Below are positions 1-64,000 of a stretch of 64,000 nucleotides of DNA, in pieces (position 1 is the first letter of the stretch; each line of letters starts with the position of its first letter). The DNA comes from an uncultured Bacteroidota bacterium. GTDB lineage: Bacteria > Bacteroidota > Bacteroidia > B-17B0 > Aurantibacillaceae. The stretch is taken from positions 1 through 64,000 of the forward strand of contig CALMVZ010000034.1 in assembly GCA_937873155.1 (NCBI GenBank), in the 5' to 3' direction. The position numbers were made by a program, and so were the translations under genes. The notes below the pieces were generated by a model. The model was not told the DNA's origin. It did no database searches and saw only the letters and a program-made list of their open reading frames with translations.

Positions 1-2829
1 GGTGGAACAGGTCCTTATAATTTCTTATGGTTCCCTACTTTAAATAATACACCAAATGTAGGTACACTTCCTCCGGGTACACATACTATTCAGATCACAG
101 ATAATTTAGGTTGCGTTACAACATTAACAACAACAATTACTCAGCCACCTGCATTGACTGCGGTTGTGAGTGCAAGTAATTCGAATTGTACGCAAGCCAA
201 TGGTAATGCCTGCGTAGTTGCAGGTGGTGGTGCAGGTGGTTATACTTACCAGTGGTCAAGTAATCCATTATTCACTAACTCTTGTATCAACAATGTAGTA
301 GCAGGATCTTATACAGTAACAGTAACTGATGTTAACGGTTGTACAATAAACGCGATCGCAAACATCAATGATATTTCCGGACCAAATGTTGCGATCACAG
401 CTACTACAGCCGTAAGTTGTTTTGGTGGTAACAATGGTTCAGCTACTTCAAATATATCAGGTGGTACAGGTACTGTAAGTATACTGTGGTCCTATTTAGC
501 GCAAACTTCTCAGAATGTAAGTAATCTACCTGCTGGTTTGCATTCTATTATAGTTACTGATGCTGCAGGTTGTGTTGCCAGCGCTTCGGTATTAATTACA
601 CAACCGGCGCAATTGAACTCAGCTATAACAAATGTTACAAATGTATCTTGCAGCGGATCTAACAACGGTTCAGCAACTATGTTAGTGAATGGTGGTACAC
701 CTGGCTACACTTACTTGTGGACACCAAGCGCACAATCATCATCAATGGCAGTGAGTATGGGCCCTGGTAATTATACTTGTTCGGTTGTAGATGCAAATGG
801 TTGTCCTACTGCACAAACAGTAACTATTACACAACCGAATCCGTTAACGATAAGTTCTTTCAGTGTGACACATTTAACTTGTAACGGAAATAATACCGGG
901 CAGATCAATACTACAATAACCGGAGGTTCTCCTGCTTATACTTTAGTTTGGTCTCCGGTTCAGCCTTCCAATGCAGTGATTACAAACTTAGCAGCGGGTA
1001 CATATTCATTATTAGTTACAGATACAAAATCATGTACAACAACAGGCGTGTATGTAGTAACAGAGCCTGCATCTTTAGTAACTTCTGCAACAGCAACACC
1101 TGCTACTTGCGGTAATGCTAATGGTAGCGCTACTGTTGTTGTGAATGGCGGAACTCCGGGTTATACTTATAACTGGAATACACCAACAATCCAAACAACA
1201 GCGATTGCAACAGGTATGTCAGCGAACACATGGAGCTGTGTGATCACAGACTCTAAAGGTTGTACGATCACACAATCTGTAACTGTTCCTAATGCTCCGG
1301 GCCCTGCTAATGCAACAACAAGTTTCACTGCACCATTGTGTTTCGGACAACAGAACGGATCGATGGCAGTTAACTTTACATCAGGTACTGCACCGTTTAC
1401 ATTTATCTGGAATAATCCAAGCGCATCTACAACGCAAACTGTGAATGGTGTTGGTGCAGGTGTTTATTCAGCAACTATAACGGATGCTTATGGATGTACA
1501 ACCAGCGGCGTTATAAACGTAACTCAACCAAATATTTTATTATTGAATGTGAGCAGCAATGTAACTATCTGTTATGGCCAGCTGACTCAGATCTATGCAG
1601 CTGGTGCAGGCGGAACTCCGGCATACTCTTATACCTGGAGCCCTATCAGTTTCCCAAGCGGTGGTCCGCATGTAGTTACTCCGACTGTTACCAGTCAGTA
1701 TGTAGTGAACATGAGTGATGCGAATGGCTGTACAGTGAACCCGAAAACGATCAATGTAAATGTTACCCCTCAATTATTAGCAACGGGAGGTTCAACAACT
1801 GTTTGTCATAATAAACCCGCTACTTTAATTCCGAACATTACAAGTCCGGGTAATGGTGGCCCATATACTTATGCATGGACAGGCGGTTCAACATCTTCTA
1901 ATATCACTGTGAATGGAAATTATCCAACTACACCGAATGTTTATTCTGTAAGTATTAGTGATGGTTGTTCTTCTCCTGATGCAACAGCTGCATTCACGGT
2001 GAATGTGAATCCGCTTCCATCAGGATATTTCACTGCAGATCCGTTGAAGGGTTGCGCACCGTTAGCTGTAACATTCTCGGCTACTTCCACTTCTCCCGGC
2101 GATATTTATAACTGGTCGTTAGGTGGTGGCGCAGGTGGTCAGGCATTTGGTACACCTGTTCAGAACGTGTATACGGAATCAGGTATGTATAGCATTTCAA
2201 TGACAATTGTGAACTCATTCGGTTGTACAAAAGACAGTACTGCAATAAACTATATAGAAGTTTATCCTTTACCGATCGCAGAGTTCAATGCAAATCCATG
2301 GATGAGTACAATTCTTGATCCTATCATCAGCTTCACAAACTTATCAGTAGGAGCTACAAGTTACTATTGGGATTTTGGTGATATAGATAGCCCATTGAAT
2401 AACTCAACGGTAATACATCCTTCACATGCGTATGAAAATGCAGGCGTGTACAAGGTATGGTTAGTAGCATTAAATGATAAAGGATGTAAGGATACAATTA
2501 TGCATACTGTAGAGATCGAAGGTGAATATGCATTATACATCCCTAACACATTTACACCGGATGGAAACGGATTGAATGATATCTTCCAGCCGAAAGGTGT
2601 TGGTATTGATGAAGAATCGTACAAAATGTACATCTTTGACCGTTGGGGAGAGATCATCTTCACCAGTGATGAATTCCGTAAAGGGTGGGATGGAAAAGTA
2701 AAAGGTACAGATAAACTGGCTGAACAGGGCGTTTATACATATAAGATCTTAGTGAAAGATTATCAAGGAAACGTCCACCCTTATATTGGTCATGTTAATT
2801 GTTTACCTCGGCAAGCTAAGGTAGATTAA
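1..2829 (+). CDS. SprB-repeat adhesin with T9SS type B (gliding motility-associated) C-terminal domain, 5' truncated
   Basis: The frame is open from base 1, so the gene begins before the window; about 942 residues are visible. It holds about eight SprB-like repeats of roughly 75-85 residues, each marked by SCxGxNNGSAT, a GGTPxYTYxW core and a VTDxNGC end. Two PKD-like domains follow (cores YNWSLGG and YYWDFGD). The last ~90 residues are the gliding motility-associated sorting domain (IPNTFTPDGNGLNDIF, then YIFDRWGEIIF and GWDGK). Such proteins cross the outer membrane by the type IX system and serve as surface adhesins. The final residues (LPRQAKVD) look unlike the usual end of this domain and are encoded next to a short dispersed repeat. 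Confidence 0.9.
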   Translation, partial: GGTGPYNFLWFPTLNNTPNVGTLPPGTHTIQITDNLGCVTTLTTTITQPPALTAVVSASNSNCTQANGNACVVAGGGAGGYTYQWSSNPLFTNSCINNVVAGSYTVTVTDVNGCTINAIANINDISGPNVAITATTAVSCFGGNNGSATSNISGGTGTVSILWSYLAQTSQNVSNLPAGLHSIIVTDAAGCVASASVLITQPAQLNSAITNVTNVSCSGSNNGSATMLVNGGTPGYTYLWTPSAQSSSMAVSMGPGNYTCSVVDANGCPTAQTVTITQPNPLTISSFSVTHLTCNGNNTGQINTTITGGSPAYTLVWSPVQPSNAVITNLAAGTYSLLVTDTKSCTTTGVYVVTEPASLVTSATATPATCGNANGSATVVVNGGTPGYTYNWNTPTIQTTAIATGMSANTWSCVITDSKGCTITQSVTVPNAPGPANATTSFTAPLCFGQQNGSMAVNFTSGTAPFTFIWNNPSASTTQTVNGVGAGVYSATITDAYGCTTSGVINVTQPNILLLNVSSNVTICYGQLTQIYAAGAGGTPAYSYTWSPISFPSGGPHVVTPTVTSQYVVNMSDANGCTVNPKTINVNVTPQLLATGGSTTVCHNKPATLIPNITSPGNGGPYTYAWTGGSTSSNITVNGNYPTTPNVYSVSISDGCSSPDATAAFTVNVNPLPSGYFTADPLKGCAPLAVTFSATSTSPGDIYNWSLGGGAGGQAFGTPVQNVYTESGMYSISMTIVNSFGCTKDSTAINYIEVYPLPIAEFNANPWMSTILDPIISFTNLSVGATSYYWDFGDIDSPLNNSTVIHPSHAYENAGVYKVWLVALNDKGCKDTIMHTVEIEGEYALYIPNTFTPDGNGLNDIFQPKGVGIDEESYKMYIFDRWGEIIFTSDEFRKGWDGKVKGTDKLAEQGVYTYKILVKDYQGNVHPYIGHVNCLPRQAKVD

Positions 2830-2862
2830 TACTCGACAAGCTCAGTAACCGAATAATAATTT

Positions 2863-2894
2863 AAGGCTTCACAAAAAAGTGGAGCCTTTTTTAT
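2863..2894. terminator. Bidirectional terminator between convergent genes
   Basis: AAGGCTTCAC and GTGGAGCCTT form a 10-bp stem with one G-T pair around a six-base A loop, followed by a T tract. It lies between the convergent adhesin and FAD oxidoreductase genes, and its T tract overlaps the latter's stop codon. Confidence 0.75.
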
Positions 2895-4465
2895 TTGGCT
2901 TCAGCACAACGTTCCCCGTCGATAGCTGCGCTTACAATTCCTCCGGCAAAACCCGCACCTTCTCCGCAGGGAAATAAATTTTTTAATTGAGGATGTTGTA
3001 ATGTTTCTTTATCACGTGGAATCCTTACAGGCGTTGAGGTTCTTGATTCTACACCAACTATTAAGGCTTCGTTAGTTAAGTAGCCGCGCATTTTTGTTCC
3101 GAATGCTTTAAAGCCTTGTTGTAAAGAGTTGCCAATTAATTTTCCCAGGACATCATTCATCATAACAGGTGTAATTCCGGGTTGATAGGAACAATTGGGG
3201 AGGGAAGCGCTTAATTTATTATTGACGAAATCCTGCAAACGCTGCGCAGGGGCAGTTTGTGTTTTTCCGCCTTTGATCCAGGCCTGGCGTTCTAATTGTT
3301 TTTGGAATTCCAATCCTGCAAGCGCGCCGAATTTTTTGTAAGGTTCAAAATCCTTCAGATCAAAACCTACAACAATTCCGCTATTGGCAAAAGGATTATT
3401 CCGTTTGCTTGGCGACCAGCCATTCGTTACAACTTCTTCCTGCGCTGTTGCACAAGGTGCAATAATTCCACCGGGACACATACAAAACGAATAAACACCT
3501 CTGCCATCTACTTGTTGAACCAGGCTATAATTAGAAGCGGGAAGATAGGTTCGCTTTTCATTCACTTCACTTAAAGAACCACAATGGTATTGAATGCGGT
3601 CGATCAATTCCTGCGGATGTTCTGCGCGGACACCCATAGCAAACGGTTTAGCTTCAATAAAAATATTTTTCTTATTCAGTAATTCATAAATATCACGCGC
3701 ACTGTGACCGGTTGCTAAAATTAATTTTTGTACAGGAAGATTTTTTTCTGAATTTGTTTTCAGGTCCAAAACGGCAATTTCTTTTATTTCATCCTTAGAA
3801 TAGATGATGTCAGTCAGTTTATGTTCGAAATGAATTTCACCGCCGAAATTTAAAATAGTTTCTCTCATTTTTGTAATGATCTGCGGGAGTTTATTGGTTC
3901 CGATATGCGGATGGGCATCTACTAATATTTCTTCTGATGCACCATGATATACTAAAGTCTTTAGTATTTTTTCTACATCACCCCGTTTTGTTGAACGGGT
4001 ATATAATTTACCATCGCTATAAGTTCCGGCGCCACCTTCACCAAAACAGTAATTGCTTTCCGGATTTACAATATGTTCTTTATTGATAGCTGCCAGATCA
4101 CGCCGGCGGCTTTGTACATCTTTACCGCGTTCGATGATAATGGGTTTAATTCCTAATTCTAAACAACGTAATGCAGCAAATAGACCTGCGGGCCCCGCTC
4201 CAATAATGGTGGTTAGTGGTGAGAGTTTAGTGGTTAGTTGATAGTTTGGTTCATAATGAAATTCAGGAATAGTTTCATTTACATAAACATCAACGGTTAA
4301 ATTTATTTTAATATTTCTGCCACGTGCATCTATGCTGCGTTTTACAGGTTGGATGGAAAATTGTTCTGAAGATTTTAAGGAAAGTTGTTCTTTGATTTCT
4401 TCTTTAAGAAGCTGTTCGTTGTAAGCTACCTTGGGCGGTAACTGAAGTTGTATTGTCTTTTTCAT
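2891..4465 (-). CDS. FAD-dependent dehydrogenase, COG2509-like
   Basis: This 524-residue protein has an ~80-residue N-terminal extension, then an FAD dinucleotide-binding motif (IGAGPAGLFAALRC at about residue 87) and a following acidic residue in IIIERG. The motif CFGEGGAGTYSDGKL and the C-terminal LFPCGEGAGFAGGIVSAAIDG are typical of the uncharacterised FAD-dependent dehydrogenases of COG2509. The substrate is unknown. It starts with ATG and has no transmembrane segment. It converges with the adhesin and is followed on the same strand by an unrelated cupin gene. Confidence 0.85.
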   Translation of the reverse strand: MKKTIQLQLPPKVAYNEQLLKEEIKEQLSLKSSEQFSIQPVKRSIDARGRNIKINLTVDVYVNETIPEFHYEPNYQLTTKLSPLTTIIGAGPAGLFAALRCLELGIKPIIIERGKDVQSRRRDLAAINKEHIVNPESNYCFGEGGAGTYSDGKLYTRSTKRGDVEKILKTLVYHGASEEILVDAHPHIGTNKLPQIITKMRETILNFGGEIHFEHKLTDIIYSKDEIKEIAVLDLKTNSEKNLPVQKLILATGHSARDIYELLNKKNIFIEAKPFAMGVRAEHPQELIDRIQYHCGSLSEVNEKRTYLPASNYSLVQQVDGRGVYSFCMCPGGIIAPCATAQEEVVTNGWSPSKRNNPFANSGIVVGFDLKDFEPYKKFGALAGLEFQKQLERQAWIKGGKTQTAPAQRLQDFVNNKLSASLPNCSYQPGITPVMMNDVLGKLIGNSLQQGFKAFGTKMRGYLTNEALIVGVESRTSTPVRIPRDKETLQHPQLKNLFPCGEGAGFAGGIVSAAIDGERCAEAK

Positions 4466-4515
4466 CTTTTTTGTGGGAAGGTTTCTATCCTTCAGCAGAT
4501 GTAAAAGTACTAAAA

Positions 4516-5448
4516 TCAGTTGTAATTCGGGGTTTTCATAGGGATTTTATTTAGTGAATGGAACGATTTTCCTGTTCTTCCCAAGTATTCTTTATCCATA
4601 GCCCAATTAGCACGCATTTCGGCAATTTGTTTTTTTGTTTCAAGCCATTTACTTCCAAATACTTTATTCAGAATTTTGTCGATAGGTAAGAATAAAAAAA
4701 GATTAAGAAAGCCGGTTGCCATTGTTATAAGTGATGGCGATAGTTTACGGTAACTTACTGAAAAGCCACTTTCAAGATAGGTCATATAATGCCAGTAACC
4801 ACTTGGCATAAATACAGAATCGCCTGGTTCTATAATAAAGTCATAGCCTTTTATAAAGTGTAACGCGGGATATTTTTTATAATCCGGCTTGTCAAGATCG
4901 ATTAGTGAATAGGTATTCAAAGGCAAACAATATAACATGCGGGTATATTCCGGCGGAACGAGAACTACTCTTTTACGTCCGCCAAAATGCGTATGCAATA
5001 CATTAGACATATCAATATCATAATGAATTCTCACCTTTGTGTTTTTTCCGGCAAAGAACATGTGGCCGACATCATCGAGTAGTCCTTTAAATATTTTTGG
5101 ACAAGGAAAATCTTTTTTTAGTTGGGGATCGTGCTTGAACATATTATAAAGAAAGATCCTCAGGCTGGTTGGTTCATTTTTTGAGAGGATGTTCAGGAAA
5201 TCCCCTAGTTTCATTTTAAGATCGGGTTGGGTGTAAGCTGAATCTGGATTCTTTTTGCTGTTATCAAAAAGATCGATGACGGTATCGCCCATCCTGTGCG
5301 TAAAATATTCAAGCGACCATTTTTTTCCTGCAGCCGTACTATTGGCAAGGCCTTTTATAACCACGGGTATTTGCTTCTTGAAATAGTGGTTATTGAATTC
5401 TTCAGGAGTTATATTATTTACGACATCTATTTTCTTAAATAAATCCAT
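4516..5448 (-). CDS. Cupin-like (JmjC-type) domain protein
   Basis: This 310-residue protein matches the cupin_8/JmjC-like family of Fe(II)/2-oxoglutarate oxygenases. The early segment IPVVIKGLA is the usual family entry. A putative iron-binding HxD occurs in RIHYDIDMSNV, and a distal histidine in FMPSGYWHYMTYLE. A basic and aromatic C-terminal part follows. Members include peptide and tRNA hydroxylases, but the substrate here cannot be read from sequence. A TAAATTTG -7 element lies about 20 bp upstream (minus strand, 5466-5473). Confidence 0.8.
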   Translation of the reverse strand: MDLFKKIDVVNNITPEEFNNHYFKKQIPVVIKGLANSTAAGKKWSLEYFTHRMGDTVIDLFDNSKKNPDSAYTQPDLKMKLGDFLNILSKNEPTSLRIFLYNMFKHDPQLKKDFPCPKIFKGLLDDVGHMFFAGKNTKVRIHYDIDMSNVLHTHFGGRKRVVLVPPEYTRMLYCLPLNTYSLIDLDKPDYKKYPALHFIKGYDFIIEPGDSVFMPSGYWHYMTYLESGFSVSYRKLSPSLITMATGFLNLFLFLPIDKILNKVFGSKWLETKKQIAEMRANWAMDKEYLGRTGKSFHSLNKIPMKTPNYN

Positions 5449-5465
5449 AATGCAGGTAACTACTA

Positions 5466-5473
5466 CAAATTTA
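5466..5473 (-). promoter_or_regulatory. Putative -7 element of the cupin gene
   Basis: On the minus strand the sequence reads TAAATTTG, matching the Bacteroidota TAnnTTTG -7 consensus, 17 bp before the ATG at 5448. I see no good -33 TTG at the right distance. Confidence 0.4.
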
Positions 5474-5574
5474 TTTTAGAAAGAGGGGCTTTGGAAGAGT
5501 GTTTCGTCAATCAGGCCAAAATAATAGCCGGATCCGGGTAAAAAAAATGCAGATCTTGCAAATTTGTAGATGAA

Positions 5575-6330
5575 TTATCCTTCAAAAGTAATCGAAAAAA
5601 CAACCATTCGTGAATTTACTTTATCTACACTTTTCGCGAAAATGTTCGGGTCTTTATAAATTAAATTCTTTGTGCCCTGGATCAGCTTTATCTCCAGTCC
5701 TAATTTAAAATATTTCAGGTAAAAATCTGTTCCTGCACCTGCGGAATAAAAGTAATCATCGCGTTTGATACGAACAGCATCATCTAAACGGTTTGTACTG
5801 CTGCCAACGGATGCCGCTCTTTTATTTGAAGCAAGATCTAATGCATAACCTCCTCCGCCGATCACGTATGCACTGAAATTTCCTAAACGTTTTGATTGTA
5901 ATTTCGCCTCGATCGGAAAAATTAAAAAAGTGGATTCCACACTTTTGGTATAGATCTTCATGGTGTCATGAGTATCATTTTCCAAAGTGTATTCAAGCGA
6001 GCGTGACGCAAAACTGATATTGGGTGTAAAACGGATGCGTAAATAATCATGTAAGCGCGCATCACAAACAATTCCTAATGCAAAACCCGGATCGCCGTTA
6101 GTATATACACTTCGGATCTTGTATTTGGTATTATCCATCACCGTATCAGGAAATGCAGCATTGTTTACAGTATGGATCCTGAAATCGGTATGATTGCCGG
6201 AAATGACGAAGCCAAAATGTAATTTGTTCTTATAGAAATTAGGAAGATTGGTTCCTAAACCATCGCTGTGCTGACTATAACCGGTATAAGCACAAACGAG
6301 GAAGATAAATATGAACCTTAAACCTTTCAA
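5575..6330 (-). CDS. porT: PorT/SprT-family outer-membrane beta-barrel protein of type IX secretion
   Basis: This 251-residue protein has a signal peptide (residues 1-19, ending GYSQ) and then NLPNFYKNKLHFGF, the typical start of mature PorT/SprT proteins. The C-terminus (GTDFYLKYFKLGLEIKLIQG to MVVFSITFEG) has the alternating pattern of beta strands ending in an aromatic residue. PorT is needed for T9SS function in gliding and pathogenic Bacteroidota. The start must be TTG at 6330: an in-frame TAA lies directly upstream and no ATG precedes the end of the signal peptide. T9SS substrates occur elsewhere in this window. Confidence 0.72.
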   Translation of the reverse strand: MKGLRFIFIFLVCAYTGYSQHSDGLGTNLPNFYKNKLHFGFVISGNHTDFRIHTVNNAAFPDTVMDNTKYKIRSVYTNGDPGFALGIVCDARLHDYLRIRFTPNISFASRSLEYTLENDTHDTMKIYTKSVESTFLIFPIEAKLQSKRLGNFSAYVIGGGGYALDLASNKRAASVGSSTNRLDDAVRIKRDDYFYSAGAGTDFYLKYFKLGLEIKLIQGTKNLIYKDPNIFAKSVDKVNSRMVVFSITFEG

Positions 6331-6365
6331 TTATTATATAACGCTATAATTAACGTTTTATTACG

Positions 6366-8156
6366 TTAGTCGTTCAGCTTCAAAACAGCCATAAATGCAC
6401 TCTGAGGGATCTCTACATTACCAACCTGTTTCATTTTTTTCTTACCCTCTTTTTGCTTCTCTAACAATTTACGTTTACGGCTGATATCGCCACCATAACA
6501 TTTCGCAGTTACATCTTTACGGATAGCACGGATGGTTTCACGTGAAATAATTTTTGCACCAATAGCAGCCTGAATGGGAATCTCGAATTGCTGACGCGGA
6601 ATTAATTCTTTTAATTTTTCACAGATCTTTTTTCCGAACTCGTAAGCATTGCTTCGGTGAATTAAAGCAGATAAAGCATCCACCTGGTCACCGTTCAATA
6701 AAATATCCAGCTTCACTAAGTCAGATTGTTTCATTCCTATCGGATGATAATCAAACGAAGCATAACCTTTCGAAATAGATTTTAAACGATCGAAGAAATC
6801 AAATACAACTTCACCTAATGGCATTTCAAAAACTAATTCAACGCGATCTGCAGTTAAATACGTTTGGTTCACGATCTGTCCGCGTTTCTCAATACACAAA
6901 CTCATTACAGGGCCAATAAAATCAGCTTTAGTTATAATGTTCGCTTTGATATAGGGTTCATCGATGTAATCGATCACGCTTGGATCAGGAAGATCACTTG
7001 GATTATTTACAGTAATAACTTCACCATTTGTTTTGTAAGCAATATAACTTACGTTGGGAACAGTTGTGATCACTGTCATGTTGAATTCACGTTCCAAACG
7101 TTCCTGGATGATTTCCATGTGAAGCATCCCTAAGAATCCGCAGCGGAAACCAAATCCTAATGCAGCAGAACTTTCAGGCACCCATGTTAAAGAAGCATCA
7201 TTCAATTGCAATTTCTCCATTGAATAACGCAACTCTTCGAAGTCCTCTGTATCTACAGGATAAATTCCCGCGAAAACCATTGGCTTCACATCTTCAAATC
7301 CTTTGATCGCTTCAACACAAGGATTAGCAACTGTAGTGATGGTATCACCTACTTTTACCTCACGTGCTTCTTTGATTCCTGATATGATATAACCTACGTC
7401 GCCGGTTTTTACTTCATTACGTGGTTCCTGTTTTAAACGTAATACACCGATCTCGTCAGCATTGTACTCCATTCCTGTATTCACAAATTTTACTTTGTCG
7501 CCTTTTTTTAATTGACCGTTATAAATACGGAAGTAGGCAATGATCCCACGGAAAGAATTGAATACCGAATCAAAAATTAAAGCTTGTAACGGGGCATTCT
7601 CATCTCCTTTCGGAGCGGGAATTCTTTTTACGATCTCCTCTAATAATTCATGAACACCTTGTCCTGTTTTACCGGAAGCAGCAAGAATTTCTTCGCGCTT
7701 ACAGCCCAAGAGGTCAACGATCTGGTCTTTTACTAATTCAGGTTCTGCGCTTGGGAGATCAATTTTATTTAAGATCGGAATGATTTCAAGATCGTGTTCT
7801 AACGCTAAATATAAATTCGAAATAGTTTGTGCCTGGATCCCCTGAGCAGCATCAACAATTAATAATGCCCCTTCGCAAGCCGCGATGGAACGTGAAACTT
7901 CATAACTAAAATCAACGTGGCCTGGCGTATCAATTAAATTGAGGGAATATTTTTCGCCATTTAATTCATAATCCATTTTAATGGCATGACTTTTTATCGT
8001 GATCCCGCGTTCTTTTTCAAGGTCCATATCATCCAGAACCTGCGCCTGCATTTCGCGTTTATTAATAGTATTAGTGTATTCCAATAAACGGTCAGCAAGG
8101 GTGCTTTTCCCGTGATCGATATGGGCAATAATGCAAAAGTTCCGTATGTTCTTCAT
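6366..8156 (-). CDS. lepA: Elongation factor 4 (LepA), ribosomal back-translocase GTPase
   Basis: This 596-residue protein is full length for LepA. GTPase motifs are G1 AHIDHGKST (residues 11-19), G2 in [12 protein letters not shown]3 DTPGHVDF and G4 NKIDLP. The LepA-specific C-terminal domain is present, including [20 protein letters not shown] and [15 protein letters not shown]. It acts on ribosomes in the cytoplasm during translation. It diverges from asnS: its ATG lies 108 bp from the asnS ATG. Confidence 0.97.
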
Positions 8157-8264
8157 AAAAGGCTAATCCTCAAAAAAATAAGAGAGCAAATATACAAAAA
8201 TAAGAGCGGAATATCCCGAAAATTTTGCAAATTTGTAGCCTTAAATTCGGTTAAAAATTCAGTT

Positions 8265-9698
8265 ATGAGCAGAGTCAAAGTTAAAGCGGTTTTGGGCTTA
8301 AAGCCTGAAAGTCAGGAAATCACTGTTAAAGGGTGGGTGCGTACCTTCCGTAACAATCAGTTCATTGCTTTAAATGATGGCTCTACCAATAACAATTTAC
8401 AGGTCGTTGTTGAACTCGGCCTCTTAGATGAAACTACTCTAAAGCGCATCACAACAGGGGCTGCAATTTCTGCAAAAGGAACATTGATCGCCTCTTTAGG
8501 TAAAGGACAAAGTGTTGAGTTAGTTGCAAAGTCAATTGAAATTTTAGGAGATAGTGATGCGGAAAAATATCCGTTGCAACCAAAGAAACACAGCTTAGAA
8601 TTTTTGCGTGAGATCGCGCATTTGCGTTTCCGTACAAATACTTTTGGTGCTGTATTTAGAATCCGCCATTCATTAGCTTATGCAGTACATAAATTCTTTC
8701 ACGAAAAAGGATTTGTTTATTTGCATACGCCGATCATTACGGCAAGTGATGCTGAAGGAGCAGGAGAAACTTTTGCAGTAACAAATTTTGATCTGAACAA
8801 CATTCCGAAAAACGATAAAGGCGAAATAGATTTTAAACAGGATTTTTTCGGGAAGCATACGAACTTAACTGTATCCGGTCAATTAGAAGGTGAGTTAGCT
8901 GCTATGGCATTCGGAGATATTTATACTTTCGGTCCAACCTTCAGGGCGGAGAATTCAAATACAACAAGGCATTTAGCGGAATTCTGGATGATAGAACCTG
9001 AGATGGCATTCTATGATCTGAATGATAACATGGATCTGGCTGAAGAGTTATTGCATTATGTGATCAATTACGCTTTAGAGAATAACAAAGAGGATATTGA
9101 TTTTTTAACGCAGCGTTTATTAGAGGAAGAAAAGCAAAAGCCACAGAACGAAAGAAGTGAAATGAATTTGTTGGAGAAACTCCAGTTCTGTGTGAACAAT
9201 AAATTTGAGCGTGTTACTTATACCGAGGCAATTGCTATTTTAAAGGATAGCAACCATAATAAGAAAAAGAAATTCCAATACTTAGTGAACGAGTGGGGTG
9301 TTGATCTTCAAAGTGAACATGAGCGTTATTTAGTAGAGAAACATTTTAATAAACCGGTGATCTTAACCGATTATCCAAAGAACATAAAGGCGTTTTACAT
9401 GCGTCAGAATGATGATGGAAAAACAGTGAGAGCAATGGATATTTTATTTCCTGGCATTGGTGAGATCGTTGGTGGTTCGCAGCGTGAAGAACGTTTAGAG
9501 AAATTAGAAACCAGAATGAAAGAAATGAATATCCCGGTTGAAGAATTGAGCTGGTATTTAGACACTCGTCGTTTCGGTGCTTGCGAACACGCCGGTTTTG
9601 GTTTAGGTTTCGAACGTTTGGTATTATTTGTTACAGGTATGACAAACATCCGCGATGTGATTCCATTCCCGAGAACACCGAATAATTGTGAGTTTTAG
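8265..9698 (+). CDS. asnS: Asparaginyl-tRNA synthetase
   Basis: This 477-residue class IIb synthetase charges tRNA-Asn. An N-terminal OB-fold anticodon-binding domain (residues ~18-100, [11 protein letters not shown]) precedes the catalytic core with class II motif 2 ([21 protein letters not shown]) split around the FRAEN loop, and motif 3 ([14 protein letters not shown]) near the end, followed by IRDVIPFPR. The frame is open upstream to 8112, but that extension would run into the divergent lepA gene and is not conserved. The ATG at 8265 gives the normal family N-terminus, so I chose it. Confidence 0.96.
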
Positions 9699-9724
9699 TA
9701 AATCTTTTTTTAGTATATTAGTTC

Positions 9725-11350
9725 ATGCGTTTAACAAGAAAAATATATTTCATAGTAATTGTAATTCTTGTTTCAGATTTTTGCTTATCCCAGAATTGGG
9801 TTTGGAAACATATAACTGATTCAGTTGCCACTAAAGGTTATTTTGGCACAAAAGGAATTGGAACAGCCATAACAAGACCCGGCACAAGAAATATAGGTGT
9901 TACCTGGACAGATTCATTGGGAAATTTTTGGTTATTCGGCGGTACAGGATATGCATCGACTTCAACTTCCGGTGAATTAGGTGACATGTGGAAGTATGAT
10001 CCAACAACAGATGTATGGACATGGATGAGCGGACCTAATGTTAGAAATCAGTATGGAGGTTATGGCATAAAAGGTGTTGCAAGCGCACTAAATTTTCCCG
10101 GGACTCGTCATGGTTCAATTGTTTGGAAAGACAAAAACGATAATTTTTGGTTGTTTGGAGGCGTTGGATACGCGCAGACAGGTCCTGTCGGAGGAATGAA
10201 TGACCTATGGAAATACAATCCGTATACAAATCAATGGACATGGGTCAACGGGCCGCAGTTCGTCGGGCAACCACCTTTCTATGGAACTATTGGCGTTCCT
10301 TCACCAAGTAATATCCCAGGACCAAGAAGTGATGGAACAGGATGGGTTGATCCTGTCACTGGTGATCTTTGGATGTTTGGGGGAAATGCTTTAGGAACTT
10401 CCGGGGGAGGGCCCATTAATGACTTATGGAGGTATAACATAGCGAGTGATCGATGGACGTGGATGAAAGGCCCTACTGTTACATTTCAAAATGGAACATT
10501 TGGAACTATTGGTGTTTCGTCACCATCAAATAATCCCGGTTCAAGATATTGGTGTAATTCATTCGTAGACGCAAATGGAAATTTTTGGTTGTTTGGAGGT
10601 GCTGGATATGCATCAGTTCCGGGATCATTAGGTGTATTGAATGACCTGTGGAAGTATGATCTTTCTTCAAATAACTGGACTTGGATGCATGGATCAAATT
10701 TAGTTAACCCTGCAGGAAATTTTGGAACAAAAGGTGTTTCTTCGCCTTCAAATACTCCGGCAAGAAAAACCCGTGCAACGTGTTGGACTGATACTCTAAA
10801 TAATTTTTGGGTTTACGCAGGTTACGATCAGAATAATGCTGCATGGGGTGATCTATGGAAATATGATCCTTCAATCAACGAATGGGTATGGGAATATGGA
10901 AGCAGCAGTTTAGGTCCTCCGCGAGTTTATGGAACTCTCAACGTTCCTTCTCCTTCTAATGATCCCGGAGGAAGAGCAAGTGCAATGTCGTGGACAGGTA
11001 AAAACGGAGGCCTTTGGTTATTTGGTGGTACAATCGGGCCACCGGGTGTTTTAAATGACCTATGGGAATATACCAGCCCTGTTATTTCAACAGGTATTTC
11101 AGAAAATACACAAGAAGAAATGTTGGTCTATCCTAATCCGGGTTCTGATCAGATTGCAATCAGTTCAGCTAAAATTAAGATCAACAGATGTGAGGTAATC
11201 GACCTCAGTGGAAAAATTGTTTTTGAAAAGGATGTTTATGATTTTAATACAACTATTACTATTCAAAATTTAAGGTGCGGGTTATACACTTTAAAGATCA
11301 TTTCCTCTTCAGGAACTCAAACGCGTAAATTGTCAATCATAAATAATTAG
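9725..11350 (+). CDS. Secreted kelch-repeat beta-propeller protein with T9SS type A sorting domain
   Basis: This 541-residue protein has a signal peptide (residues 1-23, ending CLSQ) and six or seven galactose-oxidase/kelch-like blades with the recurring pattern NFWLFGG ... NDLWKYDP ... WTWM. The last ~75 residues carry a T9SS type A domain (VYPNPGSDQIAI ... LRCGLYTLKIISSSG). It is expected at the cell surface or released, with a binding or structural role; no catalytic residues are evident. Its TAG stop is followed immediately, in the same frame, by the TTG start of uvrC. Confidence 0.85.
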   Translation: MRLTRKIYFIVIVILVSDFCLSQNWVWKHITDSVATKGYFGTKGIGTAITRPGTRNIGVTWTDSLGNFWLFGGTGYASTSTSGELGDMWKYDPTTDVWTWMSGPNVRNQYGGYGIKGVASALNFPGTRHGSIVWKDKNDNFWLFGGVGYAQTGPVGGMNDLWKYNPYTNQWTWVNGPQFVGQPPFYGTIGVPSPSNIPGPRSDGTGWVDPVTGDLWMFGGNALGTSGGGPINDLWRYNIASDRWTWMKGPTVTFQNGTFGTIGVSSPSNNPGSRYWCNSFVDANGNFWLFGGAGYASVPGSLGVLNDLWKYDLSSNNWTWMHGSNLVNPAGNFGTKGVSSPSNTPARKTRATCWTDTLNNFWVYAGYDQNNAAWGDLWKYDPSINEWVWEYGSSSLGPPRVYGTLNVPSPSNDPGGRASAMSWTGKNGGLWLFGGTIGPPGVLNDLWEYTSPVISTGISENTQEEMLVYPNPGSDQIAISSAKIKINRCEVIDLSGKIVFEKDVYDFNTTITIQNLRCGLYTLKIISSSGTQTRKLSIINN

Positions 11351-13168
11351 TTGGCTGAATCGTATCCTGAACATATCCAAACGCTTTTAAAAACTTTGTC
11401 GGACGGACCAGGTGTGTACCAGTATTTCGATAAGGAGAATAATCTTTTGTATGTAGGGAAAGCGAAGAATTTAAAGAAACGAGTTACTTCTTATTTCACC
11501 AAAGAACATGACAATGGACGTTTACGTTTATTGGTGAAAAAGATCAATGACATCAAAACTGTAAAAGTAAATACAGAGTTAGATGCTTTGCTTCTCGAAA
11601 ACAATTTAATCAAGAGTTTAAAGCCGAAGTATAACGTCAATCTCCGTGATGATAAAACGTATCCGTGGATCATTATTAAGAATGAACGTTTCCCCAGATT
11701 ATTTTATACGCGTAAACAAATTAAAGACGGTTCAGAATATTACGGGCCATATCCTTCAGTTTTAGTAATGCATGCTTTGCTGGATCTTATTCGCCAGTTG
11801 TATAAATTACGGACTTGCAGTTATGATCTTTCAGAAGCAAATATCGAGAAGAAAAAGTTCCGCGCCTGTTTAGAATTTCATATCGGCAGATGTAAAGCAC
11901 CTTGTGAAGGAAAGCAAAGTTTTGAGGAGTATGAAGAGGATATGAAGCAGATCCGTAAGATCATTAAAGGAGAATTCTCTTTTGCCTTGCGTGATATGAA
12001 AAAGCAAATGGAAGAATTTTCGGATAAACTTGAATTTGAGAAAGCTGAAGAGATACGGGAACAAATAGAATTATTGGAGAAATACCAGGGAAAATCAACG
12101 ATCGTTCATCCGAGTATTACGGATACCGATGTTTTCGCGGCGATCCATGAAGAGAATGTCTCTTATGTCAGTTATTTTAAAATTTATAATGGAGCGATCG
12201 TTCAGGCACAAGTTCTGGAATTGAAAAAACAATTGGATGAAACGCCTGAAGAAATGCTGGTGTTCGCTATGAATGAGATCCGTCAGAGATACAATTCCCA
12301 AAGCAAAGAAATAATTGTTGAAGAAGAACCTGAATTCAAATTCCCGGACACAAAATATTATGTGCCGAAGATCGGCGACAAAAAGCAATTACTCGATCTG
12401 TGTTTGAGAAATGCAAAAGCTCATAAGTTTGAGAGGGAAAAGCAAGTGGCATTAACGGATCCGGAAAGGCACACCAACCGCATCATGCAGCAAATGATGA
12501 AGGATCTTCGCATGAAAGAAGAGCCGCGCCGCATTGAAGGATTTGATAATTCCAACATTCAGGGAGAATACGCGGTTGCGGCGATGCCCGTTTTTATTGA
12601 TGGCAAGCCTGCAAAAAAAGAGTACAGACATTTTAATATTAAAACTGTTATCGGCCCTGATGATTTTGCGAGCATGGAAGAAGTCATTTTCCGCAGGTAC
12701 TCCAGGGTAATAGAGGAAAAATTACCGCTGCCACAGTTGATCGTGATCGATGGGGGCAAGGGGCAGTTGTCAGCGGCAGTAAGCAGTCTGCAGAAGCTGG
12801 GGTTGTATGGTAAGGTTACAGTGATCGGCATTGCAAAACGATTGGAAGAAATTTATTTCCCCGGCGATTCCATCCCCATTTATTTGGATAAGAGAAGTGA
12901 AACATTAAAAGTGATCCAACAGATCCGTGATGAAGCGCATAGGTTTGGAATTACCCATCATAGAAATAAACGTAGCCGCGAAACTTTTAAAACTGAACTC
13001 AGTGAGATCAAAGGCATCAGTGATATCACCGCGCAAAAATTGCTAACCGAACTAAAATCGGTGAAGAATATCAAGGAAGCGACGCTTGAAGAGTTGAGCG
13101 CTATCATTGGGAATTCTAAAGCTAAATTGGTTTGGGATTTCTTCAACGATCCGAAAAAACAGGACTGA
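11351..13168 (+). CDS. uvrC: UvrABC excinuclease subunit C
   Basis: This 605-residue protein makes the dual incisions of nucleotide excision repair. The GIY-YIG nuclease domain is residues ~15-95 (GVYQYF ... LLYVGKAKNLKKRV). A UVR motif that contacts UvrB lies at ~205-240 (KLEFEKAEEIREQIELL). The RNase H-like endonuclease domain (IEGFDNSNIQGEYAVAAM, LIVIDGGKGQLSAA) and C-terminal helix-hairpin-helix (LSEIKGISDITAQKLLTEL) follow. The TTG at 11351 is the only start close enough to the GIY-YIG domain. It abuts the stop codon of the kelch gene. Confidence 0.96.
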   Translation: MAESYPEHIQTLLKTLSDGPGVYQYFDKENNLLYVGKAKNLKKRVTSYFTKEHDNGRLRLLVKKINDIKTVKVNTELDALLLENNLIKSLKPKYNVNLRDDKTYPWIIIKNERFPRLFYTRKQIKDGSEYYGPYPSVLVMHALLDLIRQLYKLRTCSYDLSEANIEKKKFRACLEFHIGRCKAPCEGKQSFEEYEEDMKQIRKIIKGEFSFALRDMKKQMEEFSDKLEFEKAEEIREQIELLEKYQGKSTIVHPSITDTDVFAAIHEENVSYVSYFKIYNGAIVQAQVLELKKQLDETPEEMLVFAMNEIRQRYNSQSKEIIVEEEPEFKFPDTKYYVPKIGDKKQLLDLCLRNAKAHKFEREKQVALTDPERHTNRIMQQMMKDLRMKEEPRRIEGFDNSNIQGEYAVAAMPVFIDGKPAKKEYRHFNIKTVIGPDDFASMEEVIFRRYSRVIEEKLPLPQLIVIDGGKGQLSAAVSSLQKLGLYGKVTVIGIAKRLEEIYFPGDSIPIYLDKRSETLKVIQQIRDEAHRFGITHHRNKRSRETFKTELSEIKGISDITAQKLLTELKSVKNIKEATLEELSAIIGNSKAKLVWDFFNDPKKQD

Positions 13169-13211
13169 TTTTCAGGTAAATAAAGAACCATTATTGCATA
13201 TTTTTATAAAG

Positions 13212-13233
13212 AATTCTATCTTGAAATAGAATT
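13212..13233. promoter_or_regulatory. Perfect inverted repeat touching a start codon
   Basis: AATTCTAT and ATAGAATT form perfect 8-bp arms around a 6-base loop and end at the base before the ATG at 13234. As RNA it would place the start beside a hairpin; as DNA it could be a dimeric repressor site. Confidence 0.4.
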
Positions 13234-13872
13234 ATGCAGAACACATTTACGCGTTTTATTTTATTCATTTTTTTAATTGGTGGTACTATCGTTACTGCAC
13301 AGTCTTTAAAAAAATCCATTTCTCAATTAGAGTCTGCAAAAACTGTTGATGAACTTTTAGCATCTGAACAAAACTTCCTCAAACTTATTTCAGAAAAGAA
13401 AAAATTACATGAAGCGTATTATTACGGTGCGTTGAATAATTTATTCCTGGCGTTTCACGATACTTTGCGGATCGACGATTATTGCGCGCGCGCAGACAGA
13501 TTTTTATTCCAACTCGATTCATTAGCGCCTAATAATTCGGAAGCTTATGTATTAATGGCTATGAGTGCAGGTGCAAAGATCAGTGCCGATAAAGAAAGAA
13601 GACAAATTAAATTAGGCCCCGTTGCCAATAAACATTGCGATCGCGCCACTGCTCTTAATCCTGAAAATCCGCGCGCGTGGTTGATCAAAGCAAAAACCGT
13701 AATGAATTCACCGCCTAAATTAGGAGGCGGACCAAAATTCGCATTGAAGTATTACCAGAAAGCAGTAGATAAATACAAGACCTATAAACCCCTTACAGAT
13801 ACCGAACCGGATTGGGGAAAAGAAATGGCTCAAAAAGAGTACGAGGAGTGTAAAAATAAGGTCGGAAAATAA
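13234..13872 (+). CDS. Secreted TPR-like hypothetical protein
   Basis: This 212-residue protein has a signal peptide (residues 1-22, ending VTAQ). The mature part is helical and resembles tetratricopeptide repeats: LAPNNSEAYVLMAMSAG, ALNPENPRAWLIKAK and FALKYYQKAVDKY. It is probably periplasmic. No catalytic motif is visible and the partner is unknown. Confidence 0.65.
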   Translation: MQNTFTRFILFIFLIGGTIVTAQSLKKSISQLESAKTVDELLASEQNFLKLISEKKKLHEAYYYGALNNLFLAFHDTLRIDDYCARADRFLFQLDSLAPNNSEAYVLMAMSAGAKISADKERRQIKLGPVANKHCDRATALNPENPRAWLIKAKTVMNSPPKLGGGPKFALKYYQKAVDKYKTYKPLTDTEPDWGKEMAQKEYEECKNKVGK

Positions 13873-13920
13873 CCTGTTTTAAATTTTATTGTGTTAAAAA
13901 TCAATAATATATAAAATATA

Positions 13921-13952
13921 TTTGGTTTATATTATAAACTACTTTACGTTTG
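13921..13952 (+). promoter_or_regulatory. Bacteroidota-type promoter of the 14011-15191 operon
   Basis: TTTG at 13921-13924, a 20-bp spacer and TACGTTTG at 13945-13952 match the -33/-7 pattern. It lies about 60 bp before the first ATG of a three-gene operon. Confidence 0.55.
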
Positions 13953-14010
13953 TGTAACAAAACCGATAAAGTGAACATGAAAAATGTCTCTTTATTATAA
14001 AAAAGGAAAA

Positions 14011-14601
14011 ATGGAAAACGCAGAAAATTTAAAACCTGAAGAAAGTTTAAGATTGATCGATAGCATGATCAACACCGCAAAAAATAAATTAGCAGATGAT
14101 GGCTTTCATTTAATTTTTTGGGGATGGCTTGTTTTTGGCGCAGCGATGTCGCATTATATTACCATCATGATGAACATCCCGTATGGTTATGCCGTGTGGC
14201 CGATATTAATGCCATTAGGAGGGATCATTTCAGGATTCTACGGATATAAACAAGTGAAGAAAGATAAAGTAAAGACTTACATTGATGTTTATCTTGGTTA
14301 TTTATGGGGCGCATTCGCGATCGGCATGGTACTCACTTTAGTTTGTATGCCAAAACACGGAATTGCTAACACTTACTTTTTCTTAATGATACTTTATGGT
14401 ATTGCCACTTTTGTTTCAGGTGGCTTATTGAATTTTAAACCGCTGATCATCGGAAGTTTATTTTCTTTTGCCTGTGCCGGAATTTCAGTTTTCATTGGAG
14501 AAAGTGCAGAGCAATTACTGATCATCTCTGTTGCTTTATTATTCAGCTATATTATTCCGGGACATTTATTAAGAGCTAAATACAAATCGCAAAATGTTTA
14601 A
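14011..14601 (+). CDS. Multi-pass membrane protein of a conserved Bacteroidota three-gene module
   Basis: The chosen ATG at 14011 follows AAAAAAGGAAAA and gives the family-like N-terminus MENAENLKPEESLRLI; an upstream ATG at 13984 would add nine residues. The 196-residue protein has five or six hydrophobic segments from about residue 35 on. Its last codons overlap the start of the winged-helix regulator gene, and a 2TM protein gene follows. I know this trio (membrane protein, small wHTH, 2TM protein) as recurrent in the phylum, with no assigned function. Confidence 0.7.
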   Translation: MENAENLKPEESLRLIDSMINTAKNKLADDGFHLIFWGWLVFGAAMSHYITIMMNIPYGYAVWPILMPLGGIISGFYGYKQVKKDKVKTYIDVYLGYLWGAFAIGMVLTLVCMPKHGIANTYFFLMILYGIATFVSGGLLNFKPLIIGSLFSFACAGISVFIGESAEQLLIISVALLFSYIIPGHLLRAKYKSQNV

Positions 14602-14881
14602 GGACCTTGATCCCATATTACACTCCCAGTTGCGGCTCGCAGTTATTTCTTTATTGGTATCGGTGAAAGAAGCAGAATTCACTTACCTGAAAGAACAAAC
14701 CGATGCAACATCAGGAAATCTAAGCGTTCAGCTTCAGAAATTAAAAGAAGCAGGGTATATAGAAATAGAAAAAAAATTCAAGGACAATTATCCCCAGACC
14801 ATCTGCAAAATAACTCCGGGCGGCATCAATGCTTTTGAAGAGTATGTAAAGAATATTAAAAGTTACTTAACTAAACACTAA
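14594..14881 (+). CDS. Small winged-helix transcriptional regulator (HTH_34-like)
   Basis: This 95-residue protein consists of one winged-helix domain: LHSQLRLAVISLL (helix 1), FTYLKEQTDATSGNLSVQLQ (recognition region), then a wing with YIEIEKKFKDNYPQTICKIT. This matches the small MarR/ArsR-like regulators of the transcriptional regulator PF13601 type. Its ATG overlaps the preceding gene by 8 bp, so the two are probably translationally coupled. It likely controls the adjacent membrane proteins. Confidence 0.8.
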   Translation: MFKDLDPILHSQLRLAVISLLVSVKEAEFTYLKEQTDATSGNLSVQLQKLKEAGYIEIEKKFKDNYPQTICKITPGGINAFEEYVKNIKSYLTKH

Positions 14882-14891
14882 AACATAACCA

Positions 14892-15191
14892 ATGGAATTC
14901 GAAAACGAAAAGGATAAAATGCTTTGGAAAGAAGCAAAGAAAAGAGTAGGATTTAAAAATCACTTAATAACTTATCTTGCCTGTAATGCTTTCTTCTGGC
15001 TGGTATGGTATTTTAACGATCTGAGAGGACATGGCGATGCAGGAAATCATGCAGGACTGCCCTGGCCTTTATTCCCTATGTTCGGTTGGGGATTCGGCCT
15101 GTTCTGGCATTTTGTAGGCACTTACATGCGCGGCAATAAAGCTGACCAGGTAGAAAAGGAATTCCGGAAATTAAAAGACAGGCAAAAGTAG
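14892..15191 (+). CDS. 2TM domain protein
   Basis: This 99-residue protein has an N-terminal cytoplasmic helix (KDKMLWKEAKKRVGFKNHL), two transmembrane segments (about residues 25-45 and 57-77) and a basic C-terminal helix. This matches the 2TM domain (PF13239) found alone or fused to LytTR or histidine kinase domains. It is the last gene of the operon, 10 bp after the winged-helix regulator. Confidence 0.8.
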   Translation: MEFENEKDKMLWKEAKKRVGFKNHLITYLACNAFFWLVWYFNDLRGHGDAGNHAGLPWPLFPMFGWGFGLFWHFVGTYMRGNKADQVEKEFRKLKDRQK

Positions 15192-15199
15192 GAGGTTTG

Positions 15200-15424
15200 T
15201 TATTGGTAATCTTCCAAATGACAATCTTTTAAAGTGCCTGCTGACAAATTATTATTGTTCTTGCAGGTTTCTTCGGTTGCTGCTTTTGTAAAAGGCCCGG
15301 CCTGCATTTTATCACCGCGGGAAACAGTCCCTGTATTCGAATTGGTACAAACACATTGGTAATCTTTTTTACATGATGTAAAAGCGAGAAGAGAAACGAA
15401 TAATAAAGAGAAAATGAATTTCAT
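15200..15424 (-). CDS. Small cysteine-containing lipoprotein
   Basis: This 74-residue protein has a lipoprotein signal (LLAFTSC, lipidated Cys at residue 18). Further cysteines occur in YQCVCTN, ETCKN and DCHLE, and may form disulfides. It converges with the 2TM operon. Function is unknown. Small lipoproteins with this CKKDYQCVC layout are common in the phylum. Confidence 0.6.
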   Translation of the reverse strand: MKFIFSLLFVSLLAFTSCKKDYQCVCTNSNTGTVSRGDKMQAGPFTKAATEETCKNNNNLSAGTLKDCHLEDYQ

Positions 15425-15491
15425 AACACTTATTTTTCTTCAAAGATAAATTATTTTAAAAATCGCGGATATACGCAGTACTACGTATTTT

Positions 15492-16175
15492 TTAACGAAC
15501 AACTAAACTATAGCCGTTACCGTGAAGGTTATTGATCTCTAAATTAGGATCAGAAGCTAAATATTTACGGAGTTTCACAATATAAACATCCATGCTTCGT
15601 CCGGTAAAATAACTGTCATCATTCCAGATCTGTTTTAAAGCTTTTTCGCGGGGCAAAACATCATTTTTGTGCTGGCATAATAAATTTAAAAGAGCAGCTT
15701 CTTTTGGAGATAGTTTTTCCTCTTTATTTTTTTCTGACTTTAGTATCCTTAGTTTAGCATTGAAACTGAATTTCCCGATCTCGTGTAAATATTCATTCGA
15801 ATTTTCAGATGCATTACGGTTTAATATCGCCTTCAGTTTTAATAGGAGGACTTCTGAATCAAATGGCTTTGTGATATAATCATCCGCCCCTAATTTATAG
15901 CCTTTGATCATGTCTTCACGCATGCCTCTTGCAGTCAAAAAAACAAACGGAACAGTTTTATTGATCTCCCTGATCTCACCGGCCAAAGTAAATCCGTCTT
16001 TCTTTGGCATCATTACATCCACAACACAAAGATCAAATGTATTATTCTTAAAGGCTTCCAAACCTAACTCGCCATTCTCACACAAAGTCACTTCAAACCC
16101 ATTCATGTTGAGGTAATCCCGCAACACCATGCCGAAGTTCTTTTCGTCTTCTACTAACAGTATTTTAGTTACCAT
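15492..16175 (-). CDS. OmpR/PhoB-family response regulator
   Basis: The start at 16175 (MVTKILLVEDE) gives 227 residues; ATGs at 16181 and 16202 are also in frame. The receiver domain (residues 1-~118) has the acidic pair in VEDE, the phospho-acceptor Asp in VVDVMMPKKDG, a Thr in FLTARG and the Lys of ITKPFD. The C-terminal winged helix (LSPKEAALLNLL ... MDVYIVKLRKYL ... LHGNGYSLVV) is OmpR-type. It overlaps the 3' end of the histidine kinase gene by 11 bp, so it is its cognate partner. The TTTAAC array upstream of the kinase gene (18211-18268) is its best candidate binding site. Confidence 0.93.
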   Translation of the reverse strand: MVTKILLVEDEKNFGMVLRDYLNMNGFEVTLCENGELGLEAFKNNTFDLCVVDVMMPKKDGFTLAGEIREINKTVPFVFLTARGMREDMIKGYKLGADDYITKPFDSEVLLLKLKAILNRNASENSNEYLHEIGKFSFNAKLRILKSEKNKEEKLSPKEAALLNLLCQHKNDVLPREKALKQIWNDDSYFTGRSMDVYIVKLRKYLASDPNLEINNLHGNGYSLVVR

Positions 16176-18186
16176 TATCATGTAATTTAATAATGAATTC
16201 ACTTCCCTGATTTTTTTCGCTTTTTAATTCTATTGTACCATTATGTGCTTCTACAATAGACCTCACATAACTTAATCCTAAACCAAAACCTTTTACATCA
16301 TGTAAATTTCCGCCCTGCGCACGGTAGAATTTCTCAAATACTTTTTCCTGTATGCTTTTATCAATTCCAATGCCATTGTCTTTAAAACGGATCACAGTTT
16401 CATTCCCGGCCTTATTCAAAGATATGTGTATCTCCGAATTCTCTCCTGAATATTTTAAAGCATTATCCAACAAATTCGTAAAGGCATTCTGTAAATGGAA
16501 TTCATCTCCCGGCGCAATAACATCCTCGCCGGAGAAACTAACTTTTGCGTTTTTAGTTTGTATTTGTAATTGATAAGTTTTGATGCAATTATCTAAAATT
16601 TGTTTTAAGCTGACTTCTTTCTTATTCAACATTAATTCACCTTTTTCCAATAAAGCCATCTGGAGAACGCGCTCCACATGATCATTCAGTTTTTTATTTT
16701 CTTCTTTAAGAATGTTCGAATAATTTCTGAATTTTTCTTCATCATTCTTAACAGTAGGATTATTGATCCCGTCCACTGCAAGCGAAATAGTTGCAATTGG
16801 TGTTTTCAACTCGTGGGTCATGTTATTGATGAAGTCATTTTTCATGATATGCAATTTTTCCTGGCTTAACATTCTCCTGAAAAGGTAGATCATCACAAAG
16901 CCAATCAGAAGAGTAATGAATAAAGAAAGACTTAATAATCCTGCCATTTGTTTAAGAACGAAATTAGTGGTCGACAAATAATCTACTTTTATAATGATCG
17001 ATCCGTCATAAATTGGTTCAGTGAAAGGCATGGATAAAAGAGGCGGATTCATCTTCGCAAATCCCGGTGTATTACAAAGTACATGATACTTTACTTTTGC
17101 AGGATGGCGGTGAGGAAAGAAGTAAACACCGAAAGCTGCATCCAGGTCAATACCTTGCCTTGAAAGCTCTTCTTGTAAATTTGTTCTTACTCGTTCGTAA
17201 GTGAATAGTGAATCTATATTTGCCTGCGCTTCTTCTGAACTCAACGCCATTTTTAAAAAAAGTGTCTGAAGCTGCCCGGCTTTCTTTTCAAGTTTTTTGG
17301 CTTTGATCTGTGTTTCAAGAGCGAGCTCCTGTGCCCTATGCGCTTCGGTCTTAGCTAAGTTCGTTAACTTTTCTAATTCAACCTCCTGTTTATTATTTTG
17401 TATTTCTATAGAAGCGATCTGTGACACGTACTCACCTTTTACCTTAGCCTGTTTCGCAGCTTCTATAGCTTGTCTTTGTTTTTCTATAGCTTGTTTCTCA
17501 GCTTCTATAGCTTGCTTTTGTTTTTCAATGGCTTGCTTATCAGCTTCTATGGCTTGCTTTTCTTTTGTAAGGTCTATTTTGCCTTCTTTTTCAGCAAGGC
17601 GTTTTTCCTGCTCTTCCAGTTTTGAAAAATGTTCTTCTAGTTTTTTTTCCTGCTCAATTATTTTTTTATCGTTATCTAATAGATTTATCTTATGATCATG
17701 CGCAGCCTTTTCAAAATTATCAATAGAATAAGAATAACTCTGTGTATTGTTAGCAGACCCGTTCTTGCTTTTGCTTTCTGAACTAATAATGATCTTTTGC
17801 GAATTCCCGTTCCCGACTTTCACAACTGTTGTTGAGCTCTCTGAATCGTCATTGACCTCAATTTTCTGTTTAAGGATATGATGGCCTTTAATAGTATCCG
17901 TCTTTAATCTGTTCTTGATACTTGAAACAATAACGCGGATAGGATCGGTGCTATCGGAACCAATTATGTTCTCAGTCAGCAACAAAGAATCCATATTATT
18001 AATAATGAATTTAGAATCCTCTTCCCTTTGCAAACGGGTGCCGGTTTCGATCACAGCCTCTCTTGTCTTATCAACCAACTCCTGTTCTTTATGCTGGTAT
18101 ACCAGGTAAAGCCAAAACCCTTGCAGGCCTATCAGAGCTAAAAGTGCGATAGTAATTAAAACCGGTATATATCGTTTTGAACTCAT
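16165..18186 (-). CDS. Sensor histidine kinase with long heptad-repeat periplasmic region
   Basis: I start at the ATG at 18186 (MSSKRYIPVLIT); a TTG 12 bp upstream is in frame but not needed. The 673-residue protein has a TM helix at ~10-30, a ~380-residue sensor region, a second TM at ~415-440, then HisKA (MTHELKTPIATISL), N box (LLDNALKYSG), G1 (FKDNGIGID) and G2 (GFGLGLSY). The sensor contains a coiled coil made of QAIEAxK/QAIEKQK heptads encoded by a near-exact 21-bp tandem repeat. The response regulator gene overlaps its 3' end. Confidence 0.9.
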   Translation of the reverse strand: MSSKRYIPVLITIALLALIGLQGFWLYLVYQHKEQELVDKTREAVIETGTRLQREEDSKFIINNMDSLLLTENIIGSDSTDPIRVIVSSIKNRLKTDTIKGHHILKQKIEVNDDSESSTTVVKVGNGNSQKIIISSESKSKNGSANNTQSYSYSIDNFEKAAHDHKINLLDNDKKIIEQEKKLEEHFSKLEEQEKRLAEKEGKIDLTKEKQAIEADKQAIEKQKQAIEAEKQAIEKQRQAIEAAKQAKVKGEYVSQIASIEIQNNKQEVELEKLTNLAKTEAHRAQELALETQIKAKKLEKKAGQLQTLFLKMALSSEEAQANIDSLFTYERVRTNLQEELSRQGIDLDAAFGVYFFPHRHPAKVKYHVLCNTPGFAKMNPPLLSMPFTEPIYDGSIIIKVDYLSTTNFVLKQMAGLLSLSLFITLLIGFVMIYLFRRMLSQEKLHIMKNDFINNMTHELKTPIATISLAVDGINNPTVKNDEEKFRNYSNILKEENKKLNDHVERVLQMALLEKGELMLNKKEVSLKQILDNCIKTYQLQIQTKNAKVSFSGEDVIAPGDEFHLQNAFTNLLDNALKYSGENSEIHISLNKAGNETVIRFKDNGIGIDKSIQEKVFEKFYRAQGGNLHDVKGFGLGLSYVRSIVEAHNGTIELKSEKNQGSEFIIKLHDNGN
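17457..17577 (-). repeat. 21-bp tandem repeat coding for a coiled-coil heptad
   Basis: CTATAGCTTG or a close variant occurs at 17463, 17484, 17505, 17526 and 17547, exactly 21 bp apart, within the histidine kinase gene. Each unit encodes one seven-residue heptad (KQAIEAE / KQAIEKQ alternating). Confidence 0.9.
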
Positions 18187-18210
18187 TTTCAGAGTCAAAT
18201 GTAGAGAAGC

Positions 18211-18298
18211 TTTAACACATAACCACAGACTTTAACCTTTCTTTAACACTGTTTAACCGCGCTTTAACCATAGTGCAGGAGTCACGGAAGTAATTTTG
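18211..18298 (+). promoter_or_regulatory. Phased TTTAAC direct repeats and -7 element (OmpR-type regulator site)
   Basis: TTTAAC occurs at 18211, 18231, 18242, 18252 and 18263, with spacings of 20, 11, 10 and 11 bp, i.e. on one face of the helix. This is the pattern bound by OmpR/PhoB-family regulators. A TAATTTTG -7 element is at 18291-18298, 28 bp after the start of the last repeat, with no -33 TTG. It lies between the kinase operon (minus) and the secreted protein gene at 18339 (plus). Confidence 0.65.
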
Positions 18299-18338
18299 TC
18301 TTATAGAAATCAAACTAAAAAACATAAAACCAAAACCT

Positions 18339-19352
18339 ATGAAAATTAAATTACTAACCTGCGCACTGTTATTAGCAAGTTTCGCATTAATGGCGCAAGA
18401 AAAAAAGAAAGCAACAGTTCACATTAAAAAAGTGGAGAACATCAATGGTGTGGAAAAAGTAACGGATACAACTTATACTACAGATGATGTTTCGGGGTTT
18501 AAATATTCTTATTCGGATGATAAGATCATTACTGAAGATATCAGGAATGAGAATGGAAAAGAAGTGAGAACGATCATGATCGATGATCATAATGGAAAAG
18601 GTGAACCAACCATTAAAGTACATACCGGTGATCCGAAAAAAGATGCACAGATAGAAAAAGAATTACGCGAAGCACACAAAAAAGGCGACAAGAAAAGCAA
18701 GGTGATCGTAATGGATGAGAATGGCAAGACAACTACCAAAGTGATTGAAGGTGTAGATATGGAAAAAGCTCTACAGGAAGCTCACAAAGCTTTACAGGAA
18801 GCCGAAAAGGAATTGAAGAATAGCAACAAACAGATAAAGCGCTCTGAAAAAGAAATGCTCGCTTCAGAGGAAGCAATGAAAGAAGCGGAGAAAGCTTTGT
18901 TGGAAGCTGAAAAAGAAATGCAAAAGAACGGTGAAGGCAAACACATGAAAAAAGTGATCATCGTTAATGATGAAGAATCAAATGATGGAAAGGGAGGAAA
19001 GACCATTACCAGGATCGTAATGCTGAATATGAATATTACTGATGCAAGCGATGAAGACGTAAAACGTTTAGGAGCAGGAAGTGTGGACAACAAAGTGGAG
19101 GTGGATAACATGAAATTATATCCGAATCCTAATGACGGGAAATTCAATCTGAATTTTAACTTAAAGAATAAAGGCGATGTGGAAGTAACAGTTTACAATG
19201 TGGAAGGTAAGCAGGTTTACAACGAAAAGATCCCGAATTTCGAAGGTGAATACAACAAGCCAATTGACATTAGCCGCAATGCAAAAGGGATTTACTTTGT
19301 AAAGATCCAGCAAGGGAAACATACACAAGTGAAAAAGATCTCCTTAGATTAA
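18339..19352 (+). CDS. Secreted coiled-coil protein with T9SS type A sorting domain
   Basis: This 337-residue protein has a signal peptide (residues 1-19, ending LMAQ). A charged Lys/Glu-rich middle has a coiled coil at ~145-200 (LQEAHKALQEAEKELKN and onwards). The last ~80 residues form a T9SS type A domain (LYPNPNDGKFNLNF ... NAKGIYFVKIQQG). It diverges from the histidine kinase operon, whose sensor also holds a coiled coil; the shared phased repeats suggest it is a target, and perhaps a surface partner, of that system. Confidence 0.75.
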   Translation: MKIKLLTCALLLASFALMAQEKKKATVHIKKVENINGVEKVTDTTYTTDDVSGFKYSYSDDKIITEDIRNENGKEVRTIMIDDHNGKGEPTIKVHTGDPKKDAQIEKELREAHKKGDKKSKVIVMDENGKTTTKVIEGVDMEKALQEAHKALQEAEKELKNSNKQIKRSEKEMLASEEAMKEAEKALLEAEKEMQKNGEGKHMKKVIIVNDEESNDGKGGKTITRIVMLNMNITDASDEDVKRLGAGSVDNKVEVDNMKLYPNPNDGKFNLNFNLKNKGDVEVTVYNVEGKQVYNEKIPNFEGEYNKPIDISRNAKGIYFVKIQQGKHTQVKKISLD

Positions 19353-19384
19353 ATTTTCATGTTATTTAATTAAGGGAAAAAAGA

Positions 19385-19411
19385 AGCCGGATCAACCTCC
19401 GGCTTTTTTTA
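19385..19411 (+). terminator. Rho-independent terminator
   Basis: GCCGG and CCGGC form the stem, followed by a T run, 32 bp after the stop of the secreted coiled-coil gene. Confidence 0.75.
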
Positions 19412-19425
19412 TTTTGTATTCTCTT

Positions 19426-19522
19426 CTCAACACGGAGAAACAGAGTTAAAGAGTTACACAGAGGTTTTTCGTATTAAGAACCCTGTGATCCTCTTTTTTC
19501 TCTTGGACTCTGTGTTGAAATT
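19426..19522. repeat. Imperfect inverted repeat of CTCTGTG type
   Basis: This intergenic stretch begins CTCAACACGGAGAAACAGAG and ends GGACTCTGTGTTGA, giving complementary outer arms. Internally ACACAGAGG faces CCTGTGATCC. Similar CTCTGTG-rich repeats occur between genes in many genomes. No gene is visible here. Confidence 0.45.
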
Positions 19523-19536
19523 CATAAATTCTATTT

Positions 19537-19878
19537 TTACCCGCCCGCCTTTTTTATTTTATACCCCTCTTTAGTAAGAATGACAATGATCTTATCACGG
19601 TTATCACCTTGAATTAAAATTTCTCCATTCTTTGTATTGCCGCCAACGCCGCATTTTTGTTTTAATAATTTGGCAAGAATATCAAGATCACTTTCCGGCC
19701 CGACAAAACCTGTCACGCGGCTTAATAATTTTCCACCGCCCAATCTGTCCAAATACACTTTTAAATTTTGCTGCTGCGGAGGCAAACTTCGTATACTTAA
19801 TTCCGCTTCAGATTTATATTCAAAATCCGGATTGGTGGAATAAACAACACCGGCACGGTTCTTAGCTTTTTTACTCAT
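19537..19878 (-). CDS. SUI1/YciH-family translation initiation factor-like protein
   Basis: This 113-residue protein has a basic N-terminal tail and then the SUI1/eIF1 fold: LKVYLDRLGGGKLLSRVTGF, LAKLLKQKCGVGG, ILIQGD and IIVILTKEGYKIKKAGG. Bacterial YciH-type proteins influence initiation fidelity on the ribosome. The length suits the family. Its start overlaps the stop of the TPR gene by 4 bp. Confidence 0.88.
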   Translation of the reverse strand: MSKKAKNRAGVVYSTNPDFEYKSEAELSIRSLPPQQQNLKVYLDRLGGGKLLSRVTGFVGPESDLDILAKLLKQKCGVGGNTKNGEILIQGDNRDKIIVILTKEGYKIKKAGG

Positions 19879-20960
19879 CGCTTATAACGGATCAAAACAA
19901 ATGGAACAATAATTAAAATTAAGGAAAGTAAAGTTAATAACCATGTGTTTTTGATAGTTGTCTTCGAACAATTGTAAATCGGTTTGTCGGTTTCTTCAAG
20001 ATCTATTACAGGTTCCTCGTGTCGCAGTGAAAGTAAACTATCGTTTAGCTGCACGTACCGCCTTAAATTTTCGTAGGCGGCCTTATGATCATTTTTTTGC
20101 CTGTATAGTTCAGATACTAAATTGTAGTAGTGTGATCGGCCCGTAGGATATTCGATTTTATTACAAAGCATAATAGCTGAATTTAAATTCTCTTCGGCCA
20201 GACTTATATTTTTTTGCTCTAAAGCAATTTCAGCAATGCTCAAATGATAATCAGTAACATTTACATCCAACCCCATTAATTCGCTTAATTCAAGGGCGTC
20301 ATAATTACAGGCCAGCGCTTTTTCAAGATCGCCTTTATCTAAAAATACCTGGGCCAGGTTGTTCAGGCTGATTTCTTTAATGTTATAATTGTTAAGTTCT
20401 TTACCTGTTTCAAAGGCTTTTTGGTAATTCTGCATAGCCGCGTCAAATTGGCCTTCCAGATGTTTTATGACTCCTATATTTAATAGCTCATTAGCAACTT
20501 CAACCTTGTTATTCATCGAATTGTAATGATCAAGCGCTTTTAAAAAGAAGTCTTCCGCATCCCGGAATTGTTTCAAACGTAAGTAAATATTACCCAGGTT
20601 TCGATAACCAATGGCGATTCCTAAACTATTGCTAAGTTCTTTTTGTACTGCCAAATATTTTTCAATATAACCTAACGCTCTTTTATAATGCCCTTGTTTG
20701 GTGTAAAGAACACCGGTTAAATTATTAGCGTAAGAGATGTGTTTCTTTGAGTTTGTTCTTAGTGATATCCTCTCGCAATTCTTAGCCATTGTAAAAGCCA
20801 GTTTAGGATTCTTGTCAGCCAGATCCAATCCATACCTGTATAGCTGATTTACACACTCTGTATCATTCTCAGTTTTCAGAATGTGGGTCAGTAAAGTATC
20901 AGGATCCTGGCCCGATAAAGCGATACTTATAAAAAGAAAAACTATGAAAAACCGTAGCAT
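19875..20960 (-). CDS. TPR protein with C-terminal membrane anchor
   Basis: This 361-residue protein has a signal peptide (residues 1-17, ending SGQ), six or seven tetratricopeptide repeats (for example GIAIGYRNLGNIYLRLKQF and ISLNNLAQVFLDKGDLEKAL), and a C-terminal TM helix (TWLLTLLSLILIIVPFVLI) ending in RYKR. It resembles the sensor part of phylum-typical TPR histidine kinases but carries no kinase domain. Its 3' end overlaps the SUI1-like gene. Confidence 0.78.
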   Translation of the reverse strand: MLRFFIVFLFISIALSGQDPDTLLTHILKTENDTECVNQLYRYGLDLADKNPKLAFTMAKNCERISLRTNSKKHISYANNLTGVLYTKQGHYKRALGYIEKYLAVQKELSNSLGIAIGYRNLGNIYLRLKQFRDAEDFFLKALDHYNSMNNKVEVANELLNIGVIKHLEGQFDAAMQNYQKAFETGKELNNYNIKEISLNNLAQVFLDKGDLEKALACNYDALELSELMGLDVNVTDYHLSIAEIALEQKNISLAEENLNSAIMLCNKIEYPTGRSHYYNLVSELYRQKNDHKAAYENLRRYVQLNDSLLSLRHEEPVIDLEETDKPIYNCSKTTIKNTWLLTLLSLILIIVPFVLIRYKR

Positions 20961-21001
20961 ATTGTTTTCAAATGTATAATTTTATAGCGTAAACTCCGCT
21001 T

Positions 21002-22726
21002 ATGATCAGGTATAAATTATTTCTTAAACATCCGGCCTCTCATTATATTTATGTTGATCTGTATATTGACGGTATTAAATCAGATTCAATAGATCTTCAA
21101 TTACCCGCGTGGCGCCCGGGCCGTTATGAATTAGGGAATTTCGCTAAGAATGTTAAACGTGTTGATGTTTTTGATAAGAGTGAAAAACCTCTTGAATTCA
21201 AAAAAACAACAAAGGACTGTTGGAGGGTAAATACTAAAGGCATTTCTGAAATAAAAGTCACCTACAGTTATTTTGCGAATGAGTTAAATGCAGGGGCATG
21301 TTTTGCGGATGAAACACAAATGTATGTGAATCCTGTTCATTTATGCATGTATGTGCCGGGTAGAATGAATGAAGAACACGTTGTAGAGCTGGATGTTCCG
21401 GATAGTTATAAGATCGCATGTCAATTGACACCAAAAGAAAAAGCACTAACCGCCAGGAATTTTGATGAACTGGCAGATTCACCTTTTATTGCGAGTGCAG
21501 GAATTAAAACAGATTCGTATGAAATAGATGGAGTGAAATACTATCTTCACTTCAATGGCGAATGTGAGCCTGATCTGAAAAAAATTAAAGAACATTTTAA
21601 AGCGTTCACAGTATCACAATTAAAATTCTGGGGAGGAATTCCGATCGATGAGTATCACTTTTTATTCCAGGTATTGCCTCACAAATTTTATCACGGGGTA
21701 GAGCATCAGAAAAGCACTGTGATCGCGTTAGGCCCTGGTTATTCTTTAAATGAGGGAAAAACGTATGAAGATCTTTTAGGTGTGAGTTCACATGAATTAT
21801 TTCACTTATGGAATGTAAAATATATCCGTCCGGTTGAAATGTTGCCTTACGACTTTACAAAAGAAAATTATTCACGCACAGGTTATGTTTACGAAGGCTT
21901 TACCACTTATTATGGCGATGTGATGTTGCGGAAGTCGGGAGTGTTCACTGATCAGCAATATTTTGAAACACTGGAGGAGCGTTTGCAAAAACATTTTCAT
22001 AATTACGGCAGGTTTAATTTATCAGTTGCAGACAGCAGTTGGGAGACATGGTTAGATGGTTATGTTCCCGGTGCGCCTTATCGTAAAACATCAATTTATG
22101 ATGAAGGTAATTTGGTTGCTTTCATGTTAGATATTTTAATTTTGAAGAATACTCAGAACAAACGATCATTGAAAGATGTCTGCAGAGTACTATATAATGA
22201 ATACGGAAAAAAGGATATAGGTTATTCTGAAACGGATATCATTAAACTCTGCGAAGATACCGCAGGAATTTCTTTGCAGGATTTCTTTAAAAAATATGTC
22301 TACGGTACTGAAGATCTTGAACCGATGCTAAGCGAATGTTTTGACTATGTTGGACTCGAAATGCAAAAGAAACCAAGCCAATTAAAAAATGAAAGCGACT
22401 TTGGATTCAAAGTTGCAGAGCAGGCGCATCTGACAAAAGTTACATTAGTTGCACCATATTCTCCTGCATGGAAGGCTGGTTTATCGATCGGGGATGAGGT
22501 TATGAGTATAAATGGATGTGACATCAAAAACGATTTAAATAACTGGACGAAATATTTTTCCGGCCCCGAAATTTCTCTGAATGTTTCATCTCATGGAAAA
22601 GTAAAAACGTTGACAATGAAAGCGAAAGAAGGTGTTACTTATTTTGATCAATACAAAATTGCTTTTAAAGCATCCGCTTCAGAACCGCAAAAAAAGAATT
22701 ACAGCAGGTGGTTATTGGAAAACTAA
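21002..22726 (+). CDS. M61-family metallopeptidase with PDZ domain
   Basis: This 574-residue protein resembles the glycyl aminopeptidase (M61) family. An N-terminal beta domain precedes the zinc site HELFH (residues ~264-268, in SSHELFHLWNVKYIRP). The third ligand is probably the Glu of YEGFTTYYGD. A C-terminal PDZ domain starts near residue 470 (DFGFKVAE, APYSPAWKAGLSIGDEV). No signal peptide is evident, so it may be cytoplasmic. Confidence 0.88.
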   Translation: MIRYKLFLKHPASHYIYVDLYIDGIKSDSIDLQLPAWRPGRYELGNFAKNVKRVDVFDKSEKPLEFKKTTKDCWRVNTKGISEIKVTYSYFANELNAGACFADETQMYVNPVHLCMYVPGRMNEEHVVELDVPDSYKIACQLTPKEKALTARNFDELADSPFIASAGIKTDSYEIDGVKYYLHFNGECEPDLKKIKEHFKAFTVSQLKFWGGIPIDEYHFLFQVLPHKFYHGVEHQKSTVIALGPGYSLNEGKTYEDLLGVSSHELFHLWNVKYIRPVEMLPYDFTKENYSRTGYVYEGFTTYYGDVMLRKSGVFTDQQYFETLEERLQKHFHNYGRFNLSVADSSWETWLDGYVPGAPYRKTSIYDEGNLVAFMLDILILKNTQNKRSLKDVCRVLYNEYGKKDIGYSETDIIKLCEDTAGISLQDFFKKYVYGTEDLEPMLSECFDYVGLEMQKKPSQLKNESDFGFKVAEQAHLTKVTLVAPYSPAWKAGLSIGDEVMSINGCDIKNDLNNWTKYFSGPEISLNVSSHGKVKTLTMKAKEGVTYFDQYKIAFKASASEPQKKNYSRWLLEN

Positions 22727-22786
22727 ATTTGGGCATTTGCAAAAAATGCTTTTATTTAGATGTATTAACCCTTAAAACCAAATACA

Positions 22787-23143
22787 ATGATTTTAATTTT
22801 CATGTTACTATTGTGGCTTGCACTTATTGCATTTGTCATTCTTTCTCAATGGAGAGTATTCGCTAAAGCGGGTCAGCCGGGCTGGGCTGTTTTTGTTCCG
22901 GTGTACAACATCCTTGTGATCTTAAAAGTAGCTAACAAACCCTGGTGGTGGATCTTTTTATTATTGATCCCGATAGCAAATATCGTTTTCATGATCATAG
23001 TGCTGAACCGTATCTCTAAATCATTCGGAAAAAGTGAAGGGTTTACCGTTGGATTAGTGCTTTTAGGAATTGTATTCTGGGGCATCCTTGCATTCGATGA
23101 TTCGCAATACACAAAATTAGAGGACGCTCCTGCAACAGCGTAA
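22787..23143 (+). CDS. DUF5684-type small membrane protein
   Basis: This 118-residue protein has three hydrophobic segments. The motif FAKAGQPGWAVFVPVYNILVIL followed by KPWWWIFLLLIPIANIV is typical of DUF5684 membrane proteins (often seen fused to signal peptidase). The motif is given here only in overlapping short parts: FAKAGQPGWAVFVPVYN, then KPWWWIF. Function is unknown. A terminator follows. Confidence 0.72.
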   Translation: MILIFMLLLWLALIAFVILSQWRVFAKAGQPGWAVFVPVYNILVILKVANKPWWWIFLLLIPIANIVFMIIVLNRISKSFGKSEGFTVGLVLLGIVFWGILAFDDSQYTKLEDAPATA

Positions 23144-23162
23144 ACCAAAATTATTGATCAGA

Positions 23163-23192
23163 AAAGGCCTGGCCATTGGTCGGACCTTTTTA
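23163..23192 (+). terminator. Rho-independent terminator
   Basis: AAAGGCCTGGCC faces GGTCGGACCTTT with G-T pairs, then a T run, just after the DUF5684 gene. Confidence 0.7.
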
Positions 23193-23297
23193 TTTTACCC
23201 CAAGCCCTTTGTTAATAACCTTTTAGATTTCAACTTGCTAAGCTCTGAAATTTGGCTTTTTTTTGATATTATATTAATCAACTAAAAAAACTAAAAA

Positions 23298-23756
23298 ATG
23301 GAACAAACAAACAACGCTGCTCCGGCTGGAAATCCCGGAAAAGGTTTAGGAGTTGCAGGCTTCGTGATCTCCCTGGTAGCACTGGTATTATGGTTCATAA
23401 TTACAGGAATTGCTGTATTAGCAGCAGTTGCCGGCGGTGGAATGGGTCTTGCTATTACATGGCTTGTAATTAGCTTATTAGGTACTGTACTTAGCGTAAT
23501 GGGCTTTATGAAATCTAAAGCTGCAGGCGCTAAAAAAGGCTTAGCTATCGCGGGTCTTGTTTGCGGTATCGTGGCAACTTTATTGTCAGTTCGTACTGTA
23601 TTTGCAGTAAAAACTGTTCATGAAACTGCAGGTGATGTTGGTAAAGAATTATTGGAGAAAATGGGAGAAGGTATGAAAGAAGGCATGCAACAAGCTTTGG
23701 ATTCAATGCAAAGTTCTATGGATGAAGTTGCTCCGGCTGATACTACAGCCCACTAA
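23298..23756 (+). CDS. DUF4190-like membrane protein
   Basis: This 152-residue protein starts with a Gly/Pro/Asn-rich tail, then has three hydrophobic segments in the DUF4190 order: LGVAGFVISLVALVLWF, GLAITWLVISLLGTVLSVMG and KGLAIAGLVCGIVATLLS. A soluble helical tail rich in Met and Glu (residues ~110-152) follows. Function is unknown. It is separately transcribed, with terminators on both sides. Confidence 0.72.
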   Translation: MEQTNNAAPAGNPGKGLGVAGFVISLVALVLWFIITGIAVLAAVAGGGMGLAITWLVISLLGTVLSVMGFMKSKAAGAKKGLAIAGLVCGIVATLLSVRTVFAVKTVHETAGDVGKELLEKMGEGMKEGMQQALDSMQSSMDEVAPADTTAH

Positions 23757-23781
23757 AATCGGTTTACAACCTTTTATAAAG

Positions 23782-23811
23782 AAGTCGCTATTTGTATAGC
23801 GGCTTTTTTTA
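23782..23811 (+). terminator. Rho-independent terminator
   Basis: AAGTCGCTAT and ATAGCGGCTT form a stem (one G-T pair) around TTGT, followed by a T run. Confidence 0.75.
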
Positions 23812-23833
23812 TTTTTACTCAAAACATAAAAAC

Positions 23834-24361
23834 ATGGAAACAACCGTCGACAATTCATTTGAACAGGCAATGCAAGGGCCAAAACGTCCGCAACTATTAA
23901 CCGTTATCTGCATTTTAAGTTTTATTATGTGCGGACTAGGCTTATTAGGAGGAATCTGGAATATCGTCCAGAATACGCCGGAGAATATGGCGGAAGGCAT
24001 TGAGAAAATGAGACAATACAGCCCGGAAATGGCTGATAAAATGGAAGAGAACATGATTGCTATGCAGGACAGTACTTATATCCAGATCTCCCCGTATCTG
24101 AATCTTGTTTATGTATTGGTTTCATTCCTTGGTGTGCTTATGATGTGGAAATTGCAGAAGAAAGGGTTCTATCTATACCTTGTTGGTGAGTTACTGCCTT
24201 ATATCGGTTTTATAGTTGCCGGTAAAGAAAGTATGGCCGCTATGGATATGGCAGGCGGTGGTGCAGGACAAGTGGCTGGTATAGTTATGGTAGGACTAAT
24301 GTTGATATTCGATGCAGCATTCATTATCATGTATGCGGTGAACCTTAAAAAAATGAATTAA
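23834..24361 (+). CDS. Four-TM hypothetical membrane protein
   Basis: The ATG at 23834 (METTVDNSFEQ) gives 175 residues; the frame is open to 23792, but that part overlaps the preceding terminator. Hydrophobic segments lie at ~20-42, 88-106, 112-130 and 145-168, with a soluble Met/Glu-rich loop between the first two (PENMAEGIEKMRQYSPEMAD). I do not recognise the family. The Met/Glu-rich soluble part is reminiscent of the DUF4190-like neighbour. Confidence 0.6.
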   Translation: METTVDNSFEQAMQGPKRPQLLTVICILSFIMCGLGLLGGIWNIVQNTPENMAEGIEKMRQYSPEMADKMEENMIAMQDSTYIQISPYLNLVYVLVSFLGVLMMWKLQKKGFYLYLVGELLPYIGFIVAGKESMAAMDMAGGGAGQVAGIVMVGLMLIFDAAFIIMYAVNLKKMN

Positions 24362-24417
24362 TGAAACAGGCATGAAAATTGCCGCTTCATAACAAGTAAT
24401 AAAACACGCTCAATAAC

Positions 24418-24453
24418 AAGGGGTTCTGTCAAAAAAAGCAGAGCCCCTTTTTT
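24418..24453 (+). terminator. Rho-independent terminator
   Basis: AAGGGGTTCTG and CAGAGCCCCTT form an 11-bp stem (one G-T pair) followed by six T, isolating the arsenic operon from upstream transcription. Confidence 0.78.
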
Positions 24454-24465
24454 AATTGGATTATT

Positions 24466-24483
24466 AATCGTAATTTTACGATT
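24466..24483. promoter_or_regulatory. ArsR operator (perfect inverted repeat)
   Basis: AATCGTAA-TT-TTACGATT is a perfect inverted repeat ending 3 bp before the arsR ATG. Position and symmetry fit an autoregulatory site for the dimeric repressor encoded next. Confidence 0.7.
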
Positions 24484-24486
24484 GAT

Positions 24487-24816
24487 ATGGGAGCTGCCAA
24501 AACAGAAGAATTTACTTTGAAGGAGAACAAAGCTGCAAAATATGCTAAAGCATTAGCGCATCCTGCGCGCATCGCGATCTTACAATTACTCATAAAAAAA
24601 CAAAATTGTATCTGTGGTGATATTGTTGATGAATTGCCTTTGTCGCAAAGCACGGTATCGCAGCATTTGAAGGAGTTGAAAGAAGCAGGTTTGATAAAAG
24701 GAGATATTGATGGTGTAAAGATCTGTTATTGTATTGATGAGAAAGAATGGAAGAATGCACAAGGTGTTTTTAGTGGGTTATTCGAAAGCTATAAAGTAAA
24801 AATGAAATGCTGCTAA
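24487..24816 (+). CDS. arsR: ArsR-family metalloregulator
   Basis: This 109-residue winged-helix repressor has the typical LAHPARIAILQLL helix and recognition helix PLSQSTVSQHLKEL. Cys41 and Cys43 (NCICGDIV) fall where the CVC thiolate site of arsenite-sensing ArsR proteins lies, and the protein ends in a Cys-Cys pair, so As(III) or a similar soft metal is the likely inducer. It is the first gene of a seven-gene operon and has its own palindromic operator. Confidence 0.88.
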   Translation: MGAAKTEEFTLKENKAAKYAKALAHPARIAILQLLIKKQNCICGDIVDELPLSQSTVSQHLKELKEAGLIKGDIDGVKICYCIDEKEWKNAQGVFSGLFESYKVKMKCC

Positions 24817-24831
24817 TTTAAATTTTTTAGT

Positions 24832-25452
24832 ATGGAAACTATAGAAAGCAAAAAGCACTGGGAGAATATTTATTGCACAAAAGCGGAGAACGAGGTCAGC
24901 TGGTTCCAGCAGTATCCAAAAACCTCAATGGATTTTGTAGAATTATTTTCTCTTGAAAAAAATTCTAAGATAATTGATATTGGCGGTGGCGACAGTCATT
25001 TCGTTGATGCGCTATTGGAAGCAGGATTTACTGATATAACTGTATTGGATATTTCTGCTAATGCGATCGAAAGGGCAAAGACAAGGCTTGGCGAAAAAGC
25101 TGTTAAAGTAAAATGGATCGTTTCGGATGTGACCGAATTTGCTCCTGATGAAAAATATGATTTCTGGCACGACCGGGCGGCATTTCATTTTTTAATTGAA
25201 GGGTCCCGGGCTGATAAATATGTGGAGATCGCCAATAAAGGAATTGCTCAAAGCGGCATTTTAGTTTTAGGTACTTTTTCAGTTAACGGGCCAAAAAAAT
25301 GCAGCGGACTTGAGATCAAACAATATTCTGAAGAAAGTATGTCGGCTAAATTCGAAAAATATTTTGAGCGGGTGAAATGTATTACCGAAGATCATCAAAC
25401 GCCGTTTAATACCGTTCAGAACTTTTTATTCTGCAGCTTTAAAAAAATTTAA
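24832..25452 (+). CDS. Class I SAM-dependent methyltransferase of the ars operon
   Basis: This 206-residue protein has motif I IIDIGGGDSHFVD (residues ~45-57), the acidic residue in VLDIS and motif ARAAF-like region FWHDRAAFHFL. GPKKCSGLEIKQYS near the C-terminus carries a Cys. It is shorter than canonical ArsM and lacks its three-Cys arsenite site as I know it, so I call it only a methyltransferase. It lies 15 bp after arsR, which suggests a role in arsenic or thiol metabolism. Confidence 0.82.
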   Translation: METIESKKHWENIYCTKAENEVSWFQQYPKTSMDFVELFSLEKNSKIIDIGGGDSHFVDALLEAGFTDITVLDISANAIERAKTRLGEKAVKVKWIVSDVTEFAPDEKYDFWHDRAAFHFLIEGSRADKYVEIANKGIAQSGILVLGTFSVNGPKKCSGLEIKQYSEESMSAKFEKYFERVKCITEDHQTPFNTVQNFLFCSFKKI

Positions 25453-25462
25453 AATAAAGATC

Positions 25463-25936
25463 ATGAAACTATCCGAAATTAAAGCAATTCTTAACACTGC
25501 AACCGGTGTTAATTTTAAATTACCTAACGGAACTTTAGTTCCTGAACATTTTCATGTAACAGAAGTTGGCATGGTTCACAAACATTTTATTGATTGTGGC
25601 GGAAGTGTCAGGAATGAAAAAGTAGCTAATTTTCAACTATGGAATTCTGATGATACCGATCATCGTTTGAAACCTGAGAAATTAATTAAGATCATTGTGT
25701 TATCAGAACAAGTTCTGGGTTTAGAAGACCTGGAGATCGAAGTGGAATATCAAAGCGATACGATTGGTAAATATGGTTTAGAATTTGACGGTAAGGATTT
25801 TTTACTGACTGCAAAACAAACGGATTGTCTTGCCAAAGATAATTGCGGTGTTCCGTCAGAAAAGAAAAAGATCTCTCTTTCTGAATTACAGAACACGAAA
25901 CAATCCTGTTGTGCACCGGGCACTAAATGTTGTTAG
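25463..25936 (+). CDS. DUF6428-family protein
   Basis: This 157-residue protein has the features I associate with DUF6428, an ars-operon companion in Bacteroidota: LPNGTLVPEHFHVTEVG, FIDCGG and NFQLWN. The C-terminus is cysteine-rich (TDCLAKDNCG and QSCCAPGTKCC), a plausible soft-metal ligand set. It is probably cytoplasmic, with no signal peptide. It lies 10 bp after the methyltransferase and 3 bp before the phosphatase-like gene. Confidence 0.75.
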   Translation: MKLSEIKAILNTATGVNFKLPNGTLVPEHFHVTEVGMVHKHFIDCGGSVRNEKVANFQLWNSDDTDHRLKPEKLIKIIVLSEQVLGLEDLEIEVEYQSDTIGKYGLEFDGKDFLLTAKQTDCLAKDNCGVPSEKKKISLSELQNTKQSCCAPGTKCC

Positions 25937-25939
25937 TTT

Positions 25940-26554
25940 ATGAATCTTTCAATAAGATCATATTGTGATAATTTAATGGAGTCCTTTACCGGTATTCCGC
26001 AACAACGTAAGGAGTTATTGGACAAGATCACCAATTACATTCAAGGCAAACAGGCAGCAAATAAACCTGTACATCTCGTTTATATTTGCACTCATAATTC
26101 CAGACGGAGTCATTTTGGACAAGTCTGGGCGAAAGTAGCGAGTGTTTATTTCGGGATAAAAGATGTACATACATTTTCGGGAGGAACCGAAGCGACAGCT
26201 TTTAATATCAATGCGATCAATGCGCTTAAAAGAGTAGGCTTTGATATTAAACCAATAAGTATTGAGAAGAATTCAGTTTACTTAGTTCTTTATGATGAAA
26301 AAGAACCGCCAATAAGATGTTTTTCAAAAACGTATGACGATCCGAAAAATCCTAAGGAAGGATTTGCTGCTATTATGACTTGCAGCGACGCGGAGGAGAA
26401 TTGTCCTTTTATCCCGGGAGTTGAATTAAGGATAGGTACAACTTACGATGATCCTAAAGCTTTTGACGGGACTTCTTTACAGGACGAAAAGTATGATGAA
26501 CGGTGTAAGCAAATAGCGCTTGAAACTTTTTACGTATTTTCAAAAGTAAAATAA
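25940..26554 (+). CDS. LMW protein-tyrosine-phosphatase-like arsenate reductase
   Basis: This 204-residue protein carries the phosphatase P-loop CTHNSRRS (Cys50 to Arg56, CX5R) after the strand VHLVYI. ArsC enzymes of the thioredoxin-coupled class share this fold and loop and reduce As(V) to As(III). Additional cysteines (MTCSDAEENCPF) could supply the redox relay. The operon context favours arsenate reduction over phosphotyrosine hydrolysis. The N-terminal ~40 residues extend beyond the minimal LMW-PTP fold. Confidence 0.82.
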   Translation: MNLSIRSYCDNLMESFTGIPQQRKELLDKITNYIQGKQAANKPVHLVYICTHNSRRSHFGQVWAKVASVYFGIKDVHTFSGGTEATAFNINAINALKRVGFDIKPISIEKNSVYLVLYDEKEPPIRCFSKTYDDPKNPKEGFAAIMTCSDAEENCPFIPGVELRIGTTYDDPKAFDGTSLQDEKYDERCKQIALETFYVFSKVK

Positions 26555-26556
26555 GT

Positions 26557-27279
26557 ATGAGACGGTTTTGCTTTTCGGCCATACTTTTTATTAGTTTATT
26601 ATCTTCTTCTCAGAATTTATATTATACCGGTTTTTTTCCTACTATTGATCATTCAGGAGACCTGAATGATAAAATGGGATACGGCTTGTATTATTTCGCT
26701 GCGTTTCCTGCCAGGAATGTTGTAGAACCGGACAGTAAAAAGGATTTTAATTTTCTGCTATTTTATTCTGAGCAATCACTTACTTTTAATGCATCAAAAA
26801 AAGTATCTTTTACCGGAAGTTATGTTTATCAAAGGGCCAATGCAGTTTATGATAACTATATAAACGAGAGCCGTTTTTATGTTCAGGCAAAATATAAACA
26901 CACTTTAAAGAATTGGAATGTTGCCCATCGTTTACGCTTCGATGGCCGGTTTATTCGAAACCGCCTTACAGATCAAACACCTTTCACCCACCGCCTACGT
27001 TATTTAATTGGTTTAGACATTCCTTTAAAGACTAAGAACGCAAATGCATATTTTGCAATGTACCAGGAATTCTTTTTCAATACAGTGAGCAAGGCTAGGC
27101 CAGTGTACGAAGAGAACTGGGCTTATGCAGGTATTGGCGTTAAGATAAATGAAATTCATAAATTAGAACCCGGAATACTTTATATTACGTGGTACAATGG
27201 AAACAATTCATGGTTCAATCAATATTATTTGCAATTAACATGGGTCAGTCATTTAGATCTCTCACGAAAAAGAAAATAA
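26557..27279 (+). CDS. DUF2490 outer-membrane protein
   Basis: This 240-residue protein has a short signal peptide (ending SSSQ) and beta-strand alternation throughout. The stretch VAHRLRFDGRFIRN followed by THRLRYLIGLDIPL is the signature region of DUF2490. It is probably a small outer-membrane barrel. It starts 2 bp after the arsenate reductase and abuts the aquaporin, so it belongs to the ars operon. Confidence 0.72.
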   Translation: MRRFCFSAILFISLLSSSQNLYYTGFFPTIDHSGDLNDKMGYGLYYFAAFPARNVVEPDSKKDFNFLLFYSEQSLTFNASKKVSFTGSYVYQRANAVYDNYINESRFYVQAKYKHTLKNWNVAHRLRFDGRFIRNRLTDQTPFTHRLRYLIGLDIPLKTKNANAYFAMYQEFFFNTVSKARPVYEENWAYAGIGVKINEIHKLEPGILYITWYNGNNSWFNQYYLQLTWVSHLDLSRKRK

Positions 27280-27900
27280 ATGAAAAAATATTCAGCTGAA
27301 ATGATCGGAACATTTGTGCTTGTACTTTTCGGTACCGGTGCAATTGTTGTGAGTAAAGAAACAAATGGTATTATCAGCCACATTCATATTTCACTCATAT
27401 TTGGCTTAAGTGTTATGGGTATGATCTTATTGTTCAGGAAAATGTCTGGCGCTCATATAAATCCTGCAGTGACTATAGCTTTGGCCTTAGCAAAGAAATT
27501 CAGGAAAAAGAACGTTTTACCATATTTAATTGCACAGGTGACGGGAGCATTCCTGGCCAGTTTTTTGCTAAAGTTAGCTTTTCCGGGTAACAAATTGCTG
27601 GGAACAACTTTACCTTCTGTAAGCGATATAGAATGTTTTGTGCTCGAAGTAGTATTGACGTTTATCCTGATGGTTGGTGTATTAAGATCTCCCGGAAGAT
27701 ATTCAGCATTTTTTATTGGTGGAATAGTGGCATTAGAAGCTTATTTTGCAGGAAAATTAACAGGCGCTTCAATGAACCCTGCACGGTCTTTAGCGCCCGC
27801 TATTGTTTCAGGACATACAGAGTTTTTGTGGGTCTATCTTGTGGCGCCAACACTTGGTGCTGTAATAGCAGTGTACGCTAATAAATTAATAAAAGATTAA
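27280..27900 (+). CDS. Aquaporin/MIP-family channel in the ars operon
   Basis: This 206-residue protein has six membrane segments and both half-helix signatures: GAHINPAVTIALA and GASMNPARSLAPA. MIP channels conduct water, glycerol or As(OH)3. No ArsB or Acr3 pump is present in this operon, so the channel may pass the arsenite made by the reductase down its gradient, as described for rhizobial AqpS. Its ATG follows the DUF2490 stop directly, and its stop directly precedes sigZ. Confidence 0.88.
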   Translation: MKKYSAEMIGTFVLVLFGTGAIVVSKETNGIISHIHISLIFGLSVMGMILLFRKMSGAHINPAVTIALALAKKFRKKNVLPYLIAQVTGAFLASFLLKLAFPGNKLLGTTLPSVSDIECFVLEVVLTFILMVGVLRSPGRYSAFFIGGIVALEAYFAGKLTGASMNPARSLAPAIVSGHTEFLWVYLVAPTLGAVIAVYANKLIKD

Positions 27901-28437
27901 ATGAGATCAAAAGTTGAGACCATATGGATGGAGCATTACAAAGAATTGGAACGCTTTATATTCTCCAGATTAAAAGACACTGATATCACAAACGATGTTT
28001 TGCAGGATGTATTTTTGAAATTGCATGGTAAGATCGATACTTTAAAAAATGAAGAGAAAATAAAACCATGGTTGTACCGGGTCACACGTAATACAATTGC
28101 CGATCATTTCAGGGAACAGAAATTTTCTGCAAATACCGATACAATGGCATCCGAAAGTGAAATAAATGCAAATGAAAGATTTGCCGGGTGTGTCCAGCCA
28201 CATATCAATAAGTTACCTGATATCTATAAAGAAGCTTTGATTAAAACAGAATTTCAAAATTATTCTCAATTGCAATTAGCTGAAGAACTCAATATTTCCT
28301 ATTCAGGTGCAAAGAGCCGGGTGCAGCGTGCCAAAGAATTATTGAAGGGTTATTTCAAACAATGTTGTAATATATCGAATGATAAATACGGTAATATCCT
28401 GAATTTTGATGTAAAGAAGGATTGTAAATTGTGCTAA
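27901..28437 (+). CDS. sigZ: RNA polymerase sigma factor SigZ
   Basis: This 178-residue ECF-type sigma factor has region 2 (FIFSRLKDTDITNDVLQDVF, IKPWLYRVTRNTIADHFR) and region 4 (LPDIYKEALIKTEF, LAEELNISYSGAKSRVQRAK). The Cys-rich tail with QCC, GNILNFDVKKDC and a final Cys is characteristic of SigZ. It closes the ars operon with no gap after the aquaporin and is followed by a strong terminator. The thiol tail could let it sense metals or redox state; that is inference. Confidence 0.88.
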   Translation: MRSKVETIWMEHYKELERFIFSRLKDTDITNDVLQDVFLKLHGKIDTLKNEEKIKPWLYRVTRNTIADHFREQKFSANTDTMASESEINANERFAGCVQPHINKLPDIYKEALIKTEFQNYSQLQLAEELNISYSGAKSRVQRAKELLKGYFKQCCNISNDKYGNILNFDVKKDCKLC

Positions 28438-28440
28438 TTA

Positions 28441-28480
28441 AAAAAGGCCCTTCCGAAACAGACAGAAGGGCCCTTTTCTT
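28441..28480. terminator. Bidirectional terminator between sigZ and a convergent metallothionein-like gene
   Basis: AAGGCCCTTC and GAAGGGCCCTT form a strong stem with flanking A and T runs. It serves sigZ on the plus strand and the Cys-rich gene on the minus strand. Confidence 0.8.
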
Positions 28481-28613
28481 AACAACATGAATTGCTGTTA
28501 TTGCAACCACAGTTGCAGCCAGTGCAACAGTTAGTGCCGCAGTTACAATTTGAACAGCAATTGTTATTAGAATTGCTGCCATTGCAACAGCCTTGATCTT
28601 TGTTATCGTTCAT
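28479..28613 (-). CDS. Metallothionein-like 44-residue Cys/Asn-rich peptide
   Basis: ATG at 28613 to TAA at 28479-28481 encodes 44 residues beginning MNDNKDQGCCNGSNS, with 13 cysteines in CC, CxC and CxxC arrangements (NCCSNCNCG, NCCTGCNCGC, final CC), many Asn, Ser and Gly, and no aromatic residue. This composition fits a cytoplasmic metal-thiolate peptide. It converges on sigZ and shares its terminator. It is a second Cys-rich micro-gene of the same style as the one at 38281. No homologous family was checked. Confidence 0.7.
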   Translation of the reverse strand: MNDNKDQGCCNGSNSNNNCCSNCNCGTNCCTGCNCGCNNSNSCC

Positions 28614-28721
28614 TTTACTTGTTTTTAATACAACCAACGTCGGCTGCATACAATAGACGGTAAGGGTTCAAAAAAGACGCAAACAAAGAAAGTTAACAGA
28701 TGTTAAACGGGATTCAGGATA

Positions 28722-28751
28722 TTGATTTTCTAATTTCTCTCATTATATTTG
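28722..28751 (+). promoter_or_regulatory. Strong -33/-7 promoter of the secreted Cys-rich gene
   Basis: TTG (28722-28724), a 19-bp spacer and TATATTTG (28744-28751) match the Bacteroidota promoter consensus perfectly. The GTG start of the gene is only 5 bp after the -7 element, so the message may be leaderless. Confidence 0.65.
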
Positions 28752-28756
28752 AATAA

Positions 28757-29101
28757 GTGAAAAGCATTACCAACATATTATTATTCTGTTTTATCACGCT
28801 GACAGTTGCTCCGGCTTCATTAATGATATTCAATTCCCTTAAGGCACAATGTAATCCCGATAGCTATCGGGAAGAGTGTGTAATGGTTGAAGAAGGAGAA
28901 ACTTGTCCTATAACCGATATGGAATGTTGTCCCGGCATGTGTAATCCTGTTCAATGTTGTTATTGCTGTTTTTTGTGTACAGTAGATACTAAGAAATTAG
29001 AGATAAAGGTCTTTGAGAGTAATATCAATAAGCAAAATACAGATGATCAATTCGATCTGTCTGATTTTAGTTCCGATTGCTGGCAGCCGCCCCGATCTTA
29101 A
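28757..29101 (+). CDS. Cys-rich exported hypothetical protein
   Basis: GTG start at 28757; 114 residues. A hydrophobic N-terminal segment (residues 5-28, ending LKAQ) serves as signal peptide. Ten or more cysteines follow in a short span (ECVMVEEGETCPITDMECC, then MCNPVQCCYCCFLC). An 18-bp palindrome (28855-28872) lies inside the coding sequence and encodes PDSYRE. I do not recognise the family. Position beside sigZ and two other Cys-rich genes suggests a metal-related role. Confidence 0.6.
   Translation: MKSITNILLFCFITLTVAPASLMIFNSLKAQCNPDSYREECVMVEEGETCPITDMECCPGMCNPVQCCYCCFLCTVDTKKLEIKVFESNINKQNTDDQFDLSDFSSDCWQPPRS
28855..28872. repeat. Palindromic repeat, copy 1 (inside a gene)
   Basis: TCCCGATAGCTATCGGGA is a perfect 18-bp palindrome. 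It keeps the reading frame of the Cys-rich gene. Further copies lie at 29111 and 63785. Confidence 0.85.
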
Positions 29102-29110
29102 TGTACCTTC

Positions 29111-29128
29111 TCCCGATAACTATCGGGA
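29111..29128. repeat. Palindromic repeat, copy 2
   Basis: TCCCGATAACTATCGGGA is the same element with one central change, 10 bp after the Cys-rich gene. The following ~90 bp (to about 29212) carry GCTCAGCCACCG and GCTCAGTGACCG, short sequences akin to the repeat after the adhesin gene; no gene is seen in 29129-29253. Confidence 0.7.
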
Positions 29129-29253
29129 TCGCACAGGCTCAACACAGTCTGCTCAGCCACCGAAGAGAAACTCGTACGGGCTTTAGAGCATAAGCTGCTC
29201 AGTGACCGTGCAATGTAGATTCAATTTATTTATAAATATTAAAAATTTAAATT

Positions 29254-29403
29254 ATGAAAAAGATAATAATTATCGGCGCTGCCTTATTGGTAACAGCCGG
29301 AACAGCTTTAGTTGCAAGTAATATTTCTGATTGTCCGATCTGTCCGCAAGGCACTTGTTGCCCTGCCGGCGATTGTGGTCCGGACGACTGCTGCAAGAAG
29401 TAA
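29254..29403 (+). CDS. 49-residue exported Cys-rich peptide
   Basis: ATG at 29254 to TAA at 29401-29403. The first ~22 residues (MKKIIIIGAALLVTAGTALV) are a signal peptide or anchor. The mature part of ~25 residues holds seven cysteines: DCPIC, GTCC, GDCG and DDCC, ending KK. A strong terminator follows at once, supporting a real transcription unit. It resembles the preceding gene in having DCP/CCPxxC motifs. Family unknown. Confidence 0.65.
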   Translation: MKKIIIIGAALLVTAGTALVASNISDCPICPQGTCCPAGDCGPDDCCKK

Positions 29404-29411
29404 AAGTGGAA

Positions 29412-29450
29412 CCCCTGAAGCGTACTTGTTCTGCTTCAGGGGCTTTTTTT
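29412..29450 (+). terminator. Rho-independent terminator of the 49-residue peptide gene
   Basis: CCCCTGAAGC and GCTTCAGGGG form a perfect 10-bp stem followed by seven T. Confidence 0.85.
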
Positions 29451-29573
29451 ATTCGATATTTTTTCAGACCTTGATAGAAATTATCTGTCATGAAATAACC
29501 ATGTTTTACCGAAACACAAACCAAAATAAACTGGTTATTACATATGGCATTTAAAAAAACAAGTTAACTACAT

Positions 29574-29924
29574 ATGAAACGTTTGTTCCTATTGCTATGC
29601 TGCAGTATTGCTTTAACGGCATCTTCCCAGATCGTAAATAATTTAGTGATGTTCTGTAATGAAGCAGAACCTTTCACTTTGATCTTAAATGGTGAACGTA
29701 TCAATCAAACGCCGCAAACCCGGGTAAAGGTTGAAAACCTGACTGTAAAAAAATACCAAACCAAGATCATCTTCAGCAATCCCAGGATTAAAGAGGCCAA
29801 TACTGTTATTACTTTTTTCGGGACCGGGAATGAATGTGAATTTGTGCTTAAGAAAAAAGGGAAGAGAAAATATAAGATCGAATATTTTACTGAAAGAAAA
29901 ATTCCGCCTCCAACCCCTCAATGA
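29574..29924 (+). CDS. Small secreted PEGA-like protein
   Basis: This 116-residue protein has a signal peptide (ending TASSQ) and a single beta-rich domain. PFTLILNGERINQTPQTRVKVENL followed by YQTKIIFSNP resembles the N-terminal PEGA-like part of DUF4476 proteins (written here as overlapping parts of the same region: PFTLILNGERINQ, QTRVKVENL, YQTKIIFSNP). The Pro-rich end IPPPTPQ overlaps the next gene's start. Function is unknown. Confidence 0.6.
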   Translation: MKRLFLLLCCSIALTASSQIVNNLVMFCNEAEPFTLILNGERINQTPQTRVKVENLTVKKYQTKIIFSNPRIKEANTVITFFGTGNECEFVLKKKGKRKYKIEYFTERKIPPPTPQ

Positions 29925-30559
29925 AAACACCGGCTACAAATATTCTTTTAGCGGCTTTCATACTTCTTTCAATTTTAAATTTGAAAGGACAGGAGCCACC
30001 TAAAAAATTGAATTTAGGTTTTGGTGTTGATGTGAGTATTTCTAATAATGGGCATGGTGGTTTTTATGGTGCGCATTTATCAGTCAGCAAAGGAAGGACA
30101 GGCTTTCGGATTGGCCCGGTAATGCATAAACGCTCAACACAACTGACAGGAGGAAGATTAAGTTATTCCTATATTTTAGCTGGTATGGATGGAGAAGAGC
30201 AAATGGGAATGAATTTTCCTGAATCCAATAATGGTTCATGTCGTATCAGTTTATTCGCTTACCTGCAGTATATAAACAATACAGGCTTAAGTTATCACCG
30301 CAGCCTTGAGGAAACACAGATCTATTCAGATTCGATCCCAATGGATTGGAACAAAGTAAAACTGTCAACAGTTGAAGGAGCAGTTGGTGCGGAGATAGAT
30401 GTAAAACTCCTCGGTTATATCCAATGGCGTTCGTTTGTTGGTATTGGCTTGTACTCTTATTTAAATCCTGTTTCAGTCATGTACCAGGAACAAACGGGAT
30501 TGATGTTCATGGTTGGTACAGGTATAGACATTCCAACTTTCAGGAAAAAGAAAAAATAA
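29921..30559 (+). CDS. Secreted beta-rich hypothetical protein
   Basis: This 212-residue protein has a signal peptide (residues 1-23, ending LKGQ). The rest shows alternating beta strands (LNLGFGVDVSISN, GFRIGPVMHKR, LSYSYILAGMDG) as in small outer-membrane barrels. Its ATG overlaps the previous stop (ATGA), so the two are translationally coupled. It is followed 10 bp later by a TPR protein. Not recognised. Confidence 0.55.
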   Translation: MKTPATNILLAAFILLSILNLKGQEPPKKLNLGFGVDVSISNNGHGGFYGAHLSVSKGRTGFRIGPVMHKRSTQLTGGRLSYSYILAGMDGEEQMGMNFPESNNGSCRISLFAYLQYINNTGLSYHRSLEETQIYSDSIPMDWNKVKLSTVEGAVGAEIDVKLLGYIQWRSFVGIGLYSYLNPVSVMYQEQTGLMFMVGTGIDIPTFRKKKK

Positions 30560-30569
30560 CCCGGAGAGT

Positions 30570-32030
30570 GTGAGAAAGATATCTGACTTCATATTTATTT
30601 CCCTGCTGTTTCTGACCGTCACAATTTATTCACAGGACAAAACTGTTGATTCATTAAAACTCGCTTTAAAGAAAGCGAAGGATGATACTACACGGTGTAT
30701 GATCTTACATCAGTTAGTAGAAAGTACTTCTGAAAATGAATGGCCTGCCTTTAACACGCAAATGGGAGAGCTGGCAAAAAAGAATATTGAAAAAATAAAT
30801 GAAAAGGATGAAATGTATCCCATGTATGCCGGATTCCTTGCGGAATACTATAGTAATCTTGGTTTCCTGGCGCATACAAAAGGCGATCTTGCTGATGCTA
30901 TTGCACAATATGAAAAAGGATTAGCGATCATTCAACCCATTGGTATGCCCGACCAGGAAGCAACATTCATCAACAATATCGGGTTCGCTTATATGGATCA
31001 GGGCGACATTCCAAAAGCATTGGATAATTTCAGCAGATGCCTTGCCATATTTGAAAAGATAGGGAACAAAAAAGGAATTGCAGGATGCCTTAACAACATC
31101 GGTTATGTTTATGAAGGACAAGGCGACAAAAAGAAAGCTTTAGAGCATTACAAAAAGAGTTTGTCGATCAAGGAAGAGATCAATGACCGGGAAGGCATGT
31201 CTTTCACGCTTAACAATCTTGGCACTATCTATCAGTATGATGGAAATTTTAAAGATGCCTTAGAATGTTTTAATAAAAGTTTAAGTATAAGAAGAGCAGG
31301 TGTAGATAAGAGTGCAATAGCACTTTCTTTAAATAATCTTGGAGCTTTGTCGCTTGAATTAGGTGATCCGAAAAAAGCATTTGAGTACCACCGGGAAAGT
31401 TTGAAATTACTCGAAGAGATCGGTGACAAAGCCGGAATATCAGAAGCCCTGTTCATGCTCGGGCAGGTTTATATAGAACTTAAACAGATCAACAAAGCTA
31501 TTGAAATAGATAATAAAGCTTTAAAAATTGCAAAGGAGATCGGTTTTCCTGAAAGGATAAGGCAGGCGGCGTTCTACTTATCGGAGGCCTATAGAAAAGC
31601 CAATGATTTTAAGAACGCTTTAGAAAATTACGAATTGTATGTCCTGATGCGGGACAGCGTAAGGAATCAATCAACACAGAAAGCAGCTATGCGAACGCAG
31701 TTTAAGATTGAATTTGAACGTAAAGCGCAATTAGCGAGATCTGAACAAGAAAAGATAGATCTGAAAAATGAGGAAGAACGCAAAAAGCAAACCATCATCC
31801 GCAATTCATTTATTGGAGGATTTGTTCTGGCGCTTATTTTAGCAATAGTTATTTTCAGAAGTTTCGTCCAGAATAAAAAGAAGAACAAACTGATAGAGCA
31901 GCAAAAGCAGTTAGTAGAAGAGAAGCAGAAAGAAATAATTGACAGTATCCATTACGCACAGCGCATTCAAAAAGCGTTTATGCCGAGTGATGGCTATTTA
32001 AATAAATCAATGAAGCGCTTGAAGAAGTAA
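30570..32030 (+). CDS. TPR sensor-like protein with membrane anchor and coiled coil
   Basis: GTG start; 486 residues. A signal peptide (ending TIYSQ) precedes about eight TPR units (GIAGCLNNIGYVYEGQGDKK, MSFTLNNLGTIYQYDG), a TM helix (~405-425) and a coiled coil. The tail IIDSIHYAQRIQKAFMP is the linker seen before SpoIIE phosphatase domains, but the protein stops ~20 residues later at LKRLKK. Proteins ending at this point are common in the phylum, so it need not be a truncation. Confidence 0.75.
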   Translation: MRKISDFIFISLLFLTVTIYSQDKTVDSLKLALKKAKDDTTRCMILHQLVESTSENEWPAFNTQMGELAKKNIEKINEKDEMYPMYAGFLAEYYSNLGFLAHTKGDLADAIAQYEKGLAIIQPIGMPDQEATFINNIGFAYMDQGDIPKALDNFSRCLAIFEKIGNKKGIAGCLNNIGYVYEGQGDKKKALEHYKKSLSIKEEINDREGMSFTLNNLGTIYQYDGNFKDALECFNKSLSIRRAGVDKSAIALSLNNLGALSLELGDPKKAFEYHRESLKLLEEIGDKAGISEALFMLGQVYIELKQINKAIEIDNKALKIAKEIGFPERIRQAAFYLSEAYRKANDFKNALENYELYVLMRDSVRNQSTQKAAMRTQFKIEFERKAQLARSEQEKIDLKNEEERKKQTIIRNSFIGGFVLALILAIVIFRSFVQNKKKNKLIEQQKQLVEEKQKEIIDSIHYAQRIQKAFMPSDGYLNKSMKRLKK

Positions 32031-32221
32031 TTTTCCGCAAAATCGGTAAAGTAAAAAGTCCTGAATATTCGGGAATTATCCACTTAAAACACCCGGAGAT
32101 AAAGTATTTAAGCAGGGTCGATCCGGCGAGGTAAGACATTATTACATTCGAGTTTAGGATAATGTTTATAAGGCAGGAGATTAATATAAGTAATAGAAAT
32201 ATTTACTATTTTTACTCTATT

Positions 32222-32782
32222 ATGACACTATTTGTGAGAAATATGGTCTGCAGTAGATGTAGAATGGTTGTAAGGGGTGAACTTGAGAAAGCAGGAATAG
32301 AGTTCCTTTCCGTAGACCTTGGAGAGATCCAACTGACCAAAGAACCAACCGATAAACAAATTGAACAACTTGATGAAGGATTAAAACAGCATGGTTTTGA
32401 ATTGATCGATGATAAGAAAAGCAGAATGATCGAAAAGATCAAAACAGCGATTGTAAAGCTTATTCATCATAACAATGATACGATAAAAACAAACCTTTCA
32501 GATTACATAGCCGATAAACTCCACTACGATTATACTTATTTGAGTAACCTGTTCTCAGAGGTAGAAGGTACAACAATAGAAAAGTATTTTATCGCTCAGC
32601 GAATTGAAAAAGTGAAAGAGTTACTTGTGTACGATGAACTTTCCCTTTCAGAGATCTCTGATCGTTTGGGTTATAGCAGCGTGGCCTATTTATCAAGCCA
32701 GTTCAAAAAAACTACCGGCCTCACTCCTTCTTTTTACAAATCGTTAAAAGAACATAAAAGGAAGAATATTGAGGAACTGTAA
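32222..32782 (+). CDS. AraC-family regulator with N-terminal HMA-like CxxC domain
   Basis: The ATG at 32222 gives 186 residues (an upstream in-frame ATG at 32162 adds 20 unconserved residues). Residues 1-~65 resemble an HMA fold with Cys10 and Cys13 (NMVCSRC), then GFELIDDKKSRMIEKIK. Residues ~90-180 are the double helix-turn-helix of AraC (LHYDYTYLSNLFSEVEG, LSLSEISDRLGYSSVAYLSSQ, FKKTTGLTPSFYK). The layout suggests a metal- or thiol-sensing activator. Its last codon overlaps the first of six identical-format boxes that I propose as its binding sites. Confidence 0.85.
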   Translation: MTLFVRNMVCSRCRMVVRGELEKAGIEFLSVDLGEIQLTKEPTDKQIEQLDEGLKQHGFELIDDKKSRMIEKIKTAIVKLIHHNNDTIKTNLSDYIADKLHYDYTYLSNLFSEVEGTTIEKYFIAQRIEKVKELLVYDELSLSEISDRLGYSSVAYLSSQFKKTTGLTPSFYKSLKEHKRKNIEEL

Positions 32783-32842
32783 ATATCATAAATCCTTCCA
32801 AAGATTACATAAACAGGGAGCATCAAGATCATAGTATTTTTG
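32779..32842 (+). promoter_or_regulatory. Regulon box A and -7 element (HMA protein promoter)
   Basis: The 36-bp box is at 32779-32814, with half-sites CATAAA at 32787 and 32808, 21 bp apart. TATTTTTG at 32835-32842 begins 20 bp after the box. The box overlaps the stop codon of the AraC-type gene. Confidence 0.8.
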
Positions 32843-32858
32843 TATAAAAACTAATACT

Positions 32859-33404
32859 ATGAAAACAAGAAAATCAATTTTAACACTGTTCATTGCAATG
32901 CTAATGAGCAGCTCTGCTTTTGCAAATTTCGTTTCTGCAAAAGTTAAAGTAACCGGAGTGACATGTAGCATGTGCTCAAATTCAGTGCATAAGGCCTTAT
33001 CGTCGCTATCTTTTATAGATAAGATCAACGTTGACCTCGAAAACGCAGAGTTCACACTAACTTTTAAATCGAATGAAAAAGTGGTTATGGATGAGATCAG
33101 GAATAAGATCGAAGGCGCCGGTTTTTCAGTTGGACAATTGATCGCTGATTTTAAATTCAATGACCTGCACGTTACAAAAGATCTTCATTACGATTTTGAG
33201 GGAAATACCTACCATTTTGTGAATGTGGACAATAAACACCTGAACAGTATTGCATCTATCCGTTTTGTGGACAAAGGCCTTACCTCTGCAAAAGAACACA
33301 AAAAATATGTTGGACTTACCACATTTAAATGCATCAAAACCGGAACTTCTCAGGATTGTTGTCACATGGCCTCTAAAAAGAGAATCTATCACGTAACAAT
33401 TTAG
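32859..33404 (+). CDS. Exported heavy-metal-associated (HMA) domain protein
   Basis: This 181-residue protein has a signal peptide (residues 1-22, ending SAFA) and then an HMA domain with the metal site GVTCSMC (Cys36, Cys39) and the HMA helix SNSVHKALSSL. A ~75-residue C-terminal part with DCCHM and several His may add ligands. It is expected in the periplasm as a copper- or mercury-type chaperone or sink. It is the first gene controlled by box A, 17 bp after the -7 element. Confidence 0.82.
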   Translation: MKTRKSILTLFIAMLMSSSAFANFVSAKVKVTGVTCSMCSNSVHKALSSLSFIDKINVDLENAEFTLTFKSNEKVVMDEIRNKIEGAGFSVGQLIADFKFNDLHVTKDLHYDFEGNTYHFVNVDNKHLNSIASIRFVDKGLTSAKEHKKYVGLTTFKCIKTGTSQDCCHMASKKRIYHVTI

Positions 33405-33408
33405 TGAA

Positions 33409-34332
33409 ATGAAAAAGTTTTTTCTTATTGCGTCAATTGTCCTTTCGGGGGCAACAGCAATAGCTCAGGAATTATATCCGAATTCCGAGCCTGCGAGTAT
33501 AGTTCCAAAACATTCACTTGGTATTCGTTTGATGAATGAAGCCTATACAACGCCATCGAAGTTCAAAAGCTGGCATGGCGCTATGTTCATGTACGGCATA
33601 AGTTCAAAGTTCATGATGAATGCAATGGTAACAACGTCAAATCACCATTACAAAACACTTCCTGAAAGTTATATTCAGAAAGACGCGAACCAAGTTGAAT
33701 ATGTAGCATCAACATCATCACCGGACAATTATTTGTTTGAATCAGTGAACCTTGGTTTCAGATATAGGGTTGTGAATAAAGATGGTGATCACCGTCATTT
33801 TAGAATGGCTTTATATGGTAACGGCGTATATGCTGAACAACCACATGACGAAGCTGAGGTTTCGTTAATGGGCGATAATAAAGGAGTTGGCGGCGGATTG
33901 ATCTCTACTGTGTTAGTAAACAAATTAGCGGTGTCATTAACCGCAGGCATTATCAAACCTTTTTCTTACAGAGAAAGCGCATCGAAGATCTCTTTAAATT
34001 ATGGTAACTCCTATAACTATAGTTTATCATTCGGATATTTAGTTTATCCTTTCAAGTATAAAAGCTATGATCAAACGAACATAAATCTGTATGCTGAATT
34101 CCTGGGTAAGTCATACGATGCCCTGAATGTTACTAAAGACCAGAATACTGTTATAGCATCGGATAATGCTTACAAGAAAGGAAACTACATAGAATTTCGC
34201 CCTGCCATCCAATTCATTGTGAAGTCAAATTTAAGAATTGATGTTAGTACCGCTATTCCAATGGTAAACCGTTCTTACATCCGCAAATACCCTCTTTACC
34301 TCTTGAATCTGCAATACTATTTTTTTCTCTAG
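33409..34332 (+). CDS. Outer-membrane beta-barrel protein of the metal cluster
   Basis: This 307-residue protein has a signal peptide (ending AIAQ), many amphipathic strands and a C-terminal aromatic strand (LLNLQYYFFL) as in outer-membrane barrels. Met- and His-rich stretches (GAMFMYGISSKFMMNAM, SNHHYK, GDHRHF) could bind soft metals. It lies 4 bp after the HMA gene and is cotranscribed from box A. Its specific family is not recognised. Confidence 0.68.
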   Translation: MKKFFLIASIVLSGATAIAQELYPNSEPASIVPKHSLGIRLMNEAYTTPSKFKSWHGAMFMYGISSKFMMNAMVTTSNHHYKTLPESYIQKDANQVEYVASTSSPDNYLFESVNLGFRYRVVNKDGDHRHFRMALYGNGVYAEQPHDEAEVSLMGDNKGVGGGLISTVLVNKLAVSLTAGIIKPFSYRESASKISLNYGNSYNYSLSFGYLVYPFKYKSYDQTNINLYAEFLGKSYDALNVTKDQNTVIASDNAYKKGNYIEFRPAIQFIVKSNLRIDVSTAIPMVNRSYIRKYPLYLLNLQYYFFL

Positions 34333-34351
34333 CGATCAATTAGTCGCTTCT

Positions 34352-34415
34352 GTAAATCTTATAAATCCTTCCAAAGATTACATAAACTGCCCGCCCTGTG
34401 CGGGCAGTACCTTTG
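34352..34415 (+). promoter_or_regulatory. Regulon box B and -7 element (HMA-MauE promoter)
   Basis: The box is at 34352-34387; half-sites TATAAA at 34360 and CATAAA at 34381, 21 bp apart. TACCTTTG is at 34408-34415. A short GC hairpin (GCCCG/CGGGC, 34389-34406) lies between the box and the -7 element. Confidence 0.8.
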
Positions 34416-34435
34416 CTGTATAAATCATACACAAA

Positions 34436-35236
34436 ATGACACACACGTATAAAATAACCGGAATGACATGTAACTCATGTCAGGCAAAAGTTCAAAAGGC
34501 CCTTGGAAATGTAAAAGGGGTAACGAACGCAAAAGTAGATTGGCACAAAGGCGAAGCTGATATTACCATGAACAATCACATAAGCACCTCGGTGCTGCAG
34601 GAGGCACTAAAAGCCTATCCAAAATATAAGCTTACTGAAAAGACAGACGACACTTCGGCAGTTTTAAAAGAAGAAAAAGATCCCTGGCTAAAAAAGCACA
34701 TCACCGAAAGCATGCAAGTTAACACGCCTGTATTTGAAGAAGAAGAAGAGAAGAGCTGGTTTCAAACTTATAAACCGGTACTATTGATCTTCGCCTATAT
34801 CACAGGTATTACTCTGTTCATTCAATATGGAATGGGAGAATTCATGTGGATGGAATGGATGAACCATTTTATGGCAGGATTTTTCATCACTTTCTCTTTC
34901 TTCAAACTTTTAAACCTTTCCGGATTTGCAGATAGTTACATGAGCTATGATATAATTGCAAGACGATGGAGAGGCTGGGGTTATGTTTATGCATTTGTTG
35001 AACTTGGTCTTGGTGTTGCATATATATTAGAATTCGATCCGATCATCACGAATGTTGTAACGTTAGTAGTAATGGGATTAAGTATTATTGGTGTATTACA
35101 GAGCGTATTGAACAAGCGTAAAATAAAATGTGCCTGTTTAGGAGATGTTTTCAATTTACCAATGAGTACTATCACCATTATTGAAGATGGATTAATGATA
35201 GGAATGAGTGTAATTATGTTGTTGAACCTGATCTGA
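34436..35236 (+). CDS. HMA domain fused to MauE/DoxX-like membrane protein
   Basis: This 266-residue protein begins with a cytoplasmic HMA domain (residues 1-~67, GMTCNSC with Cys12 and Cys15), then a linker and four TM segments (~115-133, 140-158, 183-200, 205-265). The membrane part resembles MauE-type redox proteins and holds a CAC motif (KIKCACLGDVFNLP). The fusion suggests delivery of metal or electrons across the inner membrane. It is led by box B and followed 10 bp later by a His/Met-rich outer-membrane protein. Confidence 0.82.
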   Translation: MTHTYKITGMTCNSCQAKVQKALGNVKGVTNAKVDWHKGEADITMNNHISTSVLQEALKAYPKYKLTEKTDDTSAVLKEEKDPWLKKHITESMQVNTPVFEEEEEKSWFQTYKPVLLIFAYITGITLFIQYGMGEFMWMEWMNHFMAGFFITFSFFKLLNLSGFADSYMSYDIIARRWRGWGYVYAFVELGLGVAYILEFDPIITNVVTLVVMGLSIIGVLQSVLNKRKIKCACLGDVFNLPMSTITIIEDGLMIGMSVIMLLNLI

Positions 35237-35246
35237 AATTAAAAAC

Positions 35247-36590
35247 ATGAAAAAATTAATTGTTTTAATATTAGCGGTTGGTTTTGGAACTCTGAAGGCG
35301 CAGAATGACCATTACCAACATCATCAAACGGATACTGTAAAGACCGAAGCTGCAAAAAAGGACACCGTTGATCATGCACATCATGATATGTCGAATATGA
35401 GCCATGCCTTTTCATTGAATTTACCAATGAGCAGAAATGGTTCCGGGACAGGATGGCTTCCGGATTCAACTCCAATGTACGGCTACATGATACATGGAAA
35501 AAAATGGATGTACATGATTCATGGAAATATCTTTGCAAGGTATACAGGGCAGGATATTTTTAATGCAGGAACACGCGGAGATGAAAAATTCGATGTCGTA
35601 AGTTGGTTCATGGGAATGGGACAACGCCGCGTAGGTAAAAGGGGATTGTTCCGTTTTAGCGGCATGATATCGGCCGACAACGCGTTTGGCGGTGACGGTT
35701 ATCCTTTACTCTTCCAGACAGGAGAAAGCTGGAAAGGAAAACCCCTTGTTGACCGTCAGCATCCACATGACCTGTTTTCTGAATTATCAATCGCATATAC
35801 ACACATGATAAACAAGGATGTTGATCTCTTTGTTTATGCAGGATATCCGGGAGAGCCGGCATTGGGTTCAGTGGCTTTCATGCACAGAGTATCTTCATTG
35901 TACGGACCAGATGCACCATTAAGTCACCATTGGAATGACGGAACACATATAACATTCGGAGTTGTTACAGGCGGAGTGCGTTTAGGAAAATTTAAAATAG
36001 ATGCTTCTTCATTTACAGGAAGGGAACCGGATGAGAACCGTTTGGATTTTGACGAACCGAAATTTGATTCGTATAGCGGAAGGATCTCGTACAACCCAAA
36101 TGCATATTGGTCGTTCCAGGCATCACAAGGATTTATTAAGAGTCCGGAATCAGTTAGACCGAATGAAGATGTTTATCGTACCACAGTTTCAGCAGTTTAT
36201 AGTAAGCCTTTACGAAGAAATGGTTTCGTAAACGTCACGGGTTTGTGGGGGATGAATAAGAGTCATGGCAATGAGCATGCCCTGTTGCTGGAAGCGGCGT
36301 ATGTTAAGAATATATTCTCTATGTACGGCAGATATGAAATGGTGCAGAAATCAATTCACGAATTAGATCTGGATGAAAAAGCTTACGAACACGATGCGTT
36401 ATTTAATATTAATGTTTTGACTATTGGAATGAGTTTAGATGTAATAGATTCCAAAGCAATGCGGCTTGCGTTTGGAGGACAAGGGACAGTCTACGCCCCG
36501 GATGAAAGATTAGAATCTATCTACGGGAAGAATCCGGTATCAGCACAAGTATTCATTCGACTCTATCCTCCACGAATGAAAGTAAACTAA
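35247..36590 (+). CDS. His/Met-rich outer-membrane protein of the metal cluster
   Basis: This 447-residue protein has a signal peptide (residues 1-18) and then a His-rich segment (NDHYQHHQTD, DHAHHDMSNMSHAF) like a copper-binding tail. Conserved-looking motifs follow: PMSRNGSGTGWLPDSTPMYG and DRQHPHDLFSELSIAYTH. Strand alternation continues to the aromatic end. I have seen the DRQHPHDL motif in hypothetical proteins near metal genes, but know no function. It is cotranscribed with the HMA-MauE gene from box B, and a terminator follows. Confidence 0.72.
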   Translation: MKKLIVLILAVGFGTLKAQNDHYQHHQTDTVKTEAAKKDTVDHAHHDMSNMSHAFSLNLPMSRNGSGTGWLPDSTPMYGYMIHGKKWMYMIHGNIFARYTGQDIFNAGTRGDEKFDVVSWFMGMGQRRVGKRGLFRFSGMISADNAFGGDGYPLLFQTGESWKGKPLVDRQHPHDLFSELSIAYTHMINKDVDLFVYAGYPGEPALGSVAFMHRVSSLYGPDAPLSHHWNDGTHITFGVVTGGVRLGKFKIDASSFTGREPDENRLDFDEPKFDSYSGRISYNPNAYWSFQASQGFIKSPESVRPNEDVYRTTVSAVYSKPLRRNGFVNVTGLWGMNKSHGNEHALLLEAAYVKNIFSMYGRYEMVQKSIHELDLDEKAYEHDALFNINVLTIGMSLDVIDSKAMRLAFGGQGTVYAPDERLESIYGKNPVSAQVFIRLYPPRMKVN

Positions 36591-36608
36591 ATATAATGTA
36601 TAGAAAAG

Positions 36609-36635
36609 AGAGCCCCACGCGGGGCTCTTTTTTTA
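36609..36635 (+). terminator. Rho-independent terminator
   Basis: AGAGCCCC and GGGGCTCT form a perfect 8-bp stem around ACGC, followed by a T run. Confidence 0.85.
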
Positions 36636-36653
36636 TATGCAATTGTTCACTCC

Positions 36654-36717
36654 GTAAAAATCATAAATCCTTCCCAAAATTCCATAAACAATAATGCTTG
36701 TTACCGAGGTAGTTTTG
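36654..36717 (+). promoter_or_regulatory. Regulon box C and -7 element (MFS transporter promoter)
   Basis: The box is at 36654-36689; half-sites CATAAA at 36662 and 36683. TAGTTTTG is at 36710-36717. It lies 20 bp after the preceding terminator's T run. Confidence 0.8.
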
Positions 36718-36736
36718 AAGAAAAAACAAAAACCCT

Positions 36737-38119
36737 ATGGAAACAACAATCAATCATGCTATCCCGTACGCCAAGCGATGGGCGGCACTTGCGGTGATCT
36801 GTACCGCGCAATTCATGGTAATTATGGATACATCTATTATAGGTGTAGCATTACCTGCAATTCAAAAAGATCTTGGATATTCATCATCAGGCCTTCAATG
36901 GATATTCAATGCGTACGTAATTTTATTAGGAGGTCTTTTACTGTTAGGAGGAAAATTATCCGATATGTTTGGTCCACGTAAAATATTTATGTGGGGCTTC
37001 GGAATCTTAACAGCTGCTTCTTTATTAGCAGGTTTAGCCTGGGACGAAACATCAATGAACATTGGACGAGCTTTGCAAGGTGCAGGTTCTGCATTGATCG
37101 CTCCAGCTGCGCTTACTTTATTAATGACCATGTTCACAGATCCAAAAGAATTAGGAAAAGCTTTTGGTTTTTGGGGGGCATCAGCGGCAGCCGGTGGATC
37201 TGCGGGAGTATTCTTAGGTGGATTGCTTACCGAAACACTATCATGGCCTTGGGTATTCTATATTAATATCCCATTAGGCATTCTTGTTTTTTTATTAAGT
37301 AAACCATTATTAGTACAAGGAATGAAACAAAAAAGCAAACTCGATCTGCTAAGCGCGGTCATCGCAACCTTATCTTTAGTATTATTAGTTTACGGTATTG
37401 TATCACCGGAACAAACTGTAATTGCAAAAGCTATTACTCTACTTGTTTCAGTTTTATTATTTGTAATCTTTATTGTTCGTCAGAAGAGATCAAAACATCC
37501 GTTACTTCCGCTTTCAATTTTCAAAGCAAAAAATCTAAGTTCAGGAAATATTGTAATGATGTTAATGGCCGGTGCGTGGATCCCGTTGTGGTTCTTCTTG
37601 AATCTTTACTTGCAACAAGTATTGCAATTATCAGCCTTCAATAGCGGGCTCGCATTATTGCCAATGACAATTGTGATCATGATATTAATGGTAGGCTTTA
37701 CAGGAAAGATCGTTGCGAAATTTGGATTTAAGGTGCCTTTAATTGCAGGACTTATTTCATTAGCAGGATCATTGCTTTTATTTTCACAAGCGGATGCTAA
37801 TGGTTCGTTTTTAGTTGATGTGTTACCTGCTTCTATTCTAGGGGCTATAGGAATGTCATTAGCATATATTCCCGGAACAATTGCATCGATGTCTGGTGCT
37901 AAGCCGGAAGAAACAGGATTGGCTTCAGGTATCTCAAATACGAGCTACCAAGTTGGTTCAGCGATTGGATTAGCAATAGTAGTTGCAATTAGTTCTTTGA
38001 TCTTAACAGCACAACCAAGTGTTGAGGTGATCACAGAGAGTATAAGAGTTGCGTTTATTTCTGCGGGAGTTATATGTTTAGCTGCTTTAGTTGTTGCTAT
38101 ACGTTATATAAAAATGTAA
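36737..38119 (+). CDS. MFS drug transporter, DHA2 (EmrB/QacA-like)
   Basis: This 460-residue protein has about 14 hydrophobic segments. Family signatures are MDTSIIGVALPAIQKDL in the first helix, GGKLSDMFGPRKIFMWG (motif A) and GRALQGAGSALIAPAALTLL. DHA2 pumps export drugs, dyes or metal-chelate compounds using the proton gradient. It is a single-gene unit between two terminators and is led by box C, so it is predicted to respond with the metal genes. Confidence 0.9.
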   Translation: METTINHAIPYAKRWAALAVICTAQFMVIMDTSIIGVALPAIQKDLGYSSSGLQWIFNAYVILLGGLLLLGGKLSDMFGPRKIFMWGFGILTAASLLAGLAWDETSMNIGRALQGAGSALIAPAALTLLMTMFTDPKELGKAFGFWGASAAAGGSAGVFLGGLLTETLSWPWVFYINIPLGILVFLLSKPLLVQGMKQKSKLDLLSAVIATLSLVLLVYGIVSPEQTVIAKAITLLVSVLLFVIFIVRQKRSKHPLLPLSIFKAKNLSSGNIVMMLMAGAWIPLWFFLNLYLQQVLQLSAFNSGLALLPMTIVIMILMVGFTGKIVAKFGFKVPLIAGLISLAGSLLLFSQADANGSFLVDVLPASILGAIGMSLAYIPGTIASMSGAKPEETGLASGISNTSYQVGSAIGLAIVVAISSLILTAQPSVEVITESIRVAFISAGVICLAALVVAIRYIKM

Positions 38120-38143
38120 ATAAATATTACTTCAGGAAAAATT

Positions 38144-38173
38144 AAGAGCTTCATTTATGGAGCTCTTTTTTTG
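38144..38173 (+). terminator. Rho-independent terminator
   Basis: AAGAGCT and AGCTCTT form the stem, followed by seven T, after the MFS gene. Confidence 0.75.
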
Positions 38174-38179
38174 TGGACA

Positions 38180-38243
38180 GTAAAAATCATAAATCGTTTC
38201 AAAAATTACATAAACAGCAAACAAGGTTGCAGGCATACCTTTG
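38180..38243 (+). promoter_or_regulatory. Regulon box D and -7 element (metallothionein-like promoter)
   Basis: The box is at 38180-38215; half-sites CATAAA at 38188 and 38209. TACCTTTG is at 38236-38243. Confidence 0.8.
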
Positions 38244-38280
38244 TATAGTTAAATAAATGTTTAATCAAAAAATAAATGTT

Positions 38281-38400
38281 ATGGAAACAAACAAAGTAAA
38301 AAGTAACTGCAGTAATGTAAACTGCACTTGCGACAAATGTACGTGCGGAAGCAATTGCACAGATTCAAATTGTGCTTGCGGTTGCAACTGCTGTAAGTAA
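38281..38400 (+). CDS. Metallothionein-like 39-residue Cys-rich peptide
   Basis: ATG at 38281 to TAA at 38398-38400 encodes 39 residues with 11 cysteines in CxC, CxxC and CC patterns (NCTCDKCTCGSNC, NCACGCNCCK) and a polar METNKVKSN start. There is no signal peptide and no aromatic residue. It is likely a cytoplasmic metal-thiolate peptide that buffers soft metals. It has its own box D promoter and its own terminator, which strongly supports a real gene despite the size. Compare the 44-residue peptide at 28479-28613. Confidence 0.82.
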   Translation: METNKVKSNCSNVNCTCDKCTCGSNCTDSNCACGCNCCK

Positions 38401-38403
38401 TAA

Positions 38404-38426
38404 AGGGGCCGAGAGGCCCTTTTTTA
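38404..38426 (+). terminator. Rho-independent terminator of the metallothionein-like gene
   Basis: AGGGGCC and AGGCCCT pair with one bulge around a short loop, followed by a T run. Confidence 0.7.
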
Positions 38427-38432
38427 TTCGCA

Positions 38433-38496
38433 GTAAAAATCACAAATCGTTCCCAAAATTCCGTAAACAGTAACAGTGATACCCCGCATACCTTTG
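38433..38496 (+). promoter_or_regulatory. Regulon box E and -7 element (MarC-family promoter)
   Basis: The box is at 38433-38468; half-sites CACAAA at 38441 and CGTAAA at 38462, the most divergent pair but with spacing kept. TACCTTTG is at 38489-38496. It rules out an upstream GTG start at 38476 for the next gene. Confidence 0.78.
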
Positions 38497-38514
38497 ACAA
38501 AAAAATTAAAAGCC

Positions 38515-39081
38515 ATGAACAACATTATTACAGTAAGCCTGGTGCTATTTTCGGTGATCGATTCAGTAGGAACGTTGCCGTACATTATTCAATTAAAGAA
38601 ACAAGAAGGCGAATTAAAGAAATTAAAGATCACTTTGATCGCAGGCGGGCTCATGCTCAGCTTTTTTCTTTTTGGGGAAGGTCTTTTAAAAATGATCGGA
38701 TTAGACGTAGCTTCATTTGCTTTAGCTGGTGGTGCGTTAATGTTCTTGTCAGCCGCAGAAATGATCCTGGGAATTAGTTTTTCAAAGGAGGAAAAGGGCG
38801 TAGCATCTACCAGGTCTATTGTCCCACTTGTTTTTCCGATGTTGGCCGGAGCAGGAACTTTAACAACGTTAATCTCACTACGCGCTGTGTACAATGAATA
38901 TGTTATACTGATTGGAATAGCGATCAACGTGGCTATACTATATCTTGTATTAAATTCAGCAGGATGGATAGAAAAGAAAATGGGAAGCGGTAGCCTTGGT
39001 TTGGTAAAGAAAGTATTTGGAATTATTGTTTTAGCGATGGCCTTTAAGATCTTTAAGACCGGATTTGATACTACTTTTTAA
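38515..39081 (+). CDS. MarC/NAAT-family membrane protein
   Basis: The ATG at 38515, 19 bp after the -7 element, gives 188 residues. There are six hydrophobic segments and the MarC-family signature SIVPLVFPMLAGAGTLTT (residues ~103-120), with SVIDSVGTLP near the N-terminus. The family has no settled substrate, although some archaeal members were reported as amino-acid transporters. Placement under box E links it to the metal or thiol response here. Confidence 0.88.
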   Translation: MNNIITVSLVLFSVIDSVGTLPYIIQLKKQEGELKKLKITLIAGGLMLSFFLFGEGLLKMIGLDVASFALAGGALMFLSAAEMILGISFSKEEKGVASTRSIVPLVFPMLAGAGTLTTLISLRAVYNEYVILIGIAINVAILYLVLNSAGWIEKKMGSGSLGLVKKVFGIIVLAMAFKIFKTGFDTTF

Positions 39082-39149
39082 ATTTTAAACAAATGATAAT
39101 CAATAAATTAGTAACTAAACGCGAAAAATTAACATTTATAATTGTGATT

Positions 39150-39168
39150 TACTGAACAGTGTTCAGTA
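39150..39168. promoter_or_regulatory. TetR operator 1
   Basis: TACTGAAC-AGT-GTTCAGTA is an inverted repeat with perfect 8-bp arms, 28 bp before the tetR ATG; TAATTTTA overlaps its right edge as a possible -7 element. Confidence 0.72.
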
Positions 39169-39196
39169 ATTTTACATCGTTAATATAAATTGCACT

Positions 39197-39814
39197 ATGG
39201 GCATCACAGAAAGAAAAGAAAGAGAAAAAGAAGAAATGCGTAAGAAGATCATCGACGTAGCATTCGATATGTTTCTTGAAGAAGGATTTGAAGGTACATC
39301 GTTACGTGAGATCGCGAAAAGAATTGAATACAGCCCGGCTACTATCTATTTATATTATAAAGATAAAGAAGCTTTGTTCTTTGATATACAAAAGAAATGT
39401 TTTTTGAAATTAATAAGTTCATATAAGGATGCAGGCGTACCAAGTATTAAGAATCCATTTGAACGTTTACGTGCAATGGGTCACGCCTATTTGAAATTCA
39501 ATATGAAGAATCCTCAATGCTTTAATTTAATGTTTCTTCATAATTCGCCAATGAGTGAGTTCAAAAAAACAGACCGGATGGAAAACCATGGTAATGGAGT
39601 AGGCTTTTTAAAGGATACAGTCGTAGAATGTATAGAAAAGAAAATGATCAAAGGAGACCAACTTGAATTACGTATGGAGATCTGGGGAATCACTCATGGC
39701 CTATGTACTTTGTACGTAAACAAAAGTTATGAAGCTGCCGGAATTACCAAAACCCAAGCGGAAGAATTAATGAAAAATGCATGGGAGAATTTTTTAGCAA
39801 GGATAAAAACATAA
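39197..39814 (+). CDS. TetR-family repressor
   Basis: This 205-residue protein has an N-terminal HTH (FEGTSLREIAKRIEYSPATIYLYYKDKE region, recognition helix SPATIYLYY at ~44-52) and a C-terminal ligand domain. It carries an acidic/basic start (ERKEREKEEMRKKI). Matching palindromes flank the gene (39150 and 39830), so it probably represses itself and the following esterase/OMP genes. The inducer is unknown. Confidence 0.88.
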   Translation: MGITERKEREKEEMRKKIIDVAFDMFLEEGFEGTSLREIAKRIEYSPATIYLYYKDKEALFFDIQKKCFLKLISSYKDAGVPSIKNPFERLRAMGHAYLKFNMKNPQCFNLMFLHNSPMSEFKKTDRMENHGNGVGFLKDTVVECIEKKMIKGDQLELRMEIWGITHGLCTLYVNKSYEAAGITKTQAEELMKNAWENFLARIKT

Positions 39815-39829
39815 AAAAATTTGCCCTTT

Positions 39830-39848
39830 TACTAAACACTGTTCAGTA
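39830..39848. promoter_or_regulatory. TetR operator 2
   Basis: TACTAAAC-ACT-GTTCAGTA repeats operator 1 with one change in the left arm. It lies 46 bp before the esterase ATG. Confidence 0.68.
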
Positions 39849-39894
39849 TATAACCAATGTTAATTAAAATATAAAACAACAATAAAATAGACAA

Positions 39895-40689
39895 ATGAAA
39901 AGAATAATGACAATCGCACTAATACTACTGGTAGCAGTATCGTGCAAAAAGAAAATCAAAGCGCCCGAGAACACCCGGGAATTCCAAATCGAATCAAGTT
40001 ACGCATCGGCAACCTACGATATTAAAATAGCATTGCCTGAGAATTATGATCCGCAAAACAAAAAGTATGCAACTATCTACCTGTTGGATGGTAAAGACAA
40101 CTTTAAATTCGTTGCGCACCATTGCAAAGAAATAAGCGAAAAAAAATCAACTGAAAATGTAATGGTGGTAAGTATCGGCTATGGCCGCGACCGCGCACTT
40201 GATTACACACCAACCAAAGTAAAAAGCGGTTCAGGCGGTGCACCGGAATTCATGCAATTCTTAATGAACGAGCTTAAACCTCTACTGGAATCTGAATACG
40301 CAGCAGATACAACCAGGAGGAGCCGGGTGATTTTGGGTCATTCATTCGGCGGCTTGTTTGGTGCATTCGCCTTTACTAAGCACAATAACTTTTTTGGAAA
40401 TTATCTTATGCTTAGTCCTTCTCTTTGGTGGGACAATGAAGTGCTCCTTCAATACGAACAGGACGACCGTTCAATAATAAGCAACAAAGATCAATTAGTA
40501 TTTCTTGGTATAGGAAAACTGGAAAACAGCGGTAGAATGCAAGCACCATTTGAAGCTTTCTACCAGCGAATGAGTAAATATTATTCGTCAATGAAGCTTG
40601 AAAAAAACTCCGTAGCAGGAATGGAGCACATGGGATCAAAAAATCCAAACATCATCAAAGCATTAGAATTTTATTTTCAAAACCGTTAA
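39895..40689 (+). CDS. Alpha/beta-hydrolase lipoprotein (esterase D/siderophore esterase-like)
   Basis: This 264-residue protein has a lipoprotein signal (LLVAVSC, Cys18). The hydrolase core shows YLLDGKDNF, the nucleophile elbow GHSFGG and a late His in GMEHMGS; the acid residue is not obvious. This matches COG2819-type hydrolases, which include S-formylglutathione and enterobactin esterases. It is outer- or inner-membrane anchored facing the periplasm, and is controlled by TetR operator 2. Confidence 0.8.
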   Translation: MKRIMTIALILLVAVSCKKKIKAPENTREFQIESSYASATYDIKIALPENYDPQNKKYATIYLLDGKDNFKFVAHHCKEISEKKSTENVMVVSIGYGRDRALDYTPTKVKSGSGGAPEFMQFLMNELKPLLESEYAADTTRRSRVILGHSFGGLFGAFAFTKHNNFFGNYLMLSPSLWWDNEVLLQYEQDDRSIISNKDQLVFLGIGKLENSGRMQAPFEAFYQRMSKYYSSMKLEKNSVAGMEHMGSKNPNIIKALEFYFQNR

Positions 40690-40700
40690 AACCAGTAATC

Positions 40701-41306
40701 ATGAAAAAACAATATTTATATACAGTAACAATTATGTTTATGATAATTTACACTTATGCGCAAAATGATTCATTGAAATCATCAGCTACATACAAAAACA
40801 AATTCACCATTGAACCGGGAATTGGAATATCACCGATGCCGATAGTAGATATGAGTCTAACCAATATTGTACAATGGGGAATTGCAAAACGATTTTCAGT
40901 GATATCATATACTTCTTTAAAAGAGAATAATCTTTTTAAAAGGAATTTCAACTATATCAAAGGAACGAACAATCATACCATATCTCAAAGTTTCGGAGTT
41001 GGTACTACGTTCTGCTCTAAACATGCAGATCATACATTCTCTATGCTTGCAGGTATAAAGTATACTACATACACTGAAACGATGAGCAATCCACAATTTG
41101 AAAAAGTTCAGGTAAGTATCAGTGAATGGAATCCGGACGCGGGCCTGATGTACAATCTCAAACTTGGAAGAAAAAGATTCTTCTTCAGTTACAGGATGTA
41201 CATTCCACTCGCACCTTATCCGATGCTCTCGCGGGATTTTTCATCAGTAGATGGAAACATAGCAAACATTTCACTTGAAGCCGGATTAGGGATTCGTTTG
41301 AACTAA
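40701..41306 (+). CDS. Outer-membrane barrel-like hypothetical protein
   Basis: This 201-residue protein has a signal peptide (ending TYAQ) and alternating strands (TIEPGIGISPMPIVDMSL, FSMLAGIKYTTYTETM, ISLEAGLGIRLN), typical of an eight-stranded barrel. It lies 11 bp after the esterase gene and is probably cotranscribed. In the following gap (41307-41410) I see only a GAAAGC-GACT-GCTTTC hairpin at 41335-41350. Confidence 0.58.
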   Translation: MKKQYLYTVTIMFMIIYTYAQNDSLKSSATYKNKFTIEPGIGISPMPIVDMSLTNIVQWGIAKRFSVISYTSLKENNLFKRNFNYIKGTNNHTISQSFGVGTTFCSKHADHTFSMLAGIKYTTYTETMSNPQFEKVQVSISEWNPDAGLMYNLKLGRKRFFFSYRMYIPLAPYPMLSRDFSSVDGNIANISLEAGLGIRLN

Positions 41307-41410
41307 AAACCAAAAAATATATGAGCAATTTATTGAAAGCGACTGCTTTCTTGCGATAGCCTTGACCAAAAATTAATTAAACCAATAATAAACAATTAAA
41401 AACTAAAAAA

Positions 41411-42382
41411 ATGAAAACAACAAAAACAATGAAAGCAGCAGTTTACACTCAGTATGGATCTCCTGAAGTTCTCCAAACTAAAGAAGTTACTAAACCGGAA
41501 CCAAAAGCAAATGAAATTCTTTTAAAAATTAAAGCCACAGCGGTTAATTCAGGCGAAGTGCGATTAAGAAAAGCGGACCCGTTCGCAGTTAGATTCTTGT
41601 TCGGGTTAACGAAACCTAAACTTAATATTCTCGGGGCAGTTTTTTCAGGGGAAGTTGAAAGTATCGGCAAGGATGTTACACGTTTCAAGGTAGGAGACCA
41701 GGTCTTCGGCCATACAGATATGAAATTTGGTGCGTATGCGGAATACATCTGCGTTGCGGAAGACGGATCGTTAGCAATGAAACCCACTAATATTTCGCAC
41801 AATGAAGCTGCAACTATTCCTTTTGGTGGGACTACCGCATTGCATTTTATTAAGAAAGCAGATATTAAGCCGGGTCAAAAAGTTCTTATAGTTGGTGCAT
41901 CAGGAGCTGTTGGCAGTGCTGCTGTCCAATTGGCGAAATCGTATGGCGCGATAGTTACAGGGGTATGCAGTACATCTAATGTTGCGCTTGTAAGATCGAT
42001 CGGTGCAGACAAAGTTATTGATTACAAAAAGGAAGATTTTACACAAAATGGTGAGATCTATGATGTGATCTATGATGCAGTTAAAACGATCTCAATTTTC
42101 CGCAGCGCAAAATCGCTAAAGAAAAATGGAATTATGATTTTAGGCGCTGCAATGATTTCGGAAATGATCCAAGGCTTATTTACCTCAATAACAAGTGGTA
42201 GAAAGGTTTTAATGGGGGTTATTAGTCACAAAGCAGAAGATATTAATTTTCTAAAAACGCTTATTGAAAAAGGAAAATACAAACCTGTAATTGACAGAAC
42301 TTATTCCTTAGAGCAGATTGCAGAAGCGCATGCTTATGTTGAAAAGGGACACAAAAAAGGAAACGTAGCTATTAACATTTAA
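41411..42382 (+). CDS. Zinc-free MDR-type NAD(P)H quinone reductase/alcohol dehydrogenase
   Basis: This 323-residue protein belongs to the medium-chain dehydrogenase/reductase superfamily. An N-terminal GroES-like domain (MKAAVYTQYGSPEVL, KIKATAVNSGEVRLR, GVFSGEVESIG-like segment) precedes a Rossmann domain with IVGASGAVGSAAVQLAK. The zinc-ligand Cys and His pattern of classical ADHs is absent, as in quinone oxidoreductases. It reduces quinones or enones with NADPH. An in-frame ATG at residue 7 is an alternative start. Confidence 0.85.
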   Translation: MKTTKTMKAAVYTQYGSPEVLQTKEVTKPEPKANEILLKIKATAVNSGEVRLRKADPFAVRFLFGLTKPKLNILGAVFSGEVESIGKDVTRFKVGDQVFGHTDMKFGAYAEYICVAEDGSLAMKPTNISHNEAATIPFGGTTALHFIKKADIKPGQKVLIVGASGAVGSAAVQLAKSYGAIVTGVCSTSNVALVRSIGADKVIDYKKEDFTQNGEIYDVIYDAVKTISIFRSAKSLKKNGIMILGAAMISEMIQGLFTSITSGRKVLMGVISHKAEDINFLKTLIEKGKYKPVIDRTYSLEQIAEAHAYVEKGHKKGNVAINI

Positions 42383-42393
42383 AAATTACAGAT

Positions 42394-42789
42394 ATGACTG
42401 GTTTTATTTTAGGTCTTAGTACCACCATGGCAATAATCATTTTCGCTGAGGTATTCAGGAAAATAGATTTGAAGTTCTTTGCTTCGTTGAACTTAGCAGT
42501 TATACCCTTTATTTATATAGGGTTTTCAATCGATCCGCATTCGCTTGCCCTTACAATCCCCAGTGCATCCATGTTCTTATTTTTTGCCTATTGGGGTTAT
42601 AAAGGTAGCCACATGTTCACAGTAGTGGGACTAGTTCTACATGGACTATGGGATGTATTATTTCCTCATGTAAGCTCTGTTGCTCCACACGGCTATGATA
42701 TCTTTTGTATCACAATTGATGTTTTGCTTGCTCTGTATTTTTACCTGAAACTGAACCCAAAAATTAATCTTAAAACGAAAAACAGATGA
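42394..42789 (+). CDS. DUF6010-like membrane protein
   Basis: This 131-residue protein has four hydrophobic segments. The motifs AYWGYKGSHMF and LHGLWDVLFPH resemble DUF6010. Function is unknown. It lies 11 bp after the reductase and overlaps the protease-like gene by 4 bp (ATGA), so the three form one operon. Confidence 0.65.
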   Translation: MTGFILGLSTTMAIIIFAEVFRKIDLKFFASLNLAVIPFIYIGFSIDPHSLALTIPSASMFLFFAYWGYKGSHMFTVVGLVLHGLWDVLFPHVSSVAPHGYDIFCITIDVLLALYFYLKLNPKINLKTKNR

Positions 42790-43670
42790 AAACAACAACC
42801 AAAAATAAATTCCTTAATTATTCTTTAGTAAGAATAGTTTTAGGCTTAGTTCTTTCTTTCGCCTCATTTATTATTGCTCAGCAATTAGTGGGTAAGCTAC
42901 TTGATCTTACATCAATTGATAACAGCTTCAGAAATTTTATTAAAGGTATAATTGCGTCAGTTTTTGTTATCACCGGCTACATCCTTTTTTATAGCAAGGT
43001 TGAAAAAAGAGATATAACCGAACTTTCAAAAAAAGGGATTGTAAAGAATATAGTCTTTGGAATATTGATCGGTGCAGCAATACAAATACTAACATTATTT
43101 GTTATATCCATTCCTGGCCAACTACAAATCGTTTCTGTTAATCCTCTTTCTTTTGTAGTAACTCCATTAGCGGTGGCATTGTCTGTTGCCATTTTTGAGG
43201 AGATATTGCTTCGCGGAATCATATTTCGTATAGTGGAAGAAAAGCTGGGAAGTATTACAGCATTGTTGCTTTCAGCTTTGATCTTTGGAGGAGTTCACTC
43301 AATGAATCCCGGTAGTTCGATTATTTCATCGCTATGTACAGGCATTGTTGGTTTTATATTTGGAGCCGTGTATGTTTACAGTAGAAGCTTATGGTTGCCA
43401 ATAGCTATTCATTTTTCCTGGAACTTTGTTCAATCAGGTATTTTTGGTGCTGTCACTTCCGGTAATGAGAAAACAAGTAGCCTGTTAACCACAGAAATTT
43501 CAGGACCCGAAATAATTACCGGTGGGGCATTTGGCCCGGAAGGAACAATACAAGCGGTAATATTATGGTCGGTCGTTGCTATAATACTATCGATTCTGAT
43601 TGTTAAGCAAAACAAGTTAATTCCCTTATCATTTAAACCCGGTAAAAATCATAAATCAATACCAAAATAA
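42786..43670 (+). CDS. CPBP-family intramembrane metalloprotease
   Basis: This 294-residue protein has about eight hydrophobic segments. The CPBP (Abi/Rce1) motifs are EEILLRGIIFR (EExxxR), FGGVHS and HFSWNF, which form the putative intramembrane metal site. Family members cleave prenylated or signal-type membrane substrates in some systems. The last ~10 codons are overlapped by regulon box F, so its 3' end doubles as a promoter region for the TonB receptor. Confidence 0.87.
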   Translation: MKTTTKNKFLNYSLVRIVLGLVLSFASFIIAQQLVGKLLDLTSIDNSFRNFIKGIIASVFVITGYILFYSKVEKRDITELSKKGIVKNIVFGILIGAAIQILTLFVISIPGQLQIVSVNPLSFVVTPLAVALSVAIFEEILLRGIIFRIVEEKLGSITALLLSALIFGGVHSMNPGSSIISSLCTGIVGFIFGAVYVYSRSLWLPIAIHFSWNFVQSGIFGAVTSGNEKTSSLLTTEISGPEIITGGAFGPEGTIQAVILWSVVAIILSILIVKQNKLIPLSFKPGKNHKSIPK

Positions 43671-43705
43671 CATAAACAGCAGAGCTTCATAAAGAAGTAG
43701 CTTTG
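43642..43705 (+). promoter_or_regulatory. Regulon box F and -7 element (TonB receptor promoter)
   Basis: The box is at 43642-43677; half-sites CATAAA at 43650 and 43671. TAGCTTTG is at 43698-43705. Most of the box lies within the 3' end of the CPBP protease gene. Confidence 0.8.
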
Positions 43706-43727
43706 CTCAAACAAAAAACCCCGCAAT

Positions 43728-46040
43728 ATGAAAAATTTAATCGTAATATTAATCGTAGCCCTTAGCTCAATGAAGCTAAGCGCTCAAACTAAATTTACCT
43801 TAACAGGGAACGTAAAAGACAAAACCGGAGAAGCACTGATAGGTTCTTTGGTATTAGTTCAAGAACTAAAAGGCGTTGGTGCCGTAGCCGACATTGAAGG
43901 TAATTACCAAGTAACACTTCCAAATGGTAACTACACTATTAAAGTCACTTCAATTGGATATAAGCCTATTCTAAAAAAAGTGAACCTCAATGGAAATAAA
44001 GTACTTGATGTGATTTTAGAAGATGACACTCAAGTATTAGAGGAAGTAGTTATCACAGTAAAGAAGGAAGAAACAGTATTGGTACAAGCTGGGGTTGAAA
44101 AATTGGACATGGAACAGATCAATAAGATTCCCGTGCTTATGGGAGAAAGAGATGTTCTGAAAACAATACAACTGTTGCCCGGTGTGAAAGGCGCAGGTGA
44201 AGGTAACTCAGGTTTTTATGTAAGAGGCGGAAGTTCAGATCAGAACTTAGTTTTGTTAGATGATGCTCCGGTATACAATGCCACACATTTGTTCGGAATG
44301 TTCTCGACCTTCAATTCAGATGTGATAGACGGTGTTACTTTATATAAAGGTAACATGCCTTCAAACTACGGCGGAAGATTATCATCAGTGCTTGATATAA
44401 CAACTTTAGAAGGAAATAAAGAAAAATATCATACATCAGGAAGCATTGGTCTGATCTCTTCGAAATTAAATGTTGAAGGACCAATTGTAAAAGAAAAAGG
44501 ATCATTCATGTTAAGTGGCAGAAGAACTTACGCAGATCTGTTCTTAAAATTAGCACCGGACAAAGACTTAAGATCAAAACAACTTTATTTCTACGATCTC
44601 AATGTGAAATCGAGTTACATGATCAACGATAAGAACAGAATATTCTTTACAGGATATTATGGTCGTGACAAATTGAGATTTGATAAGAATTTTGGAATGG
44701 ATTGGGGTAATATGACAGGTACGTTGAGATGGAATAAGATCTATAGTCCAAAACTTCTTTCAAACACATCTTTCGTTTACTCAGATTACGATTATAAAAT
44801 TGAGATAAAAGTGAATGACGCGACAGTTGACCTTACATCAAAAATTAAAAGTCATACACTAAAGCATGAATACAAATATTTGTTCAACGACAATAGTAAA
44901 CTTGTATTTGGTTTATCAGCAGCAAATCATGAGTTCTTACCAGGCCAGGTAAATACAACAGATGAAAACATCATTAAGCCCGTTAAACTGCAGAAAAAAT
45001 ACGCGCTTGAGAATGCAGTGTATGTAAATCATGAGTGGAAGCCTTTAAAAAATTTAAATTTAGTATATGGGGCGCGCGTTTCAAGCTTCAGCATAAAAGG
45101 AAAGGGAGTATTTAATATATATGACCAACAAGGCAGTGTGATTTCCACCAAAACACTTCACCCTGAACAATTAGATAAAACTTACTTCAACTTTGAACCA
45201 AGATTATCTGCAAGTTTTGCGATGAACAACAGCAATTCATTAAAAGCATCTTATACAAGAAATGCACAAAATATTCACTTGCTTTCAGGATCAACATCCG
45301 AAAACCCAACGGATATCTGGTTACCGAGCAGTTACAATATTAAACCTGAGATATCGAACCAGTACGCTTTAGGTTATATGAAAACCTTGAAAAATGAAAT
45401 GTATGAGTTAAGCGCAGAAACATATTACAAGGATCTTTTTAACCAGATCGATTACAGGAATGGTGCCAGTGTATTAGCAAATGAAAGAGTGGAAGCTGAA
45501 TTGTTATACGGAATAGGCCGTGCTTATGGATTAGAATTAAGCTTAAAAAAGAAAACAGGAAAACTCACCGGTTGGATAGCCTATACTTTAGCAAAAACAG
45601 AACGTAAGATAGATGGCATCAACAATAACCAATGGTATAATGCAAAGCAGGATCGTACTCACGACATTTCAATAGTTGGAATATATGATTTCAATAAAAA
45701 ATGGTCGCTGTCAGCAACCTGGGTTTACAACACCGGCAACGCAGTAACATTTCCAACCGGTAAATACCGTATAGACGGAAAAGTAAATTATGTCTATTCT
45801 GAAAGAAACGCATCAAGAATGCCCTCTTACCATAGAATGGATGTTGGTGTAACCTGGAACAATAAAAAGACAGAAAAATTTGAATCGAGTTGGAATCTTT
45901 CCATCTACAACCTTTACGCTCGTGAGAATGCCTACCAAATTTCATTCGAACAAGATCCGAATGACGCAACAAGAACACGTGCAATGCAAACGACATTATT
46001 CAGAATCATCCCATCCATTAATTACAATTTTAAATTTTAA
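43728..46040 (+). CDS. TonB-dependent receptor with carboxypeptidase-like domain
   Basis: This 770-residue protein has a signal peptide (ending LSAQ), a carboxypeptidase-regulatory-like beta-sandwich (residues ~22-105, FTLTGNVKDKTGEALIGSL), a plug (IQLLPGVKGAGEGNSGFYVRG region, DDAPVYNATHLFG) and a ~500-residue barrel ending RIIPSINYNFKF. It imports a substrate with TonB energy. No TonB box is certain. It pairs with the DUF4249 lipoprotein 3 bp downstream and is led by box F, which suggests a metal-linked ligand. Confidence 0.92.
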   Translation: MKNLIVILIVALSSMKLSAQTKFTLTGNVKDKTGEALIGSLVLVQELKGVGAVADIEGNYQVTLPNGNYTIKVTSIGYKPILKKVNLNGNKVLDVILEDDTQVLEEVVITVKKEETVLVQAGVEKLDMEQINKIPVLMGERDVLKTIQLLPGVKGAGEGNSGFYVRGGSSDQNLVLLDDAPVYNATHLFGMFSTFNSDVIDGVTLYKGNMPSNYGGRLSSVLDITTLEGNKEKYHTSGSIGLISSKLNVEGPIVKEKGSFMLSGRRTYADLFLKLAPDKDLRSKQLYFYDLNVKSSYMINDKNRIFFTGYYGRDKLRFDKNFGMDWGNMTGTLRWNKIYSPKLLSNTSFVYSDYDYKIEIKVNDATVDLTSKIKSHTLKHEYKYLFNDNSKLVFGLSAANHEFLPGQVNTTDENIIKPVKLQKKYALENAVYVNHEWKPLKNLNLVYGARVSSFSIKGKGVFNIYDQQGSVISTKTLHPEQLDKTYFNFEPRLSASFAMNNSNSLKASYTRNAQNIHLLSGSTSENPTDIWLPSSYNIKPEISNQYALGYMKTLKNEMYELSAETYYKDLFNQIDYRNGASVLANERVEAELLYGIGRAYGLELSLKKKTGKLTGWIAYTLAKTERKIDGINNNQWYNAKQDRTHDISIVGIYDFNKKWSLSATWVYNTGNAVTFPTGKYRIDGKVNYVYSERNASRMPSYHRMDVGVTWNNKKTEKFESSWNLSIYNLYARENAYQISFEQDPNDATRTRAMQTTLFRIIPSINYNFKF

Positions 46041-46043
46041 ACC

Positions 46044-46826
46044 ATGAAAACAAAAATCATTACATCAATATTTGCAGCTTCAACATTATTTGTGGCTTGT
46101 AAAAAAGAGATCCAAATGGATCTGAAAGAAAAAGACGTAAAAGTTGTTATCGAAGGTGGCATTTCCAACAATGGTAGACCAGCTGAGATCACAATCACTA
46201 AATCAACTAATTTTAATAATAGCAATGATTTTCCGGAAGTGAGCGGCGCTGAAGTGACCATTTCTGACAATGCAGGAAATTCAGAAACTTTAGTAGAGGA
46301 CGGTGCCGGTACATATAAAGGTAAAACACTTTTAGGAACGCCCGGAAGAACTTACTATTTAAAAGTTGTTGCAAGCGAAAAAAGTTATTCGGCAATAAGC
46401 ACTATGCCACAAGTAGTACCTATTGACACCATTTTTGGTAAAAAGGAATCCTTTATGGGAGGAAATTTCTATAATGTTTATCCAATTTTTAAAGATCCTG
46501 CCGGGGTGAAGAATTATTACCGCATAATTGAATTCAAAAATGGGGTAAGGTCACCGGGTTCAGGCGTAACAAATGACATTTACTTTGATGGTAATTATAA
46601 TGTTCAACCAGTTTCTAATAAAATAGATGAAGTAAAAGAAGGTGACAAAATAGAAATTGAACTTCAATGCATAGATGAAAATATCTTTAAGCATTTTATC
46701 AGCATGGCAAATGCAAGTACGGGAAGTGCTGCTCCTGCAAATCCTGTTTCAAATATTGAAGGCGGTGCCTTAGGATACTTTTCGGCGCATACAACAAACA
46801 AGAAAGCAATAATCGTTATAAAATAA
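46044..46826 (+). CDS. DUF4249 lipoprotein
   Basis: This 260-residue protein has a lipoprotein signal (LFVACKK, Cys19) and the DUF4249 entry sequence VVIEGGISNNGRPAEITIT, followed by VSGAEVTISDN and a STMPQVVPIDTI segment. DUF4249 proteins are regularly encoded after TonB receptors of this type and probably form a surface lid or binding partner. It is cotranscribed with the receptor (3-bp gap). Confidence 0.85.
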   Translation: MKTKIITSIFAASTLFVACKKEIQMDLKEKDVKVVIEGGISNNGRPAEITITKSTNFNNSNDFPEVSGAEVTISDNAGNSETLVEDGAGTYKGKTLLGTPGRTYYLKVVASEKSYSAISTMPQVVPIDTIFGKKESFMGGNFYNVYPIFKDPAGVKNYYRIIEFKNGVRSPGSGVTNDIYFDGNYNVQPVSNKIDEVKEGDKIEIELQCIDENIFKHFISMANASTGSAAPANPVSNIEGGALGYFSAHTTNKKAIIVIK

Positions 46827-46856
46827 GGATCATTTAAACAAATAATACCAAATAAC

Positions 46857-47300
46857 ATGAAAATATTCATAAAGAATTTGACGGAATACACTTTTTACAC
46901 AAACAAGAAAATGATCGATTGTATGATAGCTAACAATGAAAAGCTGTCTGAACGAGCAATTGAATTAATGTCTCATACGCTAAGAGCCCATGAGATATGG
47001 TTAAATCGGTTAAGAAAAAATGATATATCTCTGAAAGTGTGGGAAAACATAAGTCTTAATAGACTATCGGAGTTAAATAAGGACTTATATGAACAAACCA
47101 TTGAAATAATTAACGACAAAGAGTTTGATGCAAATATTGCATATAAAAATTCAAAAGGTGAGGAATTTGTAAACAAGGTAATTGATATACTTTTTCATAT
47201 CAATAATCATAGCAACTATCACAGAGGCCAACTTAATACAGAGTTTAAAAAATCAGGTATAGAACCGGTGTTAACTGACTATATATTTTATAAACGATAA
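46857..47300 (+). CDS. DinB-family protein
   Basis: This 147-residue protein has the four-helix DinB layout with three candidate metal-binding His: one in LMSHTLRAHEIW and two in HINNHSNYHRGQL. DinB-like proteins include thiol transferases of the bacillithiol type as well as proteins of unknown activity. It lies 30 bp after the DUF4249 gene. A thiol-related role would fit the cluster, but that is inference. Confidence 0.82.
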   Translation: MKIFIKNLTEYTFYTNKKMIDCMIANNEKLSERAIELMSHTLRAHEIWLNRLRKNDISLKVWENISLNRLSELNKDLYEQTIEIINDKEFDANIAYKNSKGEEFVNKVIDILFHINNHSNYHRGQLNTEFKKSGIEPVLTDYIFYKR

Positions 47301-47335
47301 ATTAGAATTATTAGCGTAAATTTTTTCGACGACGA

Positions 47336-47415
47336 AATTTGGCCTCGGATCTTCGGATCGTGCATCATTATAAAATGATGAATACAGTTTAAGAACTGTT
47401 CGGGGCCTCCAAATT
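47336..47415 (+). ncRNA. Candidate structured RNA (three hairpins closed by a 7-bp stem)
   Basis: AATTTGG (47336) pairs with CCAAATT (47409-47415). Inside are GATC-TTCG-GATC with a C(UUCG)G-type tetraloop, CATCAT-N6-ATGATG and CAGTT-TAAG-AACTG. It ends 8 bp before the next start codon. It has no T-loop or CCA, so it is not a normal tRNA; it could be a leader element. Confidence 0.35.
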
Positions 47416-47423
47416 ATGAAGAA

Positions 47424-47636
47424 ATGAAAGTACTCTTATTTAAGACAGATGTAGTGAGCCCTGATCAAATTGAAACAATCAGGGATCAATTAAACCATTC
47501 TCTTGGTTTTAGGGAATGGAGCTTCGATCTTGAGCATCCTGACAAGATCTTCAGGATAGAGGTTTTAACCACATCAGCGGAAGAGATCATTGATTTACTC
47601 GAAAGATTAGGCGTCAATTGCACATCAATTTATTAA
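47424..47636 (+). CDS. Small HMA-fold-like protein without the CxxC site
   Basis: This 70-residue protein has a ferredoxin-like pattern: strand MKVLLFKTDVV, helix SPDQIETIRDQLNHSL, strands REWSFDLEHPDKIFRIEVL, helix AEEIIDLLERLG and final strand CTSIY. This resembles HMA domains of the phylum, but the metal loop reads TDVVSPDQ, with no Cys pair. It may bind a partner rather than metal. It precedes the thioredoxin-reductase-like gene by 28 bp. Confidence 0.6.
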   Translation: MKVLLFKTDVVSPDQIETIRDQLNHSLGFREWSFDLEHPDKIFRIEVLTTSAEEIIDLLERLGVNCTSIY

Positions 47637-47664
47637 CTTTACCGAAGTAAGTAAAAATCATAAA

Positions 47665-48573
47665 ATGAAACACTTCGATGTAATAATAATTGGTGGTAGT
47701 TATTCCGGGCTGGCAGCTGCCATGGCTTTAGGACGTGCTATTAAAAACACTTTAGTAATTGACAATATTAATCCCTGTAATAAACAAACACCCTATTCAC
47801 ATAATTTTATTACTCAAGACGGATCTCCGCCCTTAACAATTGCTGCCAAAGCAAGAGAGCAGGTTGAAAAATATCCGACCGTTTCTTTTTTGAACGACAC
47901 AGCAATTAAAGGAGATCGTATCGCAACCGGTTTCAAAATCGAGACTCAGAATGGAAATATCTTTACGGCTACAAAATTGATCTTTGCAACAGGTATTAAA
48001 GATATTCTTCCGGCAATTTCCGGGATTGAAGAATGTTGGGGGATTTCCGCTTTACATTGTCCATATTGCCATGGATACGAAGTAAAAGATCAGGCAACCG
48101 GAATAATTGGAAACGATGATAATGCATTTGATTTAACGAAGTTAATTTCAAATTGGACGCAGGATCTTACGCTTTATACAAATGGCGCGTGTAAATTATC
48201 TAATGAGCAAGTAGAGGTACTTTCAAATAACAAAATAAAAATTGATGAACGCAAAATATCGAAGTTGGATCATGTTGAGGGCCGAATTAAAGAGATTCTC
48301 TTTATAGACGGATCTATTTCTAAAGTGAAAGCAATTTACATCAAAACCTTGTTTGAACAGAGTAGTTCCATTCCGAAAAAATTGGGATGTGAAATAGATA
48401 AGGAAGGATTTTTAGTAATTAATGCTGACCGGGAAACTACTGTGGCTGATGTTTATGCATGCGGTGATAATTCTTCTCGAATGAGAACAGTAGCCAATGC
48501 GGTAGGCACAGGAACAACGGCAGGAATGTCTAGTAGTAAATCTATTATTCTTAGTAAATTTCATAAGCAATAG
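47665..48573 (+). CDS. Thioredoxin-reductase-like FAD/NAD(P) oxidoreductase
   Basis: This 302-residue protein has the FAD motif IIIGGSYSGLAAAMALG at the N-terminus, ATGIKD in the middle and the redox-active pair in HCPYCHGYE (residues ~132-140), then a final FAD motif VYACGDNSS. It resembles low-molecular-weight thioredoxin reductase-like proteins; the NADPH-binding GxGxxA motif is weak (IIGNDDNAF), so its electron donor is uncertain. GTAAAAATCATAAA directly precedes its ATG. Confidence 0.87.
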   Translation: MKHFDVIIIGGSYSGLAAAMALGRAIKNTLVIDNINPCNKQTPYSHNFITQDGSPPLTIAAKAREQVEKYPTVSFLNDTAIKGDRIATGFKIETQNGNIFTATKLIFATGIKDILPAISGIEECWGISALHCPYCHGYEVKDQATGIIGNDDNAFDLTKLISNWTQDLTLYTNGACKLSNEQVEVLSNNKIKIDERKISKLDHVEGRIKEILFIDGSISKVKAIYIKTLFEQSSSIPKKLGCEIDKEGFLVINADRETTVADVYACGDNSSRMRTVANAVGTGTTAGMSSSKSIILSKFHKQ

Positions 48574-48617
48574 TTAACTACTTCAGTCTTTACTATATTC
48601 AAGATTACTCCCAACCC

Positions 48618-48669
48618 GAACCCATTTTCAGATCCATGCCGAAAAAACCGGTGAAGCAAAAGTAAAACA
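48618..48669 (+). repeat. Dispersed repeat R1 (copy before hairpin)
   Basis: It shares GAACCCATTTTCA, a GCC-AA core and GTGAAGCAAAAGT with 56464-56538, and like that copy is followed by a terminator-type hairpin. The rest of the gap 48574-48699 shows nothing else. Confidence 0.5.
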
Positions 48670-48670
48670 A

Positions 48671-48697
48671 AAACGCCCCGGTATATCGGAGCGTTTA
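48671..48697 (-). terminator. Terminator of the FG-GAP gene
   Basis: On the minus strand AAACGCTCCG and CGGGGCGTTT pair with one mismatch and are followed by TTGTTTT. Confidence 0.65.
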
Positions 48698-48699
48698 AT

Positions 48700-51600
48700 T
48701 TATTCTTTAATTATTTTTTTCGTGGCTGAGCCTGTTCGGACAAAGTAAATTCCATTTGCATGGTTGCTGAGATCTAATTCAATAGTATCAGTTTTTAGTG
48801 GGGTGCTTAGAATTAATTCGCCAATAATATTATAAACATGAATTTGTAAACCAACCTTTGCTTTTATAATTACAACTCCGGAAGTAGGATTAGGATAAAT
48901 GATTAGTCCGGGATTTGCAACTGCTTCATCAATTCCGGTACAGGCAGAAACACTTTGTGTAAATGCTATTGAATTTGTACATGTGTTAACATCAGTCCCT
49001 ATTAAGGTATACGTACTCGTTATGGTTGGAGAGACGGATATTGATAGGCCAGATCCTCCGGGAACCCATAAATACGAATTTGCTCCGTTTGCTGTAAGCG
49101 TTGCGGATTGTCCAATACACAACATTGTATTAGAGGTTGAAGCCGTTACCGGGGGTTTTGGATGAACAGTAATAGTTTTTACACTTTGTCCGCTACAGCC
49201 TGAAGTCTGACCTGTCACTGTATAAGTTGTTGTTACAGTCGGGGAAATAGCTAATGTGCTTGTTGTTGGCCCTGTATTCCATGTATAGGAAGAAGCACCT
49301 GTAACAGTCATTATCTGAGAAACACCGGGACAAACAGGATTGCTCGCAAAAATATTCGGAGTTGGGGTTGGAATTATATTTACATTAATTCCTACAGAAC
49401 AATAACATTGGTTCAATGTATAAGTATTGGTTAAAGAATAAAATCCGGAAGTATTGATAAGGATACTGTCTGCACTGCTACCAGAAGGCGACCATGTATA
49501 TCCGGGATATGCCCCTAATTTTTTCAAGTAGAAATTCCCGCTGCCACATAAAGTTTGATTAGTGTTAGGTGAAATTCTTGGCGTCTTATTATATAAAATA
49601 CTTATATCTGACTCCGCAAAGGCATTAAATCCTGTTGATATATCAAGAGCCCCATCATTATTAAAATCAGCCAAAACACATTTTGTATTTCTTGCCAATA
49701 CTTTTAAGGAATAGGAATTAAATCCACCTGCTTTGTTATTTATGATAAGATTAATATTACTGAAAGGATCGCTATTCACTATATCCGGATAACCATCAAG
49801 GTTAATATCACCTGCCACGAGGTCGCCGCTTGATGATACAGTAGTAGTGATCGATCCGTTGAATGTGTTGTTGCCATTTCCCGAACGAATTGTTACTTGT
49901 AAATAAGGCAAAGTGCAATTGGAATGACTAGCTGCGAAATCCTTTTTACCATCAAGGTTATAATCAAATACTGTTATTCCCATGATCGTGGAATTGCATA
50001 GGGTATGAGTTGTTGGCGCAGCAAATCCTGTGCCTCCGGTATTTAATTCGGTACACACTGCGCTGCCAGGCCCTGCGTAAATAATGTCTTCAAATCCATC
50101 ACCATTAAAATCCCCATGGTCTAATCCCTGACCTCCCGAAAATGATACCATTCCCGGAACAGCAGAATAACTTAGCCCGCCGTTATTTTTAAAGACACCT
50201 TGATTAGTGATAACATCGGGATAGAGGTCGTTATTCATATCAAAGAATTTTATTTGAGAAAGAGGGCCCGCGTTAACGTGTTGTGGCGTTTGAAAGGTGA
50301 AATTTCCATTACCTCTGAGTACAGTAAGGTTCCATATACTTGCAATAAAAGTAGCACAAACAATATCTACGTTACCATCCTTATTTATATCTTTTGCTTC
50401 AATAGCTTGCATGGGTGCAGCCCCGTACTTTTGATTGAAGACAAGACTGAAGTTACCTGATCCCATATTCTGATAGACTTTAACTGAATCGCCATTTAAA
50501 GCCAGATCTATCAATCCGTCGTTATTGAAATCCGCAGCCGTGTAGCTGAAATAGCCATTATAGGTATATGGTTGCGCTTGAAAGTAAGCTGCCGCACTCA
50601 TCTTTGAACTAGTACCTAAAATAATACTGTATTCGCCGGAGGTGTATGTATATTTATTGTTACCAGTGATCACATCATTTATGCCATCGTTGTTCAGATC
50701 ATTAACCGATATTGTCTGTGGCTGGTATCCTACAGCATAACGTGTAATTACTGAATAGGAATTAGCGGCGTCTCCATTCATTACATTTAAATTATCAGCT
50801 GTGCTGTTAGTAGTGAGAATATCTTTATAACTATCGTTATTAATATCCTTGAATAACATAGAATGAACAGAACCACGTGGTAAAATTTTAAATTGAGTGA
50901 AAGATGCGCTGCCGTTGCACAGATAAATATGTCCGTTGGTTCCTGATGCGTCACAAGCAGCAAGATCAGAGATACCGTCATTATTGAAATCAAAACTTTT
51001 TATTTGTTCTACCGTATTTGGATTGGAAGTAATAACCGTTACGGGTGCGGCAAAACCGAAAGCGCCGTTTCCTGCAAGAAAATCTACGTAACCAAGGTTA
51101 ACTGTAAGTGTTGAATTGCGGCTTACCAAAAGATCTTTATTGCCATCATTATTAAAATCACCACTGGTAATACTGCCGACTGTGTACGTTAGTGCATTTA
51201 TAGTTGTTGAAAAAGTATTGTTGGTATTGTTTCTGCTTACGGCATAGGTTGCAGGATTAAAAATAGAGATACTTACAATATCCAAATAACCATCATTGTT
51301 AAAATCGTCTGCTGTAAAAGCTGACGTACCGGCAATGGTATAACTGGCTGCGAAAGTTCCGTTAGCATTATTTTTCAGATAAGTCATTCCTCCGGGACCG
51401 GAAGCCAGAATATCCAGTTTAGAATCGTTGTTAAAATCATATATATCTATTTTTTCGTAACTCACGCCGCTTGTACTGATAGTTGTTGCGGCGGCAGCAA
51501 ATAAACCATTACCCAAACCAAGCCTCCTTCTTAGAAGGCCTAAAGATGGATATACAAGATCAGTTTTGCCATCATTATCTATATCAAACGAATTAAGTCC

Positions 51601-51741
51601 TTTAGAAATATCCTGCGCTACTGCAAATGGATAAGTATAATCTGATGGTGTTGGCCCAAAACAAAAAGGTGTTGTTGATTGTGAATAAACGATTGTTAAT
51701 TCACAAAAGAACAACAAAAGTAAAATAAATATCTTTTTCAT
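48700..51741 (-). CDS. Large secreted FG-GAP/VCBS-repeat protein with T9SS type A domain
   Basis: This 1013-residue protein has a signal peptide (residues 1-20, ending VYSQ). About a dozen FG-GAP/VCBS repeats follow, each with a calcium-loop-like DFNNDGxxD or DINxDGxxD motif. Two Ig-like segments lie at ~740-930 (VCPGVSQIMTVTGASSYTW, LCIGQSATLTANGANSYLW). The T9SS type A domain is at the C-terminus (IYPNPTSGVVIIKA ... GIYFVRTGS). It is expected on the cell surface or released, as an adhesin-like propeller. Confidence 0.88.
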   Translation of the reverse strand: MKKIFILLLLFFCELTIVYSQSTTPFCFGPTPSDYTYPFAVAQDISKGLNSFDIDNDGKTDLVYPSLGLLRRRLGLGNGLFAAAATTISTSGVSYEKIDIYDFNNDSKLDILASGPGGMTYLKNNANGTFAASYTIAGTSAFTADDFNNDGYLDIVSISIFNPATYAVSRNNTNNTFSTTINALTYTVGSITSGDFNNDGNKDLLVSRNSTLTVNLGYVDFLAGNGAFGFAAPVTVITSNPNTVEQIKSFDFNNDGISDLAACDASGTNGHIYLCNGSASFTQFKILPRGSVHSMLFKDINNDSYKDILTTNSTADNLNVMNGDAANSYSVITRYAVGYQPQTISVNDLNNDGINDVITGNNKYTYTSGEYSIILGTSSKMSAAAYFQAQPYTYNGYFSYTAADFNNDGLIDLALNGDSVKVYQNMGSGNFSLVFNQKYGAAPMQAIEAKDINKDGNVDIVCATFIASIWNLTVLRGNGNFTFQTPQHVNAGPLSQIKFFDMNNDLYPDVITNQGVFKNNGGLSYSAVPGMVSFSGGQGLDHGDFNGDGFEDIIYAGPGSAVCTELNTGGTGFAAPTTHTLCNSTIMGITVFDYNLDGKKDFAASHSNCTLPYLQVTIRSGNGNNTFNGSITTTVSSSGDLVAGDINLDGYPDIVNSDPFSNINLIINNKAGGFNSYSLKVLARNTKCVLADFNNDGALDISTGFNAFAESDISILYNKTPRISPNTNQTLCGSGNFYLKKLGAYPGYTWSPSGSSADSILINTSGFYSLTNTYTLNQCYCSVGINVNIIPTPTPNIFASNPVCPGVSQIMTVTGASSYTWNTGPTTSTLAISPTVTTTYTVTGQTSGCSGQSVKTITVHPKPPVTASTSNTMLCIGQSATLTANGANSYLWVPGGSGLSISVSPTITSTYTLIGTDVNTCTNSIAFTQSVSACTGIDEAVANPGLIIYPNPTSGVVIIKAKVGLQIHVYNIIGELILSTPLKTDTIELDLSNHANGIYFVRTGSATKKIIKE

Positions 51742-51809
51742 AAGATGGCAGTTAAAAATATAAATAAATTATGAAAGATTGAAATTAGTAGTACAATACT
51801 TTCGTTCTG

Positions 51810-53303
51810 TTATTTTTTTGTTTTAAAAACAGTAAGTACAAATTCGTCCTTCTGTATCCTTATAACCAGAAGACTATTGTTTCCGATCTTTACACCATAC
51901 CCGGGATAATAACACCAGGTCTCATTTTTCTCGAAGGTTTGCCTCGACAATTTACCATCTGCTGATACTTTAACGCCAACCGGAACAGGTCCTCTGATAT
52001 CCCCCACATCGTCGTAATCAGTAGGGTCATAATTTTCTACTGTGAACTTCTCAAGATTTTTGGGGTGTTCGCAGTAAAAAACATACAAGTCGCCATTACT
52101 TTCCATGATATCCGAATTTGTCATTTCTTTTCCGCAATATTTAGGAAGTATCTTTACAAATTCTCTTTTCCCATCTGCATTGTATTTACTTACAATAAAA
52201 TCTCTGGAAAAGAATTTGATCATGGTGGTATTTTGGGTGCTTACTTCTTTGGTATAGGTCAGATTTTGTACCAGGTAAAAACCATTAGTTGTTTCATAAA
52301 CACCTGTAAGTGATATTTCTTTTTCTCCAAGTTCACGTTTTCCCGCACCATCTTTATAAGACAGTTTGGTTTCGATTTCCGCGGGATAATAGTCAAAATT
52401 CATTACAGATCTGTCAATATCTTTCAAATCAATAGTAAAGCAGAAAGCCCCGGCTTTCTTTTCCTTCTTCGATATTTTCTCCCGGAAGTTTCCGATCCTG
52501 TATAATTTATTGTTTTTGGTAACTGTTCTTACTTCTATAAGTGTTTTACTTCCAAGGTCAATTTCCTTTTGCTTAGTAGTTTTATCTTTCAGATTGTATA
52601 AAACCAGCGTTTGAATATTCGGAGCATCTTTTTCTTTAATGTCATATTTATACATATAGAACAGGTTTCCTTCAGGTGTTAAGATGTAGTTGAATGTTTT
52701 TATTAAAAGATCTTTGTGGGTGTCCGGCAATTTGAATTCTAAAGTTTGTTTAAGAGATGGTAAGTCATATAAAACAGCTTTTACTTCCTGAGGTTTTTTA
52801 TTCCACTGAAAAGATGAAACTATACACATTTTGGTTTTATCAGGCGTGATCGAAATAATGAAATTACGCGAGTCCTTTCCAAACGGATCACTTGCCAATG
52901 CGCCGTATGGTTTTTTGTCTGTAATTATTTTCCCTGTTTCCTTATCAAGTATTTTTAAATAAAGTGTTTTGTTAGCTCCATCGTATTGTGAAGTAAATAG
53001 GTAGATCTTGTTCTCAATAAAGAACCAATATTCAATAACCTCCCTGTCGTCAGGAAAGTCAAGCGTAGTGCTGAATTTCGTGCTTAGATCCTCATTGTAG
53101 CGTGTTAAGATGATCTTATAACGGTTTTCCCTGGTAGCAGCTTTTTTATCAGCTTTATAAAGAACGCCATCATCCCCCCTGAAAATACCGGTTGGATTAG
53201 GAAAGGTTTTTAATCCCGCTTCTTTACCTGAGATCTCAATGAGATCTTGTGAATAGGATGCAATGCTTAAAAGCAGCAGGCCAACGAATACAAAAGTGCG
53301 CAT
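51810..53303 (-). CDS. Secreted hypothetical protein, possibly beta-propeller
   Basis: This 497-residue protein has a signal peptide (residues 1-18, ending SYSQ). The rest is strand-rich with regularly spaced aromatic residues (LYLKILDKETGKIITD, NLFYMYKYDIKEKD, GFYLVQNLTYTKE), suggesting a propeller. No sorting domain is seen at the C-terminus. Function and family are not recognised. A small lipoprotein gene lies 21 bp upstream on the same strand. Confidence 0.6.
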   Translation of the reverse strand: MRTFVFVGLLLLSIASYSQDLIEISGKEAGLKTFPNPTGIFRGDDGVLYKADKKAATRENRYKIILTRYNEDLSTKFSTTLDFPDDREVIEYWFFIENKIYLFTSQYDGANKTLYLKILDKETGKIITDKKPYGALASDPFGKDSRNFIISITPDKTKMCIVSSFQWNKKPQEVKAVLYDLPSLKQTLEFKLPDTHKDLLIKTFNYILTPEGNLFYMYKYDIKEKDAPNIQTLVLYNLKDKTTKQKEIDLGSKTLIEVRTVTKNNKLYRIGNFREKISKKEKKAGAFCFTIDLKDIDRSVMNFDYYPAEIETKLSYKDGAGKRELGEKEISLTGVYETTNGFYLVQNLTYTKEVSTQNTTMIKFFSRDFIVSKYNADGKREFVKILPKYCGKEMTNSDIMESNGDLYVFYCEHPKNLEKFTVENYDPTDYDDVGDIRGPVPVGVKVSADGKLSRQTFEKNETWCYYPGYGVKIGNNSLLVIRIQKDEFVLTVFKTKK

Positions 53304-53324
53304 AGTTTAGTTTTTAAAGGTGAA

Positions 53325-53645
53325 TTAATGATCAATTTCTTTTTCGGTTTTACACGATGTGGTCTTTATCGCCCAGGTAGCGTCTTTAGTTGTAAAATAA
53401 ACGATTTCACCTGATTGATTCCTGGGATCGGCATTGAATTCTCCGGCATTAGTACATGTAGTGTTTCCGGGTTCCAGGGTGTCGGCTAAACCGTTATTGT
53501 TCCATGCATATGCAATTCGATTAGAGCCTATGTTCTTCACGCAAACTGTAGCGTTGTCACAATGTTCATATTTTTTGCGGCATTTACTAAAGAGTACTAG
53601 TCCGATAATAAGAATAATTACTTTGGATATTTTCAATGTTTCCAT
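53325..53645 (-). CDS. Small Cys-containing lipoprotein
   Basis: The ATG at 53645 (METLKISKVI) gives 106 residues and a clean lipobox (GLVLFSKC, Cys22); the frame runs on to 53693 but those residues would spoil the signal. Mature cysteines (EHCDNATVC, TTCTN, TTSCK) suggest two disulfides. VCVKNIGSNRIAYAWN looks like a small beta domain. Function is unknown. It is probably cotranscribed with the next secreted protein. Confidence 0.58.
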   Translation of the reverse strand: METLKISKVIILIIGLVLFSKCRKKYEHCDNATVCVKNIGSNRIAYAWNNNGLADTLEPGNTTCTNAGEFNADPRNQSGEIVYFTTKDATWAIKTTSCKTEKEIDH

Positions 53646-53715
53646 GCCGATCGGATCTTCTACGAAAATGGGAAAGGCAGCTTTATAACGCAATACAATC
53701 TTAAGCGTATTTTAT

Positions 53716-53733
53716 CTACACCAAAAGGTGTAG
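53716..53733 (-). terminator. Hairpin after the NarL-type regulator gene
   Basis: CTACACC and GGTGTAG form a perfect 7-bp stem with a four-base loop. The 3' side on the minus strand is AT-rich but lacks a clean T run. Confidence 0.4.
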
Positions 53734-53736
53734 GCT

Positions 53737-54363
53737 TTACAGCCCTTGTTCAAGAGCAAATTTCACAAGCGCGGCAGTATTCTTTATAGATAATTTGCGC
53801 ATGGCATTTTTTCGGTGGGTATTCACAGTAAGTTCGCTGATAGACAACTCTTCAGCGATCTCTTTGTTAGTGAGGGATCTTACAACCAATTTTATGATCT
53901 CTATCTCTCGTTCGGTCAGTTTATCAAGAGGTGAATTATTATTCCCGATGCTCTGCATGGTGTTCGCAATTACTTTATCTGAATAATAAACGCCTCCATC
54001 CGCAACTTTAAGGATCGCTTCCATTAATTCTTTTTTAGAAGTGTTTTTAAGAACATACCCTTTAGCGCCCGCTTTCAGCATTTTTACTACTTTATGATGA
54101 TCATCATACATACTTAAAGCGATAACCTTTGCATCCGGAAATTTTTGTGAGACCAGTGTAGTTGTTTCAATTCCATCCAATCCCGGCATTCCTATATCCA
54201 TTAAAATTATATCGGCAGGGGTTAGGGTTAGTTTTTCCAACAGTTCTTTTCCGCTGGTGGCGCTGCCGGTTATTTTTATATCATCGCCTTCCAAAAGAGC
54301 AATAATGCCATCAATGAACATTTGATGATCGTCGGCAACGAATAAACGGATCGCATTTTTCAT
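53737..54363 (-). CDS. NarL/LuxR-type response regulator
   Basis: The ATG at 54363 (MKNAIRLFVADDHQ) gives 208 residues; upstream in-frame codons overlap the kinase gene. The receiver has the acidic pair in ADDH, phospho-Asp in ILMDIGMPG, Ser in VIALSMYDD and Lys in YVLKNTS. The LuxR-type HTH is at ~143-205 (LTEREIEIIKLVVRSLTNKEIAEELSISELTVNTHRKN region). It follows its cognate TPR histidine kinase with a 4-bp gap. Confidence 0.93.
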   Translation of the reverse strand: MKNAIRLFVADDHQMFIDGIIALLEGDDIKITGSATSGKELLEKLTLTPADIILMDIGMPGLDGIETTTLVSQKFPDAKVIALSMYDDHHKVVKMLKAGAKGYVLKNTSKKELMEAILKVADGGVYYSDKVIANTMQSIGNNNSPLDKLTEREIEIIKLVVRSLTNKEIAEELSISELTVNTHRKNAMRKLSIKNTAALVKFALEQGL

Positions 54364-54367
54364 AAAC

Positions 54368-56329
54368 TCAGACGCTGTATTTTGGTACTTCAATTATAAA
54401 TGTACTTCCTTTTTGCAGAATGGATTCTATTTTTAATGTGCCTTTCAGGAAAACCACACGCTCTTTAATGTTTTTTAATCCCATTCCGGATAACTGTTCA
54501 AGCTTGGGAGATTCTGTATTAAATCCAATGCCATTATCCTCCAGCATCAAAAGTAAAGAATCGCCATGATCTATTAACTGAAGTGTAATGTTCGTGGCCT
54601 TAGAATGTTTAATGCTGTTGTTCAATAATTCTTGTGCAATCCGGTAAAGGTTCAACTCAATGATACTATCAAATTTTTCTGTTGACTCTGTCGTCAAAAA
54701 CTTAATATGAGTAGCACCGGAAGCATTAATGTTTTCCTTTAATTCATTGATAGCATTAGCCAGGCCATTCTCTTTTAAAACTTCATTCGAAAGATCTTTC
54801 GTTATCTTCCGTAATTCCTGCGAGGTTTTATCGATCAGCTTGTTGTTGTTCTTAAATGCAGCGAAATGTTCTTCAGGGATCTTTTTCTCGAAAGCCTGAA
54901 GATTTAGTTTTAACGTAGATAAAAAAGTACCCACACTGTCATGCAATTCTTTTGCGATCCGGTCACGTTCATTCTCCTGAGCGCGGACCAGGGCGTTGGC
55001 AGCATTCTTTTGTTGCAGATTCAATTCTGCCTGGAATTTATTTTCCTGCTTTAGCTTCTTTCGGCTAAAAAAAAGATAGACTGACAGAATTATTAAAAGT
55101 GACCCGGCCAGAAGACCATAGATTATAATGTTTTTTTGTTTTACTTTGGTATCCAGGATTACCTGTTCTTTTTGTTTGCCGGCCAACTCTGATGTTAAAA
55201 GCGCGATAGATTTTTCTTTTTTCTCGCTTTCATATTTAGTGTTTAGTTCATTTATTGCTTCGGTATTTTCCTCACTAAAAAGACTATCTTTCAAGCGCAT
55301 GAAAAGGTGGGCGTAGGCTAAAGCATTTTTATAATCCTTTTTCCTTTCAAAAGTTTCTGATAAGAAAGAATAGGCTTCACAGGTTTGATCTCTTGTTCCA
55401 ATTGTATTTGAAAGTGCAATAGCCTCTTTTAGAAGCTTTACAGATTCGTCAAAATTATTTATAAAGGCGTTTTCTTTTCCAATATTCATTAGCGATACAA
55501 CAACAGAATACTGGTCGTTAATGGACCTGGCTTTGGCGAGACTCCTGCCAAAATAAACCAGAGCTTCCCGGTGAAGTTTTTTTTCTGATAAAACACCACC
55601 GATGCCAATCAAACTAAGCAATGAATAACTTTGATCCTTAAGTTTTTCGGTAAGCTTAAGTGCTTTTTTATGATAAACCACTGCTGTATCATATTGGAAC
55701 TGATCATATGCAATATTTGCAAATTGAGTTTGAGTGAGCGCAACATGAATTGTATCGTTCAGTTTAGTATACATTAAAGCAGCTTTTGAATTAAATTCTG
55801 TTGCTTTGAGATAGTCTTGATTTTGGTAATAGATAAGAGAGATGTTATAGATGATCCCGGCTGTTTTTTTACTGTCGTTTAATTGTTCAAACAACTTAGA
55901 GCTTATCAGATAATTTTCTAATGCGGTTTTATAATCACCTTTATAGTAATAAGCTCCTCCAATAGAATTATAGATGTCAGCCAGAGCCTTTGCGTTTTTT
56001 GTTTTTTGTGCAAGAGTTAGTGCGCTGTTAAGATGATTTAAAGCCTCTTCGTATTTACCTGTATTATTCAGTGCTGCGCCGAGTGAAATTTTAGCTAAAA
56101 TAATTCCTTTTTGGAACTTAAGTTTTTCTGATAAAGTCAAAGCGCTCATTGAATAATTCAATTTTTCAAGATCGGTTATGTCATTTTGAGAAGAGGCGGC
56201 TAACAGAAGCGTAACTTTATTTGTATCTTCCTTAGATGTTTTTAAACTCAGGAAACTATCAGTTATACTGTTTTGGGAATTGCTTCTTGCAAAACAGGAA
56301 AGGAATATATAAAGCAATATCTTTTTCAC
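54368..56329 (-). CDS. TPR-containing sensor histidine kinase (HisKA_3)
   Basis: GTG start at 56329; 653 residues. A signal peptide precedes about seven TPR units (~60-370), a coiled coil, a TM helix (~405-425, IIIYGLLAGSLLIILSVYLF), then the HisKA_3 dimerisation box with the phospho-His in IAKELHDSVGTFLSTL. The ATPase domain shows LYRIAQELLNNSIKHSKA, LMLEDNGIGF and SGMGLKNIKERV. It pairs with the NarL-type regulator directly downstream. The inducing signal is not evident. Confidence 0.92.
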   Translation of the reverse strand: MKKILLYIFLSCFARSNSQNSITDSFLSLKTSKEDTNKVTLLLAASSQNDITDLEKLNYSMSALTLSEKLKFQKGIILAKISLGAALNNTGKYEEALNHLNSALTLAQKTKNAKALADIYNSIGGAYYYKGDYKTALENYLISSKLFEQLNDSKKTAGIIYNISLIYYQNQDYLKATEFNSKAALMYTKLNDTIHVALTQTQFANIAYDQFQYDTAVVYHKKALKLTEKLKDQSYSLLSLIGIGGVLSEKKLHREALVYFGRSLAKARSINDQYSVVVSLMNIGKENAFINNFDESVKLLKEAIALSNTIGTRDQTCEAYSFLSETFERKKDYKNALAYAHLFMRLKDSLFSEENTEAINELNTKYESEKKEKSIALLTSELAGKQKEQVILDTKVKQKNIIIYGLLAGSLLIILSVYLFFSRKKLKQENKFQAELNLQQKNAANALVRAQENERDRIAKELHDSVGTFLSTLKLNLQAFEKKIPEEHFAAFKNNNKLIDKTSQELRKITKDLSNEVLKENGLANAINELKENINASGATHIKFLTTESTEKFDSIIELNLYRIAQELLNNSIKHSKATNITLQLIDHGDSLLLMLEDNGIGFNTESPKLEQLSGMGLKNIKERVVFLKGTLKIESILQKGSTFIIEVPKYSV

Positions 56330-56463
56330 TTAGCCAAAATAAGCAGAAAAATCGAAATGAAGTAAAATTCTGCATCAAGGCACACCCAACTGAAGGATTT
56401 TTATCTTTCATAAGAGAAAAATAAAAATCAGAGGTGGAATTGTTAAACAAACTGGTAATCCCT

Positions 56464-56538
56464 GAACCCATTTTCAAACCCGCGCCAAATCTACCTTGAA
56501 AGAATAGGTTAAAAACGAAGTGAAGCAAAAGTGAAACA
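56464..56538 (+). repeat. Dispersed repeat R2 (copy before hairpin)
   Basis: It shares GAACCCATTTTCA and GTGAAGCAAAAGT with the copy at 48618-48669, with a longer centre. It is followed by a hairpin at 56551. No gene is seen in 56330-56573. Confidence 0.5.
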
Positions 56539-56550
56539 TTCTTTGCAAAA

Positions 56551-56575
56551 AGCCAGAAATTATTCTGGTTTTTTT
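56551..56575. terminator. Bidirectional terminator-like hairpin
   Basis: CCAGAA-ATTA-TTCTGG is followed by a T run on the plus strand and by CTTTTTG on the minus strand, ending the minus-strand GNAT/pirin unit. Confidence 0.65.
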
Positions 56576-56858
56576 ATTTTGATAACACGTCATTAAATTC
56601 AGGGGCCTTCTCAAATACACTTTTTGCAAAGGGACAAAGCGGAAGTATTTTAAGATCTTTCTTCCGTGCAAACAAAACAGCCTGCTCTACTAATTTTTTT
56701 CCTGCACCCATGCCTTTTAGTTCCGGTCCTACTTCAGTATGATCAATGATGATTAGTTTTGGGCCCGCATAAACATAAGTCATGGTTGCTACAGTTTTGC
56801 CTTCCTGTTCAACATAGAATTGGCCTTTCTTTGAATCGTCGCTATTTTTTATTTCCAT
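56574..56858 (-). CDS. Small GNAT-family N-acetyltransferase (YjdJ-like)
   Basis: The ATG at 56858 gives 94 residues, the usual size for the short Gcn5-like group. QFYVEQEGKTVATMTY starts the fold, EVGPELKGMGAGKKLVEQAV holds the acetyl-CoA loop (GMGAGK), and ILPLCPFAKSVFEK is the conserved C-terminal segment. The longer frame up to 56927 would overlap the pirin gene. It starts 4 bp after the pirin stop. Confidence 0.85.
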   Translation of the reverse strand: MEIKNSDDSKKGQFYVEQEGKTVATMTYVYAGPKLIIIDHTEVGPELKGMGAGKKLVEQAVLFARKKDLKILPLCPFAKSVFEKAPEFNDVLSK

Positions 56859-56862
56859 AAAG

Positions 56863-57765
56863 CTATGATAAGACCTCGGGTGGTTTTCCTCTTTTATCTT
56901 CCGGTAAGGGAATATATTCTTTATCATCCAGTGGAGGTAAATTTATTTTGCCTTGTTTCCAATCTGATTTTGCCTGCTCGATGCGATCCTTACTTGAAGA
57001 AACAAAATTCCACCAAATATGTCTTTCACCAAAAGGTTCGCCACCTAACATCATCAACACTGTTTCTTCTCTGGAAATTATAACGGGATCTTCACTGCTT
57101 TTGAAAACAACCATTTGTTTTGAATGATACACAACATTATCAATGTCAACTGAACCTTTGACGATGTAAATCGCTCGCTCGCTATAATTTACCGGCAAAG
57201 TTGCTTTTGCAAAAGGTTTTAATGTAACATGAATGTAAAAAAGAGGGGAGTGAGTGGAAACATTACTTTTTACACCAAAGGCTTCGCCGGCAATCAGGCG
57301 CATCCATAATCCTTCTTCGGAAACGGCAGGAAGTTCTTCTCTTGTATAATTTTTGAAAGTAGGATCTGATTCTTCATCTTTCACAGGAAGAGCAACCCAG
57401 GTTTGAAGCATCTCCAGTTGACCACCTGCAAGAATGGAAGGATTCTCAAATCGTTCTGAATGAGAAATTCCTTTTCCTGCTGTCATCCAATTAACCTCTC
57501 CCGGTTTTATAATTTGTTCAGCTCCTGTACTGTCCCGATGTGTAACTTCTCCATTGAACAAATAGCTTACCGTAGATAAACCAATATGCGGATGGGGCAA
57601 AACATCCATTTCATGATGTGCGTTTCCCTGCAATTTAACCGGACCAGCATGATCCATAAAAATAAACGGGCCTACCATTCTTCTATTCCGAAAAGGAAGA
57701 ATTCGGTTTACAGACATGTTAGGCCCGATCAAAGCTTCGCGCGCATCTATTACAATCTCTGGCAT
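56863..57765 (-). CDS. Pirin-family bicupin protein
   Basis: This 300-residue protein has the pirin N-terminal cupin: PFIFMDHAGPV, HHEMDVLPHPHIGLSTVSYL (His ligands) and EVTHRDSTGAEQIIKPGEVNWM, then GISHSERFE with a further ligand His/Glu. The C-terminal cupin has AIYIVKGSVD. Pirins bind Fe and several have quercetin 2,3-dioxygenase or redox-sensing roles. The neighbourhood of quinone- and aromatic-related genes fits that. Confidence 0.9.
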   Translation of the reverse strand: MPEIVIDAREALIGPNMSVNRILPFRNRRMVGPFIFMDHAGPVKLQGNAHHEMDVLPHPHIGLSTVSYLFNGEVTHRDSTGAEQIIKPGEVNWMTAGKGISHSERFENPSILAGGQLEMLQTWVALPVKDEESDPTFKNYTREELPAVSEEGLWMRLIAGEAFGVKSNVSTHSPLFYIHVTLKPFAKATLPVNYSERAIYIVKGSVDIDNVVYHSKQMVVFKSSEDPVIISREETVLMMLGGEPFGERHIWWNFVSSSKDRIEQAKSDWKQGKINLPPLDDKEYIPLPEDKRGKPPEVLS

Positions 57766-57831
57766 AATGAACGGTTAAGATAATAAAATACCGGGAAAAA
57801 ATAGTACACTATTAAAGTTAAATAATTCGGC

Positions 57832-58584
57832 CTATTGTGCCAAATATCCACCATCAGCATTGTAGTAACTACCGGTTACGAATGACGCTTTATCTGAATT
57901 TAGCCATAGCGCTAATTCAGCAATTTCTTCTGAGGTTCCCAATCTTCCCATTGGGTGTAAACCTTTCAATACATTTATTGTTGCTTCGTCAAGTGTATTG
58001 GTAAGAAGTGGTGTTGAGATGAATCCCGGGCCGATAGAGTTTATTCTTATTTTCTGATCGGCGTATTCCACAGCAGCAGCTTCAGTTAATCCAACTACAC
58101 CGTGTTTTGCAGCAACGTATGCCGGAGAACCCTTAGTGCCTACTTTACCCATAATAGAAGCAATATTCACAATACTACCTCCGCCTGATTTGAGGATGGC
58201 AGGAATTTGGTAACGCATTCCGTAAAATACGCCTGAGAGATTAATTGAGATCACTTTATCCCAAGCTTCTATTGGATAATCTCCGGTAAACATTAATGGT
58301 CCGCCAACTCCTGCGTTGTTTACACTAATATGCAATGCGCCGAATTTTTTCATTGTCTCTTCAACTACACGTTCATTGTCAGCCGGCTTTGATGAATCGG
58401 TTTTTACAAAAATAGCTTCGCCGCCTTTTGCTTTTATCTCATTTAGAACTGCGTTTCCATTTTGTTCATTAATGTCAGTAAGAACGATCTTTGCACCCTC
58501 ACTTGAATAAAGTAATGCAATTGAACGGCCAATACCGGAGCCTGCTCCTGTAATTATAGCCACTTTGTTTTCTAATGTTTTCAT
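57832..58584 (-). CDS. Short-chain dehydrogenase/reductase
   Basis: This 250-residue classical SDR has the cofactor motif TGAGSGIGRSIA, Asp in LTDINEQ (suggesting NAD preference), NNAGVGG, the catalytic Ser in NIASIMG and YVAAKHG (Tyr-x3-Lys), then SIGPGFISTPLL. The substrate is unknown. It sits between pirin and esterase genes on the same strand. Confidence 0.9.
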   Translation of the reverse strand: MKTLENKVAIITGAGSGIGRSIALLYSSEGAKIVLTDINEQNGNAVLNEIKAKGGEAIFVKTDSSKPADNERVVEETMKKFGALHISVNNAGVGGPLMFTGDYPIEAWDKVISINLSGVFYGMRYQIPAILKSGGGSIVNIASIMGKVGTKGSPAYVAAKHGVVGLTEAAAVEYADQKIRINSIGPGFISTPLLTNTLDEATINVLKGLHPMGRLGTSEEIAELALWLNSDKASFVTGSYYNADGGYLAQ

Positions 58585-58625
58585 TTTGTTTGTTTTAATT
58601 GGTTAAATTATTTTTATTCTTTTAG

Positions 58626-59369
58626 CTAATTGGTAGCAAGCCATTTATTTAATTCTTTCAAGACCTCATGAGTGATCTGATGCCCCATTTTAAATTCATG
58701 GTAGCTTAGTTTCGTTTGAAGTTGTTCTAAGTATATTTTAGCTTCTCTGGCAAAAGCAACAGTTAATGTTTCATCCTGAGTGCCGTGTGAGAGAAATATT
58801 TTGAGTTTTTGAAGTTCATTTGTGTTTTTCGCATCGCTTCTTATTTCCTGAAGGATTCTGCCGCTTAAACAAATAACTCCTTTAATTTTTTCAGGATGCA
58901 AAAGGCCAATGCTGCAACTCATGATCGCGCCCTGACTAAAGCCGCCAAGATAGATCTCTTCAAAACCATACTTTTCTTTTACTTGTTTAATGAACGTTAG
59001 TATTGCTTCTCTGCTTTGCAACTCTTGTTCTTTATTAAACACTGGTTTTCCGGTAGAAAAATCTACATTGTACCAAGCATAGCTTCCTTCTGAGAGCGTA
59101 AACTTTCCGCGCGGAGAAATTATATAGTAATCTTTTGGCAGTTGCTCAGAAAGACTAAACAAATCGTTCTCGTTACTTCCTACACCATGCAGAAGAATAA
59201 TGGCTTTCTTTTTTACTGATTTAGATTGCGGTTCTTTAATCAGGTATTTTAAAGCTAAACTGTCTTTCGAAATTAAATTGTTCATTTCCATAATTAATTT
59301 TTCTCCTTTACTTATCTGCATGATGAAAAAGCAGATCATTAAATAAATAAACTTTGTTGTTTTTTTCAT
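58626..59369 (-). CDS. Exported phospholipase/carboxylesterase-family hydrolase
   Basis: This 247-residue protein has a signal peptide or anchor (KFIYLMICFFIMQIS), then ILLHGVGSNENDLFSL (oxyanion hole region), the nucleophile elbow GGFSQGA, an Asp in SHGTQDETL and His in KMGHQIT: a complete Ser-Asp-His triad of the COG0400 type. Its start overlaps the stop of the dioxygenase gene by one base. Confidence 0.85.
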   Translation of the reverse strand: MKKTTKFIYLMICFFIMQISKGEKLIMEMNNLISKDSLALKYLIKEPQSKSVKKKAIILLHGVGSNENDLFSLSEQLPKDYYIISPRGKFTLSEGSYAWYNVDFSTGKPVFNKEQELQSREAILTFIKQVKEKYGFEEIYLGGFSQGAIMSCSIGLLHPEKIKGVICLSGRILQEIRSDAKNTNELQKLKIFLSHGTQDETLTVAFAREAKIYLEQLQTKLSYHEFKMGHQITHEVLKELNKWLATN

Positions 59370-60250
59370 TAGCCTAATTTTATTGATGTCATTGTAAGCG
59401 AACCCGCAACTGCTTTGTCGTTAAAAAATGAAACGTTGTCTTTATTTCCCTTTAGACCTAAAGTGTACATTAATGGCAAGTAGTGTTCAGGTGTAGGAAT
59501 TGCAAGCAGAGCTTCCTTACCCAGTTCACTATAATTAATTAAAGGTTTATGATTGCCTTCGGTAATTAAGGATTTAAATTTATTGTTTATGTTGATCGCC
59601 CAATCAAAACCGAATTCGGTATCATTCAATTTATCCCAATCCACCATTCCAAGATTATGTACCATGTTACCACTTCCCATGATCAAAACTCCTTTTTTTC
59701 GCAAAGCATATAATTCCTTCGCAAGATCATAATGGAATTGAGCGCCTTTTGTATAATCAATACTTAATTGCAAAACCGGAATGTTTGCTTTTGGGTACAT
59801 GTGACGAACAATCGTCCATGTGCCATGATCTAAACCCCAATCATGATCTAATTCAACGTTTGTTGATTTAATTAAGCCAACTGTTTCTTTTGCAAGTATG
59901 GCATTGCCGGGCGCAGGATATTTTACATCAAACAGTTCCTGTGGAAAGCCTCCAAAATCATGAATTGTTTTTGGGAAGTCCATTGCAGTAATTTTAGTTC
60001 CATTGGTAAACCAATGAGCAGAAATAACAAGCACGGCTTTTGGTACAGGGATCTCATTTGCCATTTTTGTCCACCTGCGACTGAATTCTGTATCCAGTAT
60101 TCCGTTCATTGGCGAACCGTGACCTACAAAAAGAACAGGCATAAGTTGCTCTTGTTCCGGCAATGCATCCGTAAAATTTTTGAATGCAGATAATGTTGTA
60201 ATTCCTACTGCTCCCATGATCATTGATTTTAAAAATTCCTTGCGTTCCAT
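59369..60250 (-). CDS. ygiD: LigB-type extradiol dioxygenase (4,5-DOPA dioxygenase-like)
   Basis: This 293-residue protein has an exported-type leader (residues 1-25) with a degenerate Tat-like ERKEFLK. The dioxygenase has VLFVGHGSPMNG, VLVISAHWF, LDHDWGLDHGTWTIV and MGSGNMVHNLG, giving the metal His residues of class III (LigB/DODA) extradiol enzymes, which open catechol rings. An exported location would be unusual for this family. Confidence 0.85.
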   Translation of the reverse strand: MERKEFLKSMIMGAVGITTLSAFKNFTDALPEQEQLMPVLFVGHGSPMNGILDTEFSRRWTKMANEIPVPKAVLVISAHWFTNGTKITAMDFPKTIHDFGGFPQELFDVKYPAPGNAILAKETVGLIKSTNVELDHDWGLDHGTWTIVRHMYPKANIPVLQLSIDYTKGAQFHYDLAKELYALRKKGVLIMGSGNMVHNLGMVDWDKLNDTEFGFDWAININNKFKSLITEGNHKPLINYSELGKEALLAIPTPEHYLPLMYTLGLKGNKDNVSFFNDKAVAGSLTMTSIKLG

Positions 60251-60303
60251 TGTTTTGTGTTTATTAAAACGGAGAAGAGAATGCTCTCCTCCGTTTAGTT
60301 TTA

Positions 60304-60879
60304 TTATAAACCTATTTGTTTAGCGTATGTTTGGTTATCCCAAAATAGATGTTCTTCGATCATTACTCCGTTTTCCCAAAGCCCTACAGTTGCCATTGGC
60401 ATTTTGAATGCTTTACCAGTAGGCTGAATAAATTTACCGCCTCCAATTGGCATTGGTTTTGTAAATGTTCCTTCAAACACTCCTGTAACCAAAGTATATT
60501 TACCGGAACCGAATTTGATTGGATGTTCTTTGATGCGGGTGTCAGGCGCATGAACAAAGAGTTTTTTCAGATCCTCAATATGACCTTCAATTCCTTCAGC
60601 TAAATGACCGTCCGGCCAATATACTTTAATATTTGGTGCGTGACTTTCTTTTAACCTGTCCCACTTTTGGTTACTGAAGACATCAAAGTCTAAATTATCA
60701 AACGTTTTAAGATGAGCAGCTATGCTATCGTTTTCTGATGCGACCTGAAGTGCTATTTTTTTAAGATTTGCGAGCTCATCGTCTGAAATTTTAGAAGAGG
60801 AATCTGAAGCCGAGTTACAGCTTTGAAAAAGGCTTGCAGAAATAATTAATGCTAAAGCCATTGTTTTAATTGTTTTCAT
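60304..60879 (-). CDS. SnoaL/NTF2-like lipoprotein
   Basis: This 191-residue protein has a lipoprotein signal (SLFQSCNS, Cys21). An NTF2-like alpha/beta cone follows: FSNQKWDRLKESHAPNIKVYW, HIEDLKKLFVHAPDTRIKEH and EHLFWDNQTYAKQIGL (read as overlapping parts: QKWDRLKESHAPNIK, LFVHAPDTRI, FWDNQTYAKQIG). Related folds act as ester cyclases or dehydratases or just bind small molecules. The role here is unknown. Confidence 0.72.
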   Translation of the reverse strand: MKTIKTMALALIISASLFQSCNSASDSSSKISDDELANLKKIALQVASENDSIAAHLKTFDNLDFDVFSNQKWDRLKESHAPNIKVYWPDGHLAEGIEGHIEDLKKLFVHAPDTRIKEHPIKFGSGKYTLVTGVFEGTFTKPMPIGGGKFIQPTGKAFKMPMATVGLWENGVMIEEHLFWDNQTYAKQIGL

Positions 60880-60911
60880 AATATTTGTTTTAAAGGATTA
60901 ATGTTTAATTT

Positions 60912-61367
60912 TTATTTATTAAGTGAATTTTTTGAAATAAGAGCATCGATACTGGCTTTACCGCCACCGGCAATTAAGGATATGATAGCTAATCCGAAGA
61001 GAAGAATAAAATACTCTAAGCCTTCCCCTTTATTCGGCTGCATGTACCAGTTCATAAAGAAACCGTTGTTTGCGTGAGAGGTGATCACAACTCCCAGGAA
61101 GTTGACAATAATACCTACAGCTGCTATGCGCGTTCCGATTCCAAAAATAAGCATGAGTGCGCCAAAAAATTCAATTAGTATTACCAGTAGTGCAATTATC
61201 CATGGTAAGCCGTTACCGGTCAGGAAACCCATTGTTCCTGTGAAGCCGTAACCTCCGAACCATCCAATTAACTTTTGTGCCCCGTGAGGGAACACCACAA
61301 CGCCTAAGGCGATTCGCGCAATTAACGCTGTGATGTTTCCGGAGTCTGTTGAAAATAATTTTTTCAT
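60912..61367 (-). CDS. DoxX-family membrane protein
   Basis: The ATG at 61367 (MKKLFSTDSG) gives 151 residues. Four TM segments and the DoxX signature RIALGVVVFPHGAQKLIGWFGG region, GFTGTMGFLTG and LLVILIEFFGALMLIFG are present. DoxX proteins are tied to quinone and thiol redox at the membrane. It lies between the SnoaL-like and F420-type reductase genes in the minus-strand cluster. Confidence 0.87.
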   Translation of the reverse strand: MKKLFSTDSGNITALIARIALGVVVFPHGAQKLIGWFGGYGFTGTMGFLTGNGLPWIIALLVILIEFFGALMLIFGIGTRIAAVGIIVNFLGVVITSHANNGFFMNWYMQPNKGEGLEYFILLFGLAIISLIAGGGKASIDALISKNSLNK

Positions 61368-61395
61368 TTTCTTAATTTTTAAAGTATGTATATGA

Positions 61396-62046
61396 TTAAA
61401 TTTTTTCTGTTGCCTCTTCAAGTGTAACGGCTTTCCCTAAAGCACCGAATTCGTGTAAGTCACCAAATACTTCGATATTGATCGATTTATCAAGGCCACC
61501 TAAACGTACAGGTTCAAAACCGTTGTCTTTAATTAAAGATTCGATCTCTGTATTTATGCTTTTATCATCTGTTGCATAAAACTCTACCTTTCTTGGATCA
61601 GCAAATGCTTCTTTCTCTAAGCTGGCAGCGCCCAGTGTTCCTAAGGCTTTTGCTAATTTTGCGTTCTTTGGTAAAAGAGTTGATAGGATCTGTCCGGAAG
61701 ATTCATTCTGTCCGATGATCTTTTTGAATCCGCCTTTATCGTCTGGAGCGATTGGATTAGATGGATCAACAATGATCTTTCCTTGCAATTCAGTTGCATA
61801 CTGTGCGAATATTTCTTTGATAGTTGCAAAATACACCGCTAACACTACAATGTCTGCTGATTTAATTGCGTCTGCAATTTCAGCTGGTTTTGCAAGAGAA
61901 CCTAAATTATCAGCGAGTTCTTTTGCTTTGGCAAATGTTTTGTCTGCTAAAATTACTTCCCGGTTACCTTTTACAAGATTTGACGCTACTACTTTTCCGA
62001 TGTTTCCTAAACCGATTACGGCTACTTTTAAATTTGAATTTTTCAT
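61396..62046 (-). CDS. F420/NADP oxidoreductase-like protein
   Basis: This 216-residue protein has an N-terminal Rossmann motif (VAVIGLGNIGKVVASNL), then LADNLGS, ADIVVLAVYF and IIVDPSNP, matching the NADP oxidoreductase coenzyme F420-dependent fold (PF03807). Bacteroidota do not generally make F420, so NADPH with another acceptor (ferric or quinone) is more likely. It begins 114 bp downstream of the Crp-type gene. Confidence 0.85.
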   Translation of the reverse strand: MKNSNLKVAVIGLGNIGKVVASNLVKGNREVILADKTFAKAKELADNLGSLAKPAEIADAIKSADIVVLAVYFATIKEIFAQYATELQGKIIVDPSNPIAPDDKGGFKKIIGQNESSGQILSTLLPKNAKLAKALGTLGAASLEKEAFADPRKVEFYATDDKSINTEIESLIKDNGFEPVRLGGLDKSINIEVFGDLHEFGALGKAVTLEEATEKI

Positions 62047-62160
62047 GATCTTTTGTTTTAGAGTTTATAAATTAATTTTCTAATACAAAGATCGGTAGAC
62101 TAAGCCGCGTGGGCTTATAAGGTAGTTTAGGAAATGCTCTTAATCTAGATTAAGGGTAGG

Positions 62161-62769
62161 CTATTTGGAGACCCGCTCATTGCGGATTTTACTAAGGAAT
62201 TCGGGGGTTATGCCGAGAAAAGAGGCTATGTGAGTGTTGGGGATTCTATTAGCCAAAGTGGGATATTGCTTTAAAAATTCTTCATATCTGATTCTTGCAT
62301 CTGAGCCCATATTCTGTAATAAGCGCTCCTGCATTTTTATAAGACTGTTTTCAACTAAGACCCTGAAGATCCTGTCAAATTTAGGAGCCTTAACGTACAG
62401 GTCTAGTAAATCATCGTGTTTTATCTGTAATACTGTTGTGTCTTCAACAGCCTCAATATTAAGTGCAGAGGGTTTTTGCGAATAGAAACTGCCCTTATCT
62501 GATATCCACCAATTTTCAATCGCAAACTGAATAATATGCGTTGTGCCGGATTCATCAATATTATACATCCGTAAACAACCACTTACAACGAAATTAAAAA
62601 CATTGCAAACATCACCTTCCTGTAGGATAAACTGACGTTTTCTGTAAAGTCTTGGTTGAAATTTGGATGCTACAAGTTCCTTTTCCTCATCGGTTAAGGG
62701 CATCATCTTAGAAAAATACTCTAAAAGTAAAGTTGTTGAAGTTTGGTCTATTTTAGGTTTTTTTTCCAT
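62161..62769 (-). CDS. Crp/Fnr-family regulator
   Basis: This 202-residue protein has a cyclic-nucleotide-binding beta barrel (FILQEGDVCNVFNFVVSGCLRMY region) and a C-terminal HTH (IPNTHIASFLGITPEFLSKIR). The phosphate-binding cassette RSA of true cAMP receptors is missing, as in most such regulators of the phylum. It lies just upstream of the redox cluster on the same strand and is its likely regulator. Confidence 0.87.
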   Translation of the reverse strand: MEKKPKIDQTSTTLLLEYFSKMMPLTDEEKELVASKFQPRLYRKRQFILQEGDVCNVFNFVVSGCLRMYNIDESGTTHIIQFAIENWWISDKGSFYSQKPSALNIEAVEDTTVLQIKHDDLLDLYVKAPKFDRIFRVLVENSLIKMQERLLQNMGSDARIRYEEFLKQYPTLANRIPNTHIASFLGITPEFLSKIRNERVSK

Positions 62770-62855
62770 TTAACAAGATAAAGGTACGAAATATGATCTG
62801 ATGATCTATACCTTGTGTCTTGAGTGTTTCGGAAATCTCTCAGAAGGTCGGAAAA

Positions 62856-63311
62856 TCAAATTATTTTTTGAGTGGCTTCAAAAGCAGCATAAGCGTTATT
62901 GTTGAATTCGATTTTACTGAAATCACCGCGGATTGCTTTAAGTGCATATTTTTCACGATCTATCTCCGGCCGCGTTCTTACTTTAAAATATCTGAAAACC
63001 GGAATTGGAGGACACCAACCTTGAATAGCATGTTGTACAAAAAAAAGTAAAACGGTTGACGGTAAGATGAGCCAATAAATATTTACAAACACCGCAAGTG
63101 AAATACCTATGATGCTTAAAGTTGACATGTTAATTTCCAGAACCCGCTCTATATCCCATTCTTTGTCTAATTGCTTTATGCGAGCAGCAATTAACTGCGG
63201 GGTTTTAGAATAGTTCTCAATATTGCGAATTATTTCGTTGTCAATTTTCGTGTTTTTTTCTTCGGCGGTGTTTTTTCTCACTCTTTCGCCATCCGGTTCT
63301 TTTGCAATCAT
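62856..63311 (-). CDS. DUF2892-type membrane protein
   Basis: The ATG at 63311 (MIAKEPDGERVRKN) gives 151 residues; a longer frame to 63383 is unlikely. After a charged helical part comes WDIERVLEINMSTLSIIGISL and a second hydrophobic segment ending CPPIPVFRY, which match the YgaP-like inner membrane transmembrane domain (DUF2892). The C-terminal tail (KYALKAIRGDF) is typical of the Bacteroidota version. Function is unknown. Confidence 0.78.
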   Translation of the reverse strand: MIAKEPDGERVRKNTAEEKNTKIDNEIIRNIENYSKTPQLIAARIKQLDKEWDIERVLEINMSTLSIIGISLAVFVNIYWLILPSTVLLFFVQHAIQGWCPPIPVFRYFKVRTRPEIDREKYALKAIRGDFSKIEFNNNAYAAFEATQKII

Positions 63312-63645
63312 GTTGTTATAATTTAGCTTGTTTAAGTGTTTTACATTTAACTTTTCTTTGTCAATTTTTGTTCCTGATAACAAATGTAAATACGACGTAA
63401 ATTGTTTTTAGTACTTTAGAGCGGATTCGCGTTTTGAATAGCCAACTGCCGACAAAAACTCGTTAAAATAAAATGGAATTATCCCTTTAGCTCACCAAGA
63501 TTTAACAAAGAAAGCAGATCTTCTTTGAAGATGGGATTGATAGAATGAATTCCCTGAAAACGCGAAACTCAAAAAAACAAAACCCCACAAACCTCGCGTT
63601 GTCATGCTGACCACCGAAGACGCTCATCAGCATCTCAAAAAACAA
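63312..63645. other. Gene-free stretch with a degenerate copy of the tRNA terminator
   Basis: I see no credible gene here. At 63568-63603 CTCAAAAAAACAAAACCCC followed by CCTCGCGTTG resembles the terminator of tRNA-Phe at 63646, as if that segment had been duplicated and decayed. Confidence 0.4.
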
Positions 63646-63673
63646 AACCCCGCAAGCGCGGGGTTGTTTTTTT
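63646..63673. terminator. Terminator of tRNA-Phe
   Basis: AACCCCGC-AAGC-GCGGGGTT is a perfect 8-bp stem with T runs on both strands; on the minus strand it follows the tRNA by a few bases. Confidence 0.82.
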
Positions 63674-63677
63674 GTAG

Positions 63678-63750
63678 TGGTACCTCCAGGAATCGAACCA
63701 GGGACACAAGGATTTTCAGTCCTTTGCTCTACCATCTGAGCTAAGGTACC
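63678..63750 (-). tRNA. tRNA-Phe (anticodon GAA)
   Basis: On the minus strand the acceptor stem GGTACCT pairs with AGGTACC, discriminator A. The D arm is TAGCTCAGATGGTAGAGCA. The anticodon arm is AAGGA-CTGAAAA-TCCTT with anticodon GAA. The T arm has GGTTCGATTCC. It is 73 nt with no encoded CCA (ACTAC follows). Confidence 0.95.
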
Positions 63751-63771
63751 AGCTCTTTTTTTTGGAGAAAA

Positions 63772-63816
63772 CTTCGCTCTGCCTCCCGATAGCTATCGGG
63801 ATGAGCTAAGGTACCT
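63772..63816 (-). pseudogene. tRNA-Phe 5'-half remnant interrupted by a palindromic repeat
   Basis: On the minus strand GGTACCTTAGCTCA is identical to the 5' end of the neighbouring tRNA-Phe. The 18-bp palindrome then stands where the D loop should be, and GGCAGAGCGAAG follows, similar to GGTAGAGCAAAG of the tRNA. The anticodon arm and everything after it are missing. Confidence 0.6.
63785..63802. repeat. Palindromic repeat, copy 3 (inside the tRNA remnant)
   Basis: A perfect copy of TCCCGATAGCTATCGGGA, located in the D-loop position of the truncated tRNA-like sequence. Confidence 0.85.
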
Positions 63817-63941
63817 CCGTGATGGTTTGACCCATCATTTTGAGGACGCAAAAATACGATTTTAATCTATTCCGCCAAAAAAAGGGAGTAAATGATTGAA
63901 GATTCTACAAGGATCGAACGCTTCCTCCTATGACCTCATCC

Positions 63942-63980
63942 GTCCGCCATTGGCAGACGCCTTCTCCTATAAGGAGAAGG
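63942..63980. repeat. REP-like double hairpin
   Basis: GTCCGCC-ATT-GGCAGAC (one mismatch) is followed by CCTTCTCC-TATAA-GGAGAAGG. This pairing of two small palindromes is a dispersed-repeat style I know from other Bacteroidota. The rest of 63817-64000 holds no gene that I can see. Confidence 0.5.
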
Positions 63981-64000
63981 GAAATTACGGTGTTTAATAC

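Follow-up and report, generated by a model that had tools for sequence, protein, structure and literature searches.

A putative HMA–AraC regulator and its predicted 21 bp direct-repeat operators in a Bacteroidota genome

In E. coli, class II activation is carried out by AraC at araI1–I2, where a double-HTH protein faces a pair of direct half-sites, spaced by about 21 bp, beside the promoter. MarA and SoxS act at single sites, which they occupy as monomers. The copper regulators CueR, CsoR, CopY and CusRS control copA, copZ and related genes. Here, a window of 64 000 nucleotides from an uncultured Bacteroidota bacterium (GenBank assembly GCA_937873155.1, contig CALMVZ010000034.1, positions 1–64 000) was analysed. 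A short HMA–AraC protein encoded in it is likely to act as a class II activator at six boxes in response to a thiophilic metal; binding, activation, dimerization and the identity of the metal are predictions from sequence.

The regulator gene and the six boxes of the window

The features of the locus are as follows.

32222–32782, + strand: regulator gene, 186 aa, with an HMA-like N-terminal domain (MVCSRC, a CxxC motif), a linker helix and an AraC-type double HTH (Pfam, AlphaFold2, Foldseek)
32779–32814, + strand: putative operator box 1, overlapping the regulator stop codon (alignment, 32.7 bits)
32835–32842, + strand: −7 element TATTTTTG of promoter 1 (motif position)
32859–33404, + strand: HMA-domain protein, 181 aa, with a signal-peptide-like start by eye (Pfam HMA, E 4.8e-10)
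33409–34332, + strand: 307-aa protein, presumed co-operonic with the 32859 gene, outer-membrane-like by eye (without a Pfam match)
34352–34387, + strand: putative operator box 2 (alignment, 38.1 bits)
34408–34415, + strand: −7 element TACCTTTG of promoter 2 (motif position)
34436–35236, + strand: HMA–MauE fusion membrane protein (Pfam HMA 6.5e-10, MauE 2.1e-11)
35247–36590, + strand: 447-aa protein, presumed co-operonic with the 34436 gene (no Pfam or NCBIfam match at E ≤ 0.01)
36654–36689, + strand: putative operator box 3 (alignment, 39.3 bits)
36710–36717, + strand: −7 element TAGTTTTG of promoter 3 (motif position)
36737–38119, + strand: MFS efflux protein, DHA2/EmrB-like (TIGR00711, 227.1 bits, slightly below the cut-off of 230.2)
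38180–38215, + strand: putative operator box 4 (alignment, 36.8 bits)
38236–38243, + strand: −7 element TACCTTTG of promoter 4 (motif position)
38281–38400, + strand: 39-aa metallothionein-like protein with 11 Cys (sequence composition)
38433–38468, + strand: putative operator box 5 (alignment, 36.9 bits)
38489–38496, + strand: −7 element TACCTTTG of promoter 5 (motif position)
38515–39081, + strand: MarC-family membrane protein (Pfam)
43642–43677, + strand: putative operator box 6, overlapping the end of ORF 42786–43670 (alignment, 33.2 bits)
43698–43705, + strand: −7 element TAGCTTTG of promoter 6 (motif position)
43728–46040, + strand: TonB-dependent receptor with a CarboxypepD_reg-like domain (Pfam Plug 3.6e-10, CarbopepD_reg_2 7.9e-16)

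The longest ORF of the regulator spans 32162–32782 (206 aa); the start is probably at 32222, where homology begins. Pfam searches with the window regulator matched HTH_18 (E 1.7e-17), HTH_AraC (E 4.2e-13) and HMA (PF00403; E 0.00048, 20.9 bits and thus under the gathering score of 24.8 bits). The regulator alignment comprised the window and 63 of 80 loci, the remainder being omitted to thin similar rows. All 64 members matched both HTH_18 and HTH_AraC, placing them in the AraC/XylS family, and 14 of the 64 matched HMA at E ≤ 0.01. In the AlphaFold2 model (pLDDT 88.9) the N-terminal domain has the beta-alpha-beta-beta-alpha-beta order of an HMA fold, with the CxxC motif after the first strand. 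Foldseek ranked AraC DNA-binding domains first, followed by CopZ and Atx1 at a probability of 0.99 but with weak E-values (0.077 and 0.19); the HMA-type matches, which reach GolB as well, span E 0.08–0.28. The motif reads MVCxRC in 78 of the 80 loci and MVSxRC in two. Since the Pfam HMA match is below gathering and few members give one, the predicted metal binding rests on the fold and the CxxC motif.

The first-pass annotation had proposed six ungapped 36 bp boxes, and alignment bore this out, with starts at 32779, 34352, 36654, 38180, 38433 and 43642 and a pairwise identity of 27–34 of the 36 bases. The exact half-site spacing and the fixed promoter distance that it gave were likewise found throughout: the half-sites lie at offsets 8 and 29 (0-based), 21 bp apart in 6/6 boxes, and a perfect TAnnTTTG starts 20 bp past the box end in 6/6. 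Four boxes have the pair CATAAA/CATAAA; the other two have TATAAA/CATAAA and CACAAA/CGTAAA. The + strand of the window holds 37 occurrences of TAnnTTTG. Compared pairwise, the 20 bp gaps between box and −7 element have only 3–11 bases in common, and the 36 bp upstream of the boxes 6–15 bases. The regulator had been described as ending where box 1 begins; the two do adjoin, and more precisely box 1 overlaps the gene end, its G (32779) being the last coding base and TAA (32780–32782) the stop codon.

Allowing up to three mismatches, the window contains six box matches (none in 100 dinucleotide shuffles) and the 4.85 Mb genome the same six and none besides (none for a backwards-pattern control), so the random scatter named beforehand as evidence against the box is absent from its own genome. 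The seven best matches in a matrix scan of this genome all came from the training alignment. Two weaker candidates were noted, C25:20637 (25.7 bits; a cupin-like gene downstream with hardly any leader space) and C26:121911 (19 bits; a lipoprotein-like gene downstream); matches scoring below them are at noise level.

A pair similar to the HMA protein and its 307-aa neighbour, with a 308-aa second member, adjoins a paralogous regulator in locus L037, and an MFS efflux homologue also lies downstream of a box in L052. The 39-aa gene is followed by an inverted repeat and a T run (by eye). Its product matches no Pfam or NCBIfam family at E ≤ 0.01, and therefore no known-metallothionein model; homologues are encoded immediately after the regulator in genomes G032 and G011 and in L052. 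The box at 38180 was assigned by hand to this short ORF and not to the MarC gene. An alternative GTG start of the latter at 38476 is unlikely because it lies within the promoter.

Recurrence and covariation of the box

A search of 80 loci for exact CATAA pairs at varied spacing gave no clear signal, as the half-sites diverge, and a matrix took its place. A gap scan covered 95 loci (80 named and 15 around regulators) with a matrix built from the six boxes plus four relatives. Among 1924 TAnnTTTG sites, scores above 8 were obtained for 21 at a gap of 20 (four of them seed relatives of the matrix itself), for three at a gap of 19 and for none at other gaps of 10–31. Growing a matrix with the −7 element left out gave 101 matches above 20 bits, to diverged boxes in 72 of the 80 regulator-bearing loci. 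Regulator and box are found together in relatives throughout the phylum Bacteroidota. TTTG follows 23 or 24 bases past the box in 88 of the 101, that is, at the same or a one-base-shorter distance (19–20 bp to the −7 element). In 52/80 loci the box is no more than 60 bp from the regulator stop, which it overlaps in 38.

With strictly separate training and a threshold of 20, held-out loci were matched in 32/40 and 35/40 cases, shuffled and reversed sequences in none, and TTTG stood at 23 or 24 in 37/45 and 44/47 matches. At a threshold of 15 the second fold gave one shuffled and two reversed matches. A leaky cross-validation at threshold 20, with training sites taken from the all-loci matrix, matched 33/40 and 34/40 loci, with 0 and 1 matches in shuffles.

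Across genomes, a box at E ≤ 0.001 was found in 22 of the 34 that encode a full-length regulator and in one of the 26 that do not (Fisher p 7e-7). The proposed co-occurrence of box and regulator is borne out for the majority; 12 of the 34 regulator genomes are boxless at this threshold. Absence of the box from regulator genomes had been named as counting against the proposal; most carry it, and seven of 34 lack a match even at E ≤ 0.01. Genome G027 has a strong box match with no regulator detected.

Covariation between the half-sites peaks at offset 21, where the observed matching was equalled by 0 of 2000 shuffles for 107 boxes and by 3 of 2000 for 52 boxes taken one per locus; offsets 23 (44 and 28 of 2000) and 19 (53 of 2000, per-locus set) were marginal. 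This offset, with the 19–20 bp to the −7 element, describes a direct-repeat operator abutting the −35/−33 region, the class II layout. Recognition-helix residue 156 was compared with base 29 of the promoter-proximal half-site: His occurs with T in 32/32 cases, and Tyr with C in 28, T in nine and G in one. In a tree-aware count this pair ranks first of 2438 column pairs (seven concordant, none discordant, one tie), with p 0.016 uncorrected and not significant after correction; on well-supported branches alone, two pairs are left. No coupling was found between residue 156 and base 8, the distal half-site's equivalent of base 29. HMA-domain residues too have high mutual information with the box, which is a sign of shared ancestry.

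Promoter architecture, target genes and alternative readings

The promoter alignment combined 61 of 62 eligible rows (L128:1273 was omitted) with the six window and four relative promoters; eight GTGAA-type rows and boxes with a 19 bp gap were excluded. In agreement with the first-pass annotation, a −33 TTG is missing from all 71: TTG at a spacer of 17–21 occurs in 0/71, against 96/767 background TAnnTTTG sites, an absence due in part to the conserved end of the box. In 43/71 the −7 element lacks its first T, and with both features the promoters look activator-dependent. The same regulator and operator might instead serve repression, the apo-regulator blocking the −33 region until metal releases it. 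The box does cover that region and could be a repressor site too, but the promoters look unable to do without an activator and polymerase contact would call for just such a conserved box-to-−7 distance. Class II activation is the typical mode of AraC proteins whose direct repeats abut −35, and we regard repression as improbable.

Metal-type genes, chiefly those for copper-type P-type ATPases and HMA proteins, lie downstream of 80 of 108 boxes (hand count; two overlapping boxes before one gene in L067 were entered as two), which upholds the expectation that matches concentrate upstream of metal genes. P-type ATPases follow 45 of the 108 boxes (44 genes), and 31 further boxes are in the same HMA-linked cluster. 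Four of the 44 ATPases were examined, and all four exceed the TIGR01511 copper cut-off of 397 (577.9–618.8 bits) and, with lower scores, also that of TIGR01512. In a sister branch the box is of the GTGAA type, and the genes downstream are other, stress-like ones.

CxxC sites can be redox-active, and this one might respond to thiol/redox or electrophile stress instead of metal. Sister regulators with MVSxRC or MVCIRC do accompany cupin, ferritin-like and other non-metal genes, and the MFS and MarC targets of the window are not metal-specific. With GTGAA-type boxes set aside, however, a hand count finds ATPase, HMA, HMBD or metallothionein-like genes downstream of 80 of 90 boxes, and CopZ, Atx1 and GolB are among the fold matches, at weak E-values, so that redox sensing seems improbable. 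The window regulon is without copA, and its metal is consequently inferred from relatives and from the paralogous locus in the same genome.

Another factor, either a different AraC protein or an alternative sigma factor, is very unlikely to read the box. The genome does encode two further related proteins, an HMA–AraC paralogue (C26) and an HMA-less relative (C13), but the regulator family adjoins the box in the 52 loci noted above and co-occurs with it across genomes, the residue–base association points to this regulator, and the −7 element is of the TAnnTTTG type. That the boxes are a dispersed repeat, such as a MITE, or a copying artefact, as six similar copies within 11 kb might suggest, was rejected as scarcely credible, the flanks and gaps being unrelated, further genome copies being absent at up to three mismatches and the geometry being kept in diverged relatives.

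Proposed mechanism and comparison with known systems

The reading of the boxes as operators of the adjacent HMA–AraC regulator is well supported by recurrence (72/80 loci), co-occurrence, covariation, residue–base tracking and metal-type targets. In this short AraC-family protein, a copper-chaperone-like HMA domain with CxxC would replace the usual ligand domain. Two protomers would bind head-to-tail on two direct half-sites whose 21 bp spacing amounts to two helical turns. The one nearer the promoter would end at about −33, standing in for the absent −33 element, so that the bound regulator would bring RNA polymerase to the sub-optimal −7 element. The signal would be a thiophilic metal on the HMA domain, most likely Cu(I)/Ag(I), which could bridge or re-orient the HMA domains and thereby allow occupancy of both half-sites. 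Switched on in this way would be a local detoxification regulon comprising the HMA protein, the HMA–MauE protein, the MFS pump, the metallothionein-like peptide, the MarC protein and the TonB receptor.

There is about an even chance that these proteins form an undescribed metalloregulator family, widespread in Bacteroidota, in which a metallochaperone-type HMA domain fused to an AraC DNA-binding domain detects Cu(I)/Ag(I) and activates through a conserved 21 bp direct-repeat operator often within the regulator's own stop codon, and of which a sister branch with a lost or altered CxxC was re-used, its operator recoded, to control a stress regulon of its own. Sensing might then depend on exchange between this domain and the HMA domains of CopZ/CopA, or on dimerization bridged by metal. 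Neither the HMA–AraC regulator nor its operator was found described in the open-access literature, outside which most subscription papers lie, nor was any copper/silver regulator of this kind in Bacteroidota, a major phylum of gut, soil and marine habitats; passages of PMC9723704 and PMC10434189 do not describe the regulator and operator. Sequence alone has yielded a regulator family with its operator and promoter geometry, a list of targets and a specificity residue that can be tested. Should metal binding prove true, HMA on an AraC scaffold would be an extra structural class of metal sensor and its target a metal-inducible promoter for Bacteroidota.

The system resembles AraC at araI1–I2 in its double-HTH domain and its two promoter-adjacent direct half-sites about 21 bp apart. 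It differs in having an HMA-like domain where AraC has its arabinose-binding domain, a Bacteroidota TAnnTTTG promoter and an operator that often overlaps the regulator stop codon. The DNA-binding fold is common to MarA, SoxS and Rob (PDB entries 1bl0, 7w5w and 1d5y; fold search), whereas the window regulator, compared with MarA and SoxS, is paired with a double site and carries a further, sensor-like domain. CueR, CsoR, CopY and CusRS belong to other regulator families, none of which is among the family matches listed for the window regulator (25 of the 29). The HMA domains of CopZ, Atx1 and CopA (PDB entries 6ff2, 2xmv and 1p6t) have the same beta-alpha-beta-beta-alpha-beta fold and CxxC motif, which are here joined to a DNA-binding domain.

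Box geometry and promoter type

The features of the window considered here are the following.
32222-32782: regulator gene, encoding an HMA-like domain (MVCSRC), then a linker helix, then an AraC-type double HTH (HMA-AraC)
32779, 34352, 36654, 38180, 38433 and 43642, plus strand: first bases of six 36-bp boxes, putative operators
38281-38400: 39-aa, 11-Cys ORF, preceded by a promoter box of its own and followed by a terminator-like repeat

The first-pass annotation had placed the six boxes at these coordinates, with half-sites 21 bp apart and a fixed -7 element. The positions were confirmed, as were the spacing in every box and a perfect TAnnTTTG 20 bp 3' of each. With up to three mismatches allowed, the box pattern gave six matches in the window and none in 100 shuffles. 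Random scattering of the box was not seen, as the same six were the only matches in the 4.85-Mb source genome at this tolerance (backwards control, 0). Window boxes are identical pairwise at 27-34 of 36 bases; the gaps agree at 3-11 of 20 and the upstream flanks at 6-15 of 36.

The absence of a -33 TTG, reported for the six promoters, extends to 71/71 promoters, none of which has TTG at spacer 17-21; background TAnnTTTG sites have it in 12.5% of cases, and the count depends on the box because part of the spacer stretch is box. Of the 71 promoters, 28 retain the first T of the -7 element; among the 61 rows selected by TTTG alone, T is retained in 18 and the next A in 61. PMC9723704 puts TAnnTTTG at -12 to -5 in Flavobacterium psychrophilum, and by this yardstick the box would span -68 to -33 here. 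The promoters look activator-dependent, and our best inference is that a metal-bound regulator dimer would act on them by class II activation.

Recurrence of the box with the regulator

Loci were sampled as the best 80 of 575 confirmed regulator relatives from a scan of genome contigs; these 80 are from Bacteroidota, except one labelled Ignavibacteria. A matrix of the six window boxes and four relatives was run on 95 loci (1924 TAnnTTTG sites). It scored above 8 at 21 of the 1924 sites for a gap of 20 (four being seed relatives), at three for a gap of 19 and at none for the remaining gaps from 10 to 31. A second matrix, built up from the 80 loci with the -7 element disregarded, gave 101 matches above 20 bits in 72 of these best 80 loci and none in the other eight. 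TTTG followed at 24 bases in 70 of the 101 boxes, at 23 in 18 and at neither in 13. On cross-validation (training and test loci strictly separate, threshold 20), matches were found in 32/40 and 35/40 held-out loci, with TTTG at 23/24 in 37/45 and 44/47 matches; shuffled and reversed sequences gave 0 at this threshold. In 52 of the 80 loci a box lies no more than 60 bp from the regulator's stop codon; it overlaps this codon in 38 and begins immediately 3' of it in 12. The GTAAA prefix is not merely a stop-codon effect, because 30/49 of the remaining boxes also carry it.

Half-site matching was compared with dealt-out controls that ignore relatedness. Matching at offset 21 was reached by 0/2000 such shuffles for 107 boxes, by 3/2000 for one box per locus and, once boxes starting GTG were excluded, by 0/2000 for the remaining 89. 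No excess over these controls was seen at offsets 20 and 22. Offset 23 was marginal (44 and 28 of 2000; no signal in the 89-box set), as was offset 19 in the per-locus set (53/2000).

A 64-position sequence model from the 71 promoters was run on 60 relative genomes, with regulator presence classes assigned by hand. At E<=0.001 it matched 22/34 genomes with full-length HMA-AraC versus 1/26 without (Fisher p 7e-7), the exception being G027 (720 contigs). The values were 27/34 versus 4/26 at E<=0.01, and 19/31 versus 1/26 minus three genomes supplying training rows. The expected co-occurrence was thus borne out between classes; within the regulator-bearing class it held in part, the remaining 12/34 having no match at E<=0.001. 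The top seven matches in the source genome, all training rows, were the six boxes and one before a copA-like ATPase near a paralogous regulator (locus L037). On a 3.2-kb contig of G027 (L155, C681), GTAAA-type and GTGAA-type boxes lie divergent, back to back; no regulator was detected in this genome.

Target genes and related loci

Targets were counted by hand for 108 boxes (the 101, six in the window and one in L037). P-type ATPases with DKTGT and CPC follow 45 boxes (44 genes), and 31 further boxes have a target grouped with these ATPases in one HMA-linked cluster; two additional HMA proteins and two metallothionein-like peptides also lie behind boxes. Targets of metal type, as anticipated, were counted for 80/108. 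The 18 GTGAA boxes contribute no metal-type target, so the proportion is 80/90 among the others, whose ten exceptions include the window MFS, MarC and TonB genes. The copper-family cut-off was exceeded by 4/4 ATPases examined.

The 39-aa ORF has no Pfam or NCBIfam match, and annotation could easily overlook it. Homologues lie immediately 3' of the regulator in two related genomes, G032 and G011; G032 has a box, and in G011 a box-like sequence is visible by eye (unscored). The peptide also recurs in locus L052. L037 (G000:C26:150500-170000) is a paralogous copper-type island of the source genome, with an HMA-AraC regulator, an HMA protein/308-aa pair and the copA-like ATPase 3' of a variant box; a multicopper oxidase gene and an ORF resembling CusA were also noted by eye. 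A third related AraC protein of this genome (L038 9356-9997) has no recognisable HMA stretch.

Sister-branch regulators (L111, L112, L114, L121, L129, L131; L152 and L153 of G051) carry MVSxRC or MVCIRC and are paired with a recoded box, GTGAATnATGTAACT...TGTGTAACA, of unchanged geometry. A single genome has fifteen recoded boxes within two stretches of 20 kb, and one recoded box in L111 is upstream of the regulator gene itself. Genes 3' of recoded boxes encode cupin, ferritin-like, lipoprotein-like and small membrane proteins; the set looks like a stress regulon. Regulator homologues at E<=1e-20 occur in 30 plasmid records. In Runella slithyformis plasmid pRUNSL02 (L165, typed conjugative), the homologue adjoins a multicopper oxidase and an RND permease.

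The regulator and its predicted operator

The AlphaFold2 model of the regulator (64 sequences; pLDDT 88.9, pTM 0.80) has a beta-alpha-beta-beta-alpha-beta N-domain plus seven further helices. The top Foldseek matches were AraC-type DNA-binding domains; CopZ, Atx1 and GolB came later (probability 0.96-0.99 but E 0.08-0.28). A sequence-profile search likewise gave AraC-type domains, with CopA HMA domains weaker (E 2.8e-5). Pfam HMA scored under its gathering threshold in the window regulator and matched 14/64 family members at E<=0.01.

Seventy regulator-box pairs were analysed, each regulator being paired with its closest box scoring >18 in the 1000 bp downstream. The recognition helix of HTH2 contains residue 156, which tracks base 29 (0-based), where the promoter-proximal half-site begins: His156 occurs with T in 32/32, Tyr156 with C in 28, T in 9 and G in 1. 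On the tree the residue changed at least 9 times and the base 11 times. This was the first of 2438 column pairs in a greedy independent-pairs count (7 pairs concordant, none discordant and one tied; uncorrected p 0.016), with significance lost on correction; a separate test (treekit) confined to well-supported branches had 2 pairs and lacked power. Residue 156 showed no coupling to base 8, which begins the distal half-site. Shared ancestry contributes to the signal, because mean mutual information with the box is barely higher in the DNA-binding domain than in the HMA domain (1.61 versus 1.21).

A search of largely open-access literature found no published description of the HMA-AraC regulator or operator. 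The sequence evidence indicates that HMA-AraC and the box form a genuine regulator-operator pair that occurs widely in Bacteroidota, with operator binding predicted. The pair is of the AraC type, its regulator set apart by a chaperone-like domain.

Follow-up and report, generated by a model that had tools for sequence, protein, structure and literature searches.

The 64,000-nucleotide stretch of DNA from an uncultured Bacteroidota bacterium analyzed here (the window) encodes a 186-residue protein, P0001, that is probably a Cu(I)-responsive activator of a copper-resistance regulon, built on an AraC scaffold. Its predicted fold, conserved Cys pair, copper gene context, tandem operator with fixed spacing to the promoter and six sites in the window were all computed; from the sequences we infer the identity of the metal, its binding, dimerization, activation and that P0001 itself occupies the sites. 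The features are collected in Table 1.

P0001 joins an HMA-like domain directly to an AraC-type DNA-binding domain. The open reading frame called mechanically opens at 32162, while the homologues start at the ATG at 32222, and both Cys10 and Cys13 are in the encoded protein. Residues 2-60 match the Pfam HMA model (PF00403) over its full length (1-62 of 62; E 4.8e-4), though at 20.9 bits P0001 alone falls under the curated gathering cut-off of 24.8 bits, and as single sequences just 18 of 110 homologues reach E≤0.01. The label "HMA-like" was chosen accordingly, the evidence at the profile level being stronger: a profile of the 110 homologues aligns residues 2-62 with copper HMA structures (CopZ, 6ff2, 2e-4; ATP7B, 7xuk, 8e-10) and residues 73-177 with AraC DNA-binding domains. 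The HTH_18 and HTH_AraC matches (PF12833/PF00165) are well over their cut-offs (63.9 bits against 33.6), and P0001 has the two HTH motifs within about 100 residues that define AraC/XylS regulators.

The AlphaFold2 model made with the 110-homologue alignment has a mean pLDDT of 90.7, with values of 92-97 over residues 1-60 (about 1-63). Strands are predicted at residues 2-6, 28-32, 35-38 and 60-62 and helices at 11-23 and 44-56, with the AraC helices after them; residues 1-63 would thus form a beta-alpha-beta-beta-alpha-beta unit with the CxxC in loop 1, between strand 1 and helix 1. Directly after it comes the helix at 65-82 of the DNA-binding part, leaving a near-zero linker. Superposed on the metallochaperones CopZ, Atx1, GolB and HAH1, residues 1-63 give Z of about 7 (2.1-2.5 Å over 59-63 residues), and the rest of the model gives Z of 12-14 with AraC-type domains. 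A Z of 7 is middling by itself, and it is the agreement of sequence, predicted topology and Cys placement that supports the HMA assignment. The initial annotation had read the N-terminus as a metal-binding-type fold joined straight to a double HTH and had named a ferredoxin-like fold as the check; Pfam, profile, AlphaFold2 and superposition agree on the former, and the model and its superposition on HMA metallochaperones give the latter.

Homologues of P0001 are common in the phylum. Of 296 sampled genomes, 208 have some match, in many cases to another AraC protein, and by hand count about half of the 296 have a full-length homologue. The 80 named loci are mostly from Bacteroidota, with a few labelled Ignavibacteria, Chlorobiota or Gammaproteobacteria, the last probably mis-binned. 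The non-redundant set of 253 homologues has 197 members with both Cys, 52 with Ser10 and Cys13 and four with something else; these were taken from the better-scoring hits, and the proportions are those of that sample. A chance origin of the CxxC was rejected since the pair is retained in 197 of the 253. Met8, Val9 and Arg12 are near-invariant as well. The 110-sequence alignment was made of Cys-pair members only, and its invariant Cys are partly a matter of selection. In a tree built without column 10, nearly all Ser10 members form one clade, with two or three further isolated losses (L234, L235/L236), and the distribution of Cys10 and Ser10 needs a minimum of four changes. Conservation of the Cys pair, the other check named at the outset, thus holds in most homologues, the losses falling mostly in one paralogous clade with another gene context. 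One locus (L136) has both a Cys-pair copy and a homologue at 682 (+) without either Cys (MINAES), which adjoins an HMA protein. The genome of the window encodes a third homologue (L003; G000:C13:295969-296352) with the same DNA-binding half and an N-terminus without the HMA domain.

The Cys-pair regulators are found near copper genes. Copper-type genes lie within 3.5 kb of 164 of the 197 Cys-pair regulators (the other 33 are without a copper neighbour) as against three of the 52 Ser10 members, two of these three seemingly spurious; for P-type ATPases the counts are 86/197 and 1/52. A basal Cys-pair group with a non-copper context was also seen. The adjoining ATPases are mostly of the CPC type, making copper the likeliest metal, and one representative scores 617 on the copper-translocating model TIGR01511 (cut-off 397). 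Multicopper oxidases and CopZ-like proteins recur in the same neighbourhoods. In contrast, the Ser10 members neighbour PAS histidine kinases (23/52), receiver proteins (21/52), cupins (15/52) and stress-type genes. Fisher p-values for these counts take no account of relatedness, and a test on independent pairs was not significant; as the split amounts essentially to a single event (one clade with two or three further losses), this is a consistent contrast rather than independent replication. At L243, L254, L259 and other Ser10 loci, MVSxRC replaces MVCxRC, and PAS histidine kinases, receiver proteins, cupin and CsbD-like genes adjoin the regulator. As the Ser10 group is predicted to retain the same order of structural elements, the clade apparently reused the HMA fold for another signal while retaining one Cys.

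A candidate operator is shared across the family. About 66% of loci have a motif in the gap between the Cys-pair regulator and the next gene, with a consensus of about ATnTTAtAAATCtTttCcAaAATTnTgTAAC. A matrix from one half of the tree, with its threshold set so that 1% of shuffles match by construction, matches 66% of the other half, compared to 7% when the reverse strand is searched and 7% in the region ahead of the regulator; trained on the other half, the search converged on a coding motif and the operator was not recovered. The k-mers first found enriched downstream of the regulators (GGAATGAC, ATGACCTG) were likewise discarded, being coding sequence for the GMTCxxC of the next gene. The motif consists of two direct repeats with YRYAA cores 21 bp apart, and letters at equivalent positions of the two half-sites vary together at offset 21 (p<0.001 for one position, ≤0.002 for a second). 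A promoter-like box lies 21-22 bp past the right half-site in 79 of 112 sites, where about 0.26 would be expected per position; TAnnTTTG is the -7 box of Bacteroidota. By analogy, the candidate operator would be placed like that of an AraC-family activator overlapping the -33 region. Asymmetric direct-repeat sites near a promoter are a trait of AraC/XylS regulators, and such sites are present here, with fixed spacing and half-site covariation, P0001-type proteins being their presumed binders. Since a motif scan of the region upstream of the regulator gave no operator, autoregulation is unsupported.

In the 296 genomes of the phylum, pattern matches are far more numerous than those of a reversed-pattern control. 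Where a full-length regulator is present, a strict operator match occurs in only about one third of the genomes (47 of 142); among those without, it occurs in three of 155 (p 4e-14, by hand tally, uncorrected for relatedness and base composition). Flavobacterium-like genomes (group g37; L284-L299) have up to about ten operator matches each, and those examined precede non-copper genes; the numbers suggest larger regulons of paralogous regulators. Ser10 members too have a similar candidate operator nearby, ahead of non-copper genes. Because similar operators precede non-copper genes in both settings, related regulators probably recognize similar DNA and respond to different inputs.

In the window, searching with just the half-site pattern gives six pairs, all on the forward strand, all exactly 22 bp before TAnnTTTG and each ahead of a gene, while 60 resampled windows together yielded a single match. 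The same pattern search over the whole 4.85-Mb genome finds seven matches, with none for the reversed pattern, and the seventh precedes CopA, a copper-type P-ATPase. A second regulator in this genome is 65% identical to P0001, and either could act at each candidate site. The operator-bearing CopA lies in a second copper island (L266; G000:C26:150000-168000), together with the paralogous regulator, a CusA/CzcA-type RND protein, a multicopper oxidase and HMA proteins.

Table 1. Features of the window at and downstream of the P0001 gene, with the basis of each assignment.
Feature	Position	Strand	Basis
P0001, AraC-type regulator with N-terminal HMA-like domain	32222..32782	+	Pfam, profile, AlphaFold2, superposition
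HMA-like sensor domain, residues 1-63	32222..32410	+	profile, AlphaFold2, superposition
Cys10-x-x-Cys13 motif (CSRC)	32249..32260	+	sequence, conservation
AraC double HTH (HTH_18), residues 96-173	32507..32740	+	Pfam
Candidate operator 1, half-sites 21 bp apart	32783..32812	+	pattern; TAnnTTTG box 32835-32842
Exported HMA protein, putative target	32859..33404	+	Pfam, operator 1 ahead
Predicted outer-membrane-type protein, same gene run as 32859..33404	33409..34332	+	no Pfam/NCBIfam match
Candidate operator 2	34356..34385	+	pattern; TAnnTTTG box 34408-34415
HMA-MauE membrane protein, putative target	34436..35236	+	Pfam, operator 2 ahead
Exported protein of no assigned family, after HMA-MauE gene	35247..36590	+	
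Candidate operator 3	36658..36687	+	pattern; TAnnTTTG box 36710-36717
MFS efflux transporter, putative target	36737..38119	+	operator 3 ahead
Candidate operator 4	38184..38213	+	pattern; TAnnTTTG box 38236-38243
39-aa metallothionein-like peptide, 11 Cys, unannotated, putative target (METNKVKSNCSNVNCTCDKCTCGSNCTDSNCACGCNCCK)	38281..38400	+	operator 4 ahead
Candidate operator 5	38437..38466	+	pattern; TAnnTTTG box 38489-38496
MarC-family membrane protein, putative target	38515..39081	+	operator 5 ahead
Candidate operator 6	43646..43675	+	pattern; TAnnTTTG box 43698-43705
TonB-receptor-like protein, putative target	43728..46040	+	read by eye, operator 6 ahead

The MarC gene more likely starts past its promoter box than with the GTG at 38476. 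When the surroundings of every regulator were scanned for small Cys-rich ORFs, five further loci (L062, L064, L138, L184, L231) turned up, with ORFs of 39-52 aa and 7-12 Cys, 84-157 nt past the regulator. In each of the five, the operator score is high and the spacing is 22 bp, while other Cys-rich ORFs score far lower. The metallothionein-like peptides scanned have no match in Pfam or NCBIfam, and the 39-aa peptide and the similar ones are candidate new bacterial metallothioneins. Elsewhere in the window, an arsenate-reductase-like protein and its neighbours, followed by an aquaporin-like gene (25463-27279, +), probably form an arsenic cluster as read by eye, and a Cys-rich exported protein with a very weak DUF6660 match (28757-29101, +) lies behind a gene (27901-28437) for a sigma-factor-like product that has Cys in its tail.

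Under the copper-sensor scenario, excess cytosolic Cu(I) would bind Cys10 and Cys13 of the HMA-like domain, possibly supplied by HMA chaperones; as the putative targets include HMA proteins, direct hand-over from such chaperones to P0001 is plausible. Metal loading, perhaps with Cu bridging two HMA-like domains in a dimer, would place two molecules on the two half-sites 21 bp apart, adjoining the -7 box at the position of the -33 element. P0001 would then activate, rather than repress, the genes for HMA proteins, efflux proteins, the metallothionein-like peptide and CopA. The metal input proposed by the initial annotation is supported by the gene neighbourhood and the shared candidate operator, both of which point to a copper-type signal.

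It is unlikely that the domain instead senses another soft metal (Ag, Zn, Cd or Hg), or several. HMA CxxC sites bind soft metals of several kinds, the structures on which residues 1-63 superpose include Cd- and gold-bound HMA proteins and a ZntA domain, and in the window no Cu ATPase adjoins the P0001 gene while generic efflux genes are among the putative targets. However, most ATPases neighbouring the family are CPC-type proteins with copper-translocating scores, multicopper oxidases appear repeatedly, as do CopZ-like proteins, and the candidate operator precedes the CopA of the same genome. Less probable still is a Cys pair that senses thiol redox state or reactive species by forming a disulfide, the copper genes being induced within an oxidant response. 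Such sensing has an AraC-family precedent in RclR, and the retention of Cys13 across a whole clade with Ser10 near stress-type genes suggests that one Cys does more than serve a two-Cys metal site, yet the predicted fold and the placement of the motif match metal carriers, and the Cys-pair group is tied specifically to copper genes. The least probable account takes the HMA-like domain as a mere dimerization or protein-interaction module, with regulation via expression level or partners such as HMA chaperones; the Ser10 clade, which keeps the predicted fold and the kind of operator without the two-Cys site, implies that the fold can serve without metal, but this would leave the conserved Cys10 and Cys13 of the copper-associated group unexplained.

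Given its distribution, the P0001-type regulator is probably a widespread copper sensor. If so, it would be a main copper sensor for Bacteroidota, the AraC scaffold would gain a metallochaperone-type input, and its operator would offer a concrete means to read regulons in many genomes, unannotated metallothionein-like peptides included. The sister groups provide a natural comparison: they share one predicted fold and have similar DNA sites, with either two Cys and copper genes or one Cys and stress-type genes. The fuller proposal, about as likely as not, is of an undescribed, phylum-wide metalloregulator class: an AraC-scaffold copper activator with a captured metallochaperone domain, fed by chaperones and dimerized by Cu(I), whose regulon includes cryptic metallothionein-like peptides and whose one-Cys sister clade was re-wired to a two-component stress module. 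The AraC HTH and the HMA domain are known parts. Open-access full text gave no account of an AraC-HMA copper regulator with its operator and regulon, which is weak evidence as subscription journals and preprints were outside the scope; "AraC" matches in PMC9240420 and PMC9948745 were author names.

Compared to known copper regulators, P0001 presumably does the same job as CueR (MerR), CsoR, CopY and CusRS, the control of copper detoxification, but differs from them in sensor and DNA-binding architecture. Pfam and NCBIfam scans of P0001 gave AraC HTH and HMA models, with no CueR, CsoR, CopY or CusR family among the matches listed. With CopZ, Atx1 and the CopA N-domain it shares the predicted fold, the CxxC in loop 1 and homology at the profile level; unlike HMA metallochaperones and P1B-ATPase domains, it is joined to a DNA-binding domain, and the motif of its family is NMVCxRC, with a near-invariant Arg12, rather than the usual GMTCxxC. 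Ada of E. coli, an AraC-type regulator with a Zn-Cys sensor domain, is a precedent for coupling a Cys metal site to AraC HTHs, and the fold of the HTH part of P0001 matches N-Ada (1u8b). However, Ada senses the methylated DNA backbone by methyl transfer, and its sensor fold and signal differ from those of P0001. With the AraC family, including E. coli AraC and the small MarA and SoxS, P0001 shares the C-terminal double HTH (PF12833; fold match Z 12-14), but in place of a cupin-type ligand pocket it has a 63-residue HMA-type domain and almost no linker. The I1-I2 operator of E. coli AraC is a tandem direct repeat with 21-bp periodicity, and the candidate operator described here is likewise a pair of tandem direct repeats with the same 21-bp periodicity.
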